64,000 bases of DNA from an uncultured Pelagibacteraceae bacterium (GTDB taxonomy: Bacteria > Pseudomonadota > Alphaproteobacteria > Pelagibacterales > Pelagibacteraceae), in the NCBI GenBank assembly GCA_902552345.1, contig CACDGO010000002.1, positions 79,501-143,500 on the forward strand. The letters run 5' to 3'. The position numbers and the translations under genes are program-made. Positions 1 through 64,000 of the stretch are shown one piece after another (the first letter of the stretch is position 1; each line of letters begins with the position of its first letter). The notes beneath the pieces were generated by a model, which did not search any database, had not been told where the DNA came from, and saw only the letters and a program-made list of their open reading frames with translations.

Positions 1-3000
1 CTGTTAAACTTATTCCTTTTGTTAAAAATGCCCCTAAAGACTGACCAGCTGAACCTATTAGTTTGATATTTATAGTATCGTCTTTTAATTTTTCGTTTCC
101 GTATTTTTTATAAACGTGGTGTGATAACCTTGTACCAACAGATCGTGATGTATTTGCAATTTCATATTCAAAATTATTTTTCTCTTTTGTATTTATTTTA
201 TCTTTAATATTGAACCAAATTTTTTCATCTAAAGTTTCTGGGACTTTATTTATGTGATTGTCTTTACAATATCTCAAGTTTTCCCCTGGATCTGCTTGAA
301 CTAACAAAGGATTTAAATCTAAATCATCTAAATTTGATGCTCCCTTATTCACTTGAGATAATAGATCAGTTCGGCCGATGATTTCATTAATAGATTTGAA
401 TCCCAAAGAAGCTAAAATCTCTCTAACTTCGGTTGCAACAAATTTAAACAAGTTTACAACTTTTTCAGGTGTCCCAGTAAATTTTTCTCTTAAAGAGCTA
501 TCTTGACTACAGACGCCAACAGGACAAGTATTAGAGTGACATTGTCTAACCATTATACAACCCATAGCTACCAGTGATGAAGTTCCCATACCGTATTCTT
601 CAGCACCCATCATAGCTGCTATTACCACATCTCTTCCTGTTTTTAATCCTCCATCAGTTCTTAAGGTAACATTATGCCTTAAATTATTTAAAGTTAAAAT
701 TTGATTAGCTTCAGTTAAACCCATCTCCCATGGTATTCCGGCATATTTTATACTTGTTTGAGGACTAGCGCCGGTACCTCCCGAATGACCTGATATTAAT
801 ATTATGTCTGCTTTTGCTTTTGCCACACCGGCCGCGATAGTACCTATACCTGTTGATGCTACAAGCTTAACTCCTACCCTTGCTTTTGGATTTATTTGCT
901 TTAAATCATAAATTAATTGAGCCAAATCCTCTATTGAATAAATATCATGGTGCGGCGGAGGAGAAATTAAAGTAACTCCTGGTGTAGAGTGCCTAAGTCT
1001 AGCTATTTCCTCTGTAACTTTAAATCCTGGAAGCTGACCACCTTCCCCTGGTTTAGCTCCTTGAGCAATTTTTATTTCTATTTCGTTTGCATTATTTAAA
1101 TAATCAACAGTTACACCAAATCTAGCCGAAGCAATCTGTTTAACTCTAGAATTCGCGCTATCACCATTTGGAAGAATTTTAAATCTGTTGGCATCTTCAC
1201 CTCCTTCTCCGCTACAAGATGCTCCCTTAATCCTATTCATACCCTTAGCTAATGTTTCATGTGCCTCTGCAGATAAAGCTCCATGGGACATGCTTCCACT
1301 GCCAAATCTTTTTAAAATATCCTCTAGTGGCTCAACGTCATCCAAACTTATCTCATTTTTTGATTTTTTAAATTCTAAAAGGTCCCTTATATTGATTGGT
1401 GGCAAATTATGTATACCTGCAGAATATTTTTTATATTGTTCATAAGACCCACTCCCTACAGCACTTTGAAGCAGATGAATAAGTCTCCCTTGGTATTGAT
1501 GATCTTCACCACTTTTTCTATATCTATAGAGACCTCCAATAGGTAAGGTAAACACATTTTTCGAATTAAATTTTACGTGAAGTTCTTTAATTTTTTTCTC
1601 AATACCAATAACACCTATTCCTGAAATTCTAGATGACATGCCTGGAAAATAATCAGATACAATTGCTCTACTTAATCCAACAGCTTCAAAATTACAACCT
1701 CCTCTGTAAGAGCTAATTACAGATATTCCCATTTTTGACATAATTTTTAATAATCCAGAATCAATAGATTTTTTAAACTTTTGAACACAATTTTCGAAAT
1801 TGGATTTACCAAATAATTTTTTTTCATATCTATGATAAATACTATCTATAGCTAAGTATGGGTTTACAGTAGTTGCTCCAACTCCTATTAGAACAGCAAA
1901 AGAGTGTGTGTCTAGAGCATCTGAACATTCAACATTTAAAGAACAATAACCTCTTAAACCTTGCTTAACTAAATAAGAATGAATCGCTCCAACAGTTAAA
2001 ATACTCGGAATACTAGCTCTTTGATTAGTAATACTTTTATCTGATAATATTAAGCAAGTACTCCCCTCTCTCACAGAAGTTTCTGCTTCTTCTCTTATTG
2101 CCTCAAGCCTCTCTTTTAGTGAAGAGGAAATATCAAATGTGCAGTCAATAATTTTTGTTTTTTTTGAAAAAAATTTTTTAAATTTCTTAAATTGAGAATT
2201 TGTAAGCACTGGACTATCCAATACAAAAATATTTTCTTCGGTTAAATTATCAAAATCTAAAATATTACCTAGATTTCCGAATCTAGTTTTTAAACTCATA
2301 ACTTTATTTTCTCGCAAAGAGTCAATAGGTGGATTTGTTACTTGACTGAAATTTTGTCTGAAATAGTGAGAAACTGGTCTAAAATGACTTGAAAGAACAG
2401 CAACTGGAGTATCATCACCCATTGAACCTGAAGCTTCTTTGCCCTCTTCTGCCATTGGATGCAAAATTAATTCTAAATCTTCTACACTTAGTCCAGATAG
2501 ATATTGTCTTCTTCTTAATTCTTCACCAGTAAAAATTGGTTTCTCACTTTCGTCGGAAATCTTTTTTTCTAAATCGATTATTTGTTTACTGTATTTTTTG
2601 TAATCTTTTGCCAATAAATCTTTAATTGCTTTATCTTTAAATAATTTGCCTTTTTTTAAATCAATTGCAATAATTTGTCCTGGACCTAGTTTTCCCTTTT
2701 CAATTATCTTTTCTTCAGGAATTTTTATCATGCCGGTTTCTGAACCTGCAAAAAATAAATCATCAGAGGTTATTGTGTATCTAAGAGGTCTTAAGCCATT
2801 TCTATCTGATGAAGCTAAAACCCATTTTGCATCAGTTGCACATATAGCTGCTGGACCATCCCAAGGTTCTATTGTGCTATTTAAAAAATTGAAAAGGTCT
2901 TGGTGATTTTTTGGCACTGTTTTGCTTCGTTTGGACCACGCATCAGGTATCATCATTAGTTTTATCAAAGGAGCTAATTTTCCTGAGTGGACTAGTAATT

Positions 3001-3916
3001 CAAAGACGTTGTCTAAAGCTCCGGAATCTGATGTGCTCCTAATCACAGGTTTAAGATCTTTTAAATTTTTGAATAAAGAGCTTGACATATCTTGCTCGTG
3101 GATTTTCATCCAATTAATATTACCCTTAAGAGTGTTAATCTCTCCGTTATGAGCCAATGTTCTAAAAGGTTGAGCCAAATCCCAACTCGGAAACGTATTT
3201 GTAGAATATCTTTGATGAAACACAGCGAATCTTGATGTTAATTTCTCATCGTTTAAGTCTGGATAAAACTCTGAAAGCATTTCAGCTAAAAACATACCTT
3301 TATAAACAATTGACCTTGAACTAAATGAGCAAATATAAAATTCCTTTAATTGATCTTCTCTTGCTACTTTCTCTATCTTCTTTCTTGTCTCAAAAAGATC
3401 TCTTTCAAGATCATTAGTTTTTAAGTGTTCATTTTTCTTAAACATAACCTGTGCTATTTCAGGCCTGCTTTGGTCGGCTGTTTTTCCAAGAACACTTGGA
3501 TTTATTGGAACTTGTCTCCATCCATAAATATAATAATTATTTTCTAATAGTGCCGACTCTATTATTTCTCTACACTTTTCTTGATCAGAATAGTTAGTTC
3601 TTGGTAGAAAAATCATGCCAACACATATTCTTTTGTCATCATCTGGTGTGTGACCGGTTGCAAATATTTTATCTTTAAAAAAATCAGGTGCTATTTCTAT
3701 TTGAATTCCAGCTCCATCACCAGACTTGCCATCAGCATCTACGGCCCCTCTGTGCCAAATTGCTTTTAACGCTTGAATTCCGTATTCTACAACTCTTCTA
3801 GATTTCTTTCCATTAGTAGAAGCTATCAACCCAACGCCACATGCATCATGCTCCATTTCTTTTTTATAATTAAAAGTTTTTTCTAAAAGAGATTTATTTT
3901 TTTTGTATTTATTCAT
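1..3916 (-). CDS. gltB: Glutamate synthase large subunit (partial, 3' end off the window)
   Basis: This is the large (alpha) subunit of NADPH-dependent glutamate synthase, which makes two glutamates from 2-oxoglutarate and glutamine-derived ammonia. Translation of the minus strand gives about 1305 residues before the left window edge; the family has about 1500, so the C-terminal part is missing only because of the window. The N-terminal class II glutaminase domain is present: the motif HDACGVGL places the nucleophile at Cys26, which implies removal of a short propeptide. The FMN-binding synthase domain (GHSGGTGASP) and the iron-sulfur cysteine cluster around CIMVRQCHSNTCPVG are intact. The start codon at 3914-3916 shares one base with the gltD stop codon, so translation is probably coupled to gltD upstream. 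Confidence 0.97.
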   Translation of the reverse strand, partial: MNKYKKNKSLLEKTFNYKKEMEHDACGVGLIASTNGKKSRRVVEYGIQALKAIWHRGAVDADGKSGDGAGIQIEIAPDFFKDKIFATGHTPDDDKRICVGMIFLPRTNYSDQEKCREIIESALLENNYYIYGWRQVPINPSVLGKTADQSRPEIAQVMFKKNEHLKTNDLERDLFETRKKIEKVAREDQLKEFYICSFSSRSIVYKGMFLAEMLSEFYPDLNDEKLTSRFAVFHQRYSTNTFPSWDLAQPFRTLAHNGEINTLKGNINWMKIHEQDMSSSLFKNLKDLKPVIRSTSDSGALDNVFELLVHSGKLAPLIKLMMIPDAWSKRSKTVPKNHQDLFNFLNSTIEPWDGPAAICATDAKWVLASSDRNGLRPLRYTITSDDLFFAGSETGMIKIPEEKIIEKGKLGPGQIIAIDLKKGKLFKDKAIKDLLAKDYKKYSKQIIDLEKKISDESEKPIFTGEELRRRQYLSGLSVEDLELILHPMAEEGKEASGSMGDDTPVAVLSSHFRPVSHYFRQNFSQVTNPPIDSLRENKVMSLKTRFGNLGNILDFDNLTEENIFVLDSPVLTNSQFKKFKKFFSKKTKIIDCTFDISSSLKERLEAIREEAETSVREGSTCLILSDKSITNQRASIPSILTVGAIHSYLVKQGLRGYCSLNVECSDALDTHSFAVLIGVGATTVNPYLAIDSIYHRYEKKLFGKSNFENCVQKFKKSIDSGLLKIMSKMGISVISSYRGGCNFEAVGLSRAIVSDYFPGMSSRISGIGVIGIEKKIKELHVKFNSKNVFTLPIGGLYRYRKSGEDHQYQGRLIHLLQSAVGSGSYEQYKKYSAGIHNLPPINIRDLLEFKKSKNEISLDDVEPLEDILKRFGSGSMSHGALSAEAHETLAKGMNRIKGASCSGEGGEDANRFKILPNGDSANSRVKQIASARFGVTVDYLNNANEIEIKIAQGAKPGEGGQLPGFKVTEEIARLRHSTPGVTLISPPPHHDIYSIEDLAQLIYDLKQINPKARVGVKLVASTGIGTIAAGVAKAKADIILISGHSGGTGASPQTSIKYAGIPWEMGLTEANQILTLNNLRHNVTLRTDGGLKTGRDVVIAAMMGAEEYGMGTSSLVAMGCIMVRQCHSNTCPVGVCSQDSSLREKFTGTPEKVVNLFKFVATEVREILASLGFKSINEIIGRTDLLSQVNKGASNLDDLDLNPLLVQADPGENLRYCKDNHINKVPETLDEKIWFNIKDKINTKEKNNFEYEIANTSRSVGTRLSHHVYKKYGNEKLKDDTINIKLIGSAGQSLGAFLTKGISLT

Positions 3917-5361
3917 TAAGCAGCTGCATCTGATTTATCTTTACCGATTAAGGATTGTAAATATTTTTCAATTTGTATCGCTGCATCACGTCCATCTCTT
4001 ATGGCCCATACGACCAAAGAAGCCCCCCTAACTATATCGCCTGCACCAAATACTCCGTCTAAGTTCGTTTGCATGGTTTTAAGGTCAATTTTTATTGTTC
4101 CCCACTGAGAAACTGCTAATTCTTTTGCATTAAATAACTTAGGTAGATTTTCTGGATCAAAACCCAAAGATTTTATAACTAAGTCTGCTTTTACATTATA
4201 TTCCGTACCAATTTCAATTTCAGGTCTTCTTCTACCTGAAGAGTCTGGTTCTCCAAGTTTCATTTTATTTACTTCTACAGCTTCAACTTTTGTGCTGCCA
4301 ATAAAACTCTTTGGACTAGTTAACCAAACAAACTCTACACCCTCCTCGATTGCATTGCCAACCTCTCTTGCAGATCCAGGCATATTTTCTCTATCTCTGC
4401 GATATAAACATTTTACAGACTTTGCTTTTTGTCTTACTGAGGTTCTAACACAATCCATCGCAGTGTCGCCACCTCCTATAACAACTACGTCTTTTCCTTC
4501 AGCATTAAGAGTGCCATCATCAAATAAAGTTACTTTATCACCTAGTCCTTTTCTATTAGAGGCAGTTAAGAAATCCATCGCTGGAAATATATTATTTAAG
4601 TTATGTCCTGGAATATTTATTTCTCTAGCTTTATATACACCAGTTGCAATTAAAATTGCATCATGTTTTTCTTTTAGTTCATATAAACTTTTATCTTTTC
4701 CTACTTCGAAGTTTTGAACAAATTTAATACCACTTTCTTTTAAAAGTTTTGTTCTTCTTTCAACAACAAACTTTTCAAGTTTAAAATTTGGTATCCCATA
4801 GATTAATAATCCACCTGGTCTGTCGTATCTATCGTATATTGTTACTTGATACCCTGATTTTCTCAACTCTTCTGCGCAAGCCAGTCCAGCCGGTCCTGCA
4901 CCTATAATGCCAATTGATTGGTTTAGTTCTTTCTTAACTTTAATTGGTTTAACCCATCCCTTTTCCCAAGCAGTATCATTAATATACTTCTCTACTGATC
5001 CAATAGTAACTGTTCCATGACCTGACTGCTCAATAACACAATTGCCTTCGCATAGTCTGTCTTGGGGACAAATTCTTCCACAAACTTCAGGCATATTATT
5101 TGTGCTTTGTGAAATTTCATAAGCTTCTTTTAATCTTCCTTCAGCGGTTAACTTCAGCCAATCGGGTATATTATTACTTAGTGGACAGTGAACCTGACAA
5201 AAAGGGACACCACATTGAGAACATCTACTCGATTGCTCTTTTGCTTTGTCTGTAATAAATTCGTCGTATATTTCTTTGAAATCACCTTTTCTTTTAACGG
5301 TGCTTCTCTTAACAGGCGTTTCCTGTTTTACATCAACAAATTTAAGCATTTTTTTTGACAT
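3916..5361 (-). CDS. gltD: Glutamate synthase small subunit
   Basis: The beta subunit of glutamate synthase (481 residues, usual length) takes electrons from NADPH and passes them to GltB. The N-terminal part has the cysteine pattern SSRCSQCGVPFCQVHCPL and a second group near VCGRICPQDRLCEGNC, which bind 4Fe-4S clusters. Two Rossmann motifs follow: GIIGAGPAGLACAEEL for FAD and VVVIGGGDTAMDC for NADPH. It is the first gene of the operon, and its TAA overlaps the gltB ATG by one base. A promoter-like pair lies about 25 to 50 bases upstream with a palindrome touching the -35 element. Confidence 0.97.
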   Translation of the reverse strand: MSKKMLKFVDVKQETPVKRSTVKRKGDFKEIYDEFITDKAKEQSSRCSQCGVPFCQVHCPLSNNIPDWLKLTAEGRLKEAYEISQSTNNMPEVCGRICPQDRLCEGNCVIEQSGHGTVTIGSVEKYINDTAWEKGWVKPIKVKKELNQSIGIIGAGPAGLACAEELRKSGYQVTIYDRYDRPGGLLIYGIPNFKLEKFVVERRTKLLKESGIKFVQNFEVGKDKSLYELKEKHDAILIATGVYKAREINIPGHNLNNIFPAMDFLTASNRKGLGDKVTLFDDGTLNAEGKDVVVIGGGDTAMDCVRTSVRQKAKSVKCLYRRDRENMPGSAREVGNAIEEGVEFVWLTSPKSFIGSTKVEAVEVNKMKLGEPDSSGRRRPEIEIGTEYNVKADLVIKSLGFDPENLPKLFNAKELAVSQWGTIKIDLKTMQTNLDGVFGAGDIVRGASLVVWAIRDGRDAAIQIEKYLQSLIGKDKSDAAA

Positions 5362-5385
5362 AAGTAGGTTTATTAATTAATTATC

Positions 5386-5413
5386 ATTTAAATTAATACT
5401 TTTTTAAGGTCAA
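5386..5413 (-). promoter_or_regulatory. Candidate sigma70 promoter of gltD-gltB
   Basis: On the minus strand TTGACC (5413-5408) and TTAAAT (5391-5386) are separated by 16 bases, and the expected start of the transcript is near 5379, about 18 bases before the gltD ATG. The same hexamer pair recurs before the TAXI binding protein gene. Found by eye only. Confidence 0.5.
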
Positions 5414-5431
5414 TATTAGTTACCTAATATT
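5412..5431. promoter_or_regulatory. Palindrome overlapping the gltD -35 element
   Basis: AATATTAG, four bases TTAC, then CTAATATT form a perfect inverted repeat with 8-base arms. Its edge overlaps the first bases of the gltD -35 hexamer. That position fits an operator for a dimeric regulator of gltD-gltB. I do not recognise the regulator; it does not match the NtrC consensus (GCAC-N5-TGGTGC type). Confidence 0.4.
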
Positions 5432-5460
5432 TATAAATCCAATGTTTTTGGTGTTATTTT

Positions 5461-5479
5461 ATGCATACCTGCTATGCAT
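5461..5479. promoter_or_regulatory. Second palindrome in the gltD-uppP spacer
   Basis: ATGCATA, five bases CCTGC, then TATGCAT form a perfect inverted repeat with 7-base arms, 46 bases before the uppP start and about 100 bases upstream of gltD. A regulator-binding site is a reasonable reading. There is no T-tract, so it does not look like a terminator. The bound protein is unknown. Confidence 0.4.
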
Positions 5480-5525
5480 TTACAAAAGTCATGAAAAAAA
5501 CAACCTTAATTTTTAATTTAAAAGA

Positions 5526-6284
5526 ATGCTAGAAGTATTTCTTTTATCTTTAATTCAAGGCATAACAGAGTTTTTGCCAATAAGTTCTTCTTCTCATTTG
5601 ATAATAGTTTCAGAATTTATAGATTTTAAAAATAAAAGTTTAGCTATTGATGTCAGCTTACACATTGGATCGTTTTTAGCTGTAGTATCATATTTTTATA
5701 AAGAAATTTTCAGTTTTTTTAAAAATAAAGATTTTTTTTTTAAAATTATTATTTCTTCAATTCCAGTGATAGTTGTAGGTTTTTTCTTAGCAAAACTAAA
5801 TTTAATAGACAAGCTTAGAACAATAGAGATAATTGGATGGACAACAATAATTTTCGCTATTTTGCTCTATATAAGTGACAAATTCAAACTAGAAAAAAAT
5901 GTGGAAAAAAATTTCACCTACAAATCAGCAATTTTAATTGGATTTTTTCAAATATTATCTTTGATTCCAGGGGTTAGTAGATCAGGTATAACAATAACTG
6001 CGGGTAGATTTTTAAATTTCAAAAGATACGACGCATCAAAAATATCATTCCTACTTTCAATACCAACACTCGCAGCTGTTTCAATTTACGGAATTAATAA
6101 TCTTTTAACGGCAGATAATTTTTCATTTACAAACTTAAATATAATTTCTATTATTTTTTCTTTCATTTTCTCCTATCTTACTATTAGGTTCTTTTTAAAT
6201 TATATTAAAAAATCAAGTTTAAATCTTTTTGTGTTATATAGATTAATTTTAGGGACGGCTTTAATAACGATTTCTTACTTATAA
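5526..6284 (+). CDS. uppP: Undecaprenyl-diphosphatase
   Basis: UppP (BacA family) dephosphorylates undecaprenyl diphosphate so the lipid carrier can be reused in peptidoglycan and surface-polysaccharide synthesis. The 252-residue product is hydrophobic throughout, with about eight membrane segments. Both family signatures are present: QGITEFLPISSSSH near the N-terminus (Glu15, His24) and PGVSRSG at about residues 148-154. The gene stands next to surface-sugar genes, which fits carrier recycling. The start sits directly at the first signature-compatible ATG, and no better start is seen upstream. Confidence 0.95.
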   Translation: MLEVFLLSLIQGITEFLPISSSSHLIIVSEFIDFKNKSLAIDVSLHIGSFLAVVSYFYKEIFSFFKNKDFFFKIIISSIPVIVVGFFLAKLNLIDKLRTIEIIGWTTIIFAILLYISDKFKLEKNVEKNFTYKSAILIGFFQILSLIPGVSRSGITITAGRFLNFKRYDASKISFLLSIPTLAAVSIYGINNLLTADNFSFTNLNIISIIFSFIFSYLTIRFFLNYIKKSSLNLFVLYRLILGTALITISYL

Positions 6285-6356
6285 AATAAAAGTAAATCCT
6301 AATAAAATTATAAATACGACTATAAAAAAAACTATTACTGATTTTTGTAATGACAT
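6279..6356 (-). CDS. Possible 25-residue single-pass membrane peptide
   Basis: Eight bases after the stop of the downstream-reading glycosyltransferase gene, the minus strand carries ATG plus 24 sense codons and a stop. The peptide begins MSLQKS and the remaining 19 residues are almost all Ile, Val, Leu and Phe with one Gly and one Thr, i.e. one membrane helix. It overlaps the end of uppP by 6 bases on the opposite strand. No clear ribosome binding site is seen, so it would depend on translation of the gene before it. I do not recognise a family; chance is possible in such AT-rich DNA. Confidence 0.3.
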   Translation of the reverse strand: MSLQKSVIVFFIVVFIILLGFTFIL

Positions 6357-6364
6357 ATAAAATT

Positions 6365-7078
6365 CTATTTTTTTAAATTTAACAAATTCTTCTCTATAAA
6401 ACAATAAATTAGAGTAAAAAGATATTTTGATCTCAATTCTTTGATTTTAAATTTAGATTTACCTTTAATGCGACCCATCCAATTTATAGATATTACCTTA
6501 TACTTGTAGTTTCTTGATATTATTTTCAATGGTATTTCTAAAAATATATTAAAACTTTCAGAAATTAGAGGCATAATTTCTAATAAAACATTTCTCCTAT
6601 AAATTTTGAATGCATTTGTATAGTCATTATATTTATTCCAGAAAATTATTCTTACAAATGAGTTAAAAATTCTATTTAAGATTAATTTCTGTAGCGGATA
6701 ATTTAAGACTTTTGAATTTTTCATAAATCTCGATCCAAGAATTGCATCATATCCTTCTGAGCTTATAATATCGTGATATTTAATTAAATCATTAATATCA
6801 TCAGATCTATCAGCCATCATAATTGAAACAAATTCTGCTTTTGACTCTACTATTCCCAAATTTATAGCTCCTCCCAAACCCTTTTTTTTATTTTCAAAAA
6901 CTTTGAACTTATTATTTTTTTCACTTAATTTCTTTGCCTTTTCAAAAGTATCATCCTCGCTAAAGTCATTAATTATAAGAACCTCATAATCTACTTTTTT
7001 TAGATTTTGAGTAAAATAATTAAAAACTTCATCTAAGTTTTCTGATTCGTTTCTAACTGGTACTATTATTGAAAGCAT
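6365..7078 (-). CDS. Family 2 glycosyltransferase (dolichol-phosphate-mannose-synthase-like)
   Basis: A 237-residue GT-A fold glycosyltransferase. The N-terminus MLSIIVPVRNESENLDEV and the later IINDFSEDDTFE are the usual nucleotide-binding strand-turn and first Asp region. MMADRSDD near residue 90 takes the place of the metal-binding DxD region, and LGSRF follows. This arrangement is typical of enzymes that transfer a sugar from a nucleotide donor to a polyprenyl phosphate or growing glycan at the cytoplasmic face. No C-terminal membrane pair is obvious, so it is the soluble, short form. It is divergent from the epimerase pair that follows (43-base spacer), and probably belongs to the same surface-polysaccharide locus. 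Confidence 0.85.
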   Translation of the reverse strand: MLSIIVPVRNESENLDEVFNYFTQNLKKVDYEVLIINDFSEDDTFEKAKKLSEKNNKFKVFENKKKGLGGAINLGIVESKAEFVSIMMADRSDDINDLIKYHDIISSEGYDAILGSRFMKNSKVLNYPLQKLILNRIFNSFVRIIFWNKYNDYTNAFKIYRRNVLLEIMPLISESFNIFLEIPLKIISRNYKYKVISINWMGRIKGKSKFKIKELRSKYLFTLIYCFIEKNLLNLKK

Positions 7079-7121
7079 AAGTTTGTTTATTTTTTTCTAT
7101 TAGTAAGATATTTATTTTACA

Positions 7122-8150
7122 ATGAAAATACTAATTACAGGCGGTTGCGGATTTGTTGGTTCAAATATTGCTATTTTTTTAAAAAAAAAATTAAAAAATA
7201 CCGTTATTTCCAGTTTAGATAATCTGTCTAGAACTGGGTCAGAATTAAATAAAAAAAGATTGAAAAAATACAAAATTAAAAATTATAATTATAATATTGA
7301 GAACTCAAAAAAAATTAATTCGTTACCAAAATTTAACCTAGTAATTGATTGTTGTGCTGAGCCAGCAATAGAGGCTTCTAAAAAAAATCCTACTCGTGTT
7401 TTTAATACTAACTTATTAGGTACGTTTAATATTTTAAAAAAATGCTTAAGAGACAAAAGTAATATAATTTTTTTATCATCTAGTAGAGTTTATTCGATAA
7501 AGAGCTTAAGAAATATTATCAAAAAACAAAGTCTAAAAAAACCCATAAAAATTAATAAACTTATTGATGAAAAGTTTGATACATCTGGCGAAAGTTCTTT
7601 GTACGGATTTACTAAACTAGCTTCTGAAAAATTAATTAAAGAAATGTTCTATAAAGAAAAATTAAAATATCTAATTAACCGTTTTGGTGTGATATCCGGT
7701 CCTTGGCAATTCGGGAAACAAGACCAAGGTTTTGTTACTTTATGGATTGCAAGACACATGCTTAAAAAAAGATTATCTTATATTGGCTTTGGTGGAAATG
7801 GTTTTCAAATCAGAGATATAATACATATAGATGATGTGTGTGAAATTATTTACCTTCAACTTAAGAAAATAAATAAAATCCATAATAAAACTTTCAATAT
7901 TGGAGGAGGTAAGAAAAATGTTTTATCTTTAAAAGATTTAACATTACTATCTTCAAATCTCACAAATAAAACTATAAAATTTAAAAGAATTTCTAGAACT
8001 TCAATATACGATATACCTTATTTCGTGACAGATAATAAAAAAATTCGAAAATTTTATAAATGGAGTCCTAAAAAAAATGTTGATCGTATTCTGAAGGATA
8101 TTTTTATTTGGTTACGACAGAATAAGATGATATTAAAGTATTTCAAATGA
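7122..8150 (+). CDS. NAD-dependent epimerase/dehydratase (CDP-paratose 2-epimerase-like)
   Basis: An extended short-chain dehydrogenase of 342 residues. The NAD-binding motif GGCGFVGS lies at residues 7-14 and the catalytic Tyr-x3-Lys is YGFTK at 161-165. SLDNLSRTGSELNKKRL after the second strand resembles the CDP-paratose/CDP-tyvelose epimerase group, which acts on dideoxy sugar nucleotides; the true substrate cannot be read from the sequence. The stop codon overlaps the start of the next gene by four bases (ATGA), so the two epimerases are made together. Very A-rich, with many Lys AAA runs, compared with the housekeeping genes. Confidence 0.85.
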   Translation: MKILITGGCGFVGSNIAIFLKKKLKNTVISSLDNLSRTGSELNKKRLKKYKIKNYNYNIENSKKINSLPKFNLVIDCCAEPAIEASKKNPTRVFNTNLLGTFNILKKCLRDKSNIIFLSSSRVYSIKSLRNIIKKQSLKKPIKINKLIDEKFDTSGESSLYGFTKLASEKLIKEMFYKEKLKYLINRFGVISGPWQFGKQDQGFVTLWIARHMLKKRLSYIGFGGNGFQIRDIIHIDDVCEIIYLQLKKINKIHNKTFNIGGGKKNVLSLKDLTLLSSNLTNKTIKFKRISRTSIYDIPYFVTDNKKIRKFYKWSPKKNVDRILKDIFIWLRQNKMILKYFK

Positions 8151-9196
8151 GTGTTGCTTTGATTACAGGTTCCTGTGGTTTAGTTGGTTCAGAGTCTGCT
8201 TTATTTTTTTCAAAAAAAGGTTTTGAAATAGTCGGGATAGATAATAATTCTAGAAAATTTTTTTTTGGAAACGACGGTGATATTTTACAAGTAAAGAAAA
8301 AACTAAAAAAAAAAATTAAAAAATATTTTCATTACAATACAGATATTAGGAATTATAATGCACTAAAGAAAATTTTCATAAAATATAAAAAAAAGATTAA
8401 AATCATCATTCATTGTGCGGCTCAACCTTCGCATGATTGGGCAAAAAACAAGCCATTTATCGATTTTGATATTAATGCTAGAGGAACTTTAAATATTCTA
8501 GAATTAACGAAATTATATTCTTATGATGCTCCATTTATATTTGTATCTACAAACAAAACCTACGGGGATAATCCAAATAAACTTCCACTAATCGAAAAAA
8601 AAACTAGATGGGAAATTAGAAAAGATCATAATTTTTTTAATGGAATTGATGAAACTATGTCAGTCGATAATTGTACTCATAGTTTTTTTGGAGCTTCAAA
8701 AACCTATGCCGATTTAGTAGTTCAGGAATATGGTAAAAATATTGGACTAAAAACTGCTTGTTTTAGGGCTGGATGTATAACTGGACCCAATCATGCAGGA
8801 GCAGAATTACATGGATTTTTGTCATATCTTGTAAAAACTTCACTAAGATTTAAAAAATATAATTTGATTGGCTACAAAGGGAAACAAGTAAGAGACAATA
8901 TTCATAGTTACGATTTAGCAACATGCTTTTGGGAATATTTTAAAAAACCCAAAAAGGGTACAGTTTATAATACTGGTGGTGGACGATTTTCAAATTGTTC
9001 AGTGATTGAAGCTTTAAATTTAGTAGAGGAAACTACAAAAATGAAAATAAAAAAAAATATTATCAAACAAAATAGAATCGGAGATCATATTTGGTATATT
9101 TCTAACATGAAAAAATTTAAAAAAGATTATCCAAATTGGAAACAAATATATTCTTCAAAAAGAATAATTTTAGAGTTAATTGATAAATTTTTTTAA
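8147..9196 (+). CDS. Second NAD-dependent epimerase-like protein, Phe at the usual catalytic Tyr
   Basis: A 349-residue extended SDR protein that starts inside the end of the previous epimerase gene. The NAD-binding motif is GSCGLVGS (8-15), and VSTNKTYGD (about 133-141) and RDNIHSYDL are typical of the CDP-paratose 2-epimerase group. Where the catalytic motif Y-x3-K is expected the sequence reads FGASK, with Phe181 and Lys185. From memory, related proteins of this subgroup often share this FGASK motif, so it may be a family trait rather than a defect. The 3' end overlaps the convergent membrane glycosyltransferase gene by 21 bases. Likely role: a nucleotide-sugar step paired with the preceding enzyme. 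Confidence 0.82.
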   Translation: MSVALITGSCGLVGSESALFFSKKGFEIVGIDNNSRKFFFGNDGDILQVKKKLKKKIKKYFHYNTDIRNYNALKKIFIKYKKKIKIIIHCAAQPSHDWAKNKPFIDFDINARGTLNILELTKLYSYDAPFIFVSTNKTYGDNPNKLPLIEKKTRWEIRKDHNFFNGIDETMSVDNCTHSFFGASKTYADLVVQEYGKNIGLKTACFRAGCITGPNHAGAELHGFLSYLVKTSLRFKKYNLIGYKGKQVRDNIHSYDLATCFWEYFKKPKKGTVYNTGGGRFSNCSVIEALNLVEETTKMKIKKNIIKQNRIGDHIWYISNMKKFKKDYPNWKQIYSSKRIILELIDKFF

Positions 9197-10411
9197 ATAG
9201 TTTATGAAAACTGTACAAAGTAATAATTGGATAGGTAATAGAATAAGACTATATCTTGGTAAAATAAAAAAAACTGAAAATAAAAAAATATTTGAAAGAT
9301 AGAATATAGAGAAAAATTGAAAAAAACCTTTATATCTCAGTGATATAATGGCACCTGCTAGAGCTCCTAACGAAACTACAATTTTTGGTATTAAATGTAT
9401 AAAATTATAATAGTTAGGATAAGTTGAATTAAGATCATATAGTATAAAAGAAAAAAGTTTAACAAAATAGAACTTTAGATAGTCAATTGGCTTATCTTTA
9501 ATAATTTTAATCGCTTCTTTTTTATAAAAATCATCTAATTTTATTTCATAATTTTTTTCAGTTTTTATTTTGATGTTGTTTTTACTAAATTCATTAACAA
9601 AATTGGTGTCGCCCTCTACCTTAAATGATGGATTGTTACCTTTAAGAAGATTATAACCCAAAGATTTCGTAAGAACTAGAGTGTCAAAATTTTCATAGTT
9701 TCTCTTTAAATAAGGAGAAATTACAATAGTACTAATTATTATTGAGCAAATTAATGGTTTAATTTTAAATTTTAAAAAAATAAAAAAGTAAAAAATCGTT
9801 AAAATATAAAATAAGAAAAATTCACCTCTGGTTAATATTAAAAATCCAGCAGTTAGGGAGAATAATACAAGATATAAAAAAGAATTATTTTTCTCAACTT
9901 TTATCAAAGATATAAAAAACAAAGATAATAAAAAGACTTGTAATGTAATTGAAGAAATTTGCAACGATGCATAAATATTTAATGGGAAGAAAGCGAATAT
10001 AAAAGTAAAAATTGACATTGTATTTTTTCCAAATTTTAAAATTTCTAAAATCTTATAAAAAAGAAAAATAGAAATTAAATTTAAAAATAATTGAAACCAA
10101 ATGACTAAATGTGCAATTGATATGTAATCATTTAATAAAAATTTTAGAGAAAGTATAAGAAAAATATACAATGGAGGCATAAAAACTGATGGCAAAACTC
10201 TTTCTCCAGGTTCTACAATTTTAGGAACTGCCAGATAATCGTTTAAGGCAACATTGTATCCAAGGACCCCTGATAAATTGAAGTTTTGATAAATAATTGC
10301 CCATTCGTTTACTAAAAAATTGTCTGAAAAAAAAGGCATGAGTGCAAGCCTAAGTAAAAATGAAAAAAATAAAATTTTAGATATAGTAAAATTGTTAAGT
10401 ATATTTTTCAT
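9176..10411 (-). CDS. Membrane glycosyltransferase-like protein (ArnT/PMT type)
   Basis: A 411-residue polytopic membrane protein with roughly ten hydrophobic segments. The first extracytoplasmic loop follows the first segment (residues 10-28, with SDNFLVNEWAIIYQNF), and short charged loops alternate with membrane helices up to a C-terminal pair. This is the layout of GT-C enzymes that move sugars from polyprenyl phosphate donors onto lipid A or glycans in the periplasm (ArnT, PMT, GT39/GT83 families). The assignment rests on topology and context, since no invariant motif is certain. It is adjacent to tRNA-Arg and convergent with the epimerase pair. Confidence 0.65.
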   Translation of the reverse strand: MKNILNNFTISKILFFSFLLRLALMPFFSDNFLVNEWAIIYQNFNLSGVLGYNVALNDYLAVPKIVEPGERVLPSVFMPPLYIFLILSLKFLLNDYISIAHLVIWFQLFLNLISIFLFYKILEILKFGKNTMSIFTFIFAFFPLNIYASLQISSITLQVFLLSLFFISLIKVEKNNSFLYLVLFSLTAGFLILTRGEFFLFYILTIFYFFIFLKFKIKPLICSIIISTIVISPYLKRNYENFDTLVLTKSLGYNLLKGNNPSFKVEGDTNFVNEFSKNNIKIKTEKNYEIKLDDFYKKEAIKIIKDKPIDYLKFYFVKLFSFILYDLNSTYPNYYNFIHLIPKIVVSLGALAGAIISLRYKGFFQFFSIFYLSNIFLFSVFFILPRYSLILLPIQLLLCTVFINYLKKFIN

Positions 10412-10414
10412 AAG

Positions 10415-10491
10415 TGGTGCGCCTGCTAGGATTTGAACCCAGAACCTCCTGGTCCGTAGCCAAGCGCTCTATCCAATTGAGCTACAGGCGC
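10415..10491 (-). tRNA. tRNA-Arg (anticodon ACG)
   Basis: The minus strand folds into a standard cloverleaf: acceptor GCGCCTG pairs with CAGGCGC, the D-arm contains AGCTCAATTGGATAGAGC, the anticodon stem CTTGG/CCAGG closes the loop CTACGGA, and the T-arm has GGTTCAAATCC. The anticodon is ACG, read as Arg with inosine at the wobble position after TadA editing. The CCA end is encoded (10415-10417). Confidence 0.96.
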
Positions 10492-10571
10492 CAAATAATA
10501 TTGAAAAAACATAATTTTAACTTATTTTTAATGTTCATGTTATAAATCAATATCATATTTAATTACTACAA

Positions 10572-11888
10572 ATGATCTTATTATCAGATAGTTCAGAAAA
10601 GGTAAAAAATTTCTTAACCTTCTTTTTATGTTTAATGCCTGTGAGTTTTATTGCTGGTAATATGATAATAAATATCAATATTTTACTTCTAATTTTATCA
10701 TCCCTCTTTTTTTTTAAAAAAGAAGTTTTTAAAATCAAGTTTTTTTGGTTTGATAAGCTCATCATAGCTTATTTTTTTTTAATCTTATATACCGGTATTT
10801 ACAATGATCTTATTTTTTATCAGGAGAAATTAGCTTGGAAAGGTTATTTCTCTACAGTGGTAAAATCACTATTTTTTTTTAAATATCTTTTTTTATATAT
10901 TTGTCTCAGGTTTTTAGTTGAAAATAAAATGATTAAGTTAAAATTTTTTTTTATTACTTGCGCAACTGCATCTTTATTTGTTTGTTTTGACCTATTTTAT
11001 CAATTTTTTTCAGGTCAAAATATTTTTGGATTCGAGGCAGTAGGAAGAAAGATAGGAGGGCCTTTTCGTGATGAACTAATCGCAGGGGGTTATATTCAAA
11101 GGTTTTCAATTTTTGCTTTTTTTGTTTTACCCTTTTTTTATTCAAATTTTTCAAATAAATTTTCTAAATACTTGTTGCCAGTTTTATTTATTATATTTAC
11201 ATGTGGTATTCTTATCTCAGGTAACAGGATGCCGATGTTGCTTTTTGTATTTTCTATAATATTAATCATAATTTTTAATAAACAAACAATTAAATTCTTA
11301 ATACCTTTTGTTTTTATATTCTCAATCACATTTATAATTATTTTTAAGATTAATAATGAGGTAAAAATTAATTTTCTAAAATTCTATAATCAGGTGTCTT
11401 CTATGACGGAAATCGTGATCAAAGGAGATTTTAAAAACAATAATTCACCACAATATTTGAGAGAATTTGAGTCATTTTATGATACATGGTTAATGAATAA
11501 ATACATCGGAGGTGGTTTAAAAAATTTTAGATATTATTGCCATACAAGACCTAATATTGACAAAAATTCAAATTTTGTGTGCAACATGCATCCTCACAAT
11601 TACTATCTTGAAATATTGACTGAGACAGGTTTAGTAGGTTTTATAATTTTAGTATCTGCTTTTTTACTCATTTTGCAATCTACTTTTATAAAGAAATACT
11701 TTTCAAGGTCATCTAAAAATTATGATAATGTAATAATCCCTTTCATTTTTTTATTTTTCATAGAAATATTTCCTATAAAAAGCACAGGAAGTTTTTTTAC
11801 CACAGGGAATACTACTTATTTATTTTTGATTATGGGATTATTAGTAGGTTTAATTCCTAAACAAAATTCAATTGAAAAGAATCGCTAA
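10572..11888 (+). CDS. O-antigen ligase/polymerase-like membrane protein
   Basis: A 438-residue protein with about twelve membrane segments and one large periplasmic loop at about residues 255-345. The loop holds MHPHNYYLEILTETGLVG, the short motif shared by O-antigen ligases (WaaL) and Wzy polymerases of the Wzy_C family; the His and the following Glu region are conserved in these proteins. It would join or polymerise surface glycan repeat units on the periplasmic side. Whether it is a ligase or a polymerase cannot be decided here. It follows tRNA-Arg on the other strand and precedes the thiolase by 18 bases, but is functionally part of the surface-sugar segment. Confidence 0.8.
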   Translation: MILLSDSSEKVKNFLTFFLCLMPVSFIAGNMIININILLLILSSLFFFKKEVFKIKFFWFDKLIIAYFFLILYTGIYNDLIFYQEKLAWKGYFSTVVKSLFFFKYLFLYICLRFLVENKMIKLKFFFITCATASLFVCFDLFYQFFSGQNIFGFEAVGRKIGGPFRDELIAGGYIQRFSIFAFFVLPFFYSNFSNKFSKYLLPVLFIIFTCGILISGNRMPMLLFVFSIILIIIFNKQTIKFLIPFVFIFSITFIIIFKINNEVKINFLKFYNQVSSMTEIVIKGDFKNNNSPQYLREFESFYDTWLMNKYIGGGLKNFRYYCHTRPNIDKNSNFVCNMHPHNYYLEILTETGLVGFIILVSAFLLILQSTFIKKYFSRSSKNYDNVIIPFIFLFFIEIFPIKSTGSFFTTGNTTYLFLIMGLLVGLIPKQNSIEKNR

Positions 11889-11906
11889 ACATATAAGTTA
11901 ATTATT

Positions 11907-13079
11907 ATGAAAGATTTGTTTATCACCTCAGCTAAAAGGACTGCGGTCGGCTCATTAGGTAAATCTCTCAAAAACGTGAGTTCAGATGAGCTAGGAAGTA
12001 GTGTGATCTCGGCAGCGATCAAAAACTCTAATTTAATATCAACTGATGTTGACGAGGTGATCATGGGTCAAGTCTTAACAGGTGGTACGGGGCAAAATCC
12101 TGCAAGACAAGCATCAATTAAATCTGGAATACCGAAAGAAAAACCTGCATATATTGTTAATCAGGTTTGTGGCTCAGGTATAAGGTCGGTTGCTTCTGCA
12201 TATCAAAGTATCAAATCAGGAGATGCGAAAATAATAATTGCTGGAGGCCAGGAAAGTATGTCTTTGGCTCCCCATGCAATACATCTTAGAGACGGCAAAA
12301 AATTAGGAGATGCAGAAATGGTCGACACGATGATTAAAGATGGTCTATGGGATGCATTTCATGGATATCACATGGGAATTACAGCTGAAAATGTTGCTGA
12401 AAAATTTCAAGTTACTAGAGAGCAACAAGATAAATTTGCACTAAGATCTCAAGAAAAAGCTTTAAAAGCTCAAAAAGAGAATAGATTTAAAGATGAAATA
12501 ATTAATTTTAAAATAAAATCCAGAAAAGCAGAAATTGATTTTAACAAAGATGAGCATCCTAGAGAAGGTATTAATATAGAGGCATTATCAAGATTAAAAC
12601 CTGTATTTAAAAAAGATGGAAGTGTCACTGCTGGAAACGCCTCTGGAATAAATGATGGGGCAGCAGCAGTAGCTATAATGTCCAGTAATGAAGCTGAAAA
12701 AAGAGGTATAGAAAAACTAGTCTCAATAAAATCTTGGGCAAGTTGTGGTGTTGATCCCGCACTTATGGGAACAGGTCCGATTCCATCATCAAAAAAAGCA
12801 TTAGATTTAGCAGGTTGGTCTGTGAAAGATGTTGACTTATTTGAAATTAATGAAGCTTTTGCAGCTCAGAGTTTAGCAGTTTTGAAAACACTCTCTATTC
12901 CAGAAGAAAAAGTGAATGTAAATGGTGGAGCAATTGCTATTGGTCATCCAATTGGCGCATCGGGTACAAGAATACTTGTTACATTAATTCATGAGATGAT
13001 AAAAAGAGATGTTAAAAAAGGTTTAGCAACTCTTTGTATTGGTGGTGGAATGGGTATTGCGATGTGTATAGAAAGATAA
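11907..13079 (+). CDS. Acetyl-CoA C-acetyltransferase (thiolase)
   Basis: A 390-residue biosynthetic-type thiolase that condenses two acetyl-CoA to acetoacetyl-CoA or runs in reverse. The nucleophile Cys88 is in NQVCGSGIRSV, the catalytic His is in GHPIGASG and the second Cys in CIGGGMGIA close to the C-terminus. The length and motifs match AtoB/PhaA. An acetoacetyl-CoA synthetase lies 2 kb further on, so the pair could serve acetoacetate or ketone-body use; no phaB or phaC is seen in this window. The start has no strong ribosome binding site, as for most genes here. Confidence 0.95.
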   Translation: MKDLFITSAKRTAVGSLGKSLKNVSSDELGSSVISAAIKNSNLISTDVDEVIMGQVLTGGTGQNPARQASIKSGIPKEKPAYIVNQVCGSGIRSVASAYQSIKSGDAKIIIAGGQESMSLAPHAIHLRDGKKLGDAEMVDTMIKDGLWDAFHGYHMGITAENVAEKFQVTREQQDKFALRSQEKALKAQKENRFKDEIINFKIKSRKAEIDFNKDEHPREGINIEALSRLKPVFKKDGSVTAGNASGINDGAAAVAIMSSNEAEKRGIEKLVSIKSWASCGVDPALMGTGPIPSSKKALDLAGWSVKDVDLFEINEAFAAQSLAVLKTLSIPEEKVNVNGGAIAIGHPIGASGTRILVTLIHEMIKRDVKKGLATLCIGGGMGIAMCIER

Positions 13080-13095
13080 TCTTATTTATTTTTGC

Positions 13096-13147
13096 TAATG
13101 ATTATCATTAAAAGTCTTTTCCCTAATTTTTAGTGATAATGATTTAC
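13096..13147 (+). promoter_or_regulatory. Two tandem Fur-like boxes
   Basis: TAATGAT-T-ATCATTA at 13096-13110 is a perfect 7-1-7 palindrome whose 13 central bases equal the centre of the classic Fur 19-mer (AATGAT-N-ATCATT). A second site at 13134-13148, TGATAAT-G-ATTTACA, matches the TGATAAT-N-ATTATCA form in 12 of 14 positions. They lie 52 to 103 bases before the start of the small Cys-rich gene. A Fur-family repressor (Fur, Mur or Zur) is the likely ligand; which metal is unknown. Confidence 0.55.
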
Positions 13148-13198
13148 AATATTAAACATAAAAGTTGAAATTAAATTTATATTATTTAGGCTTAGAGT

Positions 13199-13375
13199 AT
13201 GAAAACTTATAGTTGTAAAAAATGCGGTTTAACAATTCCTACAACTTGCTCACAATGCGATAGGGTTGTTGATATAAAGATTGTCGCCGAAGGTTGTTTG
13301 GTGAAAGAGAACAAATGTTTAGATTGTAAAACGGTTCCTATTATTAAAGATGTTTGCCTCGAACAAACTGCTTAA
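13199..13375 (+). CDS. 58-residue Cys-rich zinc-ribbon-like protein
   Basis: This small gene encodes a protein with eight cysteines in 58 residues: CKKC (6 and 9), CSQC (17 and 20), Cys33, CLDC (40 and 43) and Cys53. The CxxC pairs suggest one or two zinc or iron-sulfur sites. There is no signal peptide or membrane segment, so it should be cytoplasmic. It lies between the thiolase gene and a convergent gene, overlapping the end of the latter by four bases. Two Fur-like boxes stand upstream, which points to metal-controlled expression; the ribosome binding site is weak. I do not recognise a named family, and the function is unknown. Conservation of the Cys pattern is the main reason to believe the gene. 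Confidence 0.65.
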   Translation: MKTYSCKKCGLTIPTTCSQCDRVVDIKIVAEGCLVKENKCLDCKTVPIIKDVCLEQTA

Positions 13376-13917
13376 AATTTAGTCATCTTATTTTGTTTGT
13401 AGTTTTTCATCCATAAACTAAAAACTTTTATTGCTTCTTTCATGTTTTTAGTTTTGTACGGGTGTTTTTTTGCTCTACCTAACATCGTCGCTACAACATT
13501 CACTTGGTATTTAAGGTCTCTATTTTTTATAGCTTCAACTGTGTATAAGGCTTTTGCTTTATCCTTAAACCCTAAACCATAAGTAGTTGTTTTAGGATTA
13601 TAATCAGAAAATAAAGATAAATTTAATGGTTTAATTTTTTTATCTTTTAAAATTTTAGACATTGGCATTTGATCAATTATCTTAAAAATTTTATGACAAT
13701 CAAAATTTTTAAATGTTTTTTTCTTCGTACCGTCAAAACCAAATAGCTCAATTAAAAAATTTTTACTAGTTTTCTTTGAAACCAATTTAATGATCCTTTT
13801 ATGGAAATACTTAATATTCTTTTGATAAAGCTCTTTTGCATTTTTATACTTAAAGTTTTTATAATCAGGAGTTTTAATTAGTAAAACTCTACATTTCCAT
13901 CTATATTTTTTTATCAT
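13372..13917 (-). CDS. DUF4174-like protein with an extra C-terminal domain
   Basis: A 181-residue protein. Residues 5-86 resemble DUF4174: it opens with YRWKCRVLLI, has the middle ELFGFDGTKKK (57-67) and ends the domain with IDQMPM (81-86). Residues 108-175 form a separate block beginning with TTYGLGFKDKAKA and containing VATMLGRAKKHPYKTKNM. I have the impression of having seen that block in marine bacterial hypothetical proteins but cannot name it. No signal peptide is seen, although many DUF4174 proteins are exported. The product is very basic (many Lys). Function is unknown. It is convergent with the Cys-rich gene and divergent from the deacetylase gene. Confidence 0.7.
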   Translation of the reverse strand: MIKKYRWKCRVLLIKTPDYKNFKYKNAKELYQKNIKYFHKRIIKLVSKKTSKNFLIELFGFDGTKKKTFKNFDCHKIFKIIDQMPMSKILKDKKIKPLNLSLFSDYNPKTTTYGLGFKDKAKALYTVEAIKNRDLKYQVNVVATMLGRAKKHPYKTKNMKEAIKVFSLWMKNYKQNKMTKF

Positions 13918-13961
13918 TTGACCTCTTTAAAAAAGATAATATTACAGTATAGGTTAAATTT

Positions 13962-14855
13962 ATGGAATTACCTGTAATAAATCATCCAGATTATGTCGCA
14001 AAAATAAACGATGATAACAAATTTCCTATTAAAAAATTTGGAGCATTAGCTGAGCACCTTCTGGAAAAAGGTGTAGTCAAAAAATTTCATATTCCAAAAG
14101 AATGCTCTTTTGAAACTTTAAAAACATCACATTCTATAGAGTACATTAATCATATAAAGAATAAAACTTTAGACATCAAAGCTCAAAAGAAAATAGGATT
14201 TCCAATTAATGACAGTGTGGTAAAAAGATCTTTTGTTGCTACTGGAGGAACAGTTCTAGCTAGCAAGCTCGCGTTGGAATCCAAACTTGCTTGTAATACT
14301 GCTGGAGGTAGTCATCATGCTACTTTTGATTATGGAGCAGGATATTGTGTTTTTAATGATACGGCTGTCGCAGCTAATTATTTGAAAAACAAAGGATATG
14401 CAAAAAAAATCTTGATATTAGATTTGGATGTTCATCAAGGTAATGGAAATTCAGAAATATTTCAAAATGATAAAAATGTTTTAACTTTTAGTATGCATTG
14501 TGCTTCGAATTATCCTGCAAAAAAATCTAAAAGCGACATAGATATCGAGCTTAATGATAATATGGAAGATAAAGAATATCTTAATGTTTTAAATAAAAAC
14601 CTCAAAGATTTAAATAATAATACTTTTGATTTTGTTTTCTATGTTGCTGGAGTTGATATTCATTACAACGATAGACTAGGAAAACTTAAAATCTCTGATG
14701 ATGGGATTAATAAAAGAGATCAGATAGTAATTGAAAACTTTTTTTTGAGAAATATTCCTTTATGTGGTGTTCTCGGAGGTGGTTATAACAAAAGTTTTGA
14801 TAAGCTTATTGACCTTCATTCAATGTTACACAAAAACTGTGCTAAGTATTTTTGA
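13962..14855 (+). CDS. Histone deacetylase family protein (acetoin utilisation/acetylpolyamine type)
   Basis: A 297-residue arginase-deacetylase-fold hydrolase. The tandem active-site His are in GGSHHATFDYGAGYCVFND (118-119), zinc ligands Asp and His in ILDLDVHQGNGN (Asp156, His158), and the third ligand Asp is in AGVDIHYNDRLG near residue 240. These bacterial class II-like enzymes remove acetyl groups from small amines or proteins; the substrate is not evident. The domain starts almost at the N-terminus, so the protein is the single-domain form. It is divergent from the DUF4174-like gene and convergent with the acetoacetyl-CoA synthetase gene. Confidence 0.9.
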   Translation: MELPVINHPDYVAKINDDNKFPIKKFGALAEHLLEKGVVKKFHIPKECSFETLKTSHSIEYINHIKNKTLDIKAQKKIGFPINDSVVKRSFVATGGTVLASKLALESKLACNTAGGSHHATFDYGAGYCVFNDTAVAANYLKNKGYAKKILILDLDVHQGNGNSEIFQNDKNVLTFSMHCASNYPAKKSKSDIDIELNDNMEDKEYLNVLNKNLKDLNNNTFDFVFYVAGVDIHYNDRLGKLKISDDGINKRDQIVIENFFLRNIPLCGVLGGGYNKSFDKLIDLHSMLHKNCAKYF

Positions 14856-14858
14856 TTG

Positions 14859-14902
14859 GTTCTGACTTTAGATGGTTTAAATTTAGGGACTAAAGCCAGA
14901 AC
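14859..14902. repeat. Long inverted repeat between convergent genes
   Basis: GTTCTGACTTTAG (14859-14871) and CTAAAGCCAGAAC (14890-14902) pair over 13 positions with one mismatch, around an 18-base loop. It lies in the 99-base gap between the deacetylase and acetoacetyl-CoA synthetase genes, which end toward each other. No long T-tract follows, so it is at best a weak bidirectional terminator or an mRNA 3' end stabiliser. Confidence 0.5.
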
Positions 14903-14954
14903 TTAACTGATAATAGACTTGTTGAAATTTAAAAAAATTATTAAATCTGACGCG

Positions 14955-16883
14955 CTACAATTTTAACTGCGGCAGATTCTCAAAGAATTTGAGAGACTCG
15001 GGGTTTGCAATTGCTTCTTTGTTATTTATTTTTTCTCCATTAATTATCTTTCTTACGGCCAACTCCACAATTTTTCCACTTTTTGTCCTTGGAATTTCTG
15101 GAACTTTGATGATTATTGCAGGCACATGCTTGGGAGAACAGTTTTTTCTTATCTTAGATTTTATTAATTTAATTTTTTCATAATCTATTTCCTGATTATT
15201 TTTAGTAGTAACAAATAAAATAATCCTCACATCGTCATCAAAGTCTTGCCCTACAACCAATCCTTCAGTGATAAAATCTATATCTTCTACTTGCTGATAA
15301 ATTTCTGAGGTTCCAATTCTTACTCCTCCTGGATTTAAAGTGGCATCAGATCTACCACGCATAATAAATCCATTATTATTAGTTCTCTCAATAAAATCTC
15401 CGTGGTGCCAAATTTTTTTAAATCTTGTGAAGTAAGCATTGTGATATTTTTGACCATCGTTATCTCCCCAAAACTTAACTGGCATAGAAGGAAAAGGTTT
15501 TTTAACAACTAGTTCTCCTTTTTCTCCATCCTCGGTACTTTTTCCAACATCGGTGAAAACATCAATATCGATTCCCAAACTTTGTCCTTGGATTTCCCCT
15601 TTATGAACATTTGAAAAAAGATTGCCAAGAACTAAACACCCAACCAAATCTGTTCCTCCAGCAATTGACGCGAGGTGAACATCTTTCTTAATATTATCGT
15701 ATACATATTTAAAACTCTCCTCTGCTAACGGAGAACCAGTTGAAGTAATAATTTTAATAGAATTCAAATTTAAATTTTTACTGTCATACTTTTCATTCTT
15801 TAGATGATCTATATATTTTGCACTTACACCAAAAAGATTAATTTTTTTATTTTGACAATATTCTAGAAGTATATCTATCTTAGGATAAACTGGAGCTCCA
15901 TCAAAAAGAAAAATTGATGATCCTGTAGCTAGCCCTCCAACTAACCAATTCCACATCATCCAGCCTGTTGTAGTGTAGTAGAATAGTTTTTCATTTTCTC
16001 TAATATCGCAATGAAGCATAAATTCTTTGTTATGTTCAATTAATACATTTCCTGATCCGTGTGTAATACATTTTGGTTTTCCAGTGGTTCCACTAGAGAA
16101 AAGAATATAAATAGGATGATTAAATTCAAACCTTTCAAATTCCTCGTCTACCTCGCTATTGAAAGTCTCCTCGAAATTAATGTAATCTTTTAAGTTGTCT
16201 TTTTCTTTTTTATTGTAATTGTATGCAATCACTTTCTTGATTGAAGGTATTTGATTAAGAATTTCTTCGACTTTGTCTAAAATATTTATTTTTTTTCCAT
16301 TATAATAATAATAATCGCAGGTAATAAAAACTTTTGGTTCTATCTGTTTAAACCTATCTACAACGCCCTGAACTCCAAAATCAGGTGAGCAAGAAGACCA
16401 TATAATACCATTTTTTGCACAAGCTAAAAAACAAATAATGGACTCTATTTTATTGGGCACATATGCTGCTACTCTATCTCCTTTCTGAAGATTTAGTTTT
16501 TTAAGATAAGAAGAAAATTTACATACTTTTTCATATAAATCATTCCAAGTAATATTTTCTTCAAAACCTTTTTCAGATAGAAAATTAATAGCTAATTTAT
16601 CAGATCTTTTTTTTAGGATATTTTCTGTATAGTTCAATTTTGAGTCTGGAAAGAATTTTGTTTTATTGAATACTTTATCTTTTTTAATTATTTCAGATCC
16701 TTTATCTCCAATAATTTTCGAATAATCCCAAAAATTTGACCAAAAATCACTTGGGTTATCAATCGACCATTGCCAAATTTCTTTAAAATTATTTGATGAT
16801 TTAAAATTTATAAATTTACAAAAATCTTTTAATAAAGAGTTTTCTTTTAATTTTTCTGAAGGTTGCCAGAGCGGTTTATTCAT
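14955..16883 (-). CDS. Acetoacetyl-CoA synthetase
   Basis: A 642-residue AMP-forming ligase of the acetoacetate-CoA ligase type, which activates acetoacetate with ATP and CoA. The short N-terminal domain (KPLWQPSEKL, then the tryptophan-rich WQWSIDNPSDFWSNFWDY) is typical of this group. The ATP motif is YILFSSGTTGKPK near residue 265, TGWMMWNWL follows, HHGDF and GRSDATLNPGGVRIGTSEIY form the hinge region, and PRTKSGKIVE carries the catalytic C-terminal Lys. The length matches the family. The thiolase at 11907 would take the product into acetyl-CoA. The start ATG is followed directly by the domain. Confidence 0.93.
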   Translation of the reverse strand: MNKPLWQPSEKLKENSLLKDFCKFINFKSSNNFKEIWQWSIDNPSDFWSNFWDYSKIIGDKGSEIIKKDKVFNKTKFFPDSKLNYTENILKKRSDKLAINFLSEKGFEENITWNDLYEKVCKFSSYLKKLNLQKGDRVAAYVPNKIESIICFLACAKNGIIWSSCSPDFGVQGVVDRFKQIEPKVFITCDYYYYNGKKINILDKVEEILNQIPSIKKVIAYNYNKKEKDNLKDYINFEETFNSEVDEEFERFEFNHPIYILFSSGTTGKPKCITHGSGNVLIEHNKEFMLHCDIRENEKLFYYTTTGWMMWNWLVGGLATGSSIFLFDGAPVYPKIDILLEYCQNKKINLFGVSAKYIDHLKNEKYDSKNLNLNSIKIITSTGSPLAEESFKYVYDNIKKDVHLASIAGGTDLVGCLVLGNLFSNVHKGEIQGQSLGIDIDVFTDVGKSTEDGEKGELVVKKPFPSMPVKFWGDNDGQKYHNAYFTRFKKIWHHGDFIERTNNNGFIMRGRSDATLNPGGVRIGTSEIYQQVEDIDFITEGLVVGQDFDDDVRIILFVTTKNNQEIDYEKIKLIKSKIRKNCSPKHVPAIIIKVPEIPRTKSGKIVELAVRKIINGEKINNKEAIANPESLKFFENLPQLKL

Positions 16884-17041
16884 AAAAGCTAATTTAGCTC
16901 TTATAAAATTATCTTAATAGATATTTTTTTAATAGAAATTTCTGAACAATTTGACCTTGGTTGCTTCTTATTTCTCTCTTTTTAAACAATAAATTAATAA
17001 GCCATTTCATAGCTTATAGAACCATTAAGAGGTGACAAAAA

Positions 17042-17080
17042 ATGGCAAAAAATGTGTCAGAAATTGAACTATTCAACTAA
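17042..17080 (+). other. Mini-ORF with ribosome binding site and palindrome in the aceE leader
   Basis: The 267-base gap before aceE holds a 12-codon reading frame (MAKNVSEIELFN) with GAGGTG about 8 bases before its ATG, much better than the site before aceE itself. Its last codons overlap the palindrome TTGAA-CTA-TTCAA (17064-17076), and a weak promoter pair TTGAAC and TATTCT lies at 17064-17093. It may be a relic, a leader peptide or chance. Apart from this I see nothing else in 16884-17150. Confidence 0.2.
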
Positions 17081-17150
17081 CAGGCGCTATTCTTTCTAGT
17101 TTATTATTCAATAACTTTTTTATATGTTCCATCCAGTTTATAATAGAGAT

Positions 17151-20100
17151 ATGGCTCAGAATATTTCAGTTCCAGATATAGGTGATTTTAAAGACGTAGA
17201 AGTAATAGAAATTTTAGTCAAACCTGGTGATCAAATAAATAAAAACGATCCTATAGTAACAATCGAAAGTGATAAATCTAGTGTAGAAATTCCATCTCCT
17301 TCAGCTGGCCAAATAAAAGATTTAAAAGTAAAGATAGGAGATAAAGTATCCGAGGGAAGCTTGTTAGCAACTATTGAAAATGGTCAAGTAGCTTCTTCGC
17401 CAAAACAAGAAATAAAACAAGAAGTTGCTAAAGAAGAATTGATCCAAGAAAAACCAAAAACAAACGGTAACTTAAATCCTATAAAACAAGTTAAAAAAGT
17501 TTTTGCGGAACCTGCCTCAAAAGATGACATTGATCCAATTGAAACAAATGAATGGATAGAGTCGTTAAATTCAGTAATTGAGTCCGATGGAGCACCACGA
17601 GCAAGCTATTTATTAAATAAAGTTATTGATCAAGCTTATAAATCAGGATTAGTTTTGCCTGATACTAGAACAACTCCGTATATAAATACTATACCGCCAG
17701 AGGCAGAAGCTAAATCTCCAGGTGATCAAAATATTGAAAAAAAATTAAGAGCAATTATTAGATGGAATGCTGCTGCCATGGTTGTTAAGGCAAATAAGAA
17801 AAGTTCTGAACTAGGTGGGCACATAGGGACTTTTGCATCAGCAGCAACACTATATGACGTTGGTATGAATCATTTTTGGAGAGCAAAAAATAATAAGTTT
17901 GGAGGGGACTTAATTTATTTTCAAGGTCACTCAGCTCCAGGTATGTACGCAAGAGCTTTTTTGGAAGGAAGACTTTCAGCCAAACAATTGGATGGTTTCA
18001 GACAAGAAGTTGGTAAAGATGGACTTTCCTCTTATCCTCACCCTTGGTTGATGCCTGACTTCTGGCAGTTTCCAACCGTATCAATGGGTCTTGGTCCTAT
18101 CATGGCAATTTATCAAGCGCGGTTCTTAAAATATTTAATCAATAGAGGTTTAGTCAAAGACGAAGGAAGGAAGATTTGGGTATTCTTAGGAGATGGAGAA
18201 ATGGATGAGCCAGAGTCTATGGGAGCAATCGGTTTAGCTGCAAGAGAAAAATTAGATAATTTGATATTTGTAATTAATTGTAACCTTCAAAGACTAGATG
18301 GGCCAGTAAGAGGGAATGGAAAAATTATTCAAGAACTTGAGGGAAGTTTTAGAGGAACTGGTTGGAATGTGATCAAAGTTATTTGGGGATCTTATTGGGA
18401 TAAGCTTTTAATGAAAGATAAGTCTGGTCTTCTAGTGAAGAGAATGAATGAATGTGTTGATGGAGAGTACCAAGCTTTTAAAGCGAAGGATGGTTTATAT
18501 GTTAGGGAAAAATTCTTTGGTAAGTATCCTGAACTAAAAGAAATGGTATCTACTATGACAGACAAAGATATTTGGAGACTAAATAGAGGTGGTCATGATC
18601 CTCATAAAGTTTACGCCGCTTATCATTCAGCAATGCAGCATACTGGTTCTCCAACTGTTATTCTTGCTAAAACCATAAAAGGTTACGGTATGGGAAAATC
18701 TGGCGAAAGTATAAATACTACCCATCAACAAAAAAAATTAGATGAGGAGGATTTACTTTATTACAGAGATCGTTTCGGTGTGCCTCTTACTGATAAACAA
18801 GTAAAAAACATTGAATATTATAAACCAGATGAAAACTCTGAAGAAATAAAATATCTAAAAGATCAAAGAATAAAGCTTGGTGGTTTTATTCCAGAAAGAT
18901 CTTCCTTTGCAAAACAAATAAAAGCTCCACCTAAAGAAATTTTTGATAACTTTATGAAATCTACCGGAGATAAAGAAATGTCGACTACGATGGCATTAGT
19001 TAGAATGCTGACTTCATTACTAAGAGATAAAAATATATCACCAAGATTAGTTCCTATTATTCCAGACGAAGCTAGAACTTTTGGTATGGAGGGATTCTTC
19101 CAAAAAATTGGAATATATGCTCATGAAGGTCAAAAATATGAGCCTGTGGACTCAGAGCAGTTGAGTTCTTACAGAGAAGATAAAAGTGGCCAAGTATTAG
19201 AAGAAGGAATAAACGAGTCAGGAGCAATGTCATCTTGGATTGCAGCTGGTACAGCTTACACAAATCATGATTTAGAAATGATACCGATTTATATTTTTTA
19301 CTCTATGTTTGGTTTTCAAAGGGTTGGAGATTTGGCTTGGGCCGCAGGAGACTCTCAAGCAAGAGGTTTCTTGATTGGTGCTACTGCAGGAAGAACTACT
19401 TTAGCCGGAGAAGGGCTTCAACACCAAGATGGTCATAGTCATTTATTAGCATCAAATATTCCAAACTGTATAAGTTATGATCCTACATTTGCTTATGAAA
19501 TGGCTGTAATTTTAAGAGATGGACTAAAAAGAATGCATGAGAAAAAAGAAAATATTTTCTACTACATCACTGCAATGAATGAAAATTATTCTCACCCAGA
19601 AAAGCCAAAGGGTGCCGATGAAGGAATTTTAAAGGGAATGTATTTATTTAAAGAAAACAATAACAAGAATAAAACTAAAGTTCAGCTTTTAGGCTCGGGA
19701 ACAATTTTAAGAGAAATAATTTCAGCAGCAGAAATTCTATCTAAAGATTACGGTATCGACTCTGATGTTTGGAGCGTTACAAGTTTTAATGAATTAAGAA
19801 GAGACGGAATGGAGACAGAAAGATGGAATCTTCTTAATCCAGATGAAAAAAGAAAAAAATCTTATGTGCAAAAATGTTTATCAAAAAGAGATGGGCCTAT
19901 TGTTGCTGCATCTGATTATACAAGATCATTTTCTGATCAAATAAGACCATATGTTGAAAAACCTTTTTACTCTTTAGGTACAGATGGTTATGGAAGAAGT
20001 GATACAAGAAAAAATCTAAGAAAATTTTTCGAAGTAGATAAAGAACATATAGTTGCTTATACTTTAAGCGCCTTAGCAAAAGAACAATTAATTGAAACTA

Positions 20101-20168
20101 AAAAAGCGGAGAAAGCGATAAAAAAGTTTAAGATTGATAAAGATAGAGATTTTCCATCTAATTTATAA
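17151..20168 (+). CDS. aceE: Pyruvate dehydrogenase E1, homodimeric type, with N-terminal lipoyl domain
   Basis: The 1005-residue product decarboxylates pyruvate with thiamine diphosphate and passes the acetyl group to E2. Residues 1-75 are a lipoyl domain with the lipoylated Lys42 in ESDKSSVEIP; it looks about 60% identical to the E2 lipoyl domain, counted by eye. A linker of about 70 residues leads to the AceE part, about 860 residues, with the TPP motif GDGEMDEPES...NCN near residues 347-377 and GHSAPGMYARAF. E. coli AceE has no lipoyl domain and 887 residues. I chose the ATG at 17151 because it aligns with the aceF start; an in-frame ATG at 17124 would add 9 residues. aceF follows after 2 bases. 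Confidence 0.95.
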   Translation: MAQNISVPDIGDFKDVEVIEILVKPGDQINKNDPIVTIESDKSSVEIPSPSAGQIKDLKVKIGDKVSEGSLLATIENGQVASSPKQEIKQEVAKEELIQEKPKTNGNLNPIKQVKKVFAEPASKDDIDPIETNEWIESLNSVIESDGAPRASYLLNKVIDQAYKSGLVLPDTRTTPYINTIPPEAEAKSPGDQNIEKKLRAIIRWNAAAMVVKANKKSSELGGHIGTFASAATLYDVGMNHFWRAKNNKFGGDLIYFQGHSAPGMYARAFLEGRLSAKQLDGFRQEVGKDGLSSYPHPWLMPDFWQFPTVSMGLGPIMAIYQARFLKYLINRGLVKDEGRKIWVFLGDGEMDEPESMGAIGLAAREKLDNLIFVINCNLQRLDGPVRGNGKIIQELEGSFRGTGWNVIKVIWGSYWDKLLMKDKSGLLVKRMNECVDGEYQAFKAKDGLYVREKFFGKYPELKEMVSTMTDKDIWRLNRGGHDPHKVYAAYHSAMQHTGSPTVILAKTIKGYGMGKSGESINTTHQQKKLDEEDLLYYRDRFGVPLTDKQVKNIEYYKPDENSEEIKYLKDQRIKLGGFIPERSSFAKQIKAPPKEIFDNFMKSTGDKEMSTTMALVRMLTSLLRDKNISPRLVPIIPDEARTFGMEGFFQKIGIYAHEGQKYEPVDSEQLSSYREDKSGQVLEEGINESGAMSSWIAAGTAYTNHDLEMIPIYIFYSMFGFQRVGDLAWAAGDSQARGFLIGATAGRTTLAGEGLQHQDGHSHLLASNIPNCISYDPTFAYEMAVILRDGLKRMHEKKENIFYYITAMNENYSHPEKPKGADEGILKGMYLFKENNNKNKTKVQLLGSGTILREIISAAEILSKDYGIDSDVWSVTSFNELRRDGMETERWNLLNPDEKRKKSYVQKCLSKRDGPIVAASDYTRSFSDQIRPYVEKPFYSLGTDGYGRSDTRKNLRKFFEVDKEHIVAYTLSALAKEQLIETKKAEKAIKKFKIDKDRDFPSNL

Positions 20169-20170
20169 AT

Positions 20171-21430
20171 ATGGCTAATACAAAAATTTTAGTTCCAGAT
20201 ATGGGTGACTTCAAAGATGTGGAGATTATTGAAGTTCTGGTCAAAGAAGGTCAACAAATAAAAAAAAATGACTCTCTTATTACATTGGAAAGTGACAAAT
20301 CAAGTGTTGAAGTGCCATCAACACACGAGGGAGTTATTGAAAAAATAAATGTTAAAGTAGGTGATAAAGTTAATAAAGGAGACTTAATTCTTAATCTGGA
20401 TGCAGAGAGTGCTACTGAGGAAAAAAAAGAAGCAGCCAGTGAGCAAAAAAAAGTAGAGAAGACAGATAAAAAAGAAATCAAACCTCAGAAACAAAAAGAA
20501 ATTATTCCTGTAGTGTCTACATCACAATCAGGTAGCAAGTCAGCTAGTCCAAAAGTTAGAAAATTTGCAAGAGAGTTAGGTGCCAATGTAGTTGAAATAC
20601 CTGGTTCTCAAAGAGGTGGCAGAGTTTCTGAGGAAGATGTTAAAAATTTTGTAAGATCTCAAGTTACAGTAAGCGGTGGGAAAGTAGAAAAGAAAGTTCA
20701 TAAAGAAGAGTATCCGCATGAAGAGTTTGGTGAAATCGAATTAAAAGATATACCAAGAGTAAAAAGATTATCTGGTCCTCACTTAGTAAGATCTTGGACT
20801 GAAATTCCCCATGTAACACAGCATGATGAAGTTGATATAACAGAAATGGAGCAATTTAGATCATCATTATATGATTACTATACTGGTGAAAAAATAAAAG
20901 TTACGCCTCTTGCTTTTATTGCAAAAGCACTTGTAAGTGCCTTGAAGAAATTTCCAAATTTTAATGCTTCGATTGACAGTGCTAACGATAAAATTATTTA
21001 TAAAAAATATTTTCACGTTGGTTTTGCAGTAGATACCCCTCATGGTTTAATGGTGCCTAAAATAAGAGATGTTGATCAAATGAGTATAAAAGAAATTGGA
21101 AGTGCTTTAAGAAAAACAAGTAGACTTTGCAGAGATTTGAAAATTGATAAGAAGGAATTTTTTGGCGGTTCAATGACGATATCAAGCTTGGGCGGTATTG
21201 GAGGAACCTTCTTTACCCCAATTATAAATCCTCCTGAAGTTGCGATACTTGGAGTTGGAAAAAGTTTTGATAGATTAGCAAAAGTAAAAGACAAATTTGT
21301 TTCAAGAAAAATTTTACCTATTTCGCTTTCATACGACCATAGAATAATTGATGGTGCGGAGGGTGCTAGGTTTTGCGTTTATCTCGGTAAATGCCTTGGC
21401 AAAGACTTTGCTTTCAAGCTTGCTGTATAG
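20171..21430 (+). CDS. aceF: Dihydrolipoyllysine-residue acetyltransferase (PDH E2)
   Basis: The 419-residue E2 core of pyruvate dehydrogenase transfers acetyl from lipoyl-lysine to CoA. One lipoyl domain occupies residues 1-78 with Lys43 in ESDKSSVEVP. A Lys/Glu-rich linker follows, then the subunit-binding domain SPKVRKFARELGANV at about 125-162, and the catalytic domain with SYDHRIIDGAEGARF (His-x3-Asp at about 391-395). Only one lipoyl domain is present, where E. coli has three, but a second one sits on E1. The gene follows aceE closely and is in one operon with it. The E3 encoded at the right edge is a candidate partner. Confidence 0.96.
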   Translation: MANTKILVPDMGDFKDVEIIEVLVKEGQQIKKNDSLITLESDKSSVEVPSTHEGVIEKINVKVGDKVNKGDLILNLDAESATEEKKEAASEQKKVEKTDKKEIKPQKQKEIIPVVSTSQSGSKSASPKVRKFARELGANVVEIPGSQRGGRVSEEDVKNFVRSQVTVSGGKVEKKVHKEEYPHEEFGEIELKDIPRVKRLSGPHLVRSWTEIPHVTQHDEVDITEMEQFRSSLYDYYTGEKIKVTPLAFIAKALVSALKKFPNFNASIDSANDKIIYKKYFHVGFAVDTPHGLMVPKIRDVDQMSIKEIGSALRKTSRLCRDLKIDKKEFFGGSMTISSLGGIGGTFFTPIINPPEVAILGVGKSFDRLAKVKDKFVSRKILPISLSYDHRIIDGAEGARFCVYLGKCLGKDFAFKLAV

Positions 21431-21453
21431 ATCAAATTAAATTAGTAAGGGTC

Positions 21454-22356
21454 ATGAAGAATAATTTAATCCCTATATCTTGTGCCCTTGCGTGTTCGTT
21501 TCTTTGGGGAACAACTTTTGTTGCCCAAGATACAGGAATGGACTTTATTGGACCTTATACATTTTGTGCTGTTAGGTTATTTTTAGGATTTTTAGGATTA
21601 TTACCTTTTTTTATATATTTTGAATTTAATGAAATTAAAAAGATTAATTTTGATTTAAGAAAGGTCTTTTTCTTTACATTAATACTTGGCTCAATATTTG
21701 GAATGGCAAATATACTTCAGCAAATTTCGCTTCTTTATACAGACATTGCTAACTCTGCAGTCTTTACTGTTCTTTATGTTGTCATAGTCCCGTTAATTTC
21801 ATATTTTATTTTTTCAATAAAAATTCACCCATCTATTTGGCCTTCTGTTACGCTTTGTTTAATTGGTGGATTGCTTTTAAGTGAAATTAAAAATTATGAT
21901 GTAAGATTTGGTGACATGCTAGTCATCATAGGAGCATTTTTTTGGGCTTTTCACATAATCTTTATTTATAAAGTTTTGAAAATTTTCAATTTTCCAATAG
22001 CAATTGCAACTTTTCAATGCTTAGTCGCAGGTATATTTTGTTCTTTTCCTGCTTTAGCTTTTGAGACAGTAACAATCAATTTAATTTCAAAAGAAATTAC
22101 AGAGTTACTTTACGCTGGAATTTTATCTAGTGGAGTTGCTTTTATGCTTCAAGCATATGCTCAGAGAGTTTTATCCCCCGCATCTGTAGCAATTATATTT
22201 TCGCTTGAGGGAGTGTTTGCTTCAATTTTTGGATGGATACTTTTAGATCAGTTTTTAAGTGAAATAAAAGTATTTGGTATAATGATTATTTTATTGGCAG
22301 TAATATTTTCACAATTGATACCAATTTATGGTAAAAAAAATTATGGACGAGTCTAA
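21454..22356 (+). CDS. EamA/DMT-family transporter
   Basis: A 300-residue inner-membrane protein with ten hydrophobic segments in two EamA repeats (about residues 5-130 and 145-285), typical of drug/metabolite exporters. CSFLWGTTFVAQDTG and the end of the first helix match the family entry motif, and the second repeat starts at GDMLVIIGAFFWAFHIIFI. Its substrate is unknown. The reading frame is open further upstream into aceF, but the ATG at 21454 has GTAAGG about 5 bases before it and begins the first helix at the right place, so I use it. It overlaps the next gene by 29 bases. Confidence 0.88.
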   Translation: MKNNLIPISCALACSFLWGTTFVAQDTGMDFIGPYTFCAVRLFLGFLGLLPFFIYFEFNEIKKINFDLRKVFFFTLILGSIFGMANILQQISLLYTDIANSAVFTVLYVVIVPLISYFIFSIKIHPSIWPSVTLCLIGGLLLSEIKNYDVRFGDMLVIIGAFFWAFHIIFIYKVLKIFNFPIAIATFQCLVAGIFCSFPALAFETVTINLISKEITELLYAGILSSGVAFMLQAYAQRVLSPASVAIIFSLEGVFASIFGWILLDQFLSEIKVFGIMIILLAVIFSQLIPIYGKKNYGRV

Positions 22357-22720
22357 TAAAGGATTTATGAAACATCTCGGTGGATTAGATTTAAAAAAAA
22401 TTAGCGACACTCAATATGAGTTTACAGTAGAGGTAAAAGATATACATTTGAACACTGGTAAAATAGCTCATGGTGGATTCCTCTCTACTATTGCTGATAC
22501 TGGAATGGGAACGGCTGCTCACAGAGTTGCAGGTGACAAGAGATGTGTAACAATTAATTTAGATATGAAATTTATCTCAGTCAGCCAACTTGGTGATAAG
22601 CTTGTTGGGAAAGTAAAAATATTAAAAAAAACTAAAACACTAGTTTTTATTACTTGTGAAATTTCTAATTTAAGCGACATAGTTGCCTCTGCAAGCGGTA
22701 CTTGGAAAATACTACAATAG
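22328..22720 (+). CDS. Hotdog-fold thioesterase (PaaI-like)
   Basis: A 130-residue single hotdog domain. The helix motif LNTGKIAHGGFLSTIADTGMG has the HGG and Asp positions used by PaaI/YdiI-type acyl-CoA thioesterases, and the strands VTINLDMKFISV and GKVKILKKTKTLVFITCEI complete the fold. The substrate is unknown, probably a small or aromatic acyl-CoA. The start lies inside the end of the transporter gene; an in-frame ATG at 22343 is an alternative that would shorten the overlap to 14 bases. Confidence 0.88.
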   Translation: MVKKIMDESNKGFMKHLGGLDLKKISDTQYEFTVEVKDIHLNTGKIAHGGFLSTIADTGMGTAAHRVAGDKRCVTINLDMKFISVSQLGDKLVGKVKILKKTKTLVFITCEISNLSDIVASASGTWKILQ

Positions 22721-22726
22721 TATTTA

Positions 22727-24178
22727 ATGAAATCAAAAACTGTCTTCGTTTCAATTTTATTTATTTTTATTTCAATTAAAAGTGCGTCTGCAAATTTTTT
22801 TAAAAATATTACAGATTTAATAGATAACAACTACGAAAGTCTTAGATATGGTATTTCTGTAGCTGATGTTGATAATGACGGCACTTATGAATTTATAGTA
22901 GCTGGTTTTGGAAGTGAAAATTTAGCATTATCATACAAAAATAATAAACTAATAAATATTGTAAATGATACTAAGTTCACAGATAAAAGAAGTTTTACTA
23001 TTGGTGTAGCTGCTTGCGATATTGACTCTGATGGGTATGAAGAGATTTATTTTTTAAATACTGATACTTACAGTGGTGAAAAGAAATATTCCGACCGATT
23101 AATAGATATAAAAAATAAGAAATTTTTTGATATTTTTGAACAAAAGAAGAATCAAATAGATTTAAACTTTACAGCTGGTCGTTCCGTTGTTTGCGTAGAT
23201 AGAAACGGAAATGGAAAATATGGTATTTATGTTGCTAATTATGGTGGTCCAACAAGATTTTATGAAAAGTTTAAGGGAAGAATAAAAGATAGGGCAGCAG
23301 AGTTCGGCTTAGATAAAATAACTGGGGGAAGAGCAGTCGTTGCTGGACATATATTATCAAACAATATTGATATTTTCGCAGCCAATGAAAGAGGTGTAAA
23401 CTTTTTGTATAAAAACGTTGATGGTACTTTTTACGATGTAGCATCAGGGTACAATGTTTTAGACCCTTATGAAAATGGAAGAGGTACTGCGTTAAGTGAT
23501 ATTTTGTACAGAGGTCAATTAGATATTATTAGTGGAAATTGGGATGGAGAACATCGTATTTTTATAAAAGAAGAAAACTCTTTTAAAGACATTGCTGATA
23601 GTAATTTTAAAAGGCCATCTAAAATTCGAACAGTTATCTCAGCTGATTTTGATAATGATGGATATGATGAAATATTTCTTAATAATATCGGCGAAGCAAA
23701 TAAATTATTCAAAATTAAGGAAAATGGAAAATTAAAGGAAATTGATATCACTTCTAACTCTGAAGCAAATGGTCTTGGAACTGGTGCTGCTGTAGCAGAC
23801 ATTGATAAAGACGGAATTTTAGAATTATTAATTGCCCATGGAGAAACAGGAAATCAAATACTTACACTTTACAAAGCAAACGTAAAAAAAGATAAGAATT
23901 ATTTAAGAATAAAAGCTTTGAATAAAAATGGAGCTCCAGCTAGAGGAGCAACAGTAACGCTTAAATCCAATTTAAGAAAGCATTCTAAAACAATAGACTC
24001 TGGATCAGGATATTTATGCCAAATGGAACCTGTTGCCCATTATGGAATTAGAAATGATGAAAAAGACTTTGAAGTACAAATTAAATGGACAAACGGAAAA
24101 ACAAATAATTATAAAATAAAAGAAACAGGGAAGACTTATATTTTCAAACAAAGCAAAATGACTATCTCGCCATCCTAA
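22727..24178 (+). CDS. Secreted FG-GAP/VCBS repeat protein with ASPIC/UnbV domain (CRTAC1-like)
   Basis: A 483-residue exported protein with a signal peptide (KTVFVSILFIFISIKSASA, cleavage likely after Ala22). Several calcium-binding-like beta-propeller repeats follow: DVDNDGTYEF, DIDSDGYEEI, DFDNDGYDEIF and DIDKDGILEL. The last 90 residues match the ASPIC/UnbV domain, with NGAPARGATVTLKS, the conserved GSGYLCQMEPVAHYGI and QIKWTNGKTN. Such proteins are found outside the cytoplasm and are thought to bind or contact other molecules; no enzyme activity is established. The 3' end overlaps a convergent Cys-rich secreted gene by 17 bases. Confidence 0.9.
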   Translation: MKSKTVFVSILFIFISIKSASANFFKNITDLIDNNYESLRYGISVADVDNDGTYEFIVAGFGSENLALSYKNNKLINIVNDTKFTDKRSFTIGVAACDIDSDGYEEIYFLNTDTYSGEKKYSDRLIDIKNKKFFDIFEQKKNQIDLNFTAGRSVVCVDRNGNGKYGIYVANYGGPTRFYEKFKGRIKDRAAEFGLDKITGGRAVVAGHILSNNIDIFAANERGVNFLYKNVDGTFYDVASGYNVLDPYENGRGTALSDILYRGQLDIISGNWDGEHRIFIKEENSFKDIADSNFKRPSKIRTVISADFDNDGYDEIFLNNIGEANKLFKIKENGKLKEIDITSNSEANGLGTGAAVADIDKDGILELLIAHGETGNQILTLYKANVKKDKNYLRIKALNKNGAPARGATVTLKSNLRKHSKTIDSGSGYLCQMEPVAHYGIRNDEKDFEVQIKWTNGKTNNYKIKETGKTYIFKQSKMTISPS

Positions 24179-24860
24179 TAAAAATATCACCCATTCCAAT
24201 ATTCATTTCTTCTAGTGGAATATCATTTTTAAAAGCACAGAATCTACCTGTTATTTCATTGGCGTCTATCTTTTTAATATCAGCTTTTTGACATTTTTTG
24301 GCTTCATAGAAAAGACCTATTACAAGTTTACCGTCGACTACGAATACTTCATCATCATTTAGTCTTTGGTTTTTACAAAAATAGTTTCTATTTACTTCCT
24401 CAGGAAAATCTTTTTTTGAACATGGATTATTAATTAATAAAACATCAATTTTTTTAGAACCGTCTTTAAATTTGTGTTTTATCTTTTTAACTTTTGTATA
24501 ATTCATGAGATCACAAGAACAAGGCCAACAACATCTATAAAGTTCGCCGCAAATATTCTTTTGTGTTCTTAGTTCTTTAACATAAATATAATCAGGTTTT
24601 TCTCCCGGATTGATTAATGAACCTGAAACAGGACAATAAAATTTATTATATTCTTTAAACTCATCGTAAGTTAAGTCTTGGTCAATTAAATATTTAAAAA
24701 ATCTTGGACCTGCAGCATTCCTATTGTTGTCTGGAAATATTTTAGACCAGTTTTTAACTAGGTTTTCGTAATAAAATTTTTTTTGTTGAAAGTTTACTTC
24801 TGCAGTAGTTGATGAGGAGTGAATTAATATTAAAAATAATACTTTACAAAAAAATTTCAT
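24162..24860 (-). CDS. Secreted cysteine-rich protein of unknown function
   Basis: A 232-residue protein with a signal peptide (KFFCKVLFLILIHSSSTTA). The mature part contains about twelve cysteines, including the striking block GELYRCCWPCSCDLMNY in the middle and YCPVSGS before it, with later INNPCSK, NYFCKN, AKKCQK and GRFCAF. The pattern suggests a disulfide-rich or metal-binding exported protein. I cannot name its family; the CCWPCSCD block looks like a conserved signature. It shares its 3' end with the UnbV protein gene, but in opposite direction, so co-function is not implied by operon structure. Confidence 0.75.
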   Translation of the reverse strand: MKFFCKVLFLILIHSSSTTAEVNFQQKKFYYENLVKNWSKIFPDNNRNAAGPRFFKYLIDQDLTYDEFKEYNKFYCPVSGSLINPGEKPDYIYVKELRTQKNICGELYRCCWPCSCDLMNYTKVKKIKHKFKDGSKKIDVLLINNPCSKKDFPEEVNRNYFCKNQRLNDDEVFVVDGKLVIGLFYEAKKCQKADIKKIDANEITGRFCAFKNDIPLEEMNIGMGDIFIRMAR

Positions 24861-24918
24861 TAATAAAGCTTAAACATTTTAAAGTTATTTTCACTGCGGT
24901 GTTATTACTTAGCTGATA

Positions 24919-25068
24919 TTAATTTTTTCTTCTAATTTTTTTAATTTCACAATCTTTACATTTTATCGTTTCAGTTGAACCGCCAGGTCCAAAACTATAA
25001 TTAATATCGATTTTTTCATATCTATGAATACCGACTTTGCAAAGCAACAAATACAACCATCTAATCAT
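24919..25068 (-). CDS. 49-residue protein with Cys-His and Cys-x2-Cys motifs
   Basis: A small reading frame on the minus strand. The N-terminal helix WLYLLLCKVGIHRY is followed by a central GPGGST and the pair CKDC, then a Lys/Arg tail. The arrangement Cys10...His15 with Cys37-x2-Cys40 is like the short zinc-binding DUF1660-type proteins (Cys-x4-His plus CxxC). It ends 58 bases after the start of the convergent-free stretch behind the Cys-rich secreted gene and is divergent from the 18-residue peptide gene 49 bases away. The evidence is the residue pattern alone, so the call is moderate. Confidence 0.5.
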   Translation of the reverse strand: MIRWLYLLLCKVGIHRYEKIDINYSFGPGGSTETIKCKDCEIKKIRRKN

Positions 25069-25117
25069 ATTTATAACAAATTTGTACTATAACATTTTTT
25101 TTAGAGGAGGTAATTAT

Positions 25118-25174
25118 ATGCCGTGGATTGAAATAATAGTTGCTTTATTAATTCTTGGAGCAATAGCAGAATAA
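25118..25174 (+). CDS. 18-residue membrane peptide gene with strong ribosome binding site
   Basis: MPWIEIIVALLILGAIAE is encoded between 25118 and the stop at 25172-25174. GAGGAGG (25104-25110) lies 7 bases before the ATG, one of the best ribosome binding sites in the window where most genes lack one. The peptide is one hydrophobic stretch with acidic ends. A short AT palindrome (ATAATTT, five bases, AAATTAT) follows the stop. No family is known to me. In the remaining bases of 24861-25199 I see only the divergent 49-residue gene and AT-rich spacer. Confidence 0.5.
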   Translation: MPWIEIIVALLILGAIAE

Positions 25175-25199
25175 GCAGAAAATAATTTTTTGCAAATTA

Positions 25200-27545
25200 T
25201 CACTTTGAGTTTTTGGAAATAACTTTACCAGATCTAAAGTTTATATATCCAAAGACTACAAGTAAGATCATCGCAAACGGGTAGACAATAGTTTTGCTGG
25301 GTCTATTAGTGTTTTCTATTTTAAAATTACTTATAATATCCCCCATTTGTACTCCTGACTTTTTGGCCTCTCCTCTCCAATTTAACTTGTCAACAATTAG
25401 TTTATTGTTTTGATCAGATAAAGTGATTCCATAGTCCTCAAGGTTATACTCGTTTTGAAATTTTCCTTTCTCGATCACAAATAATTTGTATCTTTCACCA
25501 TATTCCGTGACTCTTGTAACTTTTATATGCACCTCTTTTAAAGGATCAAAAGATAGTTTTTGGATACTTTTAGATGAGAGATTTTGGTTGTTAAACTTTG
25601 GGTAAAATTTACTCAGAACATAATCAGGAGCAAGAAATGAAAGAGAAATAATTAAAAAAGCTATAACTTCATACCACCTCAACTTATTAATGAACCATTG
25701 TTGAGTGGCAGATGTGAAAACTAATATTCCGATTAATGATGTAATGATTACTATCAAGGCTTGCCAGATACTGTTTATCCCAATCAATAGTAGCTCGTGA
25801 TTAAACAAAAAGACAATTGGTAAAATTCCTGTTCTCAAACTATACCAAATAGCTTGGAGTCCTGTTCTTAAAGGGTCGCCACCAGAAATTGCAGCAGCTG
25901 CATATGAAGCTAAACCAACTGGAGGTGTTACGTCTGCCATTAAACCAAAATAAAATACAAATAAGTGAACTGCGATTAATGGAAATATAAATCCTGAAGC
26001 ATTACCAACATCAACTAGAACTGTAGCCATTAAAGATGCTACAACCACATAGTTTGCAGTTGTAGGAAGGCCCATTCCAAGAAGCAAACAAAGAATAATT
26101 GTTAACAATATTAAAATTATCACATTATCTCTTGCTATTGTTTCAATGACTATAATTAAATTTGTACTCAAACCTGTTGACCCTACTGCTCCTACAATTA
26201 TTCCTGCTGTAGCGATTGCAATTCCTACTCCCACCATATTTATCGCACCTTTTTGAAGACCTACGATTGTTTGATTATACCAATCAATCAAGCCTGTTTT
26301 TAAATTTGGATTTTTAATTATACGACTAATCAAATTTACTAATATTAAAGATAAAGTTGCATAAAAGATAGAGAATCCAGCAGTGTATCGCATGTAAACA
26401 AGTAAAAATATTAATACGAAAATAGGAATAAGAAAATGTAACCCAGATAAAAAAGTTTTCTTTAAATGAGGAACATCAGCATCATCCATTCCTTTTAGAC
26501 CTAACTTAAGCGCCTCTAAATGAGAGATATAAAATAAAGCAATATATGAGATGATAGCAGGTAAAAAAGCGTGTTTAACAACTTCAAAATAAGTAACACC
26601 AATAAAGCTTGCCATAACAAATGCAGCCGCACCCATAACCGGTGGCATTATCTGCCCGTTGACTGAAGAAGATACTTCAATAGCTCCGGCTTTCTCTTGA
26701 GAAAAACCAGTTTTTTTCATAATAGGGATTGTGAAGGTTCCTGTTGTTACAGTGTTTGCAATTGATGAACCTGAGATCATTCCAGTCATTCCAGATCCTA
26801 ATATTGCAGCTTTAGCTGGACCACCTCGCATTTTTCCAACCATTGCAAAAGCTAAGTCTAAAAAATATTTTCCTCCACCAGCGGTTTCTAATAAAGCTCC
26901 AAATAGTACGAATAAAAATATGAAATCAACTGAAACTCCTATTGGAATTCCAAATATTGCTTCTTGATCAAACCATTGGAATCCTACTAATCTTTTTACA
27001 GAAAGTCCTCCGTGAGAAATAATGTCAGGAGCATATTTTCCAAAATAAGAAAATAAAAGAAAACAAACTGCTATTATTACTAAAGGCAAGCCTATAGCTC
27101 GTCTAGTCGCTTCTAATAAAATTAATATACCTGTTGCACCAATTATCAGTTCAACTGGTACTTTAAAACCGAATATTTCTTTTACTAAAAGTATTCCACC
27201 TCTATTTACTAAATCGTCATAGAAAAAATAAATATATAAACAGCTTAATGCCCCAGTAATACTAATAATAATATCAATTGCTGAAATCCTTTTTCCCCTA
27301 ACTGCTGGAAAAATTAAAAATGCTAAAGTTAGAGCAAAACCTAAATGAATGGCTCTAGCTGGTAAACCTTTGAACATTCCAAAGTTGAACCAAAAAGGAA
27401 ATGGGGAAGCATACCAGAGTTGAAAAAAAGTCCAAAGTATCGCAATTCCAAAAACTATCTTTAAATGGACTCCAGATAAATTTCTTGTTGGTGAAATATC
27501 TTCTTGGATTTTATTTTTTATCTTACTTTGAATGTTTTGATTCAT
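25200..27545 (-). CDS. TRAP transporter fused permease, TAXI type, with DUF3394 tail
   Basis: A 781-residue membrane protein that fuses the small (DctQ-like) and large (DctM-like) subunits of a TAXI TRAP transporter, a sodium- or proton-driven uptake system. About 18 hydrophobic segments are seen; GSGMTGMISGSSIANTVTTGTFTIP and the second-half MGLPTTANYVVVASLMATVLV are DctM signatures. After about residue 635 a non-membrane domain of about 110 residues (DUF3394, PDZ-like, with KSGVQMGDIISNF) is present, then one last helix. It follows the binding-protein gene after 77 bases that include a strong hairpin terminator, so it is probably expressed less. Confidence 0.93.
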   Translation of the reverse strand: MNQNIQSKIKNKIQEDISPTRNLSGVHLKIVFGIAILWTFFQLWYASPFPFWFNFGMFKGLPARAIHLGFALTLAFLIFPAVRGKRISAIDIIISITGALSCLYIYFFYDDLVNRGGILLVKEIFGFKVPVELIIGATGILILLEATRRAIGLPLVIIAVCFLLFSYFGKYAPDIISHGGLSVKRLVGFQWFDQEAIFGIPIGVSVDFIFLFVLFGALLETAGGGKYFLDLAFAMVGKMRGGPAKAAILGSGMTGMISGSSIANTVTTGTFTIPIMKKTGFSQEKAGAIEVSSSVNGQIMPPVMGAAAFVMASFIGVTYFEVVKHAFLPAIISYIALFYISHLEALKLGLKGMDDADVPHLKKTFLSGLHFLIPIFVLIFLLVYMRYTAGFSIFYATLSLILVNLISRIIKNPNLKTGLIDWYNQTIVGLQKGAINMVGVGIAIATAGIIVGAVGSTGLSTNLIIVIETIARDNVIILILLTIILCLLLGMGLPTTANYVVVASLMATVLVDVGNASGFIFPLIAVHLFVFYFGLMADVTPPVGLASYAAAAISGGDPLRTGLQAIWYSLRTGILPIVFLFNHELLLIGINSIWQALIVIITSLIGILVFTSATQQWFINKLRWYEVIAFLIISLSFLAPDYVLSKFYPKFNNQNLSSKSIQKLSFDPLKEVHIKVTRVTEYGERYKLFVIEKGKFQNEYNLEDYGITLSDQNNKLIVDKLNWRGEAKKSGVQMGDIISNFKIENTNRPSKTIVYPFAMILLVVFGYINFRSGKVISKNSK

Positions 27546-27567
27546 TTTGGTTAAGATACCCTATTCT

Positions 27568-27604
27568 AAAAAAAAAGGCCCAAGAAATATTGGGCCTTTT
27601 TTTA
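27568..27604 (-). terminator. Intrinsic terminator between TAXI binding protein and permease genes
   Basis: GGCCCAA (27577-27583), six-base loop, TTGGGCC (27590-27596), with a run of nine A before and seven T after on the plus strand. It is a terminator in both directions. For the minus-strand operon it would let only part of the transcripts reach the permease gene. Confidence 0.85.
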
Positions 27605-27622
27605 TAAAACTAAAAAGTTAGA

Positions 27623-28627
27623 TTACATTAATCCAGCTTCTTTATAATACTTAATTGCACCTGGATGTAATGGAGCTGATAATCCATCAGCTATCATATT
27701 TTTCTTTTCCAGAGGTCCAAAAGCAGGGTGTTGAGCTCTGAAATCATCAAAGTTTTCCATTACTGCTTTCGTTACTAAGTATACAAGCTCTTCAGAAACA
27801 TTAGCACTTGTCACAACGGTAGCTTTTACACCAAATGTTGTAGCGTCTTTTTTCTGGTTTGAGTAAGTTCCAGCAGGTATTACTGCTTTAGCGTAATAGT
27901 CAGCTCCATCAATTAAGCCTTGTACTGGCGCACCAGTTAAATTGATTGGGCTAGCTTTCGCTTTACAAGTAGCTGCTTGTTCCATAGCACCATTTGGAAA
28001 TCCCACTGAGTATCCAAATGCATCTATTTTACCATCGCAAAGAGCTTTTACTTGTTCAGATGAAGTAAGTTCAGTAGTTGCTTTGAACATACTCATATCT
28101 GCTCCCATAGCTTTCATTAATTCTTCCATAGTTCCTCTTTGACCAGAACCCGGGTTACCAATGTTTACTGTTTTTCCTTTTAGACCTTTAAAATCTTTGA
28201 TTTTCGATTTTTTACTTGCCCAAATTTGGAAAGGTTCATTGTGAACAGAAAATACAGCTCTTAAGTCACTGAACTGTTTTCCTTCCCATTTGCTTGAACC
28301 ATTGTAAGCATGGTACTGCCAGTCTGACTGAGCAACACCAAATTGAAACTCACCATCTTTGATTTGTCCAATATTGTAGTTTGATCCACCTGTTGAAGGT
28401 GCAGTACATCTATAAGCTTTTGCTGTACCTTTTTTTCTACCGTGATCAGCACTTATTGCTGATTTGTGTAGCATTTTACAAATAGCGTTACCTGTTTGGA
28501 AATAAACTCCAGTAGGTCCTCCTGTTCCTATTGTAAAAAACTCTGCTGATTTAGCGATTGATGTAATGGGGCTTGAAAAAGCAAACATTACTAGTACCGC
28601 TGAAATCAATGACATCATTTTTTTCAT
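27623..28627 (-). CDS. TAXI-family TRAP solute-binding protein
   Basis: A 334-residue periplasmic substrate-binding protein with signal peptide (KKMMSLISAVLVMFAFSSPITSIAKSA). It has the TAXI opening FFTIGTGGPTGVYFQTG and the conserved LRAVFSVHNEPFQI and GSGQRGTMEELM blocks. TAXI proteins bind glutamate/glutamine-like or other organic acids in the few cases studied; the ligand here is unknown. A good ribosome binding site (AGAGGAG) and its own promoter precede it. The terminator directly after the stop probably raises the level of this protein over the permease. Confidence 0.94.
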   Translation of the reverse strand: MKKMMSLISAVLVMFAFSSPITSIAKSAEFFTIGTGGPTGVYFQTGNAICKMLHKSAISADHGRKKGTAKAYRCTAPSTGGSNYNIGQIKDGEFQFGVAQSDWQYHAYNGSSKWEGKQFSDLRAVFSVHNEPFQIWASKKSKIKDFKGLKGKTVNIGNPGSGQRGTMEELMKAMGADMSMFKATTELTSSEQVKALCDGKIDAFGYSVGFPNGAMEQAATCKAKASPINLTGAPVQGLIDGADYYAKAVIPAGTYSNQKKDATTFGVKATVVTSANVSEELVYLVTKAVMENFDDFRAQHPAFGPLEKKNMIADGLSAPLHPGAIKYYKEAGLM

Positions 28628-28653
28628 TTGTACTCCTCTTGTTATAATAATTA

Positions 28654-28682
28654 ATTTAACTACGTTATTTAATTGAGGTCAA
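28654..28682 (-). promoter_or_regulatory. Candidate promoter of the TAXI binding protein gene
   Basis: On the minus strand TTGACC (28682-28677) and TTAAAT (28659-28654) are 17 bases apart, starting just after the end of the aminotransferase gene. The transcript would begin near 28647, about 20 bases before the start codon, leaving room for the AGAGGAG site. Confidence 0.5.
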
Positions 28683-28690
28683 AGAAATTC

Positions 28691-29929
28691 TTATAAATTT
28701 TTAGCCCAATTTGACAACTTACTAACCCCCTCAACTACATTTGGTGCATAGGTCTTGACCATTTCCTCACTAATAGACTTATGGTTAGAAACATTTTTGA
28801 AAAATTCAATTCCATCAAAATCTGTATAACTTAATCTTGTTAACATTCTCTTTGGTTTGAAACCAAAATCGGAACCTGGTAACATTGCAACTCCAGTTTC
28901 ATTTAAAATTGCATCACAAAGTTTTGCAGAAGTTTTATATTTTTTATTTTTAAATTCCGGCATTAGATAAAATGCACCTTGTGGTGGATTTATTAAAATT
29001 TTATTAGATTTTAAATTATTGTAAACATATAATCCTACTGCGTGTAATATACCTGTAACTTTTAATTTATACTCTTCGTAGTTACCATGATAAGCTTCAA
29101 CTGCTGCAAACTGAGTTGGTGTATTGACTGTTGAATAAGACTCACTGGCTAAAGATTTTAAACTACTCATAAAATCTTTCATTCCACTTGGTACAGCTAA
29201 AAAACCTAACCTCCAACCACCTGCACCACACCATTTACTAAGACCTCCACTTATAAACGTTGATTCAGGATAAAATTTAGAAATAGATTTATAGCTATTA
29301 TCAAAAGATAAATCGGTATAAATTTCATCTGATAAAATTATTAGATTATTTTTTTTTGCAACTTTAGCTAACTCTTTTAAATTATGACAAATAGCACCAG
29401 ATGGGTTATTTGGAGAGTTCAAGATTAATATTTTGTTTTTACTTTTTCCTAATTTTTTTAGTTTATTCTCAAGTTCTTTTGCTGTAGGAAACCAATTATT
29501 TTCTCTTGACGTTTCAAGCCAATGAACTTTATTTGTGCCAATTTCTGCTTGGGGCTCGTACGAAACCCAGCTTGGAGCAGGAGTTATAATTTCTCCGTTA
29601 AAAGTAACATGCATTAATAACATTGCCTCTTTTGAGCCCGGAGTAATTAAAATATTCTCTTTTGAATATTTTACTCCAGATCTTTCGAATAAATATTTAG
29701 AAATATTTTCTCTCAGTTCAGGCAAGCCTTGTATTGGCAAATATTCTTTTCTATGAGCATTTAGTTTTAAAGTTTCAACAATCTTATCAGGAATTTGGAA
29801 AGGTGATTGACCAAAACCAAATCTGTAAATCTTTTTACCAGATTTTATCAAATTTTTTGACTTTTCGTTTATTGCTAAAGTTGAGGACTCTTTAAGTTTT
29901 AAAATATTTTTTTTAACTTTTGACTTCAT
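28691..29929 (-). CDS. Class I/II pyridoxal-phosphate aminotransferase
   Basis: A 412-residue fold-type I aminotransferase. The N-terminal part has GFGQSPFQIPDKIVETL, the PLP-contact region is ILNSPNNPSGAIC with DEIYTDLSF after it, and the Schiff-base Lys lies in GGLSKWCGAGGWRLGF. The C-terminal RLSYTDFDG contains the substrate-carboxylate Arg. The specificity is unknown; aspartate-, aromatic- or taurine-like substrates cannot be told apart. Its position upstream of a TAXI transporter suggests that it may act on an imported amino compound, which is only an inference. Confidence 0.88.
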   Translation of the reverse strand: MKSKVKKNILKLKESSTLAINEKSKNLIKSGKKIYRFGFGQSPFQIPDKIVETLKLNAHRKEYLPIQGLPELRENISKYLFERSGVKYSKENILITPGSKEAMLLMHVTFNGEIITPAPSWVSYEPQAEIGTNKVHWLETSRENNWFPTAKELENKLKKLGKSKNKILILNSPNNPSGAICHNLKELAKVAKKNNLIILSDEIYTDLSFDNSYKSISKFYPESTFISGGLSKWCGAGGWRLGFLAVPSGMKDFMSSLKSLASESYSTVNTPTQFAAVEAYHGNYEEYKLKVTGILHAVGLYVYNNLKSNKILINPPQGAFYLMPEFKNKKYKTSAKLCDAILNETGVAMLPGSDFGFKPKRMLTRLSYTDFDGIEFFKNVSNHKSISEEMVKTYAPNVVEGVSKLSNWAKNL

Positions 29930-29999
29930 TATTAAAGTACAAATATCTATACGGGGACTGCAAGTAAAAAGTCAAATCAATTGTTGTAAATAGGAACAT

Positions 30000-30028
30000 T
30001 TGACAAATTGATTCGGTCATGTTTTAAT
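30000..30028 (+). promoter_or_regulatory. Promoter of the helicase-fdxA-carD operon
   Basis: TTGACA (30000-30005), 17-base spacer, TTTAAT (30023-30028). Five bases or more of both hexamers match the sigma70 consensus, giving a leader of about 50 bases to the helicase start at 30088. Confidence 0.6.
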
Positions 30029-30087
30029 CCTACTTTGTTCTCAACTTTGATCTACATATAGTGTAAAAAAAATTAGCTGACACAAAA

Positions 30088-32553
30088 ATGGAAAAACAAT
30101 CAAACAGAATTATAGCTTTACTTGGGCCAACTAATACCGGCAAAACTTATATAGCAATTGAAAAAATGCTAGAGCACAACACTGGAATCTTTGGGTTGCC
30201 ACTAAGACTTCTTGCAAGAGAAGTTTACGACAAATGTGTTGAAAAGGTTGGGATTCAAAAAGTAGCATTAATCACTGGTGAGGAAAAAATAATACCAAGC
30301 ACTGCTAATTATTTTATATGCACTGTAGAGTCTATGCCCAAAGATAAAAAAGTTGATTTTGTTGCAATAGATGAAATTCAGATGTGCGCAGATCGAGAAA
30401 GAGGACATATTTTTACTGAGAGAATGTTGGAAGCTCGTGGGTCAATGATGACAATGTTTTTAGGTTCACAAATTATGGAAAAAATAATCCAAGATTTAGT
30501 AAAAGATGTCGAGTTTGAGAAAAAAGAAAGATACTCTAAATTAAGTTACTCAGGTGTAAAAAAGATTTCAAGATTAGAGAGAAAAGTTGCAATTATAGCT
30601 TTTTCAATTGAAGAGGTTTATGCAATTGCTGAACTTGTTAGAAGACAGAAAGGCGGGGCTGCAGTAATAATGGGATCCTTAAGTCCTAAAACAAGAAATT
30701 CTCAAGTTGGATTGTATCAATCGGGTGATGTAGATTACTTAATTGCAACAGATGCTATAGGAATGGGTTTAAATATGGATATTAATGAAATTTATTTTTC
30801 TAATTTAAAAAAATTTGATGGAAAAAAAACTAGAAGGCTGAACTTAATCGAAATGTCTCAAATAGCTGGAAGAGCTGGTAGATATAAAAATGATGGTGGA
30901 TTTGGAACAACAGGAGATTGTGAAACTTTAAATTCTGATGAGATTGAAAAAATAGAAAAACATCAATTACCTGACACTCGAACAATTTATTGGAGAAACT
31001 CAAAATTAAATTTTAAAAGCCCAGAAGAGTTAATTTTATCACTGGAAAAAAAGCCTGACCAGAAGAATTTACTTAGAACCAACGACTCCCTTGATGAAAG
31101 TGTTTTAAGGTTTTTTTTAAAAAAAGGATCAAATAATATTATTTACCATAAAAATTTAGAATTACTGTGGGAGTGTTGTCAAATACCTGATTTTGAAAAA
31201 AAGGCTTACGGCCAGCATATAAATGTGATTGATAAAGTTTTTCAATTTTTGTCAACTCGAAAAAAAAAAATTCCGAGTTTTTTTATGAAAGAACAACTTA
31301 AAGGTCTTGAAAGAGATCATGGTAACGTAGATTTATTATCTCATAGGTTATCAAATGTAAGAACTTGGTCATATGTAGCTAACAAAAAAAATTGGGTAGA
31401 AAATTCAGATTATTGGATACAGCTCACAAAGAGTATTGAGGATAAGCTTTCTGATAAATTACATGAGGAATTAACAAAAAGTTTTATTGATAAAAAGATT
31501 AGCATTTTATCAAGAAATCTTAAACAAGATCTTATTTTAAATACAGAAATCAACGAGAATAATAAAATTCATATAGATGGACAACTAATTGGTGAACTAA
31601 AAGGACTTAAATTTTTAATAGAGGTTACACCAAAAACTTTAGATACTGATATTAAGTCTATAAAAAAAGCTGCAAGGAAGGGAATAGAAAAAGAACTAAT
31701 AAAAAGAGTTGATGAAATTTTAACTAAAGGAGAAATAAACATAAATAATGAATGTGAAATTATTTGGAAAAACAATCGTATAGCTAGGTTGAAAAAGGGA
31801 AATGATTATTTAAGTCCAGAAATAGATATTATTGCGGACGATTCACTGGTTGAGGACTCAAAAATTAAATTGATTTCCTTTTTAAATAAATGGCTAAGTA
31901 ACTATGTTAATGAGATTTTAGGAGATCTAATAAAACTCTCAACTTATAAGATTTCCAATCAGTATTTAAGAGGTTTGGTATTCCAGCTATATGAAAATAA
32001 CGGAGTAGTTAAAAGAGAAGAAGTTCAAGAAATTGTGAAATTAATTCCAACAGAGGATAGGAAAAAATTATGGGGTATGGGAATTAAAATTGGAAGATAT
32101 CACATCTATTTACCTAAAATGCTAAAACCGAAAGCGGTAGGATTTAGAGTAAGTTTATGGAAAATTTTTCACAATCTTTCAAGTAATAATAAAATACCTA
32201 AGTCAGGGTTAAATTTTTTAATAGGAGCAAGTTTAGAAAAAAAATTTTTACTTTTATGCGGTTTTGAAAAATTTAGAGAATTTTTCGTAAGAATTGATAT
32301 TTTAGAGAAGCTTTTTCTTAAAATTTTAGAAAATACAAAAGACAAAAAGTTTAAGATAAATTCTGAAATGATGAATTTATTGGGATGTTCGAAAGATAAT
32401 TTTTACAAGTTAATGACTTATATGAATTACAAAAAGGATAAATCAATAGATACGTATATTTTTAAAGGTGAAAAAAAGAAAAAAGAGAAAATAATACGAT
32501 TTGACAAAAAAGAGAATCCATTTAATAAACTCCTTTCATTAAATTTAAAATAA
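30088..32553 (+). CDS. SUV3-like superfamily 2 RNA helicase
   Basis: An 821-residue helicase related to mitochondrial SUV3 and the alphaproteobacterial 'helicase' in front of fdxA-carD. Walker A is LGPTNTGKTYIAIE (13-20 core), motif II is DEIQM, the second RecA domain has TDAIGMGLNM and QIAGRAGR (motif VI). The C-terminal half, about 450 residues, is Lys-rich with no named domain visible. In mitochondria SUV3 works with RNA-degrading enzymes; a role in RNA turnover is inferred here. It is the first gene of a four-gene operon with TAA/ATG junction (no spacer) to the next gene. Confidence 0.9.
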   Translation: MEKQSNRIIALLGPTNTGKTYIAIEKMLEHNTGIFGLPLRLLAREVYDKCVEKVGIQKVALITGEEKIIPSTANYFICTVESMPKDKKVDFVAIDEIQMCADRERGHIFTERMLEARGSMMTMFLGSQIMEKIIQDLVKDVEFEKKERYSKLSYSGVKKISRLERKVAIIAFSIEEVYAIAELVRRQKGGAAVIMGSLSPKTRNSQVGLYQSGDVDYLIATDAIGMGLNMDINEIYFSNLKKFDGKKTRRLNLIEMSQIAGRAGRYKNDGGFGTTGDCETLNSDEIEKIEKHQLPDTRTIYWRNSKLNFKSPEELILSLEKKPDQKNLLRTNDSLDESVLRFFLKKGSNNIIYHKNLELLWECCQIPDFEKKAYGQHINVIDKVFQFLSTRKKKIPSFFMKEQLKGLERDHGNVDLLSHRLSNVRTWSYVANKKNWVENSDYWIQLTKSIEDKLSDKLHEELTKSFIDKKISILSRNLKQDLILNTEINENNKIHIDGQLIGELKGLKFLIEVTPKTLDTDIKSIKKAARKGIEKELIKRVDEILTKGEININNECEIIWKNNRIARLKKGNDYLSPEIDIIADDSLVEDSKIKLISFLNKWLSNYVNEILGDLIKLSTYKISNQYLRGLVFQLYENNGVVKREEVQEIVKLIPTEDRKKLWGMGIKIGRYHIYLPKMLKPKAVGFRVSLWKIFHNLSSNNKIPKSGLNFLIGASLEKKFLLLCGFEKFREFFVRIDILEKLFLKILENTKDKKFKINSEMMNLLGCSKDNFYKLMTYMNYKKDKSIDTYIFKGEKKKKEKIIRFDKKENPFNKLLSLNLK

Positions 32554-32943
32554 ATGAGCAAACTTAACAAAGAGAGTATAATAGGGATATCGGCATTGTT
32601 AGTCCACGCCGCTAATATAGATGAAATTTATTCTGAACATGAAAAAAAGTTAATTAAAGATTTTATAAAATCTTACTTAAAAAATGAAAATGAAGATGAA
32701 ATTTTAAAAAAAGCCGAAGATATAGAAGAAAACTCAAATCAATTATTAAATTACACAAATTTAGTAAAACAAAATTCAATGGATTTAAAGAAAGATGTAA
32801 TTGAACATCTTTGGAAAGTTATTATTTCTGATAACTCTATTGATCAATATGAAGCTAATTTAATGAGAAGAATTTGTGGCCTAATTTACTTTCCTGATAA
32901 AGAGTGTGCAGAAATAAAACTTAAATTATTAAATTCAAAATGA
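32554..32943 (+). CDS. TerB-like small protein
   Basis: A 129-residue all-helical protein. The segment [29 protein letters not shown] and the later [26 protein letters not shown] are the two acidic helix pairs typical of the TerB/TerB-N-like fold with Asp/Glu residues at metal-contact positions. In other alphaproteobacteria the corresponding place between the helicase and fdxA is usually an S4-domain RNA-binding protein, so this is a different second gene. It begins immediately after the helicase stop and overlaps fdxA by four bases (ATGA). Function is unknown. Confidence 0.75.
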
Positions 32944-33281
32944 CTTATATTGTAAAAGATGAGTGTATTAAATGTAAACTTACAGACTGTGTTGAAGTCT
33001 GCCCAGTAGATTGTTTTTATGAGGGCGAGAACATGCTAGTAATTAACCCTGAGGAATGTATAGATTGTGGAGTCTGCGAACCTGAGTGTCCTATTGATGC
33101 AATTAAAGCAGATAATGATGATAGTGTTGAGGAAAAAGAAAAATGGTTATTGCTAAATAAAAAGTTTTCTGCAATATGGCCTAATATTTCTAAAAAAAAA
33201 GAACCAATGAAAGATCACAAAAAATTTGAAAATATAAAAAATAAATTTGATGAACACTTTTCAGAAAAACCTGGAAAATAA
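32940..33281 (+). CDS. fdxA: 7Fe ferredoxin
   Basis: A 113-residue soluble electron carrier of the FdxA type. Cysteines at 9, 12, 17, 21 and 25 and at 40, 43, 46 and 50 form the 3Fe-4S and 4Fe-4S cluster motifs ([14 protein letters not shown] and [12 protein letters not shown]). The Lys-rich tail of about 55 residues is typical of the alphaproteobacterial form. It sits between TerB-like and carD genes, as in the conserved alphaproteobacterial order. Confidence 0.95.
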
Positions 33282-33284
33282 AAA

Positions 33285-33947
33285 ATGATAAAGAAGAAAA
33301 AAGCTAAAAAAGCTAAAAAAATTAACAAAGCAAAAAAGATTAAAATTAAACCTGCACTAAAAGTGGTTGAAAAAAAAACATTAATTCCTGGTCAAGATGA
33401 CAAACCAGAAATAAAAAAAGTAAAAAAGCAACCTACTGAAAAAAGAATTTATAATCTCAAAGATTTTGTAGTTTATCCTAAACATGGAGTAGGAAAAATC
33501 ACTGCAATAGAAAAGGCGAATATAGGACAAATAGATATTCAGTTTTACAAGATTTTTGTAGAGAAAGAAAAATTGACTTTAACTGTTCCAATTAATCAGC
33601 AATCGAAATTAAGACCGATAGCTTCAATAAATCAAATTAACAAATGCATATCAATTTTAAAGACAAAACCTAAAATAAAAAGAACTATGTGGAGCAGGAG
33701 AGCTCAAGAATACGATCAGAAAATAAATTCTGGAAAAATTTATGAATTAGCTGAAGTTGTGAAAGATTTAAATAAAAATACAGATATAATTGCAGATCAA
33801 TCTTACTCTGAAAGACAATTATTTGAAAAGGCTTATGAAAGACTTAAATCAGAATTTGAAGCTGTGCTAAAAACTAGTTCAGAGGAAGCCCAAAAAAAAA
33901 TGGACAAAGCTTTGGGAAGAACAAAAATTCAAGAAAGTTTAGAATAA
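33285..33947 (+). CDS. carD: CarD-family transcription regulator
   Basis: A 220-residue protein. The first 57 residues are a Lys-rich tail-like segment (many KAKK repeats), unusually long for the family. The CarD/RNA-polymerase-interacting domain begins with DFVVYPKHGVGKITAIE near residue 63; the second part (RAQEYDQKINSGKIYELAEVVKDL) contains the DNA-contact helices. CarD binds the RNA polymerase beta subunit and stabilises open promoter complexes; this is known from other bacteria. It is the last gene of the operon, three bases after fdxA, and is followed by a hairpin terminator. Confidence 0.9.
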   Translation: MIKKKKAKKAKKINKAKKIKIKPALKVVEKKTLIPGQDDKPEIKKVKKQPTEKRIYNLKDFVVYPKHGVGKITAIEKANIGQIDIQFYKIFVEKEKLTLTVPINQQSKLRPIASINQINKCISILKTKPKIKRTMWSRRAQEYDQKINSGKIYELAEVVKDLNKNTDIIADQSYSERQLFEKAYERLKSEFEAVLKTSSEEAQKKMDKALGRTKIQESLE

Positions 33948-33949
33948 AA

Positions 33950-33982
33950 AAACGCCCTCTTTAAAAAATAAAAAGGGCGTTT
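33950..33982. terminator. Bidirectional hairpin terminator between carD and the basic peptide gene
   Basis: AAACGCCCT (33950-33958) pairs with AGGGCGTTT (33974-33982) around a 15-base A/T-rich loop. On the minus strand the stem is followed by a run of seven T, so termination should be better for the basic peptide gene than for carD, whose own side has only TTTAGTT. Confidence 0.8.
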
Positions 33983-33996
33983 AGTTAAAGAGAAAA

Positions 33997-34068
33997 CTAT
34001 CTTCTTCTTCTTCTCTTTTTTGCTTTCTTTTTAGTTTTCTTTTTAGCTTTTTTTCTTCTTTTAGCCAT
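33997..34068 (-). CDS. 23-residue lysine/arginine-rich peptide, stand-alone gene
   Basis: The minus strand encodes MAKRRKKAKKKTK, then more Lys/Ala, and ends with five Arg before the stop (33997-33999). All residues but five (Met, three Ala and one Thr) are Lys or Arg. GGGAG lies about 6 bases before the ATG, in a strong AAGGGAG context. A promoter pair precedes it and a bidirectional hairpin follows 15 bases after the stop, so it is a complete one-gene unit. The composition resembles histone-H1-like tails or the short basic ribosomal proteins (Thx type); it would bind nucleic acid. I do not recognise the family. Confidence 0.7.
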   Translation of the reverse strand: MAKRRKKAKKKTKKKAKKRRRRR

Positions 34069-34117
34069 CTTTTCTCCCTTGTTTTAAACAAATCTTAATG
34101 ATTCGTTTGTTAATTAA

Positions 34118-34145
34118 ACATTAATTATTAAAAGATTCATGTCAA
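34118..34145 (-). promoter_or_regulatory. Candidate promoter of the basic peptide gene
   Basis: On the minus strand TTGACA (34145-34140), 16-base spacer, TAATGT (34123-34118). The leader would be about 43 bases. The rest of 34146-34277 is very AT-rich with no gene seen. Confidence 0.5.
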
Positions 34146-34277
34146 ATATAAATTAATTTACAAAATTGATTCAAAAATTAAATTTTTTTAATTATTTTTT
34201 TAATTTTTTATAAAATTAAAAAAAGTTAGTAATACCAATGTTTTTTTAAGCAAATTAAATAAGATTTAATTTAATTT

Positions 34278-35954
34278 TTAATAAAGATTTTCTAGTTGTT
34301 GTTTATAATTTTTAATTATTTCTTTTCTTTTTAACTTTAAAGTTGGTGTTAGCATTCCGTTTTCAATTGTAAATTCCTCATTAATTAAGACAAATTTTTT
34401 AATTTTTTCTATTAAAGTTAAATTTTTATTTATATTTTCAATTATAAGTTTAATTTTTTCTTTATTAATTTCTTTTTCACATACTATTAACGCAACTAAA
34501 TAATTTTTTTTATCTCCGTAAACAAAAGATTGCTTAATGTTTTCATTTAAACATAAAATATTTTCTACTTTGCTCGGAGAAATATTATCTCCACCAAGAT
34601 TTACAATGATATCTTTTTTTCTATCTGTAATTTTTAAATAATTATTATTATCGAGTTCACCTATATCCCCTGTACGAAGCCATCCATCTTTAATTGCTTT
34701 TTCTGTCTCCTCTTTCAAATTCCAGTATCCCAACATAACGTTTTCACCCTTAATAAGTATTTCTCCATCTTCTGCTATCCTAACTTTATTAGTCCTAAAC
34801 GGAGGCCCCACTGATTCGACCTTGACTAGATCTGGTAAATTACAGCTAACGACCGGAGAAGCCTCCGTTAGACCATATCCTTGAAGTGTGGGTAAACCAA
34901 CAGCGTTTAAAAATTCTCCAATATTTTGGTCTAAAGCCCCTCCCCCAGATACGAAAGCTTGGAGATTACCACCAAACTGTTTTCTGATTTTTTTTCTAAC
35001 TAATTTTTCGCAAAAGAAATTTATGATTTTTTCACTTAATTTTAATTCCTCTTTTTTGAGTATTTTTTTACCTAAATTTAATGTCTGGTTTATTAGTTTT
35101 CTTTTTAATCCAGATTGCTTTTCAAAATTCATATTTATTTTTGTAAAAAGATTTTGATAAAATCTAGGCACAGCTGTCATGATTGTAGGCTTTGCAACTC
35201 CCATATTAGAAATGAGTTTTTCTAAACTTTCGGCGTAAAAAACTTTTGCTCCAACTATAATTTGTATAAATTGAACTGTATGCTCATAAGAATGTGATAA
35301 AGGTAGCCAGGTTAAAAATACCGGATCTTTTTTTTTTGTTAAAGTTTCTAATAATTCAACTGCACCCTCGCAGTTAGATAAAATACCACCATGACTTAAA
35401 ACAACTCCTTTAGGATTTCCCGATGTACCTGAGGTATAAATAATACATGCAGGCATATTCCTTTTTAAATCTTTATTAACTATTTTTTCATTAATTTCTT
35501 CATTTAGTATTTCTTGAATTAACAAACTATCAGTATCTATTTTCTCAAAAGATATTATTTTTTTAACATCGCTATTTATAAATTTTTTAATTTTATTAAA
35601 TTGGTCTTGGTTTGATACAAATATCAATGAGGGCTTACAATCATTTAAAATATATTCATAATCGTTTGCTGAATAAGTTGTAAAAATAGGAACTGAAATT
35701 CCACCTGCATTCATGATAGCAATATCGGTCATTAACCAATATGGTCTATTCTCAGAAAGTATTAAACATCTATCACCTTTTTTTATTAACGATCTAATTT
35801 TTGCAGAAATTTTATTAATTCTCTCAGTTATATCTTTCCAATTATAAGTTCGTTTGTCCGGTTTAAGCCATTTTAAAAATGGTCTTTTACCTTCAACTTC
35901 CTCTGTCTTTTTAAAATAAAGTTCAACTAAGCTATTTAATTTACTTATATCCAT
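34278..35954 (-). CDS. Long-chain fatty acid-CoA ligase (AMP-forming)
   Basis: A 558-residue adenylate-forming enzyme of the FadD/FAA1 type that activates fatty acids with ATP and CoA. The P-loop motif is CIIYTSGTSGNPKGVVLSH, then AVPRFYQNLF, the A5 region QGYGLTEASPVVSCN, and the A7-A8 core GWLRTGDIGELDNNNYLKITDRKKDIIV. The C-terminus has TPTLKLKRKEI with the catalytic Lys. Shorter than the usual 560-600 residues by little, so complete. It stands alone beside tRNA-Leu. Confidence 0.92.
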   Translation of the reverse strand: MDISKLNSLVELYFKKTEEVEGKRPFLKWLKPDKRTYNWKDITERINKISAKIRSLIKKGDRCLILSENRPYWLMTDIAIMNAGGISVPIFTTYSANDYEYILNDCKPSLIFVSNQDQFNKIKKFINSDVKKIISFEKIDTDSLLIQEILNEEINEKIVNKDLKRNMPACIIYTSGTSGNPKGVVLSHGGILSNCEGAVELLETLTKKKDPVFLTWLPLSHSYEHTVQFIQIIVGAKVFYAESLEKLISNMGVAKPTIMTAVPRFYQNLFTKINMNFEKQSGLKRKLINQTLNLGKKILKKEELKLSEKIINFFCEKLVRKKIRKQFGGNLQAFVSGGGALDQNIGEFLNAVGLPTLQGYGLTEASPVVSCNLPDLVKVESVGPPFRTNKVRIAEDGEILIKGENVMLGYWNLKEETEKAIKDGWLRTGDIGELDNNNYLKITDRKKDIIVNLGGDNISPSKVENILCLNENIKQSFVYGDKKNYLVALIVCEKEINKEKIKLIIENINKNLTLIEKIKKFVLINEEFTIENGMLTPTLKLKRKEIIKNYKQQLENLY

Positions 35955-35958
35955 AACT

Positions 35959-36045
35959 TGGTGGGCGAAGAGAGACTCGAACTCTCAAGGTATTGCTACC
36001 ACCGGATTTTGAGTCCGGCGCGTCTACCAGTTCCACCATTCGCCC
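35959..36045 (-). tRNA. tRNA-Leu (anticodon CAA)
   Basis: The acceptor GGGCGAA pairs with TTCGCCC, the anticodon stem CCGGA/TCCGG encloses the loop CTCAAAA (anticodon CAA), and a long variable arm (about TGGTAGCAATACCT) identifies a class II tRNA. The T-loop is GTTCGAGTC and the CCA end is encoded at 35959-35961. It lies 15 bases after the end of the BASS-family gene on the same strand and may be cut out of that transcript. Confidence 0.96.
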
Positions 36046-36059
36046 TTTTCTTAGATAAT

Positions 36060-36905
36060 CTAATTGATTTTTCTTACTATGAGAACAAAAATAATTGAGG
36101 TGCAAAACATTACTATAGCGTAGGCTGCTGTTGGTACCATGAATACAATATCATCAAATAATTGTGTTGTTACAAACACTGCTAAAGTTCCATTTTGTAA
36201 GCCACATTCTAATGAAATACATTTTCTTTGTGCAATTCCTGATGTCCAAAATTTTGCAACATAATATCCCACGAAAATCATAGTCATATTTAAAATGAAA
36301 GCTATTAGACCTGCTCTAGTTAAATAAGAAACAATTCTATCCCATTCCTCAACCCAAATTGCAATAAATACGACTAAAAATAAAATTACTGACAATCTTT
36401 GAATAATAAGAGTTTTAGAAATAATAAAATTAGTCATTAAACTTCTAACAATCATTCCAAAAATAACAGGAACAGTTACTACAAGGAACATCTTCATTGC
36501 AATATTGAGCATTGATATATCTTTTGCTGTTTCAATCCCTAAAAAATCGGCAGAATTAAAAACTATCAAAGGAACGATGAAAATACTTAATAAACTAACA
36601 ATCGCTGTCAAACTGACTGATAGAGCAACATCTCCATCGGCAAACTTGGTAAGAATATTAGAGGTTACTCCTCCTGGTGCTGCAGCTATTACCATAACTC
36701 CTAAAGCTATTTCTGGTGGTAGTGAAATAATACTAATTAAAATAAAAGCAATTATAGGAAGCAAAATAACCTGACATAAAAAACCTACTAGGAAGTCTCT
36801 TGGGTTTTTAAGCACTCTTGTAAAATCCCCAATCGTTAAGCCAAGACCTAAACCGAACATTATTATGGCAAGACACAAGGGTGCTATTGTTGTTACGATT
36901 TCCAT
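36060..36905 (-). CDS. Bile acid:sodium symporter (BASS) family transporter
   Basis: A 281-residue membrane protein with nine to ten hydrophobic helices. The opening MFGLGLGLTIGDFTRVLKNPRDFLVG and the GVTSNILTKFADGDVALSVSLTA block are the sodium-site signatures of the BASS fold (two crossed broken helices). These proteins take up organic acids or sterol-like anions with sodium; the ligand is unknown. It follows the two-HTH regulator gene by 14 bases, so the regulator may control it. The next feature on this strand is tRNA-Leu. Confidence 0.85.
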   Translation of the reverse strand: MEIVTTIAPLCLAIIMFGLGLGLTIGDFTRVLKNPRDFLVGFLCQVILLPIIAFILISIISLPPEIALGVMVIAAAPGGVTSNILTKFADGDVALSVSLTAIVSLLSIFIVPLIVFNSADFLGIETAKDISMLNIAMKMFLVVTVPVIFGMIVRSLMTNFIISKTLIIQRLSVILFLVVFIAIWVEEWDRIVSYLTRAGLIAFILNMTMIFVGYYVAKFWTSGIAQRKCISLECGLQNGTLAVFVTTQLFDDIVFMVPTAAYAIVMFCTSIIFVLIVRKIN

Positions 36906-36919
36906 AATTTTATAAGTTC

Positions 36920-37969
36920 CTATTCTACTTTAAAGGAAGAGTTTTTCATAAGATCGAAAATTGTAGTTACGAAACCAGCTTTATGCTTTTGGCTATGCAT
37001 ATAATTTTGTTCGAAAGATTTGATATTTTTAGGAGATGGTAAAAGCATATATTCAAGTTTTTTATTTTTCGTAACTAATTTCTCTTTTAAAAGATACTTT
37101 AATTTTCTAATTACTGTAGCTCTTGGAATTGTGGAAATCTCTGAAATAGAAGAGGCGTTTATTCCATTTTTAGGAGTATGCCTTAAAAGGTGTAAATATA
37201 AGTCTGCGTAAGTTCTAGGATCCTCAACAACTCGCCCTTTTACCTGTCTTGAGTAGTCGGTAAATTGTGAGATACCTATTGCACCCCATACATTCCAGGT
37301 TTCTAAGTCACCAAAAAAAGATCTATGTCTAACTAGAAAAGGAATTTGCATTCTGAACCAATGTTGCCAGCATATTGTAAAATATTTATCAATAAATGCT
37401 TCTATTTCTTCTTTTGAAAACGCTCTACCAAACCAAGATTCTTTTGAGAGAATTTGACTAGTCTTTTCTAAAAAATTAGCCATAAATCTTTTTGAATTTG
37501 CTGGTCTTTGAAGTTCTGTTATCTTTCTATTAAAGAAAATTGATTTTCCTTTTCTATATATAATATTTTGATCTTGTAAAAAATTTACTTTTCTTCTTAT
37601 AGTTTCCTTCGGAATATTTAATTCTTTTGAAATTTCAATTAAGTTAATTTTATCAATCAAAAGTTCGTTTTTGTCGTAAAATTCTGTATAGGACAAATAC
37701 TGAAAACGATCTGAATATTTTCGAAATACAGTATTGATTAAATAAACTAAAATTAAGTAAATATCATAATCTTTAAAGGTATTATAAGCGTTATTGCACC
37801 ATGCTTGCTGCAATTTAAACCACAAAGTTACCGTTTCATTAGAATGACTGGATAAAACATCGTAAACCTCATCTGAATTTATTGTATTAAAAATTTTGTT
37901 TTCGAAAGATGGTTTTTTTTTTAAAGGCTCAAAAATGTTTACAGTTTTTAGATCTATTGGCTTAGACAT
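36920..37969 (-). CDS. Regulator with two winged-helix-like segments, function unknown
   Basis: A 349-residue basic protein. Residues about 108-140 (INLIEISKELNIPKETIRRKVNFLQDQ) and about 272-300 (ASSISEISTIPRATVIRKLKYLLKE) each resemble a helix-turn-helix with the I-P-x-x-T/V-x-x-R pattern, followed by wing-like strands. The region between them has Trp/Phe-rich stretches (CWQHWFRMQIPFLVRHRSFFGDLETW). I cannot name a family. It begins in the stop of the small membrane protein gene (TAA then ATG), implying coupling, and precedes the BASS transporter gene. The most likely job is a transcription regulator of this operon. Confidence 0.65.
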   Translation of the reverse strand: MSKPIDLKTVNIFEPLKKKPSFENKIFNTINSDEVYDVLSSHSNETVTLWFKLQQAWCNNAYNTFKDYDIYLILVYLINTVFRKYSDRFQYLSYTEFYDKNELLIDKINLIEISKELNIPKETIRRKVNFLQDQNIIYRKGKSIFFNRKITELQRPANSKRFMANFLEKTSQILSKESWFGRAFSKEEIEAFIDKYFTICWQHWFRMQIPFLVRHRSFFGDLETWNVWGAIGISQFTDYSRQVKGRVVEDPRTYADLYLHLLRHTPKNGINASSISEISTIPRATVIRKLKYLLKEKLVTKNKKLEYMLLPSPKNIKSFEQNYMHSQKHKAGFVTTIFDLMKNSSFKVE

Positions 37970-38155
37970 TTACTTTTTCCACGTTACGCTTTGATTGATT
38001 AAAATAGCCATTAAAATCCAAATGATGAATGTACCTTCCGGCGAAAACCCGTAATCAGCTCCAAACATTCCTGCAACTATAACGATTGAATAAATAGCAA
38101 CTGTAGATAATATTAAACTTGCCAGATACCTAAGGATTGTGCATTTTAAATTCAT
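37970..38155 (-). CDS. 61-residue membrane protein with two helices
   Basis: A small protein with two hydrophobic segments: about residues 8-28 (LASLILSTVAIYSIVIVAG) and 43-55 (FIIWILMAILINQ), separated by GADYGFSPEGT. It stops one base before the regulator start, so the two are coupled. Its ATG shares bases with the ATG of the opposite YqaA/DedA gene (38153-38156 is CATG). The topology and the coupling support a real gene; the function is not known. Another start would remove most of the first helix. Confidence 0.65.
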   Translation of the reverse strand: MNLKCTILRYLASLILSTVAIYSIVIVAGMFGADYGFSPEGTFIIWILMAILINQSVTWKK

Positions 38156-38753
38156 GATTTTAAAAAAATTATACGATAGATGCGTTGAGCTTGCTAGACA
38201 TAAATTTTCAAAGCCTCTATTAGGTTTTGTGGCATTTATCGAAAGTTTCTTTTTTCCGGTTCCACCTGACTTAATGATAGTTCCAATGGTAGTGGCAAAG
38301 AGAGAAGATTATCTCAGGATATTTCTAATAGCTACAACTGGATCAGTATTAGGCGGTTTATTTGGATATATGCTTGGAGTTTTCTTTTTAGATGCATCGA
38401 TGGTCATTATTGAATTTTATGGTTACGAGGAAAAAGTTTTTGAGATGCAGGATAAGATGTCTACAAAAGGTGGATTTTTAACTTGGCTTGGAATTATGTT
38501 TTTGGCTGGCTTTACCCCACTTCCTTTTAAAGTTTTTACTATTACTAGTGGAGTGATCGCTTATAATCTTCCAGTATTTTTCTTTATATGTTTATTTACC
38601 AGAGGACTGAGATTTTTCTTAGTTTCTTATTTAACATTTCTTTTTGGGAAAAAATTTGGTGATTTCATCGAGAAAAGAGGTGCGCTATGGTTTACTTTAA
38701 CTGGAATTTTTATTGTGGTTTTAGCCGTCGTCCTTTATATAATTCTCACTTAA
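38154..38753 (+). CDS. YqaA/DedA-family membrane protein
   Basis: A 199-residue membrane protein of the SNARE-associated/VTT (DedA-YqaA) family. FVAFIESFFFPVPPDLMIVPMVVA matches the YqaA entry (Glu plus PPD), GSVLGGLFGYMLGVF follows, and ITSGVIAYNLPVFFFICLFTRGLRFFLVSYL contains the conserved Arg-rich helix. DedA proteins are needed for membrane lipid carrier turnover in some bacteria. I use the ATG at 38154; an earlier in-frame ATG at 38139 (5 residues more) would lie inside the opposite gene. The stop overlaps dsbB by one base (TAATG). Confidence 0.85.
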   Translation: MILKKLYDRCVELARHKFSKPLLGFVAFIESFFFPVPPDLMIVPMVVAKREDYLRIFLIATTGSVLGGLFGYMLGVFFLDASMVIIEFYGYEEKVFEMQDKMSTKGGFLTWLGIMFLAGFTPLPFKVFTITSGVIAYNLPVFFFICLFTRGLRFFLVSYLTFLFGKKFGDFIEKRGALWFTLTGIFIVVLAVVLYIILT

Positions 38754-39235
38754 TGTTGAATAACAATAAGTTAATTTTAAACAGTATTTTAGCTTTTAGT
38801 TTTTTATCTTTGGCTATAGCTTATTTTATTCAATACATATTAGGACATGAACCTTGTAATTTGTGTCTAATTGAGAGAATTCCTTATTTAGCGTCTTTAA
38901 TACTTATTTCGTTAATATTTATAATTAATAAATTTGAAAAATTAATTGCTGGTATTGTGCTATTATTTTTTATTTTTGGTTCGGTAGTTTCTTTTTACCA
39001 TGTAGGGATCGAACAAGGATTTTTTAGTGAGTCTTTGGTGTGCGATTTGGGTTCGTCTAATGTAAACATGTCTAAAGAGGATTTATTAAAACAACTTCAG
39101 AATAAAACTCCAATAAGCTGTAAAGACGTAACTTTTAGGTTTTTCGGACTTTCTCTTGCTACAATAAATACAGTTATTTCGATATTGTTAAGTGGTATTA
39201 TGTTAAAAGTAATAAAGAATTATGGAAAAAACTAA
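38753..39235 (+). CDS. dsbB: Disulfide bond formation protein B
   Basis: A 160-residue inner-membrane thiol oxidase with four helices that reoxidises DsbA and passes electrons to ubiquinone. The first periplasmic loop has CNLC at residues 35-38 in HEPCNLCLIERIPY, and the second loop has the second Cys pair (LVCDLGS and ISCKDV). An in-frame start at 38687 exists but lies inside yqaA; the ATG at 38753 begins the first helix properly. The end overlaps coq7 by 14 bases. The neighbouring Coq7 makes the quinone that DsbB uses. Confidence 0.88.
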   Translation: MLNNNKLILNSILAFSFLSLAIAYFIQYILGHEPCNLCLIERIPYLASLILISLIFIINKFEKLIAGIVLLFFIFGSVVSFYHVGIEQGFFSESLVCDLGSSNVNMSKEDLLKQLQNKTPISCKDVTFRFFGLSLATINTVISILLSGIMLKVIKNYGKN

Positions 39236-39755
39236 TAAAAAAACTTTAGAAGAGATTATAAGAGTAGATCATGCTGGAGAACGTGGTGCTATTAAAATTT
39301 ACGAAGGCCAGCTACTTGCTTTAAAAACTTTCAAACAAAATGCCTCTTTGAAAAGAAAGATTGAAGAAATGAAAGAGCACGAAAGAGAGCATTATGAATA
39401 CTTTGATAATGAAATTAAAAAAAGAAATATTCAGCCAACTAAACTTTTGCCTCTCTGGGATTTAATGGGAGTTACTTTAGGTTTTGGAACGGCAATGCTT
39501 GGTGAGAAAGCAGCTATGTTATGTACTGCTTCTGTTGAAGAAGTAATAGATGGTCATTATAAAGATCAAACATATAAACTTGGTAAAGATGAGGAAGAGT
39601 TAAAAAAGAAAATTATGAAGTTTAGACAAGATGAACTTGACCATAAAGATATAGCTTATGACAATGGTGCAACAAAAAAAGGTTTATTTGGGGTGTTAGA
39701 TAAAGTTATCAAAACTTCATCAAGAATAGCTATTACAATTTCTGAAAAAATTTAA
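39222..39755 (+). CDS. coq7: Demethoxyubiquinone hydroxylase
   Basis: A 177-residue di-iron hydroxylase of the ubiquinone pathway (Coq7/UbiF-type). Iron ligands are visible in RVDHAGERGAIKIYEGQL, KEHEREHYEYF, ASVEEVIDGHYKDQ and FRQDELDHKDIA, i.e. the four-helix Glu and EXXH set. The full length matches bacterial Coq7. It overlaps dsbB by 14 bases and ends next to the HNH gene, which faces it without a spacer. Confidence 0.95.
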   Translation: MEKTNKKTLEEIIRVDHAGERGAIKIYEGQLLALKTFKQNASLKRKIEEMKEHEREHYEYFDNEIKKRNIQPTKLLPLWDLMGVTLGFGTAMLGEKAAMLCTASVEEVIDGHYKDQTYKLGKDEEELKKKIMKFRQDELDHKDIAYDNGATKKGLFGVLDKVIKTSSRIAITISEKI

Positions 39756-40325
39756 TTACGGTTCTAATTCGATATCCCAATAAAGATAGTCCATCCAACT
39801 TTCGTGTAAAAAATTAGGCGGAAAATTTCTACCGTTTCTGTGAAGGTCTTCTACAGTAGGAGCATAAGGCTTATTGGTTAATTTTAAATCACAATCTTTG
39901 TAAAGTTTACCGCCTTTTTTCACGTTACAACTTGAACAAGCTGTAACTACGTTGTTCCAGTCTGTAAGACCGCCTTTGGATTTTGGAAGAAGGTGATCAA
40001 AAGTTAAATCTTTTTTGTCTCCACAATATTGGCAAGCAAACTTATCTCTCAAAAAAACGTTGAATCTTGTAAAGTTTGGATTTTTTGATGGTTGTATAAA
40101 ATTTTTTAAAGCTATTACACTTGGTAAATTCATTTCAAAAGATGGACTTCTAATTTTTCTTTTGTAATTCGAAACAATACTCACTCTATCTAAAAAAACT
40201 GATTTAACTGCATCTTGCCAGCACCATATTGAAAGGGGATAATAGCTCAAAGGTCTAAAATCAGCATTAAGAACCAATGCTGGGCATTTTTCTAACGGAA
40301 CTTTTTCTGCAGAAGAAATAATCAT
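39756..40325 (-). CDS. HNH endonuclease family protein
   Basis: A 189-residue protein. The N-terminal part (CPALVLNADFRPLSYYPLSIWCWQDAVKSVFLDRV) is typical of the alphaproteobacterial HNH family of unknown role. The HNH core is FACQYCGDKKDLTFDHLLPKSKGGLTDWNNVVTACSSCNVKKGGK: CxxC, the Asp-His pair, the Asn and a second CxxC. It may be a DNA-cleaving or repair nuclease; no toxin or prophage context is seen. The gene is convergent with coq7. Confidence 0.9.
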   Translation of the reverse strand: MIISSAEKVPLEKCPALVLNADFRPLSYYPLSIWCWQDAVKSVFLDRVSIVSNYKRKIRSPSFEMNLPSVIALKNFIQPSKNPNFTRFNVFLRDKFACQYCGDKKDLTFDHLLPKSKGGLTDWNNVVTACSSCNVKKGGKLYKDCDLKLTNKPYAPTVEDLHRNGRNFPPNFLHESWMDYLYWDIELEP

Positions 40326-40389
40326 GACTAAAGCTAACTGATAAGAAAAATTTTATCAAGTTATAATTATGTACCAGGTAAAATACTTA

Positions 40390-41043
40390 TTAATTGAAAT
40401 GTTTTTTAATGAATTGAAGACCCAAACTTGACCCCTCGGTTGGTATACGATGTTCACAGTTTTTAAATATTTTTGTTTCAATTTTGTAATTATTTTTTCC
40501 AAAAAATTCTTTTGCTTCAAGAAGTGATTCTATTGGAACAACTTGATCAAGATCTCCATGCATTAAGATAATATTCGGTCTGGAAATTATATTTTTAGAG
40601 AGATGTTCTGTACTTATAATTCTACCAGAATATCCAACAACTGAGTTTATAGTGTCTCTTCTCTTTATTCCTGTTTGTAATGTTATCATACAACCTTGGC
40701 TAAAACCTCCAATGATAATTTCATTAGCTTTTAAATTATATTTTTCCTTAACTTCATCTATAAATTTATTAAGTTTATTCTCAGCTACTAAAGATTTTGA
40801 TAAAATTTGTTCAGGAGTTTGATCCATTAAGTCGAACCATTGAAAACCTGTTGGGCTTGCTGCGCATTTTTCAGGTGCATCTGGGCAAATTATAATAGTG
40901 TCTGGCAGGTGTGCTCTCCAATAACTGGCTAAAATTGAAATATCTTTTCCGTCTCCACCATAACCGTGACAAAGAATTACTGCATTCTTTGGTTTTTTTT
41001 TAGAAAGTGGCTCTAAAATAATTGTATTTAATGAAAAGGTCAT
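40390..41043 (-). CDS. Carboxylesterase/phospholipase (alpha/beta hydrolase)
   Basis: A 217-residue alpha/beta hydrolase of the YpfH/carboxylesterase type. The oxyanion segment is ILCHGYGGDGKDI, the nucleophile elbow GGFSQGCM contains Ser in GxSxG, Asp lies in LMHGDLDQVVPIE and His in FKNCEHRIPTEG. Substrates are short acyl esters in relatives. The gene is single, on the minus strand, 15 bases from the divergent HIG1 gene. Confidence 0.9.
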   Translation of the reverse strand: MTFSLNTIILEPLSKKKPKNAVILCHGYGGDGKDISILASYWRAHLPDTIIICPDAPEKCAASPTGFQWFDLMDQTPEQILSKSLVAENKLNKFIDEVKEKYNLKANEIIIGGFSQGCMITLQTGIKRRDTINSVVGYSGRIISTEHLSKNIISRPNIILMHGDLDQVVPIESLLEAKEFFGKNNYKIETKIFKNCEHRIPTEGSSLGLQFIKKHFN

Positions 41044-41058
41044 ATAGATAAAATACCA

Positions 41059-41259
41059 ATGTCAGAATTTTTATTTAACTTTATAGGTTTCACTTTATTA
41101 GGTGCTGTTGCAATAGTTTTAATAATGGGTATTTATACTTTATTTAAAGGTGGAAGTACTAGTAAAAAATATTCAAATAAACTTATGCAGTTAAGAGTAT
41201 TGTTACAATTTATTGCAATTATTGTTTTAGTTTTGCTTGCCTATTTTTTTAAAGACTAA
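41059..41259 (+). CDS. HIG1-domain small membrane protein
   Basis: A 66-residue protein with two membrane helices (about 8-28 and 46-63). The loop and second helix KYSNKLMQLRVLLQFIAIIVLVLLAYF match the HIG1 (hypoxia-induced) domain with the QLRV motif found in alphaproteobacterial and mitochondrial proteins that associate with respiratory complexes. Its four last bases overlap the convergent TlpA-like gene. Role in bacteria is not settled. Confidence 0.85.
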   Translation: MSEFLFNFIGFTLLGAVAIVLIMGIYTLFKGGSTSKKYSNKLMQLRVLLQFIAIIVLVLLAYFFKD

Positions 41260-41783
41260 ATATATTTTCTTAAAAGTTTAATAAATTCCTCGCTAGCAAA
41301 ATCGATTTCACCGATCACTTTTCCTAACTCTTTTCCTTCTTTATTAATAAGTATGCTTGTGGGCAAGCCTCTTAATTTGAACCCTCTAACTAATCTTAAT
41401 TCAGGGTCGTAGTAAGTTTTTAGATCTTTTACTCCTATATCTTTAAAAAATTTATCTACTTTTATATTGTTTGGTTTTTCAATATTCACTGCAAAAATAT
41501 CAATTTCTGGGAACTTAGTGCCTAGTTTTTCTAAAGATGGCATTTCTTTTCGGCACGGTGCACACCATGTAGCCCAAAAATTAATTATCATGATCTTGCC
41601 TCTTTTGTTGATTAAATCAACGTCTTGAAGATTTGAGTCTTTAAATTTGAGTTCGCTGATAATTTGAGGTTTTTCATGAATAATAACATTTTTTGAAAAA
41701 TCTTCTGCTCCAATAAGATTTTGGCTAACAAGAGATAAAACTATTATGTGAATATAGATTTTAAAAGATTTACTAATTTTCAT
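41256..41783 (-). CDS. TlpA-like periplasmic thioredoxin
   Basis: A 175-residue exported thiol-disulfide protein. A signal peptide (KSFKIYIHIIVLSLVSQNLIGA) precedes a thioredoxin fold with the active site FWATWCAPCRKEMP (CAPC) and cis-Pro in GLPTSILINKEG. It probably reduces periplasmic disulfides, for example for cytochrome c maturation. Being divergent from argH and not in an operon, its partner cannot be named. Confidence 0.9.
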   Translation of the reverse strand: MKISKSFKIYIHIIVLSLVSQNLIGAEDFSKNVIIHEKPQIISELKFKDSNLQDVDLINKRGKIMIINFWATWCAPCRKEMPSLEKLGTKFPEIDIFAVNIEKPNNIKVDKFFKDIGVKDLKTYYDPELRLVRGFKLRGLPTSILINKEGKELGKVIGEIDFASEEFIKLLRKYI

Positions 41784-41813
41784 ATTAATTTAAATTGTAG
41801 ATAACATAGTAAA

Positions 41814-43196
41814 ATGAAAAATAAAACTGTTTGGGCGAATAGACTAAAGGGAAAGACATCACTTTCTTTTCAAAAAATAGGCTCATCTATAAGTGCAGAT
41901 AAAAGACTTTATGAGCAAGATATAGCTGCGTCCATTGTTCATACCAAAATGCTTGTTAAACAAAAGATTATTGGCAAAAAAGAGGGATCTAAAATTATCA
42001 ATGGTCTTAAAAAAATTAAATCACAGATTGATAAAGGAAAATTCAAATTTCAAGAAAAATTCGAGGATATACATTTAAATATAGAAAAAAAATTATTTGA
42101 ATTAATTGGTCCTTCTGCAGGCTTTTTGCATACAGCTAGATCAAGAAATGATCAAGTTGTTACAGATTTCAAATTATGGATTAAAAAATCATCAAAAGAA
42201 ACTATAGCTAACATTAACTATTTAATGAAAATGTTAATCAAAAAAGCAGAGAAAAATGTTGATACTGTTATGCCTGGCTTAACACATCTTAAGAATGCAC
42301 AACCTATTTCGTTTGCACATTATCTTCTGTCTTACTTTGAAATGTTTAAAAGAGATAAAAAAAGATTCGAAAATAATATAAAACTTTTAGATGAGTGCCC
42401 ATTAGGTTCAGCCGCACTAGCGGGAACTTCTTATAAAATAGATAGAAATTATACTTCAAGACAACTTGGTTTTAAGAAACCAACTGATAATTCAATAGAC
42501 TCTGTTGCAGACAGAGACTTTGCAGTAGATTTTTTATATGCCTCTGCTTTATGTGCAATGCATTTATCTAGATTAGCTGAAGATTTTATAATTTTTAATT
42601 CGAATGCATTTAATTTAATTTCATTTGATGACAGTATGTTGACTGGATCATCGATAATGCCACAAAAGAAAAATCCTGACCCTGCTGAATTAATCAGAGG
42701 TAGAGTTGGTTTGAACTATGGAAATTTAAATTCGATGCTTACTATAATGAAGGGACTTCCAATGTCTTATTTCAAAGATCTTCAGGATGATAAAAAACTT
42801 GTCTTTGATGGATTTGATACTTTAAATGACTCATTGGTTTTAAGTCTTGAATTAGTTAATTCAATAAAACCGAATGAAAAAAATATGCTAAAAATGGCTA
42901 GTGAAGGTTTTACCACGGCTACTGATTTTGCTGATTATTTGGTAAAGGAAAAGAAACTCACTTTTAGAGAGTCTTATGCGGTTGCAACAAAATTAGTGAA
43001 TTACGCCGAAAAGAAAAGTAAATTGTTATCTGAGTTATCTTTACAAGAAATAACAAAAATGTACAAAAATTTAGATAAAAATGTACTAAAAATATTTGAT
43101 GTAAATAACTCTATGAACGCAAAAAAATCCTATGGAGGAACTTCTGCTACTAATGTTAAAGCAATGATTAAAAAATATAAAAAGGAGGTAAAATGA
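41814..43196 (+). CDS. argH: Argininosuccinate lyase
   Basis: A 460-residue enzyme for the last step of arginine synthesis (argininosuccinate to arginine and fumarate). The fumarase/lyase signature GSSIMPQKKNPDPAEL is intact, and the second active-site block HTARSRNDQV with TGLTHLK-like MPGLTHLKNAQP is present. The TGA overlaps the ATG of the lipoprotein gene (ATGA); the order argH-lptM-lysA is common in proteobacteria. Confidence 0.97.
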   Translation: MKNKTVWANRLKGKTSLSFQKIGSSISADKRLYEQDIAASIVHTKMLVKQKIIGKKEGSKIINGLKKIKSQIDKGKFKFQEKFEDIHLNIEKKLFELIGPSAGFLHTARSRNDQVVTDFKLWIKKSSKETIANINYLMKMLIKKAEKNVDTVMPGLTHLKNAQPISFAHYLLSYFEMFKRDKKRFENNIKLLDECPLGSAALAGTSYKIDRNYTSRQLGFKKPTDNSIDSVADRDFAVDFLYASALCAMHLSRLAEDFIIFNSNAFNLISFDDSMLTGSSIMPQKKNPDPAELIRGRVGLNYGNLNSMLTIMKGLPMSYFKDLQDDKKLVFDGFDTLNDSLVLSLELVNSIKPNEKNMLKMASEGFTTATDFADYLVKEKKLTFRESYAVATKLVNYAEKKSKLLSELSLQEITKMYKNLDKNVLKIFDVNNSMNAKKSYGGTSATNVKAMIKKYKKEVK

Positions 43197-43303
43197 AAAT
43201 ATTAGTATCAATTTGTATAATAATCTTCACTCTATCTGGATGTGGAAAGAAATCAGAACCAAAGTATCAAGGAAAATTTAATCATATACAAATAATTTTA
43301 TAA
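43193..43303 (+). CDS. Small LptM-like lipoprotein
   Basis: A 36-residue precursor with a short signal segment (KILVSICIIIFTL) and a lipobox LSGC, giving Cys17 as lipid attachment, then GKKSEPKYQ. Mature length is 20 residues. This is the place (between argH and lysA) and the CGKKGP-like start of LptM/YifL, which in E. coli assists assembly of the LPS transport protein LptD. AAGGAGG lies 4 bases before the ATG, inside the argH end, and is one of the strongest binding sites in the window. The assignment rests on location and lipobox. Confidence 0.8.
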   Translation: MKILVSICIIIFTLSGCGKKSEPKYQGKFNHIQIIL

Positions 43304-43307
43304 TCTT

Positions 43308-44537
43308 ATGCAAAATTTAAGATATGTAGGTAAAAATTTATTTCTGGAGCGAGTATCTATCCAGAACTTTTTAAAGAAAAATAAAACTCCTTTTTATATT
43401 TATTCTGAAAATCAAATAGTTTCTAATTATTTAAATTTTGTAAAAACATTTAAAAAAACTAATCCTTTAATATGTTTTGCTGCAAAATCTAATAGCAATA
43501 CAAATATTTTAAGAATTTTAAGTAAACTTGGTGCTGGAGCTGATGTTGTGTCTGGCGGAGAACTATTAAAGGCCATTAAAGCAGGCATTAAACCAAAAAA
43601 AATCGTTTTTTCGGGAGTTGGTAAATCTGAGGACGAGTTAAAAATAGCAATTAATAAAAAAATTTTATTGATCAACTGTGAGTCTGAGAGTGAAGCTAAA
43701 TTAGTTAACAAATTAGCAAAAAATTTGAGAAAAAAAGTTTCCATTGGCTTTCGGTTAAATCCTAATGTCGATGCAAAAACACATAAAAATATATCTACTG
43801 GTAAAGCAGATAATAAATTTGGTTTATCAATAAAAAATTTTAAGTCTTTTCTAAGAGAGATAAATAAATTTAAAAATATCAAACTTGAGGCATTAAGTGT
43901 TCATATAGGGAGTCAAATTTTAAATGATGGTCCCTTTAAAAAGACACTTAATGTAATGAACAAATTAATCAAGGAACTAAAATTAAATTTAAAGTATGTC
44001 GATTTGGGTGGAGGTTTTGGAATTAATTATAATGATAATGAAAAACCAATAAATTTAAATAATTACGCAAAATTAGTTAATAATTTTGCAAAAAAACTTA
44101 AATGTAAAATTATTTTTGAACCTGGTAGATCCATTATTGGAAACACAGGCTTACTTGTAAGTAAAGTTCAATTTATAAAAAAAGGGCTCAATAAAAACTT
44201 TATAATATTAGATGCAGGTATGAATGATTTTATGCGTCCAGCTTTATATGACGCATTTCATAAGATTATTCCTATAACTAAAAATTCATCCAAAATGAAA
44301 AGTGCAATAGAATTTGTAGGTCCAATTTGTGAAAGCACTTGTAAATTTGGAGTTTACAAAAAATATCAAAAATTAATTGAGAATGACTTTGTAGCAATTA
44401 CAAATGTTGGTGCATACGGCTCCTCACTGTCATCAAACTATAATACGAGACCTTTAATCGCTGAAATTTTAATCAATAAAAATAAATTTAAATATATAAG
44501 AAAAAAACAAAATTTACTTAAATTGATAAATTCTTAA
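43308..44537 (+). CDS. lysA: Diaminopimelate decarboxylase
   Basis: A 409-residue PLP enzyme that makes lysine from meso-diaminopimelate. The PLP Lys lies in LICFAAKSNSNTNIL, GAGADVVSGGEL is the conserved loop, the HIGSQI motif is ALSVHIGSQI and the second signature GPICESTCKFG carries the active-site Cys. Lysine synthesis and cell-wall diaminopimelate meet here. The TAA overlaps the plsC ATG by one base. Confidence 0.96.
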   Translation: MQNLRYVGKNLFLERVSIQNFLKKNKTPFYIYSENQIVSNYLNFVKTFKKTNPLICFAAKSNSNTNILRILSKLGAGADVVSGGELLKAIKAGIKPKKIVFSGVGKSEDELKIAINKKILLINCESESEAKLVNKLAKNLRKKVSIGFRLNPNVDAKTHKNISTGKADNKFGLSIKNFKSFLREINKFKNIKLEALSVHIGSQILNDGPFKKTLNVMNKLIKELKLNLKYVDLGGGFGINYNDNEKPINLNNYAKLVNNFAKKLKCKIIFEPGRSIIGNTGLLVSKVQFIKKGLNKNFIILDAGMNDFMRPALYDAFHKIIPITKNSSKMKSAIEFVGPICESTCKFGVYKKYQKLIENDFVAITNVGAYGSSLSSNYNTRPLIAEILINKNKFKYIRKKQNLLKLINS

Positions 44538-45244
44538 TGCAATTTATTAAATCTTTAATTTTTAATATCTTTCTTTATTTTGGACTTATTTTTATTTTCA
44601 TATTAGCAATACCAACATTAATTCTTCCTAATAAAGTTACAATTTTTTTTGGAAGGTTATCAGCGAAATACATTGTTTTAATTTTAAAACTTGTAATGAA
44701 TACTAAAGTAATTTTTCACGGAGAAGAAAACTTAAAAAAAGTTGATAATTTTTTTGTCGCTTCTGCTCATCAATCAATGTTTGAAACTTTTGCATTACAA
44801 ATTCCGCTTGATGGTCCAATTTTTATTTTAAAAAAAGAACTTTTGAATATACCTTTATTTGGTTGGTATTTAAGAAAAATTGGTTCTGTAGCAATAATAA
44901 GAGAGACTACTACTAAAGAAAATTTAAATTTTTTTGACAAAATAAAAGAAAGATTAGAAAAAAATAAAAGACCACTATTGATATTTCCTCAAGGTACACG
45001 GGTAAAATTAGATGAACAGCCTCCATTTAAAAAAGGAGTAGGACGAATATATAAAGCATTGAATTTACCTTGTATTCCTGTCGCGTTAAATACAGGAAAA
45101 GTCTGGCCTAAAAATAGTTTTATGAAATTCTCAGGAGATATTCATATTTCATTTCTAGATCCTATTATGCCTGGTAAAGAAAATGATGAATTTACTAAAG
45201 AACTTGAAAATAAGATTTATACTGAAATAAAAAAATATTATTAA
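44537..45244 (+). CDS. plsC: 1-acyl-sn-glycerol-3-phosphate acyltransferase
   Basis: A 235-residue membrane-bound acyltransferase of phospholipid synthesis. A hydrophobic N-terminus (about 5-30) precedes the catalytic motif ASAHQSMFETFA, which is the HX4D/E-like block (His with Glu after four residues), and the glycerol-phosphate motif FPQGTRVK. The gene ends directly against the convergent tyrA without spacer. Confidence 0.92.
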   Translation: MQFIKSLIFNIFLYFGLIFIFILAIPTLILPNKVTIFFGRLSAKYIVLILKLVMNTKVIFHGEENLKKVDNFFVASAHQSMFETFALQIPLDGPIFILKKELLNIPLFGWYLRKIGSVAIIRETTTKENLNFFDKIKERLEKNKRPLLIFPQGTRVKLDEQPPFKKGVGRIYKALNLPCIPVALNTGKVWPKNSFMKFSGDIHISFLDPIMPGKENDEFTKELENKIYTEIKKYY

Positions 45245-46141
45245 TTATTTTCTTCCAAAGTCTGGTTTTTCAGTATCCTGTCCAGCTTCAATAATTTCTT
45301 TTCTTACTTTTTTAGTTGATGAAAATATTTCTAGAAGCTTTTTACTGTCTTTATTTTTAATTGCACTTTTAATATCATCAAGATTTTTTGAATAGTTATC
45401 TAAAACTTTCAGTATATTTTCACTGTTATCAATAAAAATATCTTTCCACATCAAAGGATCTGAAGCAGCAATTCTAGTAAAATCTCGTAACCCTCCAGCA
45501 CTATATTGAATGACGTCACTTTTAAATTTGTCCTCATTATTAATTGCGGTTCTAACAATGCTGTATGCAGCTGCATGTGGAAGATGACTTGTTAAAGACA
45601 AAACATAATCATGGTCTTCAAATGACATGATTTTAACTTTACTTCCTAGTTTTGACCAAAATATTTTTAAGTTTTCTATCTTATCTTTAGCAACTTTATT
45701 ATCAGCTGAGAGAATGCACCATCTATTTTTAAATAAGCTTGAAAATCCTGCAGCAGGACCACTGTACTCAGTTCCAGCTATTGGATGTGAAGCTATCCAA
45801 CTGATATTTTTAAAACCTAAATTGTTTACAATTTTGTTCACTTCTTTTTTAGCTGATCCAGTGTCAGTAAGAATAGAGCCTTCTTTTAAAGATGATTTTA
45901 TTGAAAGCAAAATTTCTTTATAACTACTTAATGGCGCAGAAATTATTATCAGATCTGCATCTTTTGTAGTCTCAGACAGATTAGAGCAAATATCAACTGT
46001 AAAATTTTTTTTTAAATATTCTGTGGCTTTATTTGATTTATCGTAAACACTTATTTTTGTAGCTAATTTTTTTTCTAGAGTTACTCTCAGAATTGAAGAG
46101 CCAATCAATCCACATCCTATTATACTTATTTTACCGAACAT
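45245..46141 (-). CDS. tyrA: Prephenate/arogenate dehydrogenase
   Basis: A 298-residue NAD(P)-dependent dehydrogenase of tyrosine synthesis. The Rossmann motif GKISIIGCGLIGSSIL opens the protein, SHPIAGTEYSGPAAG is the conserved His-containing loop and LPHAAAYS follows. No chorismate mutase or ACT domain is present. It overlaps hisC by 11 bases and is translated after it; the pair recalls the alphaproteobacterial hisC-tyrC order. Confidence 0.93.
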   Translation of the reverse strand: MFGKISIIGCGLIGSSILRVTLEKKLATKISVYDKSNKATEYLKKNFTVDICSNLSETTKDADLIIISAPLSSYKEILLSIKSSLKEGSILTDTGSAKKEVNKIVNNLGFKNISWIASHPIAGTEYSGPAAGFSSLFKNRWCILSADNKVAKDKIENLKIFWSKLGSKVKIMSFEDHDYVLSLTSHLPHAAAYSIVRTAINNEDKFKSDVIQYSAGGLRDFTRIAASDPLMWKDIFIDNSENILKVLDNYSKNLDDIKSAIKNKDSKKLLEIFSSTKKVRKEIIEAGQDTEKPDFGRK

Positions 46142-47216
46142 TTAAAATTTTTCTCATTTTTTTTATTAATGCAATATTCTCTGCTGTTGTCCCTATAGTT
46201 ATTCTTAAAGAATTTTTTATTCCGTAAGCATCCATTCTACGAACGAGTATTCCTGATTTTGCAAGTAATCTAAAAACTTTTGCAGAGTTTATTTTGACTT
46301 TATCGAATTTTACCAATAAGAAATTAGTAAAACTTTTATTTGTCTCTATTCTCATTTTTTTGAACTCAGAAAACATTTTTCTGCTCCATTTATTTACATG
46401 TTTAATTTCTTTATTTAACCATGAACTGTCTTTTACAGCAGCAGAAGCTGCAAACAAAGCTGGTCTACTTACATTGAAAGGTGGTTTTACCTTATTTAAT
46501 GCAGAAATAATTTCTTTTGACCCGTATCCCCATCCTACTCTTAGCCCTGCTAAACCATATATTTTTGAAAAGGTTCTTGTCATAACTACATTTTTAAAAT
46601 TTGCAAAAGTTTTTAAACCTGACGAATAATCTTTTTGTTTTACATACTCAAAATATGCATCATCTACCACTAATAGAATATTGCTTCTCAATTTTTTTCT
46701 TAAAAAGAATAACTCTTTTTTTGAAATATATGTTCCAGTTGGGTTATTTGGGTTAGCTAAAAAAACTATTTTGGTTTTCCTTGTAACCTTTTTTAGAATA
46801 TCTTTAGCAGAAGCAGTAAAATTATCTTCCTTTGAATAAATAACTTTTGCACCGTTCATCCTGCTGTAAATTCTATAAATTATAAAACTAAACTTAGGAA
46901 CTATAACTTCGTCTCCTTTTTTTAAAAAAGATTTACATATAAGTTCAAAAATTTGATCAGAACCCGATCCTAAGATTACTCTATTTTTATCAATCTTAAA
47001 TTTGTTAGCTAAAGTTTTTCTTAAAAAAGTTCCATCAGAGTCAGGGTATCTTGCAAAGTTTTTTGAAACTTCTAAGTATTTTTTTCTTGCTTTCGGGCTG
47101 GGACCAAGAGCAGACTCATTAGCAGATAATTTAATCTTTGCTAATTTGCTCTTGAATAAGCTCATTCCAGCAACATATTTCTCTGCAACAATGTTATTTG
47201 GTTTCGGAAATCTCAT
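46131..47216 (-). CDS. hisC: Histidinol-phosphate (or aromatic) aminotransferase
   Basis: A 361-residue class II aminotransferase. NPNNPTGTYISKKEL binds PLP phosphate, VVDDAYFEYV has the cofactor Asp, and the Schiff-base Lys lies in TRTFSKIYGLAGLRVGWG. Pairing with tyrA suggests that it also aminates aromatic precursors, as known for HisC homologues in this arrangement. Divergent from metX; the 122-base gap holds the metX promoter and riboswitch. Confidence 0.92.
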   Translation of the reverse strand: MRFPKPNNIVAEKYVAGMSLFKSKLAKIKLSANESALGPSPKARKKYLEVSKNFARYPDSDGTFLRKTLANKFKIDKNRVILGSGSDQIFELICKSFLKKGDEVIVPKFSFIIYRIYSRMNGAKVIYSKEDNFTASAKDILKKVTRKTKIVFLANPNNPTGTYISKKELFFLRKKLRSNILLVVDDAYFEYVKQKDYSSGLKTFANFKNVVMTRTFSKIYGLAGLRVGWGYGSKEIISALNKVKPPFNVSRPALFAASAAVKDSSWLNKEIKHVNKWSRKMFSEFKKMRIETNKSFTNFLLVKFDKVKINSAKVFRLLAKSGILVRRMDAYGIKNSLRITIGTTAENIALIKKMRKILNVR

Positions 47217-47276
47217 TTAATTAATGTATTATCTAAATTGTTTAAGTTTTTCTATAGCTCTTTATCGTATATAAAA

Positions 47277-47305
47277 TTGACAAGTTTGTGATGATTTAGT
47301 AAACA
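47277..47305 (+). promoter_or_regulatory. metX promoter
   Basis: TTGACA (47277-47282) has the exact -35 consensus; 17 bases later TAAACA (47300-47305) is a plausible though weak -10. The transcript would start near 47311, the first base of the riboswitch helix. Confidence 0.6.
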
Positions 47306-47310
47306 TTATT

Positions 47311-47362
47311 TGCGCTGATTTAACCATATTGCAAGCGCATGATAAATGTAGCTAAAAAGGGG
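47311..47362 (+). ncRNA. SAM-II riboswitch aptamer upstream of metX
   Basis: The RNA starts with stem TGCGCT (47311-47316) paired with AGCGCA (47334-47339), the loop has GATTTAACCATATTGCA, and the tail TGATAAATGTAGCTAAAAAGG follows. Stem, loop and tail agree closely with the SAM-II (metA/metX) pseudoknot known from alphaproteobacteria and Sargasso Sea DNA, recognised from memory. It senses S-adenosylmethionine and should turn off metX when SAM is abundant. The tail also contains AGCTAAA (47350-47356), complementary to TTTAGCT (47371-47377) inside the terminator, which gives a possible antiterminator. Confidence 0.93.
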
Positions 47363-47364
47363 AT

Positions 47365-47390
47365 GCCCAGTTTAGCTGGGCTTTTTTTTT
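47365..47390 (+). terminator. Intrinsic terminator (riboswitch expression platform) before metX
   Basis: GCCCAG (47365-47370), loop TTTAG, CTGGGC (47376-47381), then nine T (47382-47390). The metX start ATG at 47393 follows only two bases after the T run. Its 5' half can alternatively pair with the aptamer tail. Confidence 0.85.
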
Positions 47391-47392
47391 GG

Positions 47393-48532
47393 ATGAATAT
47401 AAAACTTGAGAATACAAAGAAATTAGAAGTTGCTAAACCGCTTAAACTAGACTGTGGAAAAATTATAAAAGATTTTCCTCTCGCTTACGAGACTTATGGA
47501 AAATTGAACGATAACAAAGACAACGCAATACTTGTATTTCATGCATTGACTGGAGATCAGTTCGTAACTGGAACTAATCCTATTACTAATAAAGAAGGTT
47601 GGTGGATAACTGCAGTAGGTCCTGGTAAAGCAATAGATACAAATAAATATTTTGTAATATGTGCTAATGTAATTGGGGGTTGTATGGGGTCATTAGGACC
47701 TAGAAATATAAATCCAGATACAAAAAAACCTTATGGTTTAGATTTTCCAGTAATAACAATTAAAGATATGGTTAGAGCTCAAGAAACTTTGCTTGAACAT
47801 CTAGGTATAAAGAAGCTTTTATGTGCGACTGGTGGTTCGATGGGAGGAATGCAGCTTTTACAATTTTGTGCAACTTTTCCGGATAAAACTTTTTCAGCAA
47901 TACCGATAGCTTGTAGTTCAAGTCATAGTGCACAAAATATTGCTCTAAACGAATTAGCACGTCAAGCAATTATGGCTGATCCAGTATGGGATAATGGAAA
48001 GTATGTTCTAAAAGATCTTCAGCCAAAAAATGGCTTAGCTGTAGCAAGGATGGTTGGTCACATAAGCTACTTATCAGAAAAGGGTATGCAGGAAAAATTT
48101 GGAAGAAAATTACAAGAGAAAGCAGATTATGAGTTCAGTTTTAATGCTGATTTTCAAGTTGAGAGCTATTTAAGACATCAAGGTTATGCCTTTGTAGAAA
48201 GATTTGATGCTAACTCAGTGTTATATATTACTAGAGCAATGGATTATTTTGATCTTTCAAAACAGTTTAACGGAGGATTGGTAGAGGCTTTTAAAAATCA
48301 AAAAACAAAATTCTTAATTATTTCATTTTCTTCTGATTGGCTTTACACAACTAAAGATAATAAGGATATAGTTATAGCATTAAATGCTTCAGGAGCAGAC
48401 GTGTCTTATTCTGAGATTATTACTGATAAAGGTCATGACTCTTTTTTGTTGAATGAACCTCAATTTTTAAAAACACTTAAAGGTTTTATCGACTCAATGC
48501 ATGAAAAATTCAAAAATGAAAAAAGAATTTAA
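47393..48532 (+). CDS. metX: Homoserine O-acetyltransferase
   Basis: A 379-residue alpha/beta hydrolase that acetylates (or succinylates) homoserine on the way to methionine. FHALTGDQFVTG, the nucleophile elbow TGGSMGGMQLLQ and the late His in DKGHDSFLL are all present. The frame is open upstream into the riboswitch and contains ATGs at 47339 and 47363, but those lie in the structured RNA; the domain starts at the ATG at 47393. The acyl preference (acetyl or succinyl) cannot be settled by eye. metW overlaps the end by 32 bases. Confidence 0.94.
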   Translation: MNIKLENTKKLEVAKPLKLDCGKIIKDFPLAYETYGKLNDNKDNAILVFHALTGDQFVTGTNPITNKEGWWITAVGPGKAIDTNKYFVICANVIGGCMGSLGPRNINPDTKKPYGLDFPVITIKDMVRAQETLLEHLGIKKLLCATGGSMGGMQLLQFCATFPDKTFSAIPIACSSSHSAQNIALNELARQAIMADPVWDNGKYVLKDLQPKNGLAVARMVGHISYLSEKGMQEKFGRKLQEKADYEFSFNADFQVESYLRHQGYAFVERFDANSVLYITRAMDYFDLSKQFNGGLVEAFKNQKTKFLIISFSSDWLYTTKDNKDIVIALNASGADVSYSEIITDKGHDSFLLNEPQFLKTLKGFIDSMHEKFKNEKRI

Positions 48533-49109
48533 AGTAATAGCAGATTTATTGCCTAATAACATAAGAGTACTTGATGTAGGCTGTGGTGATGGATCTTTAA
48601 TGAATCTTCTTAAAAAAGAGAAAAATGTAGAAGTGCGCGGACTAGAGCTTAGTCAAGAAAACGTTCAAGAATGTATTCATAAAGGGCTACCTGTTATACA
48701 AGGTAACGCAGAAACTGAATTGCATCAATTTCCTAATAAATCATTTGACTACGTAGTCCTGAGTCAGACCCTTCAAGCTTTTTATGAGCCTGAAAAAGTT
48801 TTAAGAAATCTTTTGAGAATTGGAAAATCAGTAGTTATTTCAATTCCTAACTTTGGATACTGGAAAGTAAGAACTAAACTTTTATTTTTTGGTAAGATGC
48901 CAGTTACAAAAACATTACCAAATACATGGTATAATACCCCTAATTTACATATGTGTACAATAAAAGATTTATTCAATTATTGTGATGAAAAAAAAATTAA
49001 TATTAAAAAGGTCGTTGGTGTTAATGAAGATAAAACTTCATTAATAAAGAAGAGTAACCTCGAAATCAAAAATCTTTTTTCAAAAGTCGGTATTTTTTTA
49101 ATAAGTTAA
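48501..49109 (+). CDS. metW: Methionine biosynthesis protein MetW
   Basis: A 202-residue Rossmann-fold methyltransferase-like protein that accompanies MetX and is known to be required for homoserine acylation in several bacteria. The glycine-rich motif RVLDVGCGDGSLM, LELSQENVQECIHKG, and the family block SFDYVVLSQTLQAFYEPEKVL, SIPNFGYWKVR and LPNTWYNTPNLHMCTIKDL are clear. Its start lies inside metX; an ATG at 48516 is an alternative. Confidence 0.94.
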   Translation: MKNSKMKKEFKVIADLLPNNIRVLDVGCGDGSLMNLLKKEKNVEVRGLELSQENVQECIHKGLPVIQGNAETELHQFPNKSFDYVVLSQTLQAFYEPEKVLRNLLRIGKSVVISIPNFGYWKVRTKLLFFGKMPVTKTLPNTWYNTPNLHMCTIKDLFNYCDEKKINIKKVVGVNEDKTSLIKKSNLEIKNLFSKVGIFLIS

Positions 49110-49110
49110 A

Positions 49111-49869
49111 ATGATAATAGAAATTATTCCATGTCTGAGTGATAATTATAGTTATTTAATTTACGAAAAAAAATCTAATACTGTTTCAATAGTAGACCCT
49201 GCTGAATTTGAGGCTTGTGATAAAGTAATTAACAAATACAAAAAGCTTGATTTTATTCTAAATACTCATCATCATGTTGATCACGTTGGAGCAAACTTAG
49301 AGCTTAAAAAAAAATATAGATCTAAGATTTTAGGTTCAGACTCAGATAAAGATCGTATTCCAGGAATAGATATATTGCTTAAGGAAAATCAAAAACAAAA
49401 AATTGGAAATTTGGAATTTGAGGTAATTTTTGTTCCTGGTCATACTAAAGGCCACATTGCTTTTTTTTTTAGTAAGGAAAAAGTTGCATTTACAGGAGAT
49501 ACATTGTTTTCATTAGGATGTGGTAGAATTTTTGAGGGCACTCATAAAGAAATGTTAAAATCTCTGAATAAAATTAAAAATCTTCCGCCTGATACTAAAA
49601 TCTATTGTGGACATGAGTACACAAAATCAAATTTAAATTTCTGTTTAGCTTACGATCGTAATAACACCTTTTTAAAAGAAAGAGAAATCGATGTTCTTAA
49701 AAAATTAAGATATAATCAACCAACTATACCAACTACTTTAGGTCAAGAAATTGAAACAAACATTTTCTTAAGATGTAATGACCCTGAAATTAAGTATGCT
49801 TTAGACCTTAATGATTCATCTGAAGTTGAGGTTTTTTCAAAATTACGAGATTTAAAGGATACTTTTTAA
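49111..49869 (+). CDS. gloB: Hydroxyacylglutathione hydrolase (glyoxalase II)
   Basis: A 252-residue metallo-beta-lactamase-fold enzyme that hydrolyses S-lactoylglutathione. The zinc motif NTHHHVDHVGAN (THxHxDH) is near residue 55, GHTKGHIAFFF and FTGDTLFSLGCGRIFEGT continue the metal site, and YCGHEYTKSN and FLRCNDPEIK are the glutathione-side signatures. It begins one base after metW, so it is likely in the metX operon. Confidence 0.94.
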   Translation: MIIEIIPCLSDNYSYLIYEKKSNTVSIVDPAEFEACDKVINKYKKLDFILNTHHHVDHVGANLELKKKYRSKILGSDSDKDRIPGIDILLKENQKQKIGNLEFEVIFVPGHTKGHIAFFFSKEKVAFTGDTLFSLGCGRIFEGTHKEMLKSLNKIKNLPPDTKIYCGHEYTKSNLNFCLAYDRNNTFLKEREIDVLKKLRYNQPTIPTTLGQEIETNIFLRCNDPEIKYALDLNDSSEVEVFSKLRDLKDTF

Positions 49870-49880
49870 CTTCTATAATC

Positions 49881-49908
49881 TTGACTTGTTTACACTGCAG
49901 GCTATATT
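49881..49908 (+). promoter_or_regulatory. Promoter of the rplU operon
   Basis: TTGACT (49881-49886), 16-base spacer, TATATT (49903-49908). The start of transcription would be near 49915, giving a leader of about 20 bases to rplU. This is one of the better promoters in the window, as expected for ribosomal protein genes. Confidence 0.65.
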
Positions 49909-49935
49909 GCGTGGAAATTAAAATAAAGAGATTTT

Positions 49936-50343
49936 ATGTCATTTGCTATAATTGAAACAGGTGGAAAGCAGTACAAAGTATCTGCAAGTAAAATATTAGA
50001 AATTGAAAAGCTTAATGTTAAAGTTGGACAAACTATAAAATTTGACAATGTTTTGCTTTTAAACGATGACAAAAGTACAGAAGTTGGAAGTCCTAAAGTT
50101 GAGGGAGCTACGGTAGAAGCTAAACTTTTAGATAATGTTAAAGATCGAACAGTATTAGTTTTTCATAAAAGAAGAAGAAAGCACTCTAGGAAAAAGAACG
50201 GTCATAGACAACGTCACTCAAAAATACAAATTACAAAAATCTTAGCAAAAGATGGTAAAGTGATTGATGAGGCAAAAATATTAGAAAAAAAGAAACCTAT
50301 GAAAGGCGAGAAAAAAGTTGTAAAAAAGGATGTAAAGAAATAG
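49936..50343 (+). CDS. rplU: Ribosomal protein L21 (bL21)
   Basis: A 135-residue protein of the large ribosomal subunit. FAIIETGGKQYKVSASKILEIEKLN opens the protein, and HKRRRKHSRKKNGHRQRHSKIQITKI is the RNA-binding signature. A C-terminal Lys-rich extension of about 30 residues goes beyond the usual 103; such tails occur in alphaproteobacteria. The eight-base spacer to rpmA keeps the standard order. Confidence 0.97.
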   Translation: MSFAIIETGGKQYKVSASKILEIEKLNVKVGQTIKFDNVLLLNDDKSTEVGSPKVEGATVEAKLLDNVKDRTVLVFHKRRRKHSRKKNGHRQRHSKIQITKILAKDGKVIDEAKILEKKKPMKGEKKVVKKDVKK

Positions 50344-50351
50344 GAAATTAA

Positions 50352-50606
50352 ATGGCAACAAAAAAAGCAGGTGGATCATCGAAGAACGGCCGAGATAGTA
50401 AAGGTAGACGCCTTGGGGTCAAAAAATATGGTGATCAAATTGTAATACCTGGAAACATCATAGTAAGACAAAGAGGAACTAAAATTCATCCTGGTGATAA
50501 TGTAGGCATGGGTAAAGATCACTCAATTTTTTCTTTAATCAAAGGAAAAGTAAAATTTAAAAAATCAAAATTAAACAGAACTTTTGTTTCTGTAATTCCC
50601 AATTAA
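50352..50606 (+). CDS. rpmA: Ribosomal protein L27 (bL27)
   Basis: An 84-residue protein that reaches toward the peptidyl-transferase centre. It starts [28 protein letters not shown], the classical bL27 N-terminus, and has [22 protein letters not shown]. No extra N-terminal cleavage segment is present. Follows rplU and precedes obgE with a hairpin-forming spacer. Confidence 0.97.
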
Positions 50607-50610
50607 ATCT

Positions 50611-50636
50611 ATATAAATAACAAAAGTTATTTATAT
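50611..50636. repeat. Perfect 11-base inverted repeat between rpmA and obgE
   Basis: ATATAAATAAC (50611-50621), four-base loop AAAA, GTTATTTATAT (50626-50636). No T run follows, so it is not a standard terminator. It may be an mRNA processing or stability element that separates ribosomal protein expression from the GTPase gene. Confidence 0.55.
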
Positions 50637-50646
50637 TATAATAAGT

Positions 50647-51630
50647 ATGAAATTTTTAGATCAAGCAAAAATTTATATTAAAGCTGGAAATGGTGGATCA
50701 GGCTCTGCAAGTTTCAGAAGAGAAAAATTTGTAGAGTATGGTGGGCCAGATGGTGGTGATGGAGGAGATGGCGGATCTATAATTGTTCAATCTGATAGAA
50801 ATCTTAATACATTAATTGATTTCAGATATGCGCAGCATTTTAAAGCTCAACATGGAAAGCCTGGAAGTAAAAGAAATAAAACCGGAGCAAATGGTGAAGA
50901 TTTAATTTTAAAAGTTCCATTAGGAACTCAAATATATGAAGAAGATAATAATACTTTAATTTTTGATTTTACCAAAAATAAAGAAAAATATCTTGTAGCA
51001 TCGGGTGGTAAAGGTGGACTTGGAAATGTAAGATTTAAAAGCTCAACAAATAGAGCCCCAAGAAAAAAGACTAATGGAAAATTTGGAGAAGAATTTTGGA
51101 TTTGGCTTCAATTAAAAGTAATCGCTGATATTGGAATTATAGGTAAACCAAACGCTGGTAAATCTAGTTTGCTTGCAGCCTTAACAAGAGCAAAACCAAA
51201 AATAGCCAATTATCCTTTTACAACGATTAATCCAAACTTAGGAGTATCTTACCACGGAGGTAAAGAGATTACTCTAGCTGATATTCCAGGTTTAGTAGAA
51301 GGTGCGCATAAAGGTGTTGGTCTTGGAGATAAATTCCTAAGGCATATAGAGAGATGCAAGATCTTACTACACTTGATAGACTTAACAGAGGATAATTTGT
51401 TTAATTCTTACAAAAAAATTAAATTAGAACTTTCTAATTATGATAAAAATTTAACAAAAAAGAAAGAAATTATTTTTTTAAACAAGTCAGATTTATTAGA
51501 GGTTAACGAGATAAATGAAAAATTAAAAGATTTCAAAAAAAAAATTAAGACTAAATATGAAATTATCTCTATTTATTCAAATAAGGATATCCAAAAAATA
51601 AAAAAATTATTGATTAAATATGTTAATTAA
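50647..51630 (+). CDS. obgE: Obg-family GTPase
   Basis: A 327-residue GTPase (Obg/CgtA) for ribosome assembly. The N-terminal Obg fold MKFLDQAKIYIKAGNGGSGSASFRREKF and the Gly-rich GGPDGGDGGDGG are complete. The G domain has GKPNAGKSSLLAAL (G1), DIPGLVEGAHKGVGLG (G3) and LNKSD (G4). The C-terminal OCT domain of longer Obg proteins is absent, so it is the short form common in alphaproteobacteria. proB overlaps the end by 11 bases. Confidence 0.95.
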   Translation: MKFLDQAKIYIKAGNGGSGSASFRREKFVEYGGPDGGDGGDGGSIIVQSDRNLNTLIDFRYAQHFKAQHGKPGSKRNKTGANGEDLILKVPLGTQIYEEDNNTLIFDFTKNKEKYLVASGGKGGLGNVRFKSSTNRAPRKKTNGKFGEEFWIWLQLKVIADIGIIGKPNAGKSSLLAALTRAKPKIANYPFTTINPNLGVSYHGGKEITLADIPGLVEGAHKGVGLGDKFLRHIERCKILLHLIDLTEDNLFNSYKKIKLELSNYDKNLTKKKEIIFLNKSDLLEVNEINEKLKDFKKKIKTKYEIISIYSNKDIQKIKKLLIKYVN

Positions 51631-52711
51631 AAACACAAAGAAAATAGTTTTAAAACTTGGATCTACAACTGTGGTTGATAGTAAAGGTGCTTTCAAAAAA
51701 AAGTGGGTAACTTCTCTCATAAAAGATATTAAAAGATATGGGAAGGGAAAAAACTTTGTTATTGTGTCTTCAGGAGCTATTGCGCTTGGGCAAAAATATC
51801 TCAGAATCAAAAAAAGGAAAATTAAACTAGAAATGAGCCAAGCTATTGCTGCTATTGGTCAAATTCATTTGGCAGGTGAGTTCCAGAAACTATTTGATAA
51901 ATACAAAATTAAAACTGGTCAAATTTTAATTAGTCCAGATGATACAGAACAAAGAAGAAGAGCAATTAATGTAAGAAGAACTTTTGACAATCTGTTTAAG
52001 CTTAAAGCTATCCCTGTTGTAAATGAAAATGATTCAACCGCCACAAGTGAAATAAAATATGGAGACAATGATAGATTAGCTGCAAGAGTAGCTCAAATTA
52101 TTGGGGCAGATATGCTTATACTATTTTCTGATATTGATGGACTTTATGATAAGACAAAAGGTAAGAAAGTTATAAGGCAGGTAACTTCGATTAATGAAAA
52201 AATTATATCACTTATAGACAATAAGAAAAATAAGTTTGGCTCAGGGGGAATAGCTACAAAATTAGACGCTGCTAAGATTTGTATGAATTCAGGTAGCCAC
52301 ATGTTTATTGCTAATGGTAAAGTAAATAACCCTATTTTAAATATGATTAAAAATAAAAAATTTACTCATTTTTTACCAAAAATTTCTACTTTAGACGCCA
52401 GAAAAAAGTGGATCATTGGTTCTCTTAATTACAACGGGACTATATATGTTGATAGTGGGGCAGCTAAAGCTTTATCTAACGGTAAAAGCTTGCTTGCAGC
52501 TGGCATAACTAAGATTAATGGAAATTTCAAAAAGGGTGAAAACGTATTAATTTTAGACCATAATAGCAATCAACTAGCTCGAGGATTGTCATCTTTCAGC
52601 TCTAACGAAATAGATAAAATTAAAGGTAAACAAAGTAAAGAGATTGAAACTATTCTTGGTTATCTAAGCAAAACTGAGGTAATTCATAAAGATGATATGG
52701 TATTATTATAA
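51620..52711 (+). CDS. proB: Glutamate 5-kinase
   Basis: A 363-residue enzyme for the first step of proline synthesis (glutamate to glutamyl phosphate). The amino-acid kinase domain has KIVLKLGSTTVVD, VSSGAIALG, NENDSTATSEIKYGDND and SDIDGLYDKTKG. The C-terminal PUA domain (about 270-363) is present with IYVDSGAAKALSNGKSLLAAGITKINGNF. It overlaps obgE by 11 bases and joins proA at a TAA/ATG junction. Confidence 0.95.
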   Translation: MLIKNTKKIVLKLGSTTVVDSKGAFKKKWVTSLIKDIKRYGKGKNFVIVSSGAIALGQKYLRIKKRKIKLEMSQAIAAIGQIHLAGEFQKLFDKYKIKTGQILISPDDTEQRRRAINVRRTFDNLFKLKAIPVVNENDSTATSEIKYGDNDRLAARVAQIIGADMLILFSDIDGLYDKTKGKKVIRQVTSINEKIISLIDNKKNKFGSGGIATKLDAAKICMNSGSHMFIANGKVNNPILNMIKNKKFTHFLPKISTLDARKKWIIGSLNYNGTIYVDSGAAKALSNGKSLLAAGITKINGNFKKGENVLILDHNSNQLARGLSSFSSNEIDKIKGKQSKEIETILGYLSKTEVIHKDDMVLL

Positions 52712-53953
52712 ATGAATTATTTAAAATCAATAGGAAAGAATGCAAAAAAAGCTTTTGAAGATTTAAAAGGTGTGAAACATATAAAAATAAAAAAGGTTTT
52801 AGAAAGTTATAATCAGTCACTTTTAAAAAATACTAACAAAATTATCAAAGAAAATTTAAAAGATGTTAGACATGTTAAAAGAAAACATTTAGTTGATAGA
52901 CTAATTTTAAATAAAAAAAGAATTGAAAGCATTAGACATTCGATAAATGAGATAGCAAAGTTTAAAGATCCAGTTGGAAGAGTTTTAGAAACATGGCGTA
53001 GGCCAAATAATTTAACTATTAGAAAGGTAACAACACCTATTGGTGTTATAGGTGTAATTTACGAGAGCAGACCTAATGTAACTGCTGATGTTGCAGCGCT
53101 ATGTTTAAAATCGGGTAACTGTTCTATCTTAAGAGGTGGGTCTGAAGCTTTTAATTCAAACAGATTATTAGCTAATTTATTCAGAGATAATTTAAGAAGA
53201 AACAGTATTAATCAAAACTGTGTTCAGTTTATCGAAAAAAAAAATAGAACAATAGTGGATCAGTTATTATCAAAAATGAGTGAGTATATTGATGTAATTG
53301 TACCAAGAGGAGGCAGAGGACTTGTAGCGAAAGTACAAAAATTTTCTAATGTGCATGTAATTGGCCATCTTGAAGGATTATGTCACATTTATGTTGATAA
53401 ATCCGCAAATCTAAAAATGGCAAAAGATTTAATTATTAATGCGAAAATGAGAAGGACAAGTATTTGCGGAGCAGCTGAAACTGTTCTTATCGAAGAAAAT
53501 GCTTTAAAATCACATGCTAAAGAAATAATAAATGCTCTTTTAAATTCAGGCTGTGAAGTAAGAGCTGATAAAAAAGTCAACAAACTTTTTCAAGGAAAAT
53601 TAAAGAAAGCAATAGAGAAAGATTGGAAAACAGAATATCTTGATGCAATTATTTCAATTAAGACAGTTAAAAATGTGAATGACGCAGTAAAGCATATTTT
53701 AAAATATGGAACAATGCATACCGATAGTATTATTACTAAAAACAAAAAAAATGCTAAAATTTTCTTAAATGGTGTTAATAGCTCGATTGCAATGCACAAT
53801 GTTTCTACTCAATTTGCTGATGGGGGAGAATTTGGATTTGGCGGTGAAATTGGAATATCCACTAATAAACTTCCTCCTAGAGGACCTGTGGGTATTAATC
53901 AATTAACTTCATATAAATATGTAGTTACTGGGAAGGGTATTATAAGACCATAA
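52712..53953 (+). CDS. proA: Glutamate-5-semialdehyde dehydrogenase
   Basis: A 413-residue aldehyde-dehydrogenase-fold enzyme (gamma-glutamyl phosphate reductase), the second proline step. GVIGVIYESRPNVTADVAALCLKSGN, PRGGRGLVAKVQKFSNVHVIGHLEG, and the catalytic Cys in RRTSICGAAETVLIE are typical. The protein starts directly after proB with no gap. Complete length; no fusion to proB. Confidence 0.96.
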   Translation: MNYLKSIGKNAKKAFEDLKGVKHIKIKKVLESYNQSLLKNTNKIIKENLKDVRHVKRKHLVDRLILNKKRIESIRHSINEIAKFKDPVGRVLETWRRPNNLTIRKVTTPIGVIGVIYESRPNVTADVAALCLKSGNCSILRGGSEAFNSNRLLANLFRDNLRRNSINQNCVQFIEKKNRTIVDQLLSKMSEYIDVIVPRGGRGLVAKVQKFSNVHVIGHLEGLCHIYVDKSANLKMAKDLIINAKMRRTSICGAAETVLIEENALKSHAKEIINALLNSGCEVRADKKVNKLFQGKLKKAIEKDWKTEYLDAIISIKTVKNVNDAVKHILKYGTMHTDSIITKNKKNAKIFLNGVNSSIAMHNVSTQFADGGEFGFGGEIGISTNKLPPRGPVGINQLTSYKYVVTGKGIIRP

Positions 53954-53956
53954 AAA

Positions 53957-54517
53957 ATGGCAAAACCTAAAATGAGTTTAAATGGTATACTAGGTGGAAC
54001 ATTTGATCCTGCTCACAAAGGTCATCTTAAAATTTCTGAAATTGCAATACGTAAAATTAATTTAAAAAGAATTTATTGGATAATTACAAAAAAAAATCCA
54101 TTTAAAAAGAAACCTTACTATTCTCTAAAAGTAAGGTTTAAAAAAGCTAAAGCAATCATTAAAGGGAAAAGAAATATAAAATTGATGTACTTAGATGACA
54201 TAATTAAATCATCAAGATCTATAAAAATAATTGAATACATGATGAAGAAAAAAAAAATCAAAAACCTTTACTTTATAATTGGATCAGATATTTTATGTGA
54301 GCTCCATAAGTGGTACAGCTGGAAAAAGATTGTAAAATTAACAAAATTAGTTGTTTTTTCTCGTAAAGGATATGATAAAAAGGCTAAGGAATCTGTTGTG
54401 TCAAAATATTTATATAAAAATAATATTATATTTATTAAAAATAAACCTATTAAAATTTCGTCTACTTTATTAAGAAAAAATATAAAAAAAAATAGTTCAT
54501 GGAAGTTTCAGAAATAA
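53957..54517 (+). CDS. nadD: Nicotinate-nucleotide adenylyltransferase
   Basis: A 186-residue nucleotidyltransferase of NAD synthesis (nicotinate mononucleotide plus ATP). The GILGGTFDPAHKGHLKIS motif holds the (H/T)xGH site with His and GHL, and RSIKIIEYMMKKKKIKNLYFIIGSDILCELHKWYSWKKI the second. SSTLLRKNI near the end matches the ISSTxIR motif. The gene overlaps rsfS by 19 bases. Rich in Lys, in line with the low GC. Confidence 0.92.
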   Translation: MAKPKMSLNGILGGTFDPAHKGHLKISEIAIRKINLKRIYWIITKKNPFKKKPYYSLKVRFKKAKAIIKGKRNIKLMYLDDIIKSSRSIKIIEYMMKKKKIKNLYFIIGSDILCELHKWYSWKKIVKLTKLVVFSRKGYDKKAKESVVSKYLYKNNIIFIKNKPIKISSTLLRKNIKKNSSWKFQK

Positions 54518-54846
54518 AAACAAGTATCGAAAAAATCTTAGATGATAATAAAGCTAATAATATTATCTCCATTAATTTAAAAAATAAGTCTTATATAGCA
54601 GATTACATGATAATCGCTTCTGGAACATCTTCCAGACATCTTCAAGCTTTATCTGAAATTTTAGTCATGGAGCTTAAAAAACTTGGTTTAGGAAATTGTA
54701 AAATTGAGGGAAAAGACAGTAAAGATTGGAAGTTAGTCGACACTCACGATGTAATAGTACACATATTCCATCCTGAAAAGAGAGAATTTTATGATTTAGA
54801 AAGAATGTGGTCAGAAGAAATACCTAAAGAAAAATCAATGATATGA
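54499..54846 (+). CDS. rsfS: Ribosomal silencing factor RsfS
   Basis: A 115-residue protein of the Iojap/RsfS family that binds L14 and keeps ribosomal subunits apart in starvation. IADYMIIASGTSSRHLQALSEIL and WKLVDTHDVIVHIFHPEKREFYDLERMW are signatures of the family. It begins inside nadD and overlaps ctpA by four bases. In many relatives rlmH follows rsfS, but here ctpA does. Confidence 0.94.
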   Translation: MEVSEIKTSIEKILDDNKANNIISINLKNKSYIADYMIIASGTSSRHLQALSEILVMELKKLGLGNCKIEGKDSKDWKLVDTHDVIVHIFHPEKREFYDLERMWSEEIPKEKSMI

Positions 54847-55979
54847 AAAAAATACTAACAACACTTTTGTTATCATTTGTTTTTTTTCCATCAATAGTTT
54901 TAACAAAAAATGACCTTTACGAAAAGATAGATTTATTTGGAGACGTTCTAGAGAATGTAAAGAAAGAATATGTTGATGAAATAGATCAAGCAGAAATGAT
55001 TGAGTCGGCTATTAATGGTGTTCTTCAATCTTTAGATCCATACTCTGCTTACATGAGCCCTGAACTTTTTAAAGAAATGCAAACTGATACAAAAGGTGAG
55101 TTTGGAGGATTAGGAATTGAAATTGGGATGGAGGCTGGAGTAGTAAAAGTTATTTCACCAATTGATGATACTCCCGCTGCAAAAGCTGGAATAAAGTCAG
55201 GTGATTACATTGTAAAAATTGGAAAAGAACAAGTCCAAGGAAAATCATTATTAGAGGCTGTAAAGTTAATGAGAGGACCAGTTGGATCGTCAATAAATTT
55301 GACTATAAGACGTAAAAATATAAAACAACCTCTTGAATTTAAAATTATAAGAGAAATAATAGAAGTACGTTCTGTCAGTTCAAAGAGTATTGGTATAAAT
55401 AATTCTCTTGGTTATATTAGATTGAAGTCATTTAATGAGAATAGTGATAAACAATTCCTAAAATCAATTAAAGACTTTGAAAAGAAAAAAGAAATAAAAG
55501 GATACGTGTTAGACTTAAGAAATAATCCAGGCGGATTGTTAAACCAAGCAATAAATATTACCGACTTTTTTTTAGATGATGGTGAAATAGTTTCTACTAA
55601 AGGGAGGAAAATTTCTGAAACTAGAAAATTTTTCGCGAAACAAGGAGATGAAACAAATGGTAAACCAATTGTAGTTTTAATAAATAATGGTTCTGCCTCA
55701 GCTTCTGAAATTTTTGCAGGAGCTTTGAAAGATCACAAAAGAGCGATTATTTTAGGTGAAAATTCCTACGGAAAAGGATCGGTTCAATCAATTATACCTT
55801 TAAGAAATGGGGGAGGAATGAGACTTACAATATCAAAATACTATTTACCATCTGGTAAATCTATTTCTGAAGTTGGAGTTACCCCAGATATATTGGTCAA
55901 AGAGGAAGGTGAGAACTTTCAAATTAATTCTGATCAGGACAACCAATTAAATTACGCAATAAAACTTTTTAGTTCATAA
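54843..55979 (+). CDS. ctpA: C-terminal processing protease (S41 family)
   Basis: A 378-residue periplasmic protease with a signal peptide (KKILTTLLLSFVFFPSIVL). The N-terminal helices include LDPYSAYMSPELFKEM, a PDZ domain (about 85-165, GLGIEIGMEAG... PAAKAGIKSGDYIVKIG) follows, and the S41 catalytic site has NNGSASASEIFAGALKDHK (Ser) and NSYGKGSVQ (Lys). It cleaves C-terminal tails of envelope proteins in known relatives. It precedes rppH by two bases. Confidence 0.93.
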   Translation: MKKILTTLLLSFVFFPSIVLTKNDLYEKIDLFGDVLENVKKEYVDEIDQAEMIESAINGVLQSLDPYSAYMSPELFKEMQTDTKGEFGGLGIEIGMEAGVVKVISPIDDTPAAKAGIKSGDYIVKIGKEQVQGKSLLEAVKLMRGPVGSSINLTIRRKNIKQPLEFKIIREIIEVRSVSSKSIGINNSLGYIRLKSFNENSDKQFLKSIKDFEKKKEIKGYVLDLRNNPGGLLNQAINITDFFLDDGEIVSTKGRKISETRKFFAKQGDETNGKPIVVLINNGSASASEIFAGALKDHKRAIILGENSYGKGSVQSIIPLRNGGGMRLTISKYYLPSGKSISEVGVTPDILVKEEGENFQINSDQDNQLNYAIKLFSS

Positions 55980-55981
55980 AA

Positions 55982-56452
55982 ATGAACGCAAAAATTCTTC
56001 CTATGCGAAAGAGTGTTGGAATTATAGTATTAAATAGTGAAGATAAAGTTTTTGTTGGCAAGAGAAAAGATAATCCAGTAGATAATTGGCAAATGCCTCA
56101 AGGTGGTGTTGACTTGCATGAAGATTATCTCACAGCAGCGAAAAGAGAGCTTTTGGAAGAAACTAATATTAGAAATATAAAAATAATTAAAGAAATCGGA
56201 GGTATTTTTGAATATGAGCTTCCAAAAAATTTAATTGGAAAGATCTGGAAAGGCAAATTCAGAGGACAGAAACAAAAATGGTTTATAGTAAAATTTTTAG
56301 GCAGTGAAGATGAAATCGACTTAAATACAAAACAGCCAGAATTTATTGAATGGAGATGGGTTGATCCAGAAAAGCTTCCAGAAGTGATAGTGAGTTTCAA
56401 AAAAAATTTATATATTAATCTATTAAAAGAAATAAAAAAAATTATCAGTTAA
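55982..56452 (+). CDS. rppH: RNA pyrophosphohydrolase (Nudix)
   Basis: A 156-residue Nudix hydrolase that removes pyrophosphate from 5' mRNA ends and starts decay. The start KSVGIIVLNSEDKVFVGKR and WQMPQGGVDLHEDYLTAAKRELLEE contain the Nudix box GX5EX7REUXEE; the last conserved Gly position reads Asn (EETNI), a small deviation. The 3' end overlaps the convergent atpC by 8 bases. Confidence 0.93.
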   Translation: MNAKILPMRKSVGIIVLNSEDKVFVGKRKDNPVDNWQMPQGGVDLHEDYLTAAKRELLEETNIRNIKIIKEIGGIFEYELPKNLIGKIWKGKFRGQKQKWFIVKFLGSEDEIDLNTKQPEFIEWRWVDPEKLPEVIVSFKKNLYINLLKEIKKIIS

Positions 56453-56830
56453 TACTTTTTAAAGTATCTATCTTATAGTTTAACAAATACTTCTCTTTAT
56501 CAGAGATAGATTCTTTGCTAATTTTTTGTTCAGCTTCTTCAATTAGAGATTTTAATGAGCTTTTATCAATTTTTGATAATTCCTTTGGCGTAGACGTTAA
56601 TATTAATAAATTATTGTTGTTAAATTCAACAATACCTTCTTCAACAAAAAAAGTTGTTTCCTTGTCATTTAAAACTTTTATAAAACCAGGTCTTAAAAAA
56701 GTTATTATAGGAATATGGTCTTTTAAAATACCCATTTCTCCTTCATATGAAGGTATCACAATTTCATCGGCTTCGGTTTTAAGTATTGTTTTATCAGGAG
56801 TAATAATTTCAATTGTAAATTTCTCAGACA

Positions 56831-56831
<1 letters not shown>
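56445..56831 (-). CDS. atpC: ATP synthase F1 epsilon subunit
   Basis: A 128-residue subunit that couples rotation and regulates ATP hydrolysis. The beta-sandwich has FTIEIITPDKTILKTEADEIVIPSYEGEMGILKDHIPIIT, and the C-terminal helix pair is short. It is the last gene of the F1 block; its ATG overlaps the atpD stop by one base. The frame and length agree with the alphaproteobacterial epsilon. Confidence 0.94.
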
Positions 56832-59126
<2,295 letters not shown>

Positions 59127-59127
<1 letters not shown>

Positions 59128-60656
59128 TATTTATTTCCTTTTTTAAACTCTTCAATAATCTGCTTAAGAAGTTTTTCTGTGTTTTCATCAATTTTACCAG
59201 AAGTTTGTATTAATTCTATTATCTCAGGTTTTTCATTCTTAATTTTTTCTAAAATGTTTTTTTCAAAATTTTTGATCTCACTTAAATCAATGTCATCGAG
59301 ATAACCCTTAACTCCGGTAAATACTGATATAACTTGTTCAGCCACTGTCATTGGAGAATATTGATCTTGTTTTAAGAGCTCGGTTAATTTAGCTCCACGA
59401 TTAAGCAGTTGTTGAGTTGATGCATCTAGATCAGAACCAAATTGAGCAAACGCAGCCATTTCTCTGTACTGTGCCAACTCTAATTTTATCGAGCCAGCAA
59501 CTTTTTTCATAGCTTTAGTTTGAGCCGCTGAACCAACTCTTGAAACTGATAATCCAACATTAACTGCAGGTCTTATTCCCTGATTAAATAATTCAGTCTC
59601 TAAAAAGATTTGCCCATCAGTTATTGAAATTACATTTGTTGGTATATAAGCCGATACATCTCCTGCTTGGGTCTCAATAATAGGTAAGGCTGTCAAAGAT
59701 CCTCCACCACTTTTATCATTCAATTTTGCTGCACGTTCTAACAATCTACTATGTAAATAGAAAACATCACCTGGATATGCCTCTCTACCTGGAGGTCTTC
59801 TTAATAATAATGACATTTGCCTATATGCAACGGCTTGTTTTGATAAATCATCGTAAACTATTAAAGCATGCATTCCATTATCTCTAAAAAACTCACCTAT
59901 CGTACATCCGGTATATGGAGCTAAAAATTGTAAAGGAGCTGAGTCTGAAGCCGTAGCTGCAACTATTGTAGTATATTTTAAAGCCCCTGCCTCCTCTAAT
60001 GTTTTTGTTATCTGTGCTACGGTTGAACGCTTCTGCCCAATAGCTACATAAACACAGTACAACTTTTTCTTTTCATCCGAAGACTCATTTATTTTTTTTT
60101 GATTTATAATTGCATCGATTGCTACAGCAGTTTTTCCTGTCTGCCTGTCTCCAATTATTAATTCTCTTTGACCCCTTCCAATTGGTATTAATGAGTCAAT
60201 CGATTTTAAACCTGTTTGCATAGGTTCATTCACTGATTGACGTGGAATTATACCTGGGGCTTTTACTTCAACACGTTTTCTACTTTTGGCAGATAATTGG
60301 CCTTTTCCATCAATTGGATTACCCAATCCATCAACTACTCTGCCTAAAAGCTCTTTACCAACAGGAACATCTACTATTGCATTTGTTCGTTTTATAGTAT
60401 CGCCCTCTTTTATATTTTTATCATCACCAAAAATAACTACACCAACGTTATCATTTTCTAAATTTAATGCCATTCCTTTTGATCCATCATCAAATTCAAC
60501 CATTTCGCCAGCTTGCACGTTATCTAAACCATAAACACGTGCTATTCCATCACCTACTGACAAAACTTTTCCTATTTCTGAAACCTCGGCTTTTTCACCA
60601 AAGTTTTTAATTTGATCTTTTAATAATTTTGTTACTTCTGAAGGATTTACTGCCAT
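59127..60656 (-). CDS. atpA: ATP synthase F1 alpha subunit
   Basis: The non-catalytic nucleotide-binding subunit, 509 residues. [15 protein letters not shown] is the Walker A, and the signature [17 protein letters not shown] is in the C-terminal third. The N-terminal segment [42 protein letters not shown] is complete. Its stop overlaps the atpG start by one base. Confidence 0.98.
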
Positions 60657-60657
60657 T

Positions 60658-61215
60658 TTAATTTTCTATCATCGCTTGTTCGTATTTTTTTAATTTACTT
60701 TTTATTGACGTGTCAATCATAATGCTGCCTAATTGTAACTTTAATCCTCCAATCAATTTTTTATCAAATTTATAATCAAATTTTATAATTGACCCCGTTG
60801 AGTCTGATAAATCTTTGCTAATATTATCAAGCTCTAGTTGAGATAAATCCTTAGAGGAAATTAATGAAGCTTTAATTTCACCTCTCTTTTTTGAACACAA
60901 TTTCAGGAAACTTTCAAAGATTTTTTTTATAAAAAAAATTCTTCTTTTTTCGATTAATAGTAAAAAGAAATTTTTAAGATTTTTTGAGAAGCTTAAATGA
61001 TTCGCTAATAAATTTATAGCTTTATTTTGCTGACTGATTGCTTGAGTTGGATCTTTTAGAAAATTTTTAAGTTCTATGCTTGAGTCTATTAATAATTGAA
61101 AATTTTTTATATCATTTTCTACTTTTTCAAGTTCAGCGGTCTCTTTAGAAATTTCAAATAAAGCGCGTGAGTACCTTTCTGATGTTTCAGTTGAGAAAGA
61201 TTTATTTGCACTCAT
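60658..61215 (-). CDS. atpH: ATP synthase F1 delta subunit (OSCP)
   Basis: A 185-residue stator subunit. The all-helical N-terminal domain starts [30 protein letters not shown] and the C-terminal part contains [37 protein letters not shown], the conserved OSCP end. It opens the F1 block; the Fo genes (atpB, E, F) are not in this window, so Fo is encoded separately, as is usual in alphaproteobacteria. The 82-base gap to priA may hold the promoter, but I see no convincing pair. Confidence 0.95.
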
Positions 61216-61297
61216 TTTTAATTGTTAGAATTTATTGTGAAATTATGCGATGGTCGTACCACAAGAGTTTATTATGATCAAGTTAGCAATTTTGGAG

Positions 61298-63241
61298 TTA
61301 AGCAAAATTGATGGGATCTACATCAACCGTGAGTTTAATTTTTGATGAGATTTTAAGCCTATTTAGGACATTTGTGATTTTTTTTTGCACTAATAAACGG
61401 TTATTAAACCTAATTAATAGCCTAGATCTAAAATATTTTTTTACTTTAAGTAATGGGGAGTCCACTGGTCCTAAAACTTCAAGATCTTTTATCTGTTTTA
61501 ATTTAATTTTTATTTCTCTAGCTCCTTGTAAACTTAGACTCCGGTTTTTTGCAGATATTATAATTGCAATCAGCCTTATGAAAGGTGGAAGTTTGTTTTT
61601 CTTTCTTAAATAAAGTTCATTTTTGAGAAGTTTTTCTGACTGATTTTTAATTAATTCATTGAGTATTAAATCTTGTGGTGTCAGAGTCTGATAAATTATT
61701 ATGGAATTAGAGCTAAATCTACCAGCTCTTCCGCTTAACTGATGATATAGTTGAATATTTTTCTCTGTAGTTCTCAAATCATAACCTCTTCCAGAAAAAT
61801 CAGCATCAATTACAACAATACAGTTTAGTTTAGGAAAGTTAAAACCTTTGGAAATCATTTGAGTTCCAATTAAAATCTCAATTTTATTTTCACTTATCTC
61901 TTTAAAAAAAATTTTTGTTCTTTTTTGACTTTTTAGGTAATCGCTTGAAAATATACTAATTTTTTTATCTGGAAAGATTTCCTTTACTTCTTCAAATATT
62001 TTCTCCACCCCGGGGCCATACATAATAAATTCACAATTTTTATCAATTTTGCATTTTGTGTTAATTTCTCTTTCAAGTGAACAATGATGGCAAATTGCTT
62101 TATTTTTAATCTTATGAAAAGTAAGATAAAGCGAGCAATTGGAACAAGCTAGTTTGTTACCACATTTTTTACAAATTAAATATGGAGCAAAACCTCTTCT
62201 ATTTAAAAAGAATAAAATCTGGCTTCCTGTTTTGATATAAGTTTGAACTATTTTCACTGTATCTTCTGCGATATACCTATGTTTATTTTTATTTATATTT
62301 AAATTTATAATTTTAGTATCTGGAAGGGGATAATTATTAAACCTTTTAAAAATTTTAATATGTCTATATTTTTTTTTACAAATATTATTATAAGTTTCTA
62401 CGGAGGGGACCGATGTCACTAAATGTATAGGAATTTTTTCAAAATTAGCCCTGGAGATTGCCATATCTCTAGCATTATAAATGACTCCTTCATCTTGTTT
62501 ATAGGAAGTATCATGCTCTTCATCTACAATAATTATTCCAAGTTTTTTGAAAGGAAGTAACAATGCAGATCTGGCTCCTACTAATATCTTTATTTTATTA
62601 TTTATTACACCTTTCCAAATTAACCTTTTTTTTTTCTGAGTTATTTTTGAATGCCATATCGCAGGCTCAAATCCAAAAAAATCCTCAAATCTTGATTTAA
62701 ATTCATTTGTAAGAAATATTTCTGGTAATAAAACAAGGGCTTGTTTATTTTTTTCAATTGTCTTTTTTATACGTTCAAAATAGACTAAAGTTTTTCCTGA
62801 TCCCGTAGTCCCTTGTAAGACCGATACATCAAATTTATTTTTAACCTTTCCAAGAAACTTAAGTGCTATTTCTTGTTCTTTATTTAGTTTGAAGCTTTTA
62901 ATTTTAGTTTTCTTAATATGGTTCAATTCATCATTAAACTTTATAAACTTATCTGCTCCACCTATTGCCATTTTTAAAACGAGTCCTAAAGGGACCATGT
63001 TATAAGATGAAAACCATTCAATAAAATCAATCAATTTACTGTTTATTGAATAACCTGTACTTTTTTTTATATCTTTGATTGTTATATTTTCTGGCTCTGC
63101 ATATTTATTTTTCCAAATTACACCGATTTCTTTTTTTGAACCAAAGGGAACTTCGACTAAATCTCCTATTTTACTTTTGGTATTTGTGTTGTAAGTAAAT
63201 GGAAAATTAAAAACTTTTGGCAACAGAATTTGTGCTTTCAT
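61298..63241 (-). CDS. priA: Primosomal replication helicase PriA
   Basis: A 647-residue superfamily 2 helicase for restart of stalled replication forks; the E. coli protein has 732 residues. The N-terminal DNA-binding part starts KAQILLPKVFNFPFTYNTNTKSKIGDLVEVPFGS. Walker A is LQGTTGSGKTLVYF, motif II DEEHDTSYKQ, the zinc-binding cysteines are in CKKCGNKLACSNC and the following CHHC/CKIDKNC, and LSGRAGRF is motif VI. Shortened loops explain the size. It precedes the atp genes on the same strand, as in related genomes. Confidence 0.94.
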   Translation of the reverse strand: MKAQILLPKVFNFPFTYNTNTKSKIGDLVEVPFGSKKEIGVIWKNKYAEPENITIKDIKKSTGYSINSKLIDFIEWFSSYNMVPLGLVLKMAIGGADKFIKFNDELNHIKKTKIKSFKLNKEQEIALKFLGKVKNKFDVSVLQGTTGSGKTLVYFERIKKTIEKNKQALVLLPEIFLTNEFKSRFEDFFGFEPAIWHSKITQKKKRLIWKGVINNKIKILVGARSALLLPFKKLGIIIVDEEHDTSYKQDEGVIYNARDMAISRANFEKIPIHLVTSVPSVETYNNICKKKYRHIKIFKRFNNYPLPDTKIINLNINKNKHRYIAEDTVKIVQTYIKTGSQILFFLNRRGFAPYLICKKCGNKLACSNCSLYLTFHKIKNKAICHHCSLEREINTKCKIDKNCEFIMYGPGVEKIFEEVKEIFPDKKISIFSSDYLKSQKRTKIFFKEISENKIEILIGTQMISKGFNFPKLNCIVVIDADFSGRGYDLRTTEKNIQLYHQLSGRAGRFSSNSIIIYQTLTPQDLILNELIKNQSEKLLKNELYLRKKNKLPPFIRLIAIIISAKNRSLSLQGAREIKIKLKQIKDLEVLGPVDSPLLKVKKYFRSRLLIRFNNRLLVQKKITNVLNRLKISSKIKLTVDVDPINFA

Positions 63242-63269
63242 AAGATGATAGTATTTGAATTTTTTTTAA

Positions 63270-64000
63270 TTAAAAATGAATTGGTCTTTTATCAACAGCT
63301 AATGCGGCTTCTTTTATTGCCTCTGTATGAGTGGGATGAGCATGGCAAGTTCTCGCTATGTCTTCGGCGCTAGCTCCAAATTCCATTGCTAATGCCATTT
63401 CTGCTATCATATCACCACAATGAGGACCGATGATGTGAACTCCTAAGACCTTGTCAGTCTTACTATCTGCTAAAATTTTAACAAAACCCTCTGTCTCATT
63501 ATTTACTTTTGCTCTAGAATTAGCTAAAAAAGGAAATTTTCCGACTTTGTAAACTTTATTTTCCTCTTTTAGTTGTTCCTCAGTTTTTCCAACTGTAGCA
63601 ACTTCAGGAGAGGTATAAACTACCCCAGGTATTACATCGTAATTCACATGTCCGGCTTGACCAGCTAAAATTTCAGCTACCGCTATTCCCTCCTCTTCTG
63701 CTTTGTGGGCTAACATTGGTCCCTTTATTACATCTCCTATTGCATAAATATTTCTAACTGAAGTTTGCAGTTTGTTATTTACTTCTATCCTACCTTTGCC
63801 ATCTTTTTTAATACCTACTTTTGATAAATTAAGACCTTCGGTGTAAGGTTTTCTTCCCACGGAAACTAAAACTTTATCAAAACTTAATGTTTCATTTTTT
63901 GAATTCTTGATATCGGTATAATTTATTGATACACCCGTATTAGTATTTTTAACGGAATTAACTTTTGAACCTAACTTAAATTTAATTCCCTGTTTAATTA
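63270..64000 (-). CDS. lpd: Dihydrolipoyl dehydrogenase (E3), C-terminal part
   Basis: The minus strand carries the end of an FAD-dependent E3 that reoxidises dihydrolipoyl groups; the N-terminal part with the redox Cys pair lies beyond the right edge. About 243 residues are seen. SVGRKPYTEGLNLSKVG, IYAIGDVIKGPMLAHKAEEEG (FAD site), VVYTSPEVATVGKTEEQL, and the active-site HPTHTEAIKEAA with His and Glu are typical. It is the best E3 candidate for the aceE-aceF products, but it could also serve oxoglutarate dehydrogenase or the glycine cleavage system. Confidence 0.95.
   Translation of the reverse strand, partial: IKQGIKFKLGSKVNSVKNTNTGVSINYTDIKNSKNETLSFDKVLVSVGRKPYTEGLNLSKVGIKKDGKGRIEVNNKLQTSVRNIYAIGDVIKGPMLAHKAEEEGIAVAEILAGQAGHVNYDVIPGVVYTSPEVATVGKTEEQLKEENKVYKVGKFPFLANSRAKVNNETEGFVKILADSKTDKVLGVHIIGPHCGDMIAEMALAMEFGASAEDIARTCHAHPTHTEAIKEAALAVDKRPIHF

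Follow-up and report, generated by a model that had tools for sequence, protein, structure and literature searches.

Two small and apparently unannotated genes lie back to back in the window, the whole stretch of 64,000 nucleotides analysed here, and have a short divergent control region in common (Table 1). The minus-strand gene, orf49, encodes a Cys/His protein of 49 residues, and the plus-strand gene encodes an 18-residue hydrophobic peptide. Comparison with relatives showed that both the tiny frame and orf49 are under selection at the protein level there. The best explanation as a whole, which also gives functions to the two products, is held tentatively.

The original prediction had described two reading frames with starts 49 bases apart in a 339-base gap, and this layout was borne out: the gap extends from 24861 to 25199, and no other gene is apparent in it. 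The GAGGAGG ribosome-binding site is likewise in place, followed by seven bases and then ATG. The predicted Cys-x4-His plus CxxC pattern of the 49-residue frame corresponds to C10-x4-H15 and C37-x2-C40. The minus-strand genes upstream of orf49 code for a solute-binding protein of the TAXI type and for a TRAP fused permease that contains DUF3394. The 232-residue Cys-rich protein on the other side, which has a CCWPC motif, is possibly secreted; it had no Pfam match up to E = 1 and no convincing PHROG or NCBIfam match, and a relative was present in 7 of 10 loci whose gene order was compared. An Rfam scan of the window yielded tRNA families only.

Table 1. Positions of the divergent pair and its surroundings in the window
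Feature	Positions	Strand	Remarks
orf49, predicted CHCC zinc-binding small protein, 49 residues	24919..25068	-	open frames, pN/pS, invariant Cys/His, AlphaFold2 model
Gene of the 18-residue single-span hydrophobic peptide MPWIEIIVALLILGAIAE	25118..25174	+	same-place ORF in 46 of 71 loci, pN/pS
GAGGAGG ribosome-binding site of the 18-residue gene	25104..25110	+	7 bases before ATG
Start-to-start spacer	25069..25117	.	44-50 bases in 46 relatives; presumed regulatory region for both genes
Palindrome ACAAATTTGT	25076..25085	.	present here, in none of 46 relatives; probably incidental
232-residue Cys-rich protein, neighbour outside the pair	24162..24860	-	downstream of orf49
TRAP transporter fused permease (DctM + DUF3394)	25200..27545	-	upstream of orf49, convergent with the 18-residue gene

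Conservation of orf49 was followed in 71 loci from named SAR11 genomes, recorded as Pelagibacteraceae or SAR11 and for the most part from uncultured single cells. The frame was open for 49 or 50 residues in all of them. Because the loci were picked by similarity, broken copies may be under-sampled, and because the loci are phylogenetically correlated, their counts do not represent independent events. Where the tiny gene is present, orf49 had a pN/pS ratio of 0.18, as against 1.43 and 1.12 in the shifted frames of the same loci; where it is absent, the ratio was 0.15. The open frames together with these ratios refute the reading of orf49 as a chance ORF. When the organism's own genome and 100 relatives were searched, 28 of the 101 contained a full or nearly full-length match without a stop, and one more (G024) gave a poor partial match. 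A profile search matched 80 of 397 genomes of the family, several of the lowest-ranked matches being partial or interrupted by stops. The orf49 protein of the window is 96% identical to its closest relative. An alignment of 25 SAR11 sequences, that of the window included, showed no variation at C10, H15, C37 or C40; in a wider set of 13, H15, C37 and C40 are invariant, and C10 is present in all but one truncated reading. Beyond SAR11, 4 of 384 further genomes sampled from the class gave a match at E ≤ 1e-4, and no tiny gene was noted beside these matches.

Two orf49 relatives, not the window protein itself, matched PHROG 14247 over most of their length (residues 1-45 and 1-44; E = 2.7e-05 and 4e-06), and neither had a match in Pfam or NCBIfam. 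PHROG 14247 is a phage family without assigned function. A phage origin of orf49, however, is not supported: two scans of viral contigs gave no relative that tblastn confirmed, and phage records produced weak matches with a best E of 0.5. The tiny-gene pattern fared no better, as it matched two viral contigs, inside a long ORF in one and with no short ORF at the site in the other. The AlphaFold2 model of orf49 consists of a helix (residues 3-12) and three strands (17-23, 32-37 and 43-47), at moderate confidence (pLDDT 72, pTM 0.37). A Foldseek search with this model found nothing at E ≤ 0.001; zinc-ribbon proteins were among its many weaker matches. A PDB sequence search returned nothing significant. 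Since the model is of moderate confidence and Foldseek gave no match at this threshold, it is from the sequence that we infer the zinc site. Downstream of distant orf49 relatives, a protein of about 170 residues was observed in L182, L186 and L188, from a total of five distant loci that lack the tiny gene; the one copy scanned had no Pfam match.

A tiny divergent ORF faces orf49 in 46 of the 71 loci, 44-50 bases from the orf49 start; 44 were detected automatically and two by eye (L123, with a weaker Shine-Dalgarno sequence, and L120). Relatives had been expected to reveal stops or frame-breaking indels if the prediction were wrong. With orf49 open throughout, the tiny frame was intact in 45 of the 46 loci, the sole premature stop being a TGA at codon 4 of L120. 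Most relatives have TGG at this codon, and real decay as well as a sequencing or amplification error could account for the change. The tiny frame had a pN/pS of 0.29 across 31 distinct 18-codon sequences, from which that of the window was excluded. Column shuffles gave a mean of 0.89 and a minimum of 0.44 (200 shuffles, subsamples of 20 sequences), and shifted and reverse frames gave 0.57-1.79. The claim of two genuine divergent small genes is therefore supported, both frames being conserved at the codon level; the description of their products as a Cys/His protein and a membrane peptide holds as far as sequence character goes.

The peptides of this family are hydrophobic and comprise 14-20 residues, typically MSGWEILIVVAILYAIVN; a Glu is present among residues 1-6 in 27 of the 28 that were aligned. 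The window peptide is among the most divergent versions, with 39% identity to the commonest one. Compared with the 96% of orf49, this value indicates that the peptide sequence is only loosely maintained at this locus, and conservation of a specific partner is not assured. A G-rich Shine-Dalgarno sequence followed by GTAAT is retained in almost all of the 24 spacers that were aligned. The distance from orf49 to the upstream gene was 117-284 bases in the loci with the tiny gene, where measured. Of the 25 loci without it, 23 had a gap of 4-10 bases and L161 one of 79, while L171 lies at a contig edge and was left unmeasured. Pfam and NCBIfam gave no match for three peptide queries, although HMMER serves queries of about 20 residues poorly. 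A role as leader of a downstream gene is rejected at the window locus, since the next gene along the strand of the peptide is convergent.

Such an ORF is rare in the genome. We searched 814,147 of the 997,704 genome bases (82%; the window and 40 stretches joined) for ORFs of 12-40 residues with an ATG start, Shine-Dalgarno-like bases, no more than 30% overlap with long ORFs and a hydrophobic share of 60% or above. Three ORFs passed, that of the window at 83% hydrophobic residues and two of 14 residues at 64%. Of 816 long ORFs with mechanically assigned starts, 6 had GGAGG in the 20 bases before the start. On this count, and because the GGAGG-to-ATG pattern had 83 matches versus 88 for the reversed control, the idea that GGAGG starts are a genome-wide habit was rejected.

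We then considered the region between the two starts. The palindrome ACAAATTTGT is present as predicted, but its proposed role as a shared operator is rejected, since none of the 46 related spacers carries it. A sigma70-like promoter in the orf49 direction scored at least 10 of 12 in 22 of the 46 loci, compared to 3% of resampled sequences, and in all 22 its -35-like element overlaps codons 1-3 of the tiny gene. A score of 10 of 12 in this direction was also reached in 6 of the 25 loci without the tiny gene. The window copy scores 8 of 12 to the sigma70 consensus in both directions. In the tiny-gene direction, the scores of the 46 loci did not exceed those of shuffles (8.13 versus 7.99); L184 has a perfect TTGACA-16-TATAAT there. 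Ser2 of the peptide is encoded by TCN in all 39 Ser2-bearing tiny genes at the orf49 site, as against AGY in 11 of 12 elsewhere, and the pair of L183 and L184 uses AGY. This split fits a constraint from the -35 element on the opposite strand, but it may also reflect lineage.

The ribosome-binding site of the tiny gene had a mean predicted unpaired probability of 0.36 in the 46 loci versus 0.43 in resampled flanks, in predictions made without known 5' ends. Values below 0.5 were obtained for 37 of the 46 loci versus 60% of controls, and the window copy was at 0.50. The site is partly paired in the minimum-energy folds of, for example, L130 and L201, and the fold energies of eight RNAs were near those of shuffles (z from -1.67 to +0.51). 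Given the values of 0.36 and 0.43, the site is not predicted to be specially accessible. Exposure of the site does not, accordingly, count against a toxin, since its pairing slightly exceeds that of controls.

The two genes are often linked. A search with the pattern MSGWEI matched 35 of 169 genomes of the genus, and loci were obtained for 30. A divergent orf49 lies alongside in 29 of these, and the thirtieth (L056) is a chance match. The two genes stay together in loci with a different upstream gene (e.g., L157, L158, L128 and L110), and the pair also occurs with other neighbours in two other genera (L183 and L184; the orf49 copy of L184 appears frame-disrupted near its start). In the other five of the seven distant orf49 loci examined in other genera, no MSGxE-like tiny gene was found. 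The genes occur together in 46 of the named loci, and in the other 25 orf49 has no adjoining peptide gene. Because each gene also occurs without the other alongside, the two are often linked without being an obligate pair. In a tree of 68 distinct orf49 proteins, which has few resolved forks, the presence of the tiny gene required four changes versus 20.5 in shuffles. Read by eye, L154-L156 look chimeric, starting like loci without the tiny gene and continuing like loci that have it; recombination across the region of the starts is suggested by this pattern.

Peptide genes were also found at other sites, to which a broader tiny-gene pattern led (31 of 397 family genomes matched). Twelve of them had a pN/pS of 0.44, versus 1.26 and 0.83 in shifted frames. 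In L200, L201, L213, L218 and L221 the peptide gene starts 40-60 bases after tRNA-Ser(GGA), and in L256 and L232 the end or a remnant of a tRNA-Ser lies upstream. The peptide genes of L197, L198, L199, L213, L218, L232, L256, L261 and L265 are convergent with an NlpC/P60-SH3 gene; L200 and L201 have no NlpC gene within the stretch examined. Second tiny ORFs occur in tandem in L138, L143 and L184, and two peptides of the same sequence in L264. In L267 (from G246), several different tiny hydrophobic ORFs follow one NlpC gene in what resembles a small array. Within genus g1, none of nine genomes with a tiny gene opposite orf49 had one within about 1.1 kb after the NlpC gene, and G027, G060 and G150 showed the reverse pattern. 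Ten further g1 genomes had no tiny gene at the NlpC site: G007, G020, G156 and G192, which have orf49, and G006, G021, G034, G187, G189 and G208, which had no orf49 match. In this comparison of sites, which is confounded by relatedness, the filter can miss weak ribosome-binding sites (it missed L261). In genus g5, G222 (92% complete) and G209 (95%) contain the peptide and are not among the orf49 matches at E ≤ 0.01.

A conserved element was observed after the NlpC/P60 gene, often by tRNA-Ser, and 17 of 30 loci had its exact motif. Loci with the exact motif are found at about 65.1 kb of G000:C2, outside the window (L251 and L287), and in L240-L250, L254-L256, L258 and L259; L252 and L253 carry variants. 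The element starts with TATCCACA, which is DnaA-box-like, and continues with GAGTC and CGAATC, both GANTC-type sites, and then with a hairpin GGCAG...CTGCC around GGAGGGAGACTGAA, one stem pair of which is changed on both sides in L259. No Rfam family was detected for the element in L251 or L240. It could be a small RNA without a family, or a site linked to replication or methylation.

Several other explanations of the pair were weighed. The peptide might be a type I toxin of the Ibs or Ldr kind, damaging membranes and silenced by an antisense RNA not yet seen. Ibs and Ldr toxins are tiny, hydrophobic and intergenic, and sometimes occur in tandem. The SAR11 peptide is alike in all these respects (tandem or multiple copies in L138, L143, L184, L264 and L267), its presence is patchy, it is convergent with the neighbouring gene, and its ribosome-binding site is partly paired in predictions. 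The pairing, however, is just slightly above that of controls, the fold energies resemble those of shuffles, and Rfam scans of the window and eight further loci revealed only tRNA families, with no family near the gene and no sign of an antisense RNA. Moreover, Lys and Arg are absent from 45 of the 46 copies opposite orf49, intact or broken, and from 22 of 28 peptides in the wider set, and throughout a genus the gene is under purifying selection at the same position. The toxin reading is weakened by the missing positive charge and by the pattern of selection, and it draws some support from the tandem copies and from the partial pairing of the ribosome-binding site; on balance we consider it unlikely. 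An obligate module of both proteins, such as a protein antitoxin with its toxin or two subunits of one machine, would explain why the pair recurs in three genera in different surroundings. The genomes with a single gene, namely the 25 loci with orf49 and no adjoining peptide and the two g5 genomes with the peptide, have already weakened this proposal, which seems quite improbable to us.

Alternatively, the tiny ORF might be a regulatory device that, by being translated or transcribed, governs orf49 by way of the overlapping promoter, the peptide itself having no role. The position of the -35-like element over its first codons and the TCN preference at the orf49 site are in line with this; yet the element also reaches 10 of 12 in 6 of the 25 loci without the tiny gene, and the codon preference may simply follow lineage. 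As the peptide family is also kept at places without an adjoining orf49 and non-synonymous changes are depleted, we rate such a device as very unlikely. Short helices with an early polar residue are a trait of TatA and TatB, and the peptide could be a stand-alone copy or mimic of their transmembrane segment that modulates Tat protein export. When a profile of 28 peptides was compared with all PDB sequences, two chains appeared up to E = 10, one of them a TatA (9e07_F, residues 5-20, SGWELLLVVGVIVLLF, near the N-terminus), whose SGWELL-like N-terminal helix also has an early acidic residue. The E-value of 3.7 is not significant, and a light-harvesting chain matched better (0.038). In addition, the SAR11 frames end right after the hydrophobic stretch and have neither a hinge nor an amphipathic helix. 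A search of 82% of the genome with a simple pattern gave no TatA of the host with which to compare the peptide. The apparent resemblance is a lead only, and a Tat mimic is a highly unlikely explanation. That one or both frames are chance ORFs might be argued from their shortness and from the divergence of the window's own peptide, but their retention in relatives, the low pN/pS and the rarity of such ORFs in the genome make this exceedingly improbable.

The explanation that we tentatively prefer is that the locus holds two real genes with a divergent control region, one for a single-span membrane peptide acting as an accessory protein or regulator and one for a zinc-binding adaptor. The plus-strand gene would produce a peptide of 14-20 residues, almost purely hydrophobic and with a near-invariant Glu close to its start, which may insert as a single transmembrane helix. 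There it could be an accessory subunit of a complex in the inner membrane, or regulate such a complex, with the acidic residue contacting the partner. The product of orf49, predicted to have a short N-terminal helix, three strands and a Cys/His/Cys/Cys set, may be a small, perhaps membrane-proximal, zinc-binding adaptor. In some relatives the start of the peptide gene lies under the -35-like element of orf49, so that expression of one gene may interfere with that of the other or the two may be co-tuned. Neither gene obtains a function from a match to a family, a fold or the literature: in literature searched mostly outside subscription journals, no paper on them was recognised by title or abstract start, and the available passages of PMC2704228 do not mention this locus.

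KdpF, CydX and AcrZ are small single-span membrane peptides. Like them, the SAR11 peptide would form one short hydrophobic helix and is easily missed by annotation; unlike them, it is shorter, and no operon with a known membrane complex was seen. A broader interpretation, which we regard as doubtful, is that SAR11 bacteria have a new family of transmembrane peptides of 14-20 residues with an M-S-G-x-E-I core, which in genus g1 occupies one of two kinds of intergenic place, facing orf49 or next to tRNA-Ser/NlpC, moves between them in evolution, and controls a membrane process such as protein export or transport. If this were true, few conserved functional genes known might be smaller. Since SAR11 genomes are streamlined, an 18-codon gene kept under protein-level selection likely matters. 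A family of peptides of this kind at defined places would represent a class of genes that standard annotation easily misses, in some of the most abundant bacteria of the ocean, and it offers clear candidates for small-protein proteomics and ribosome profiling.
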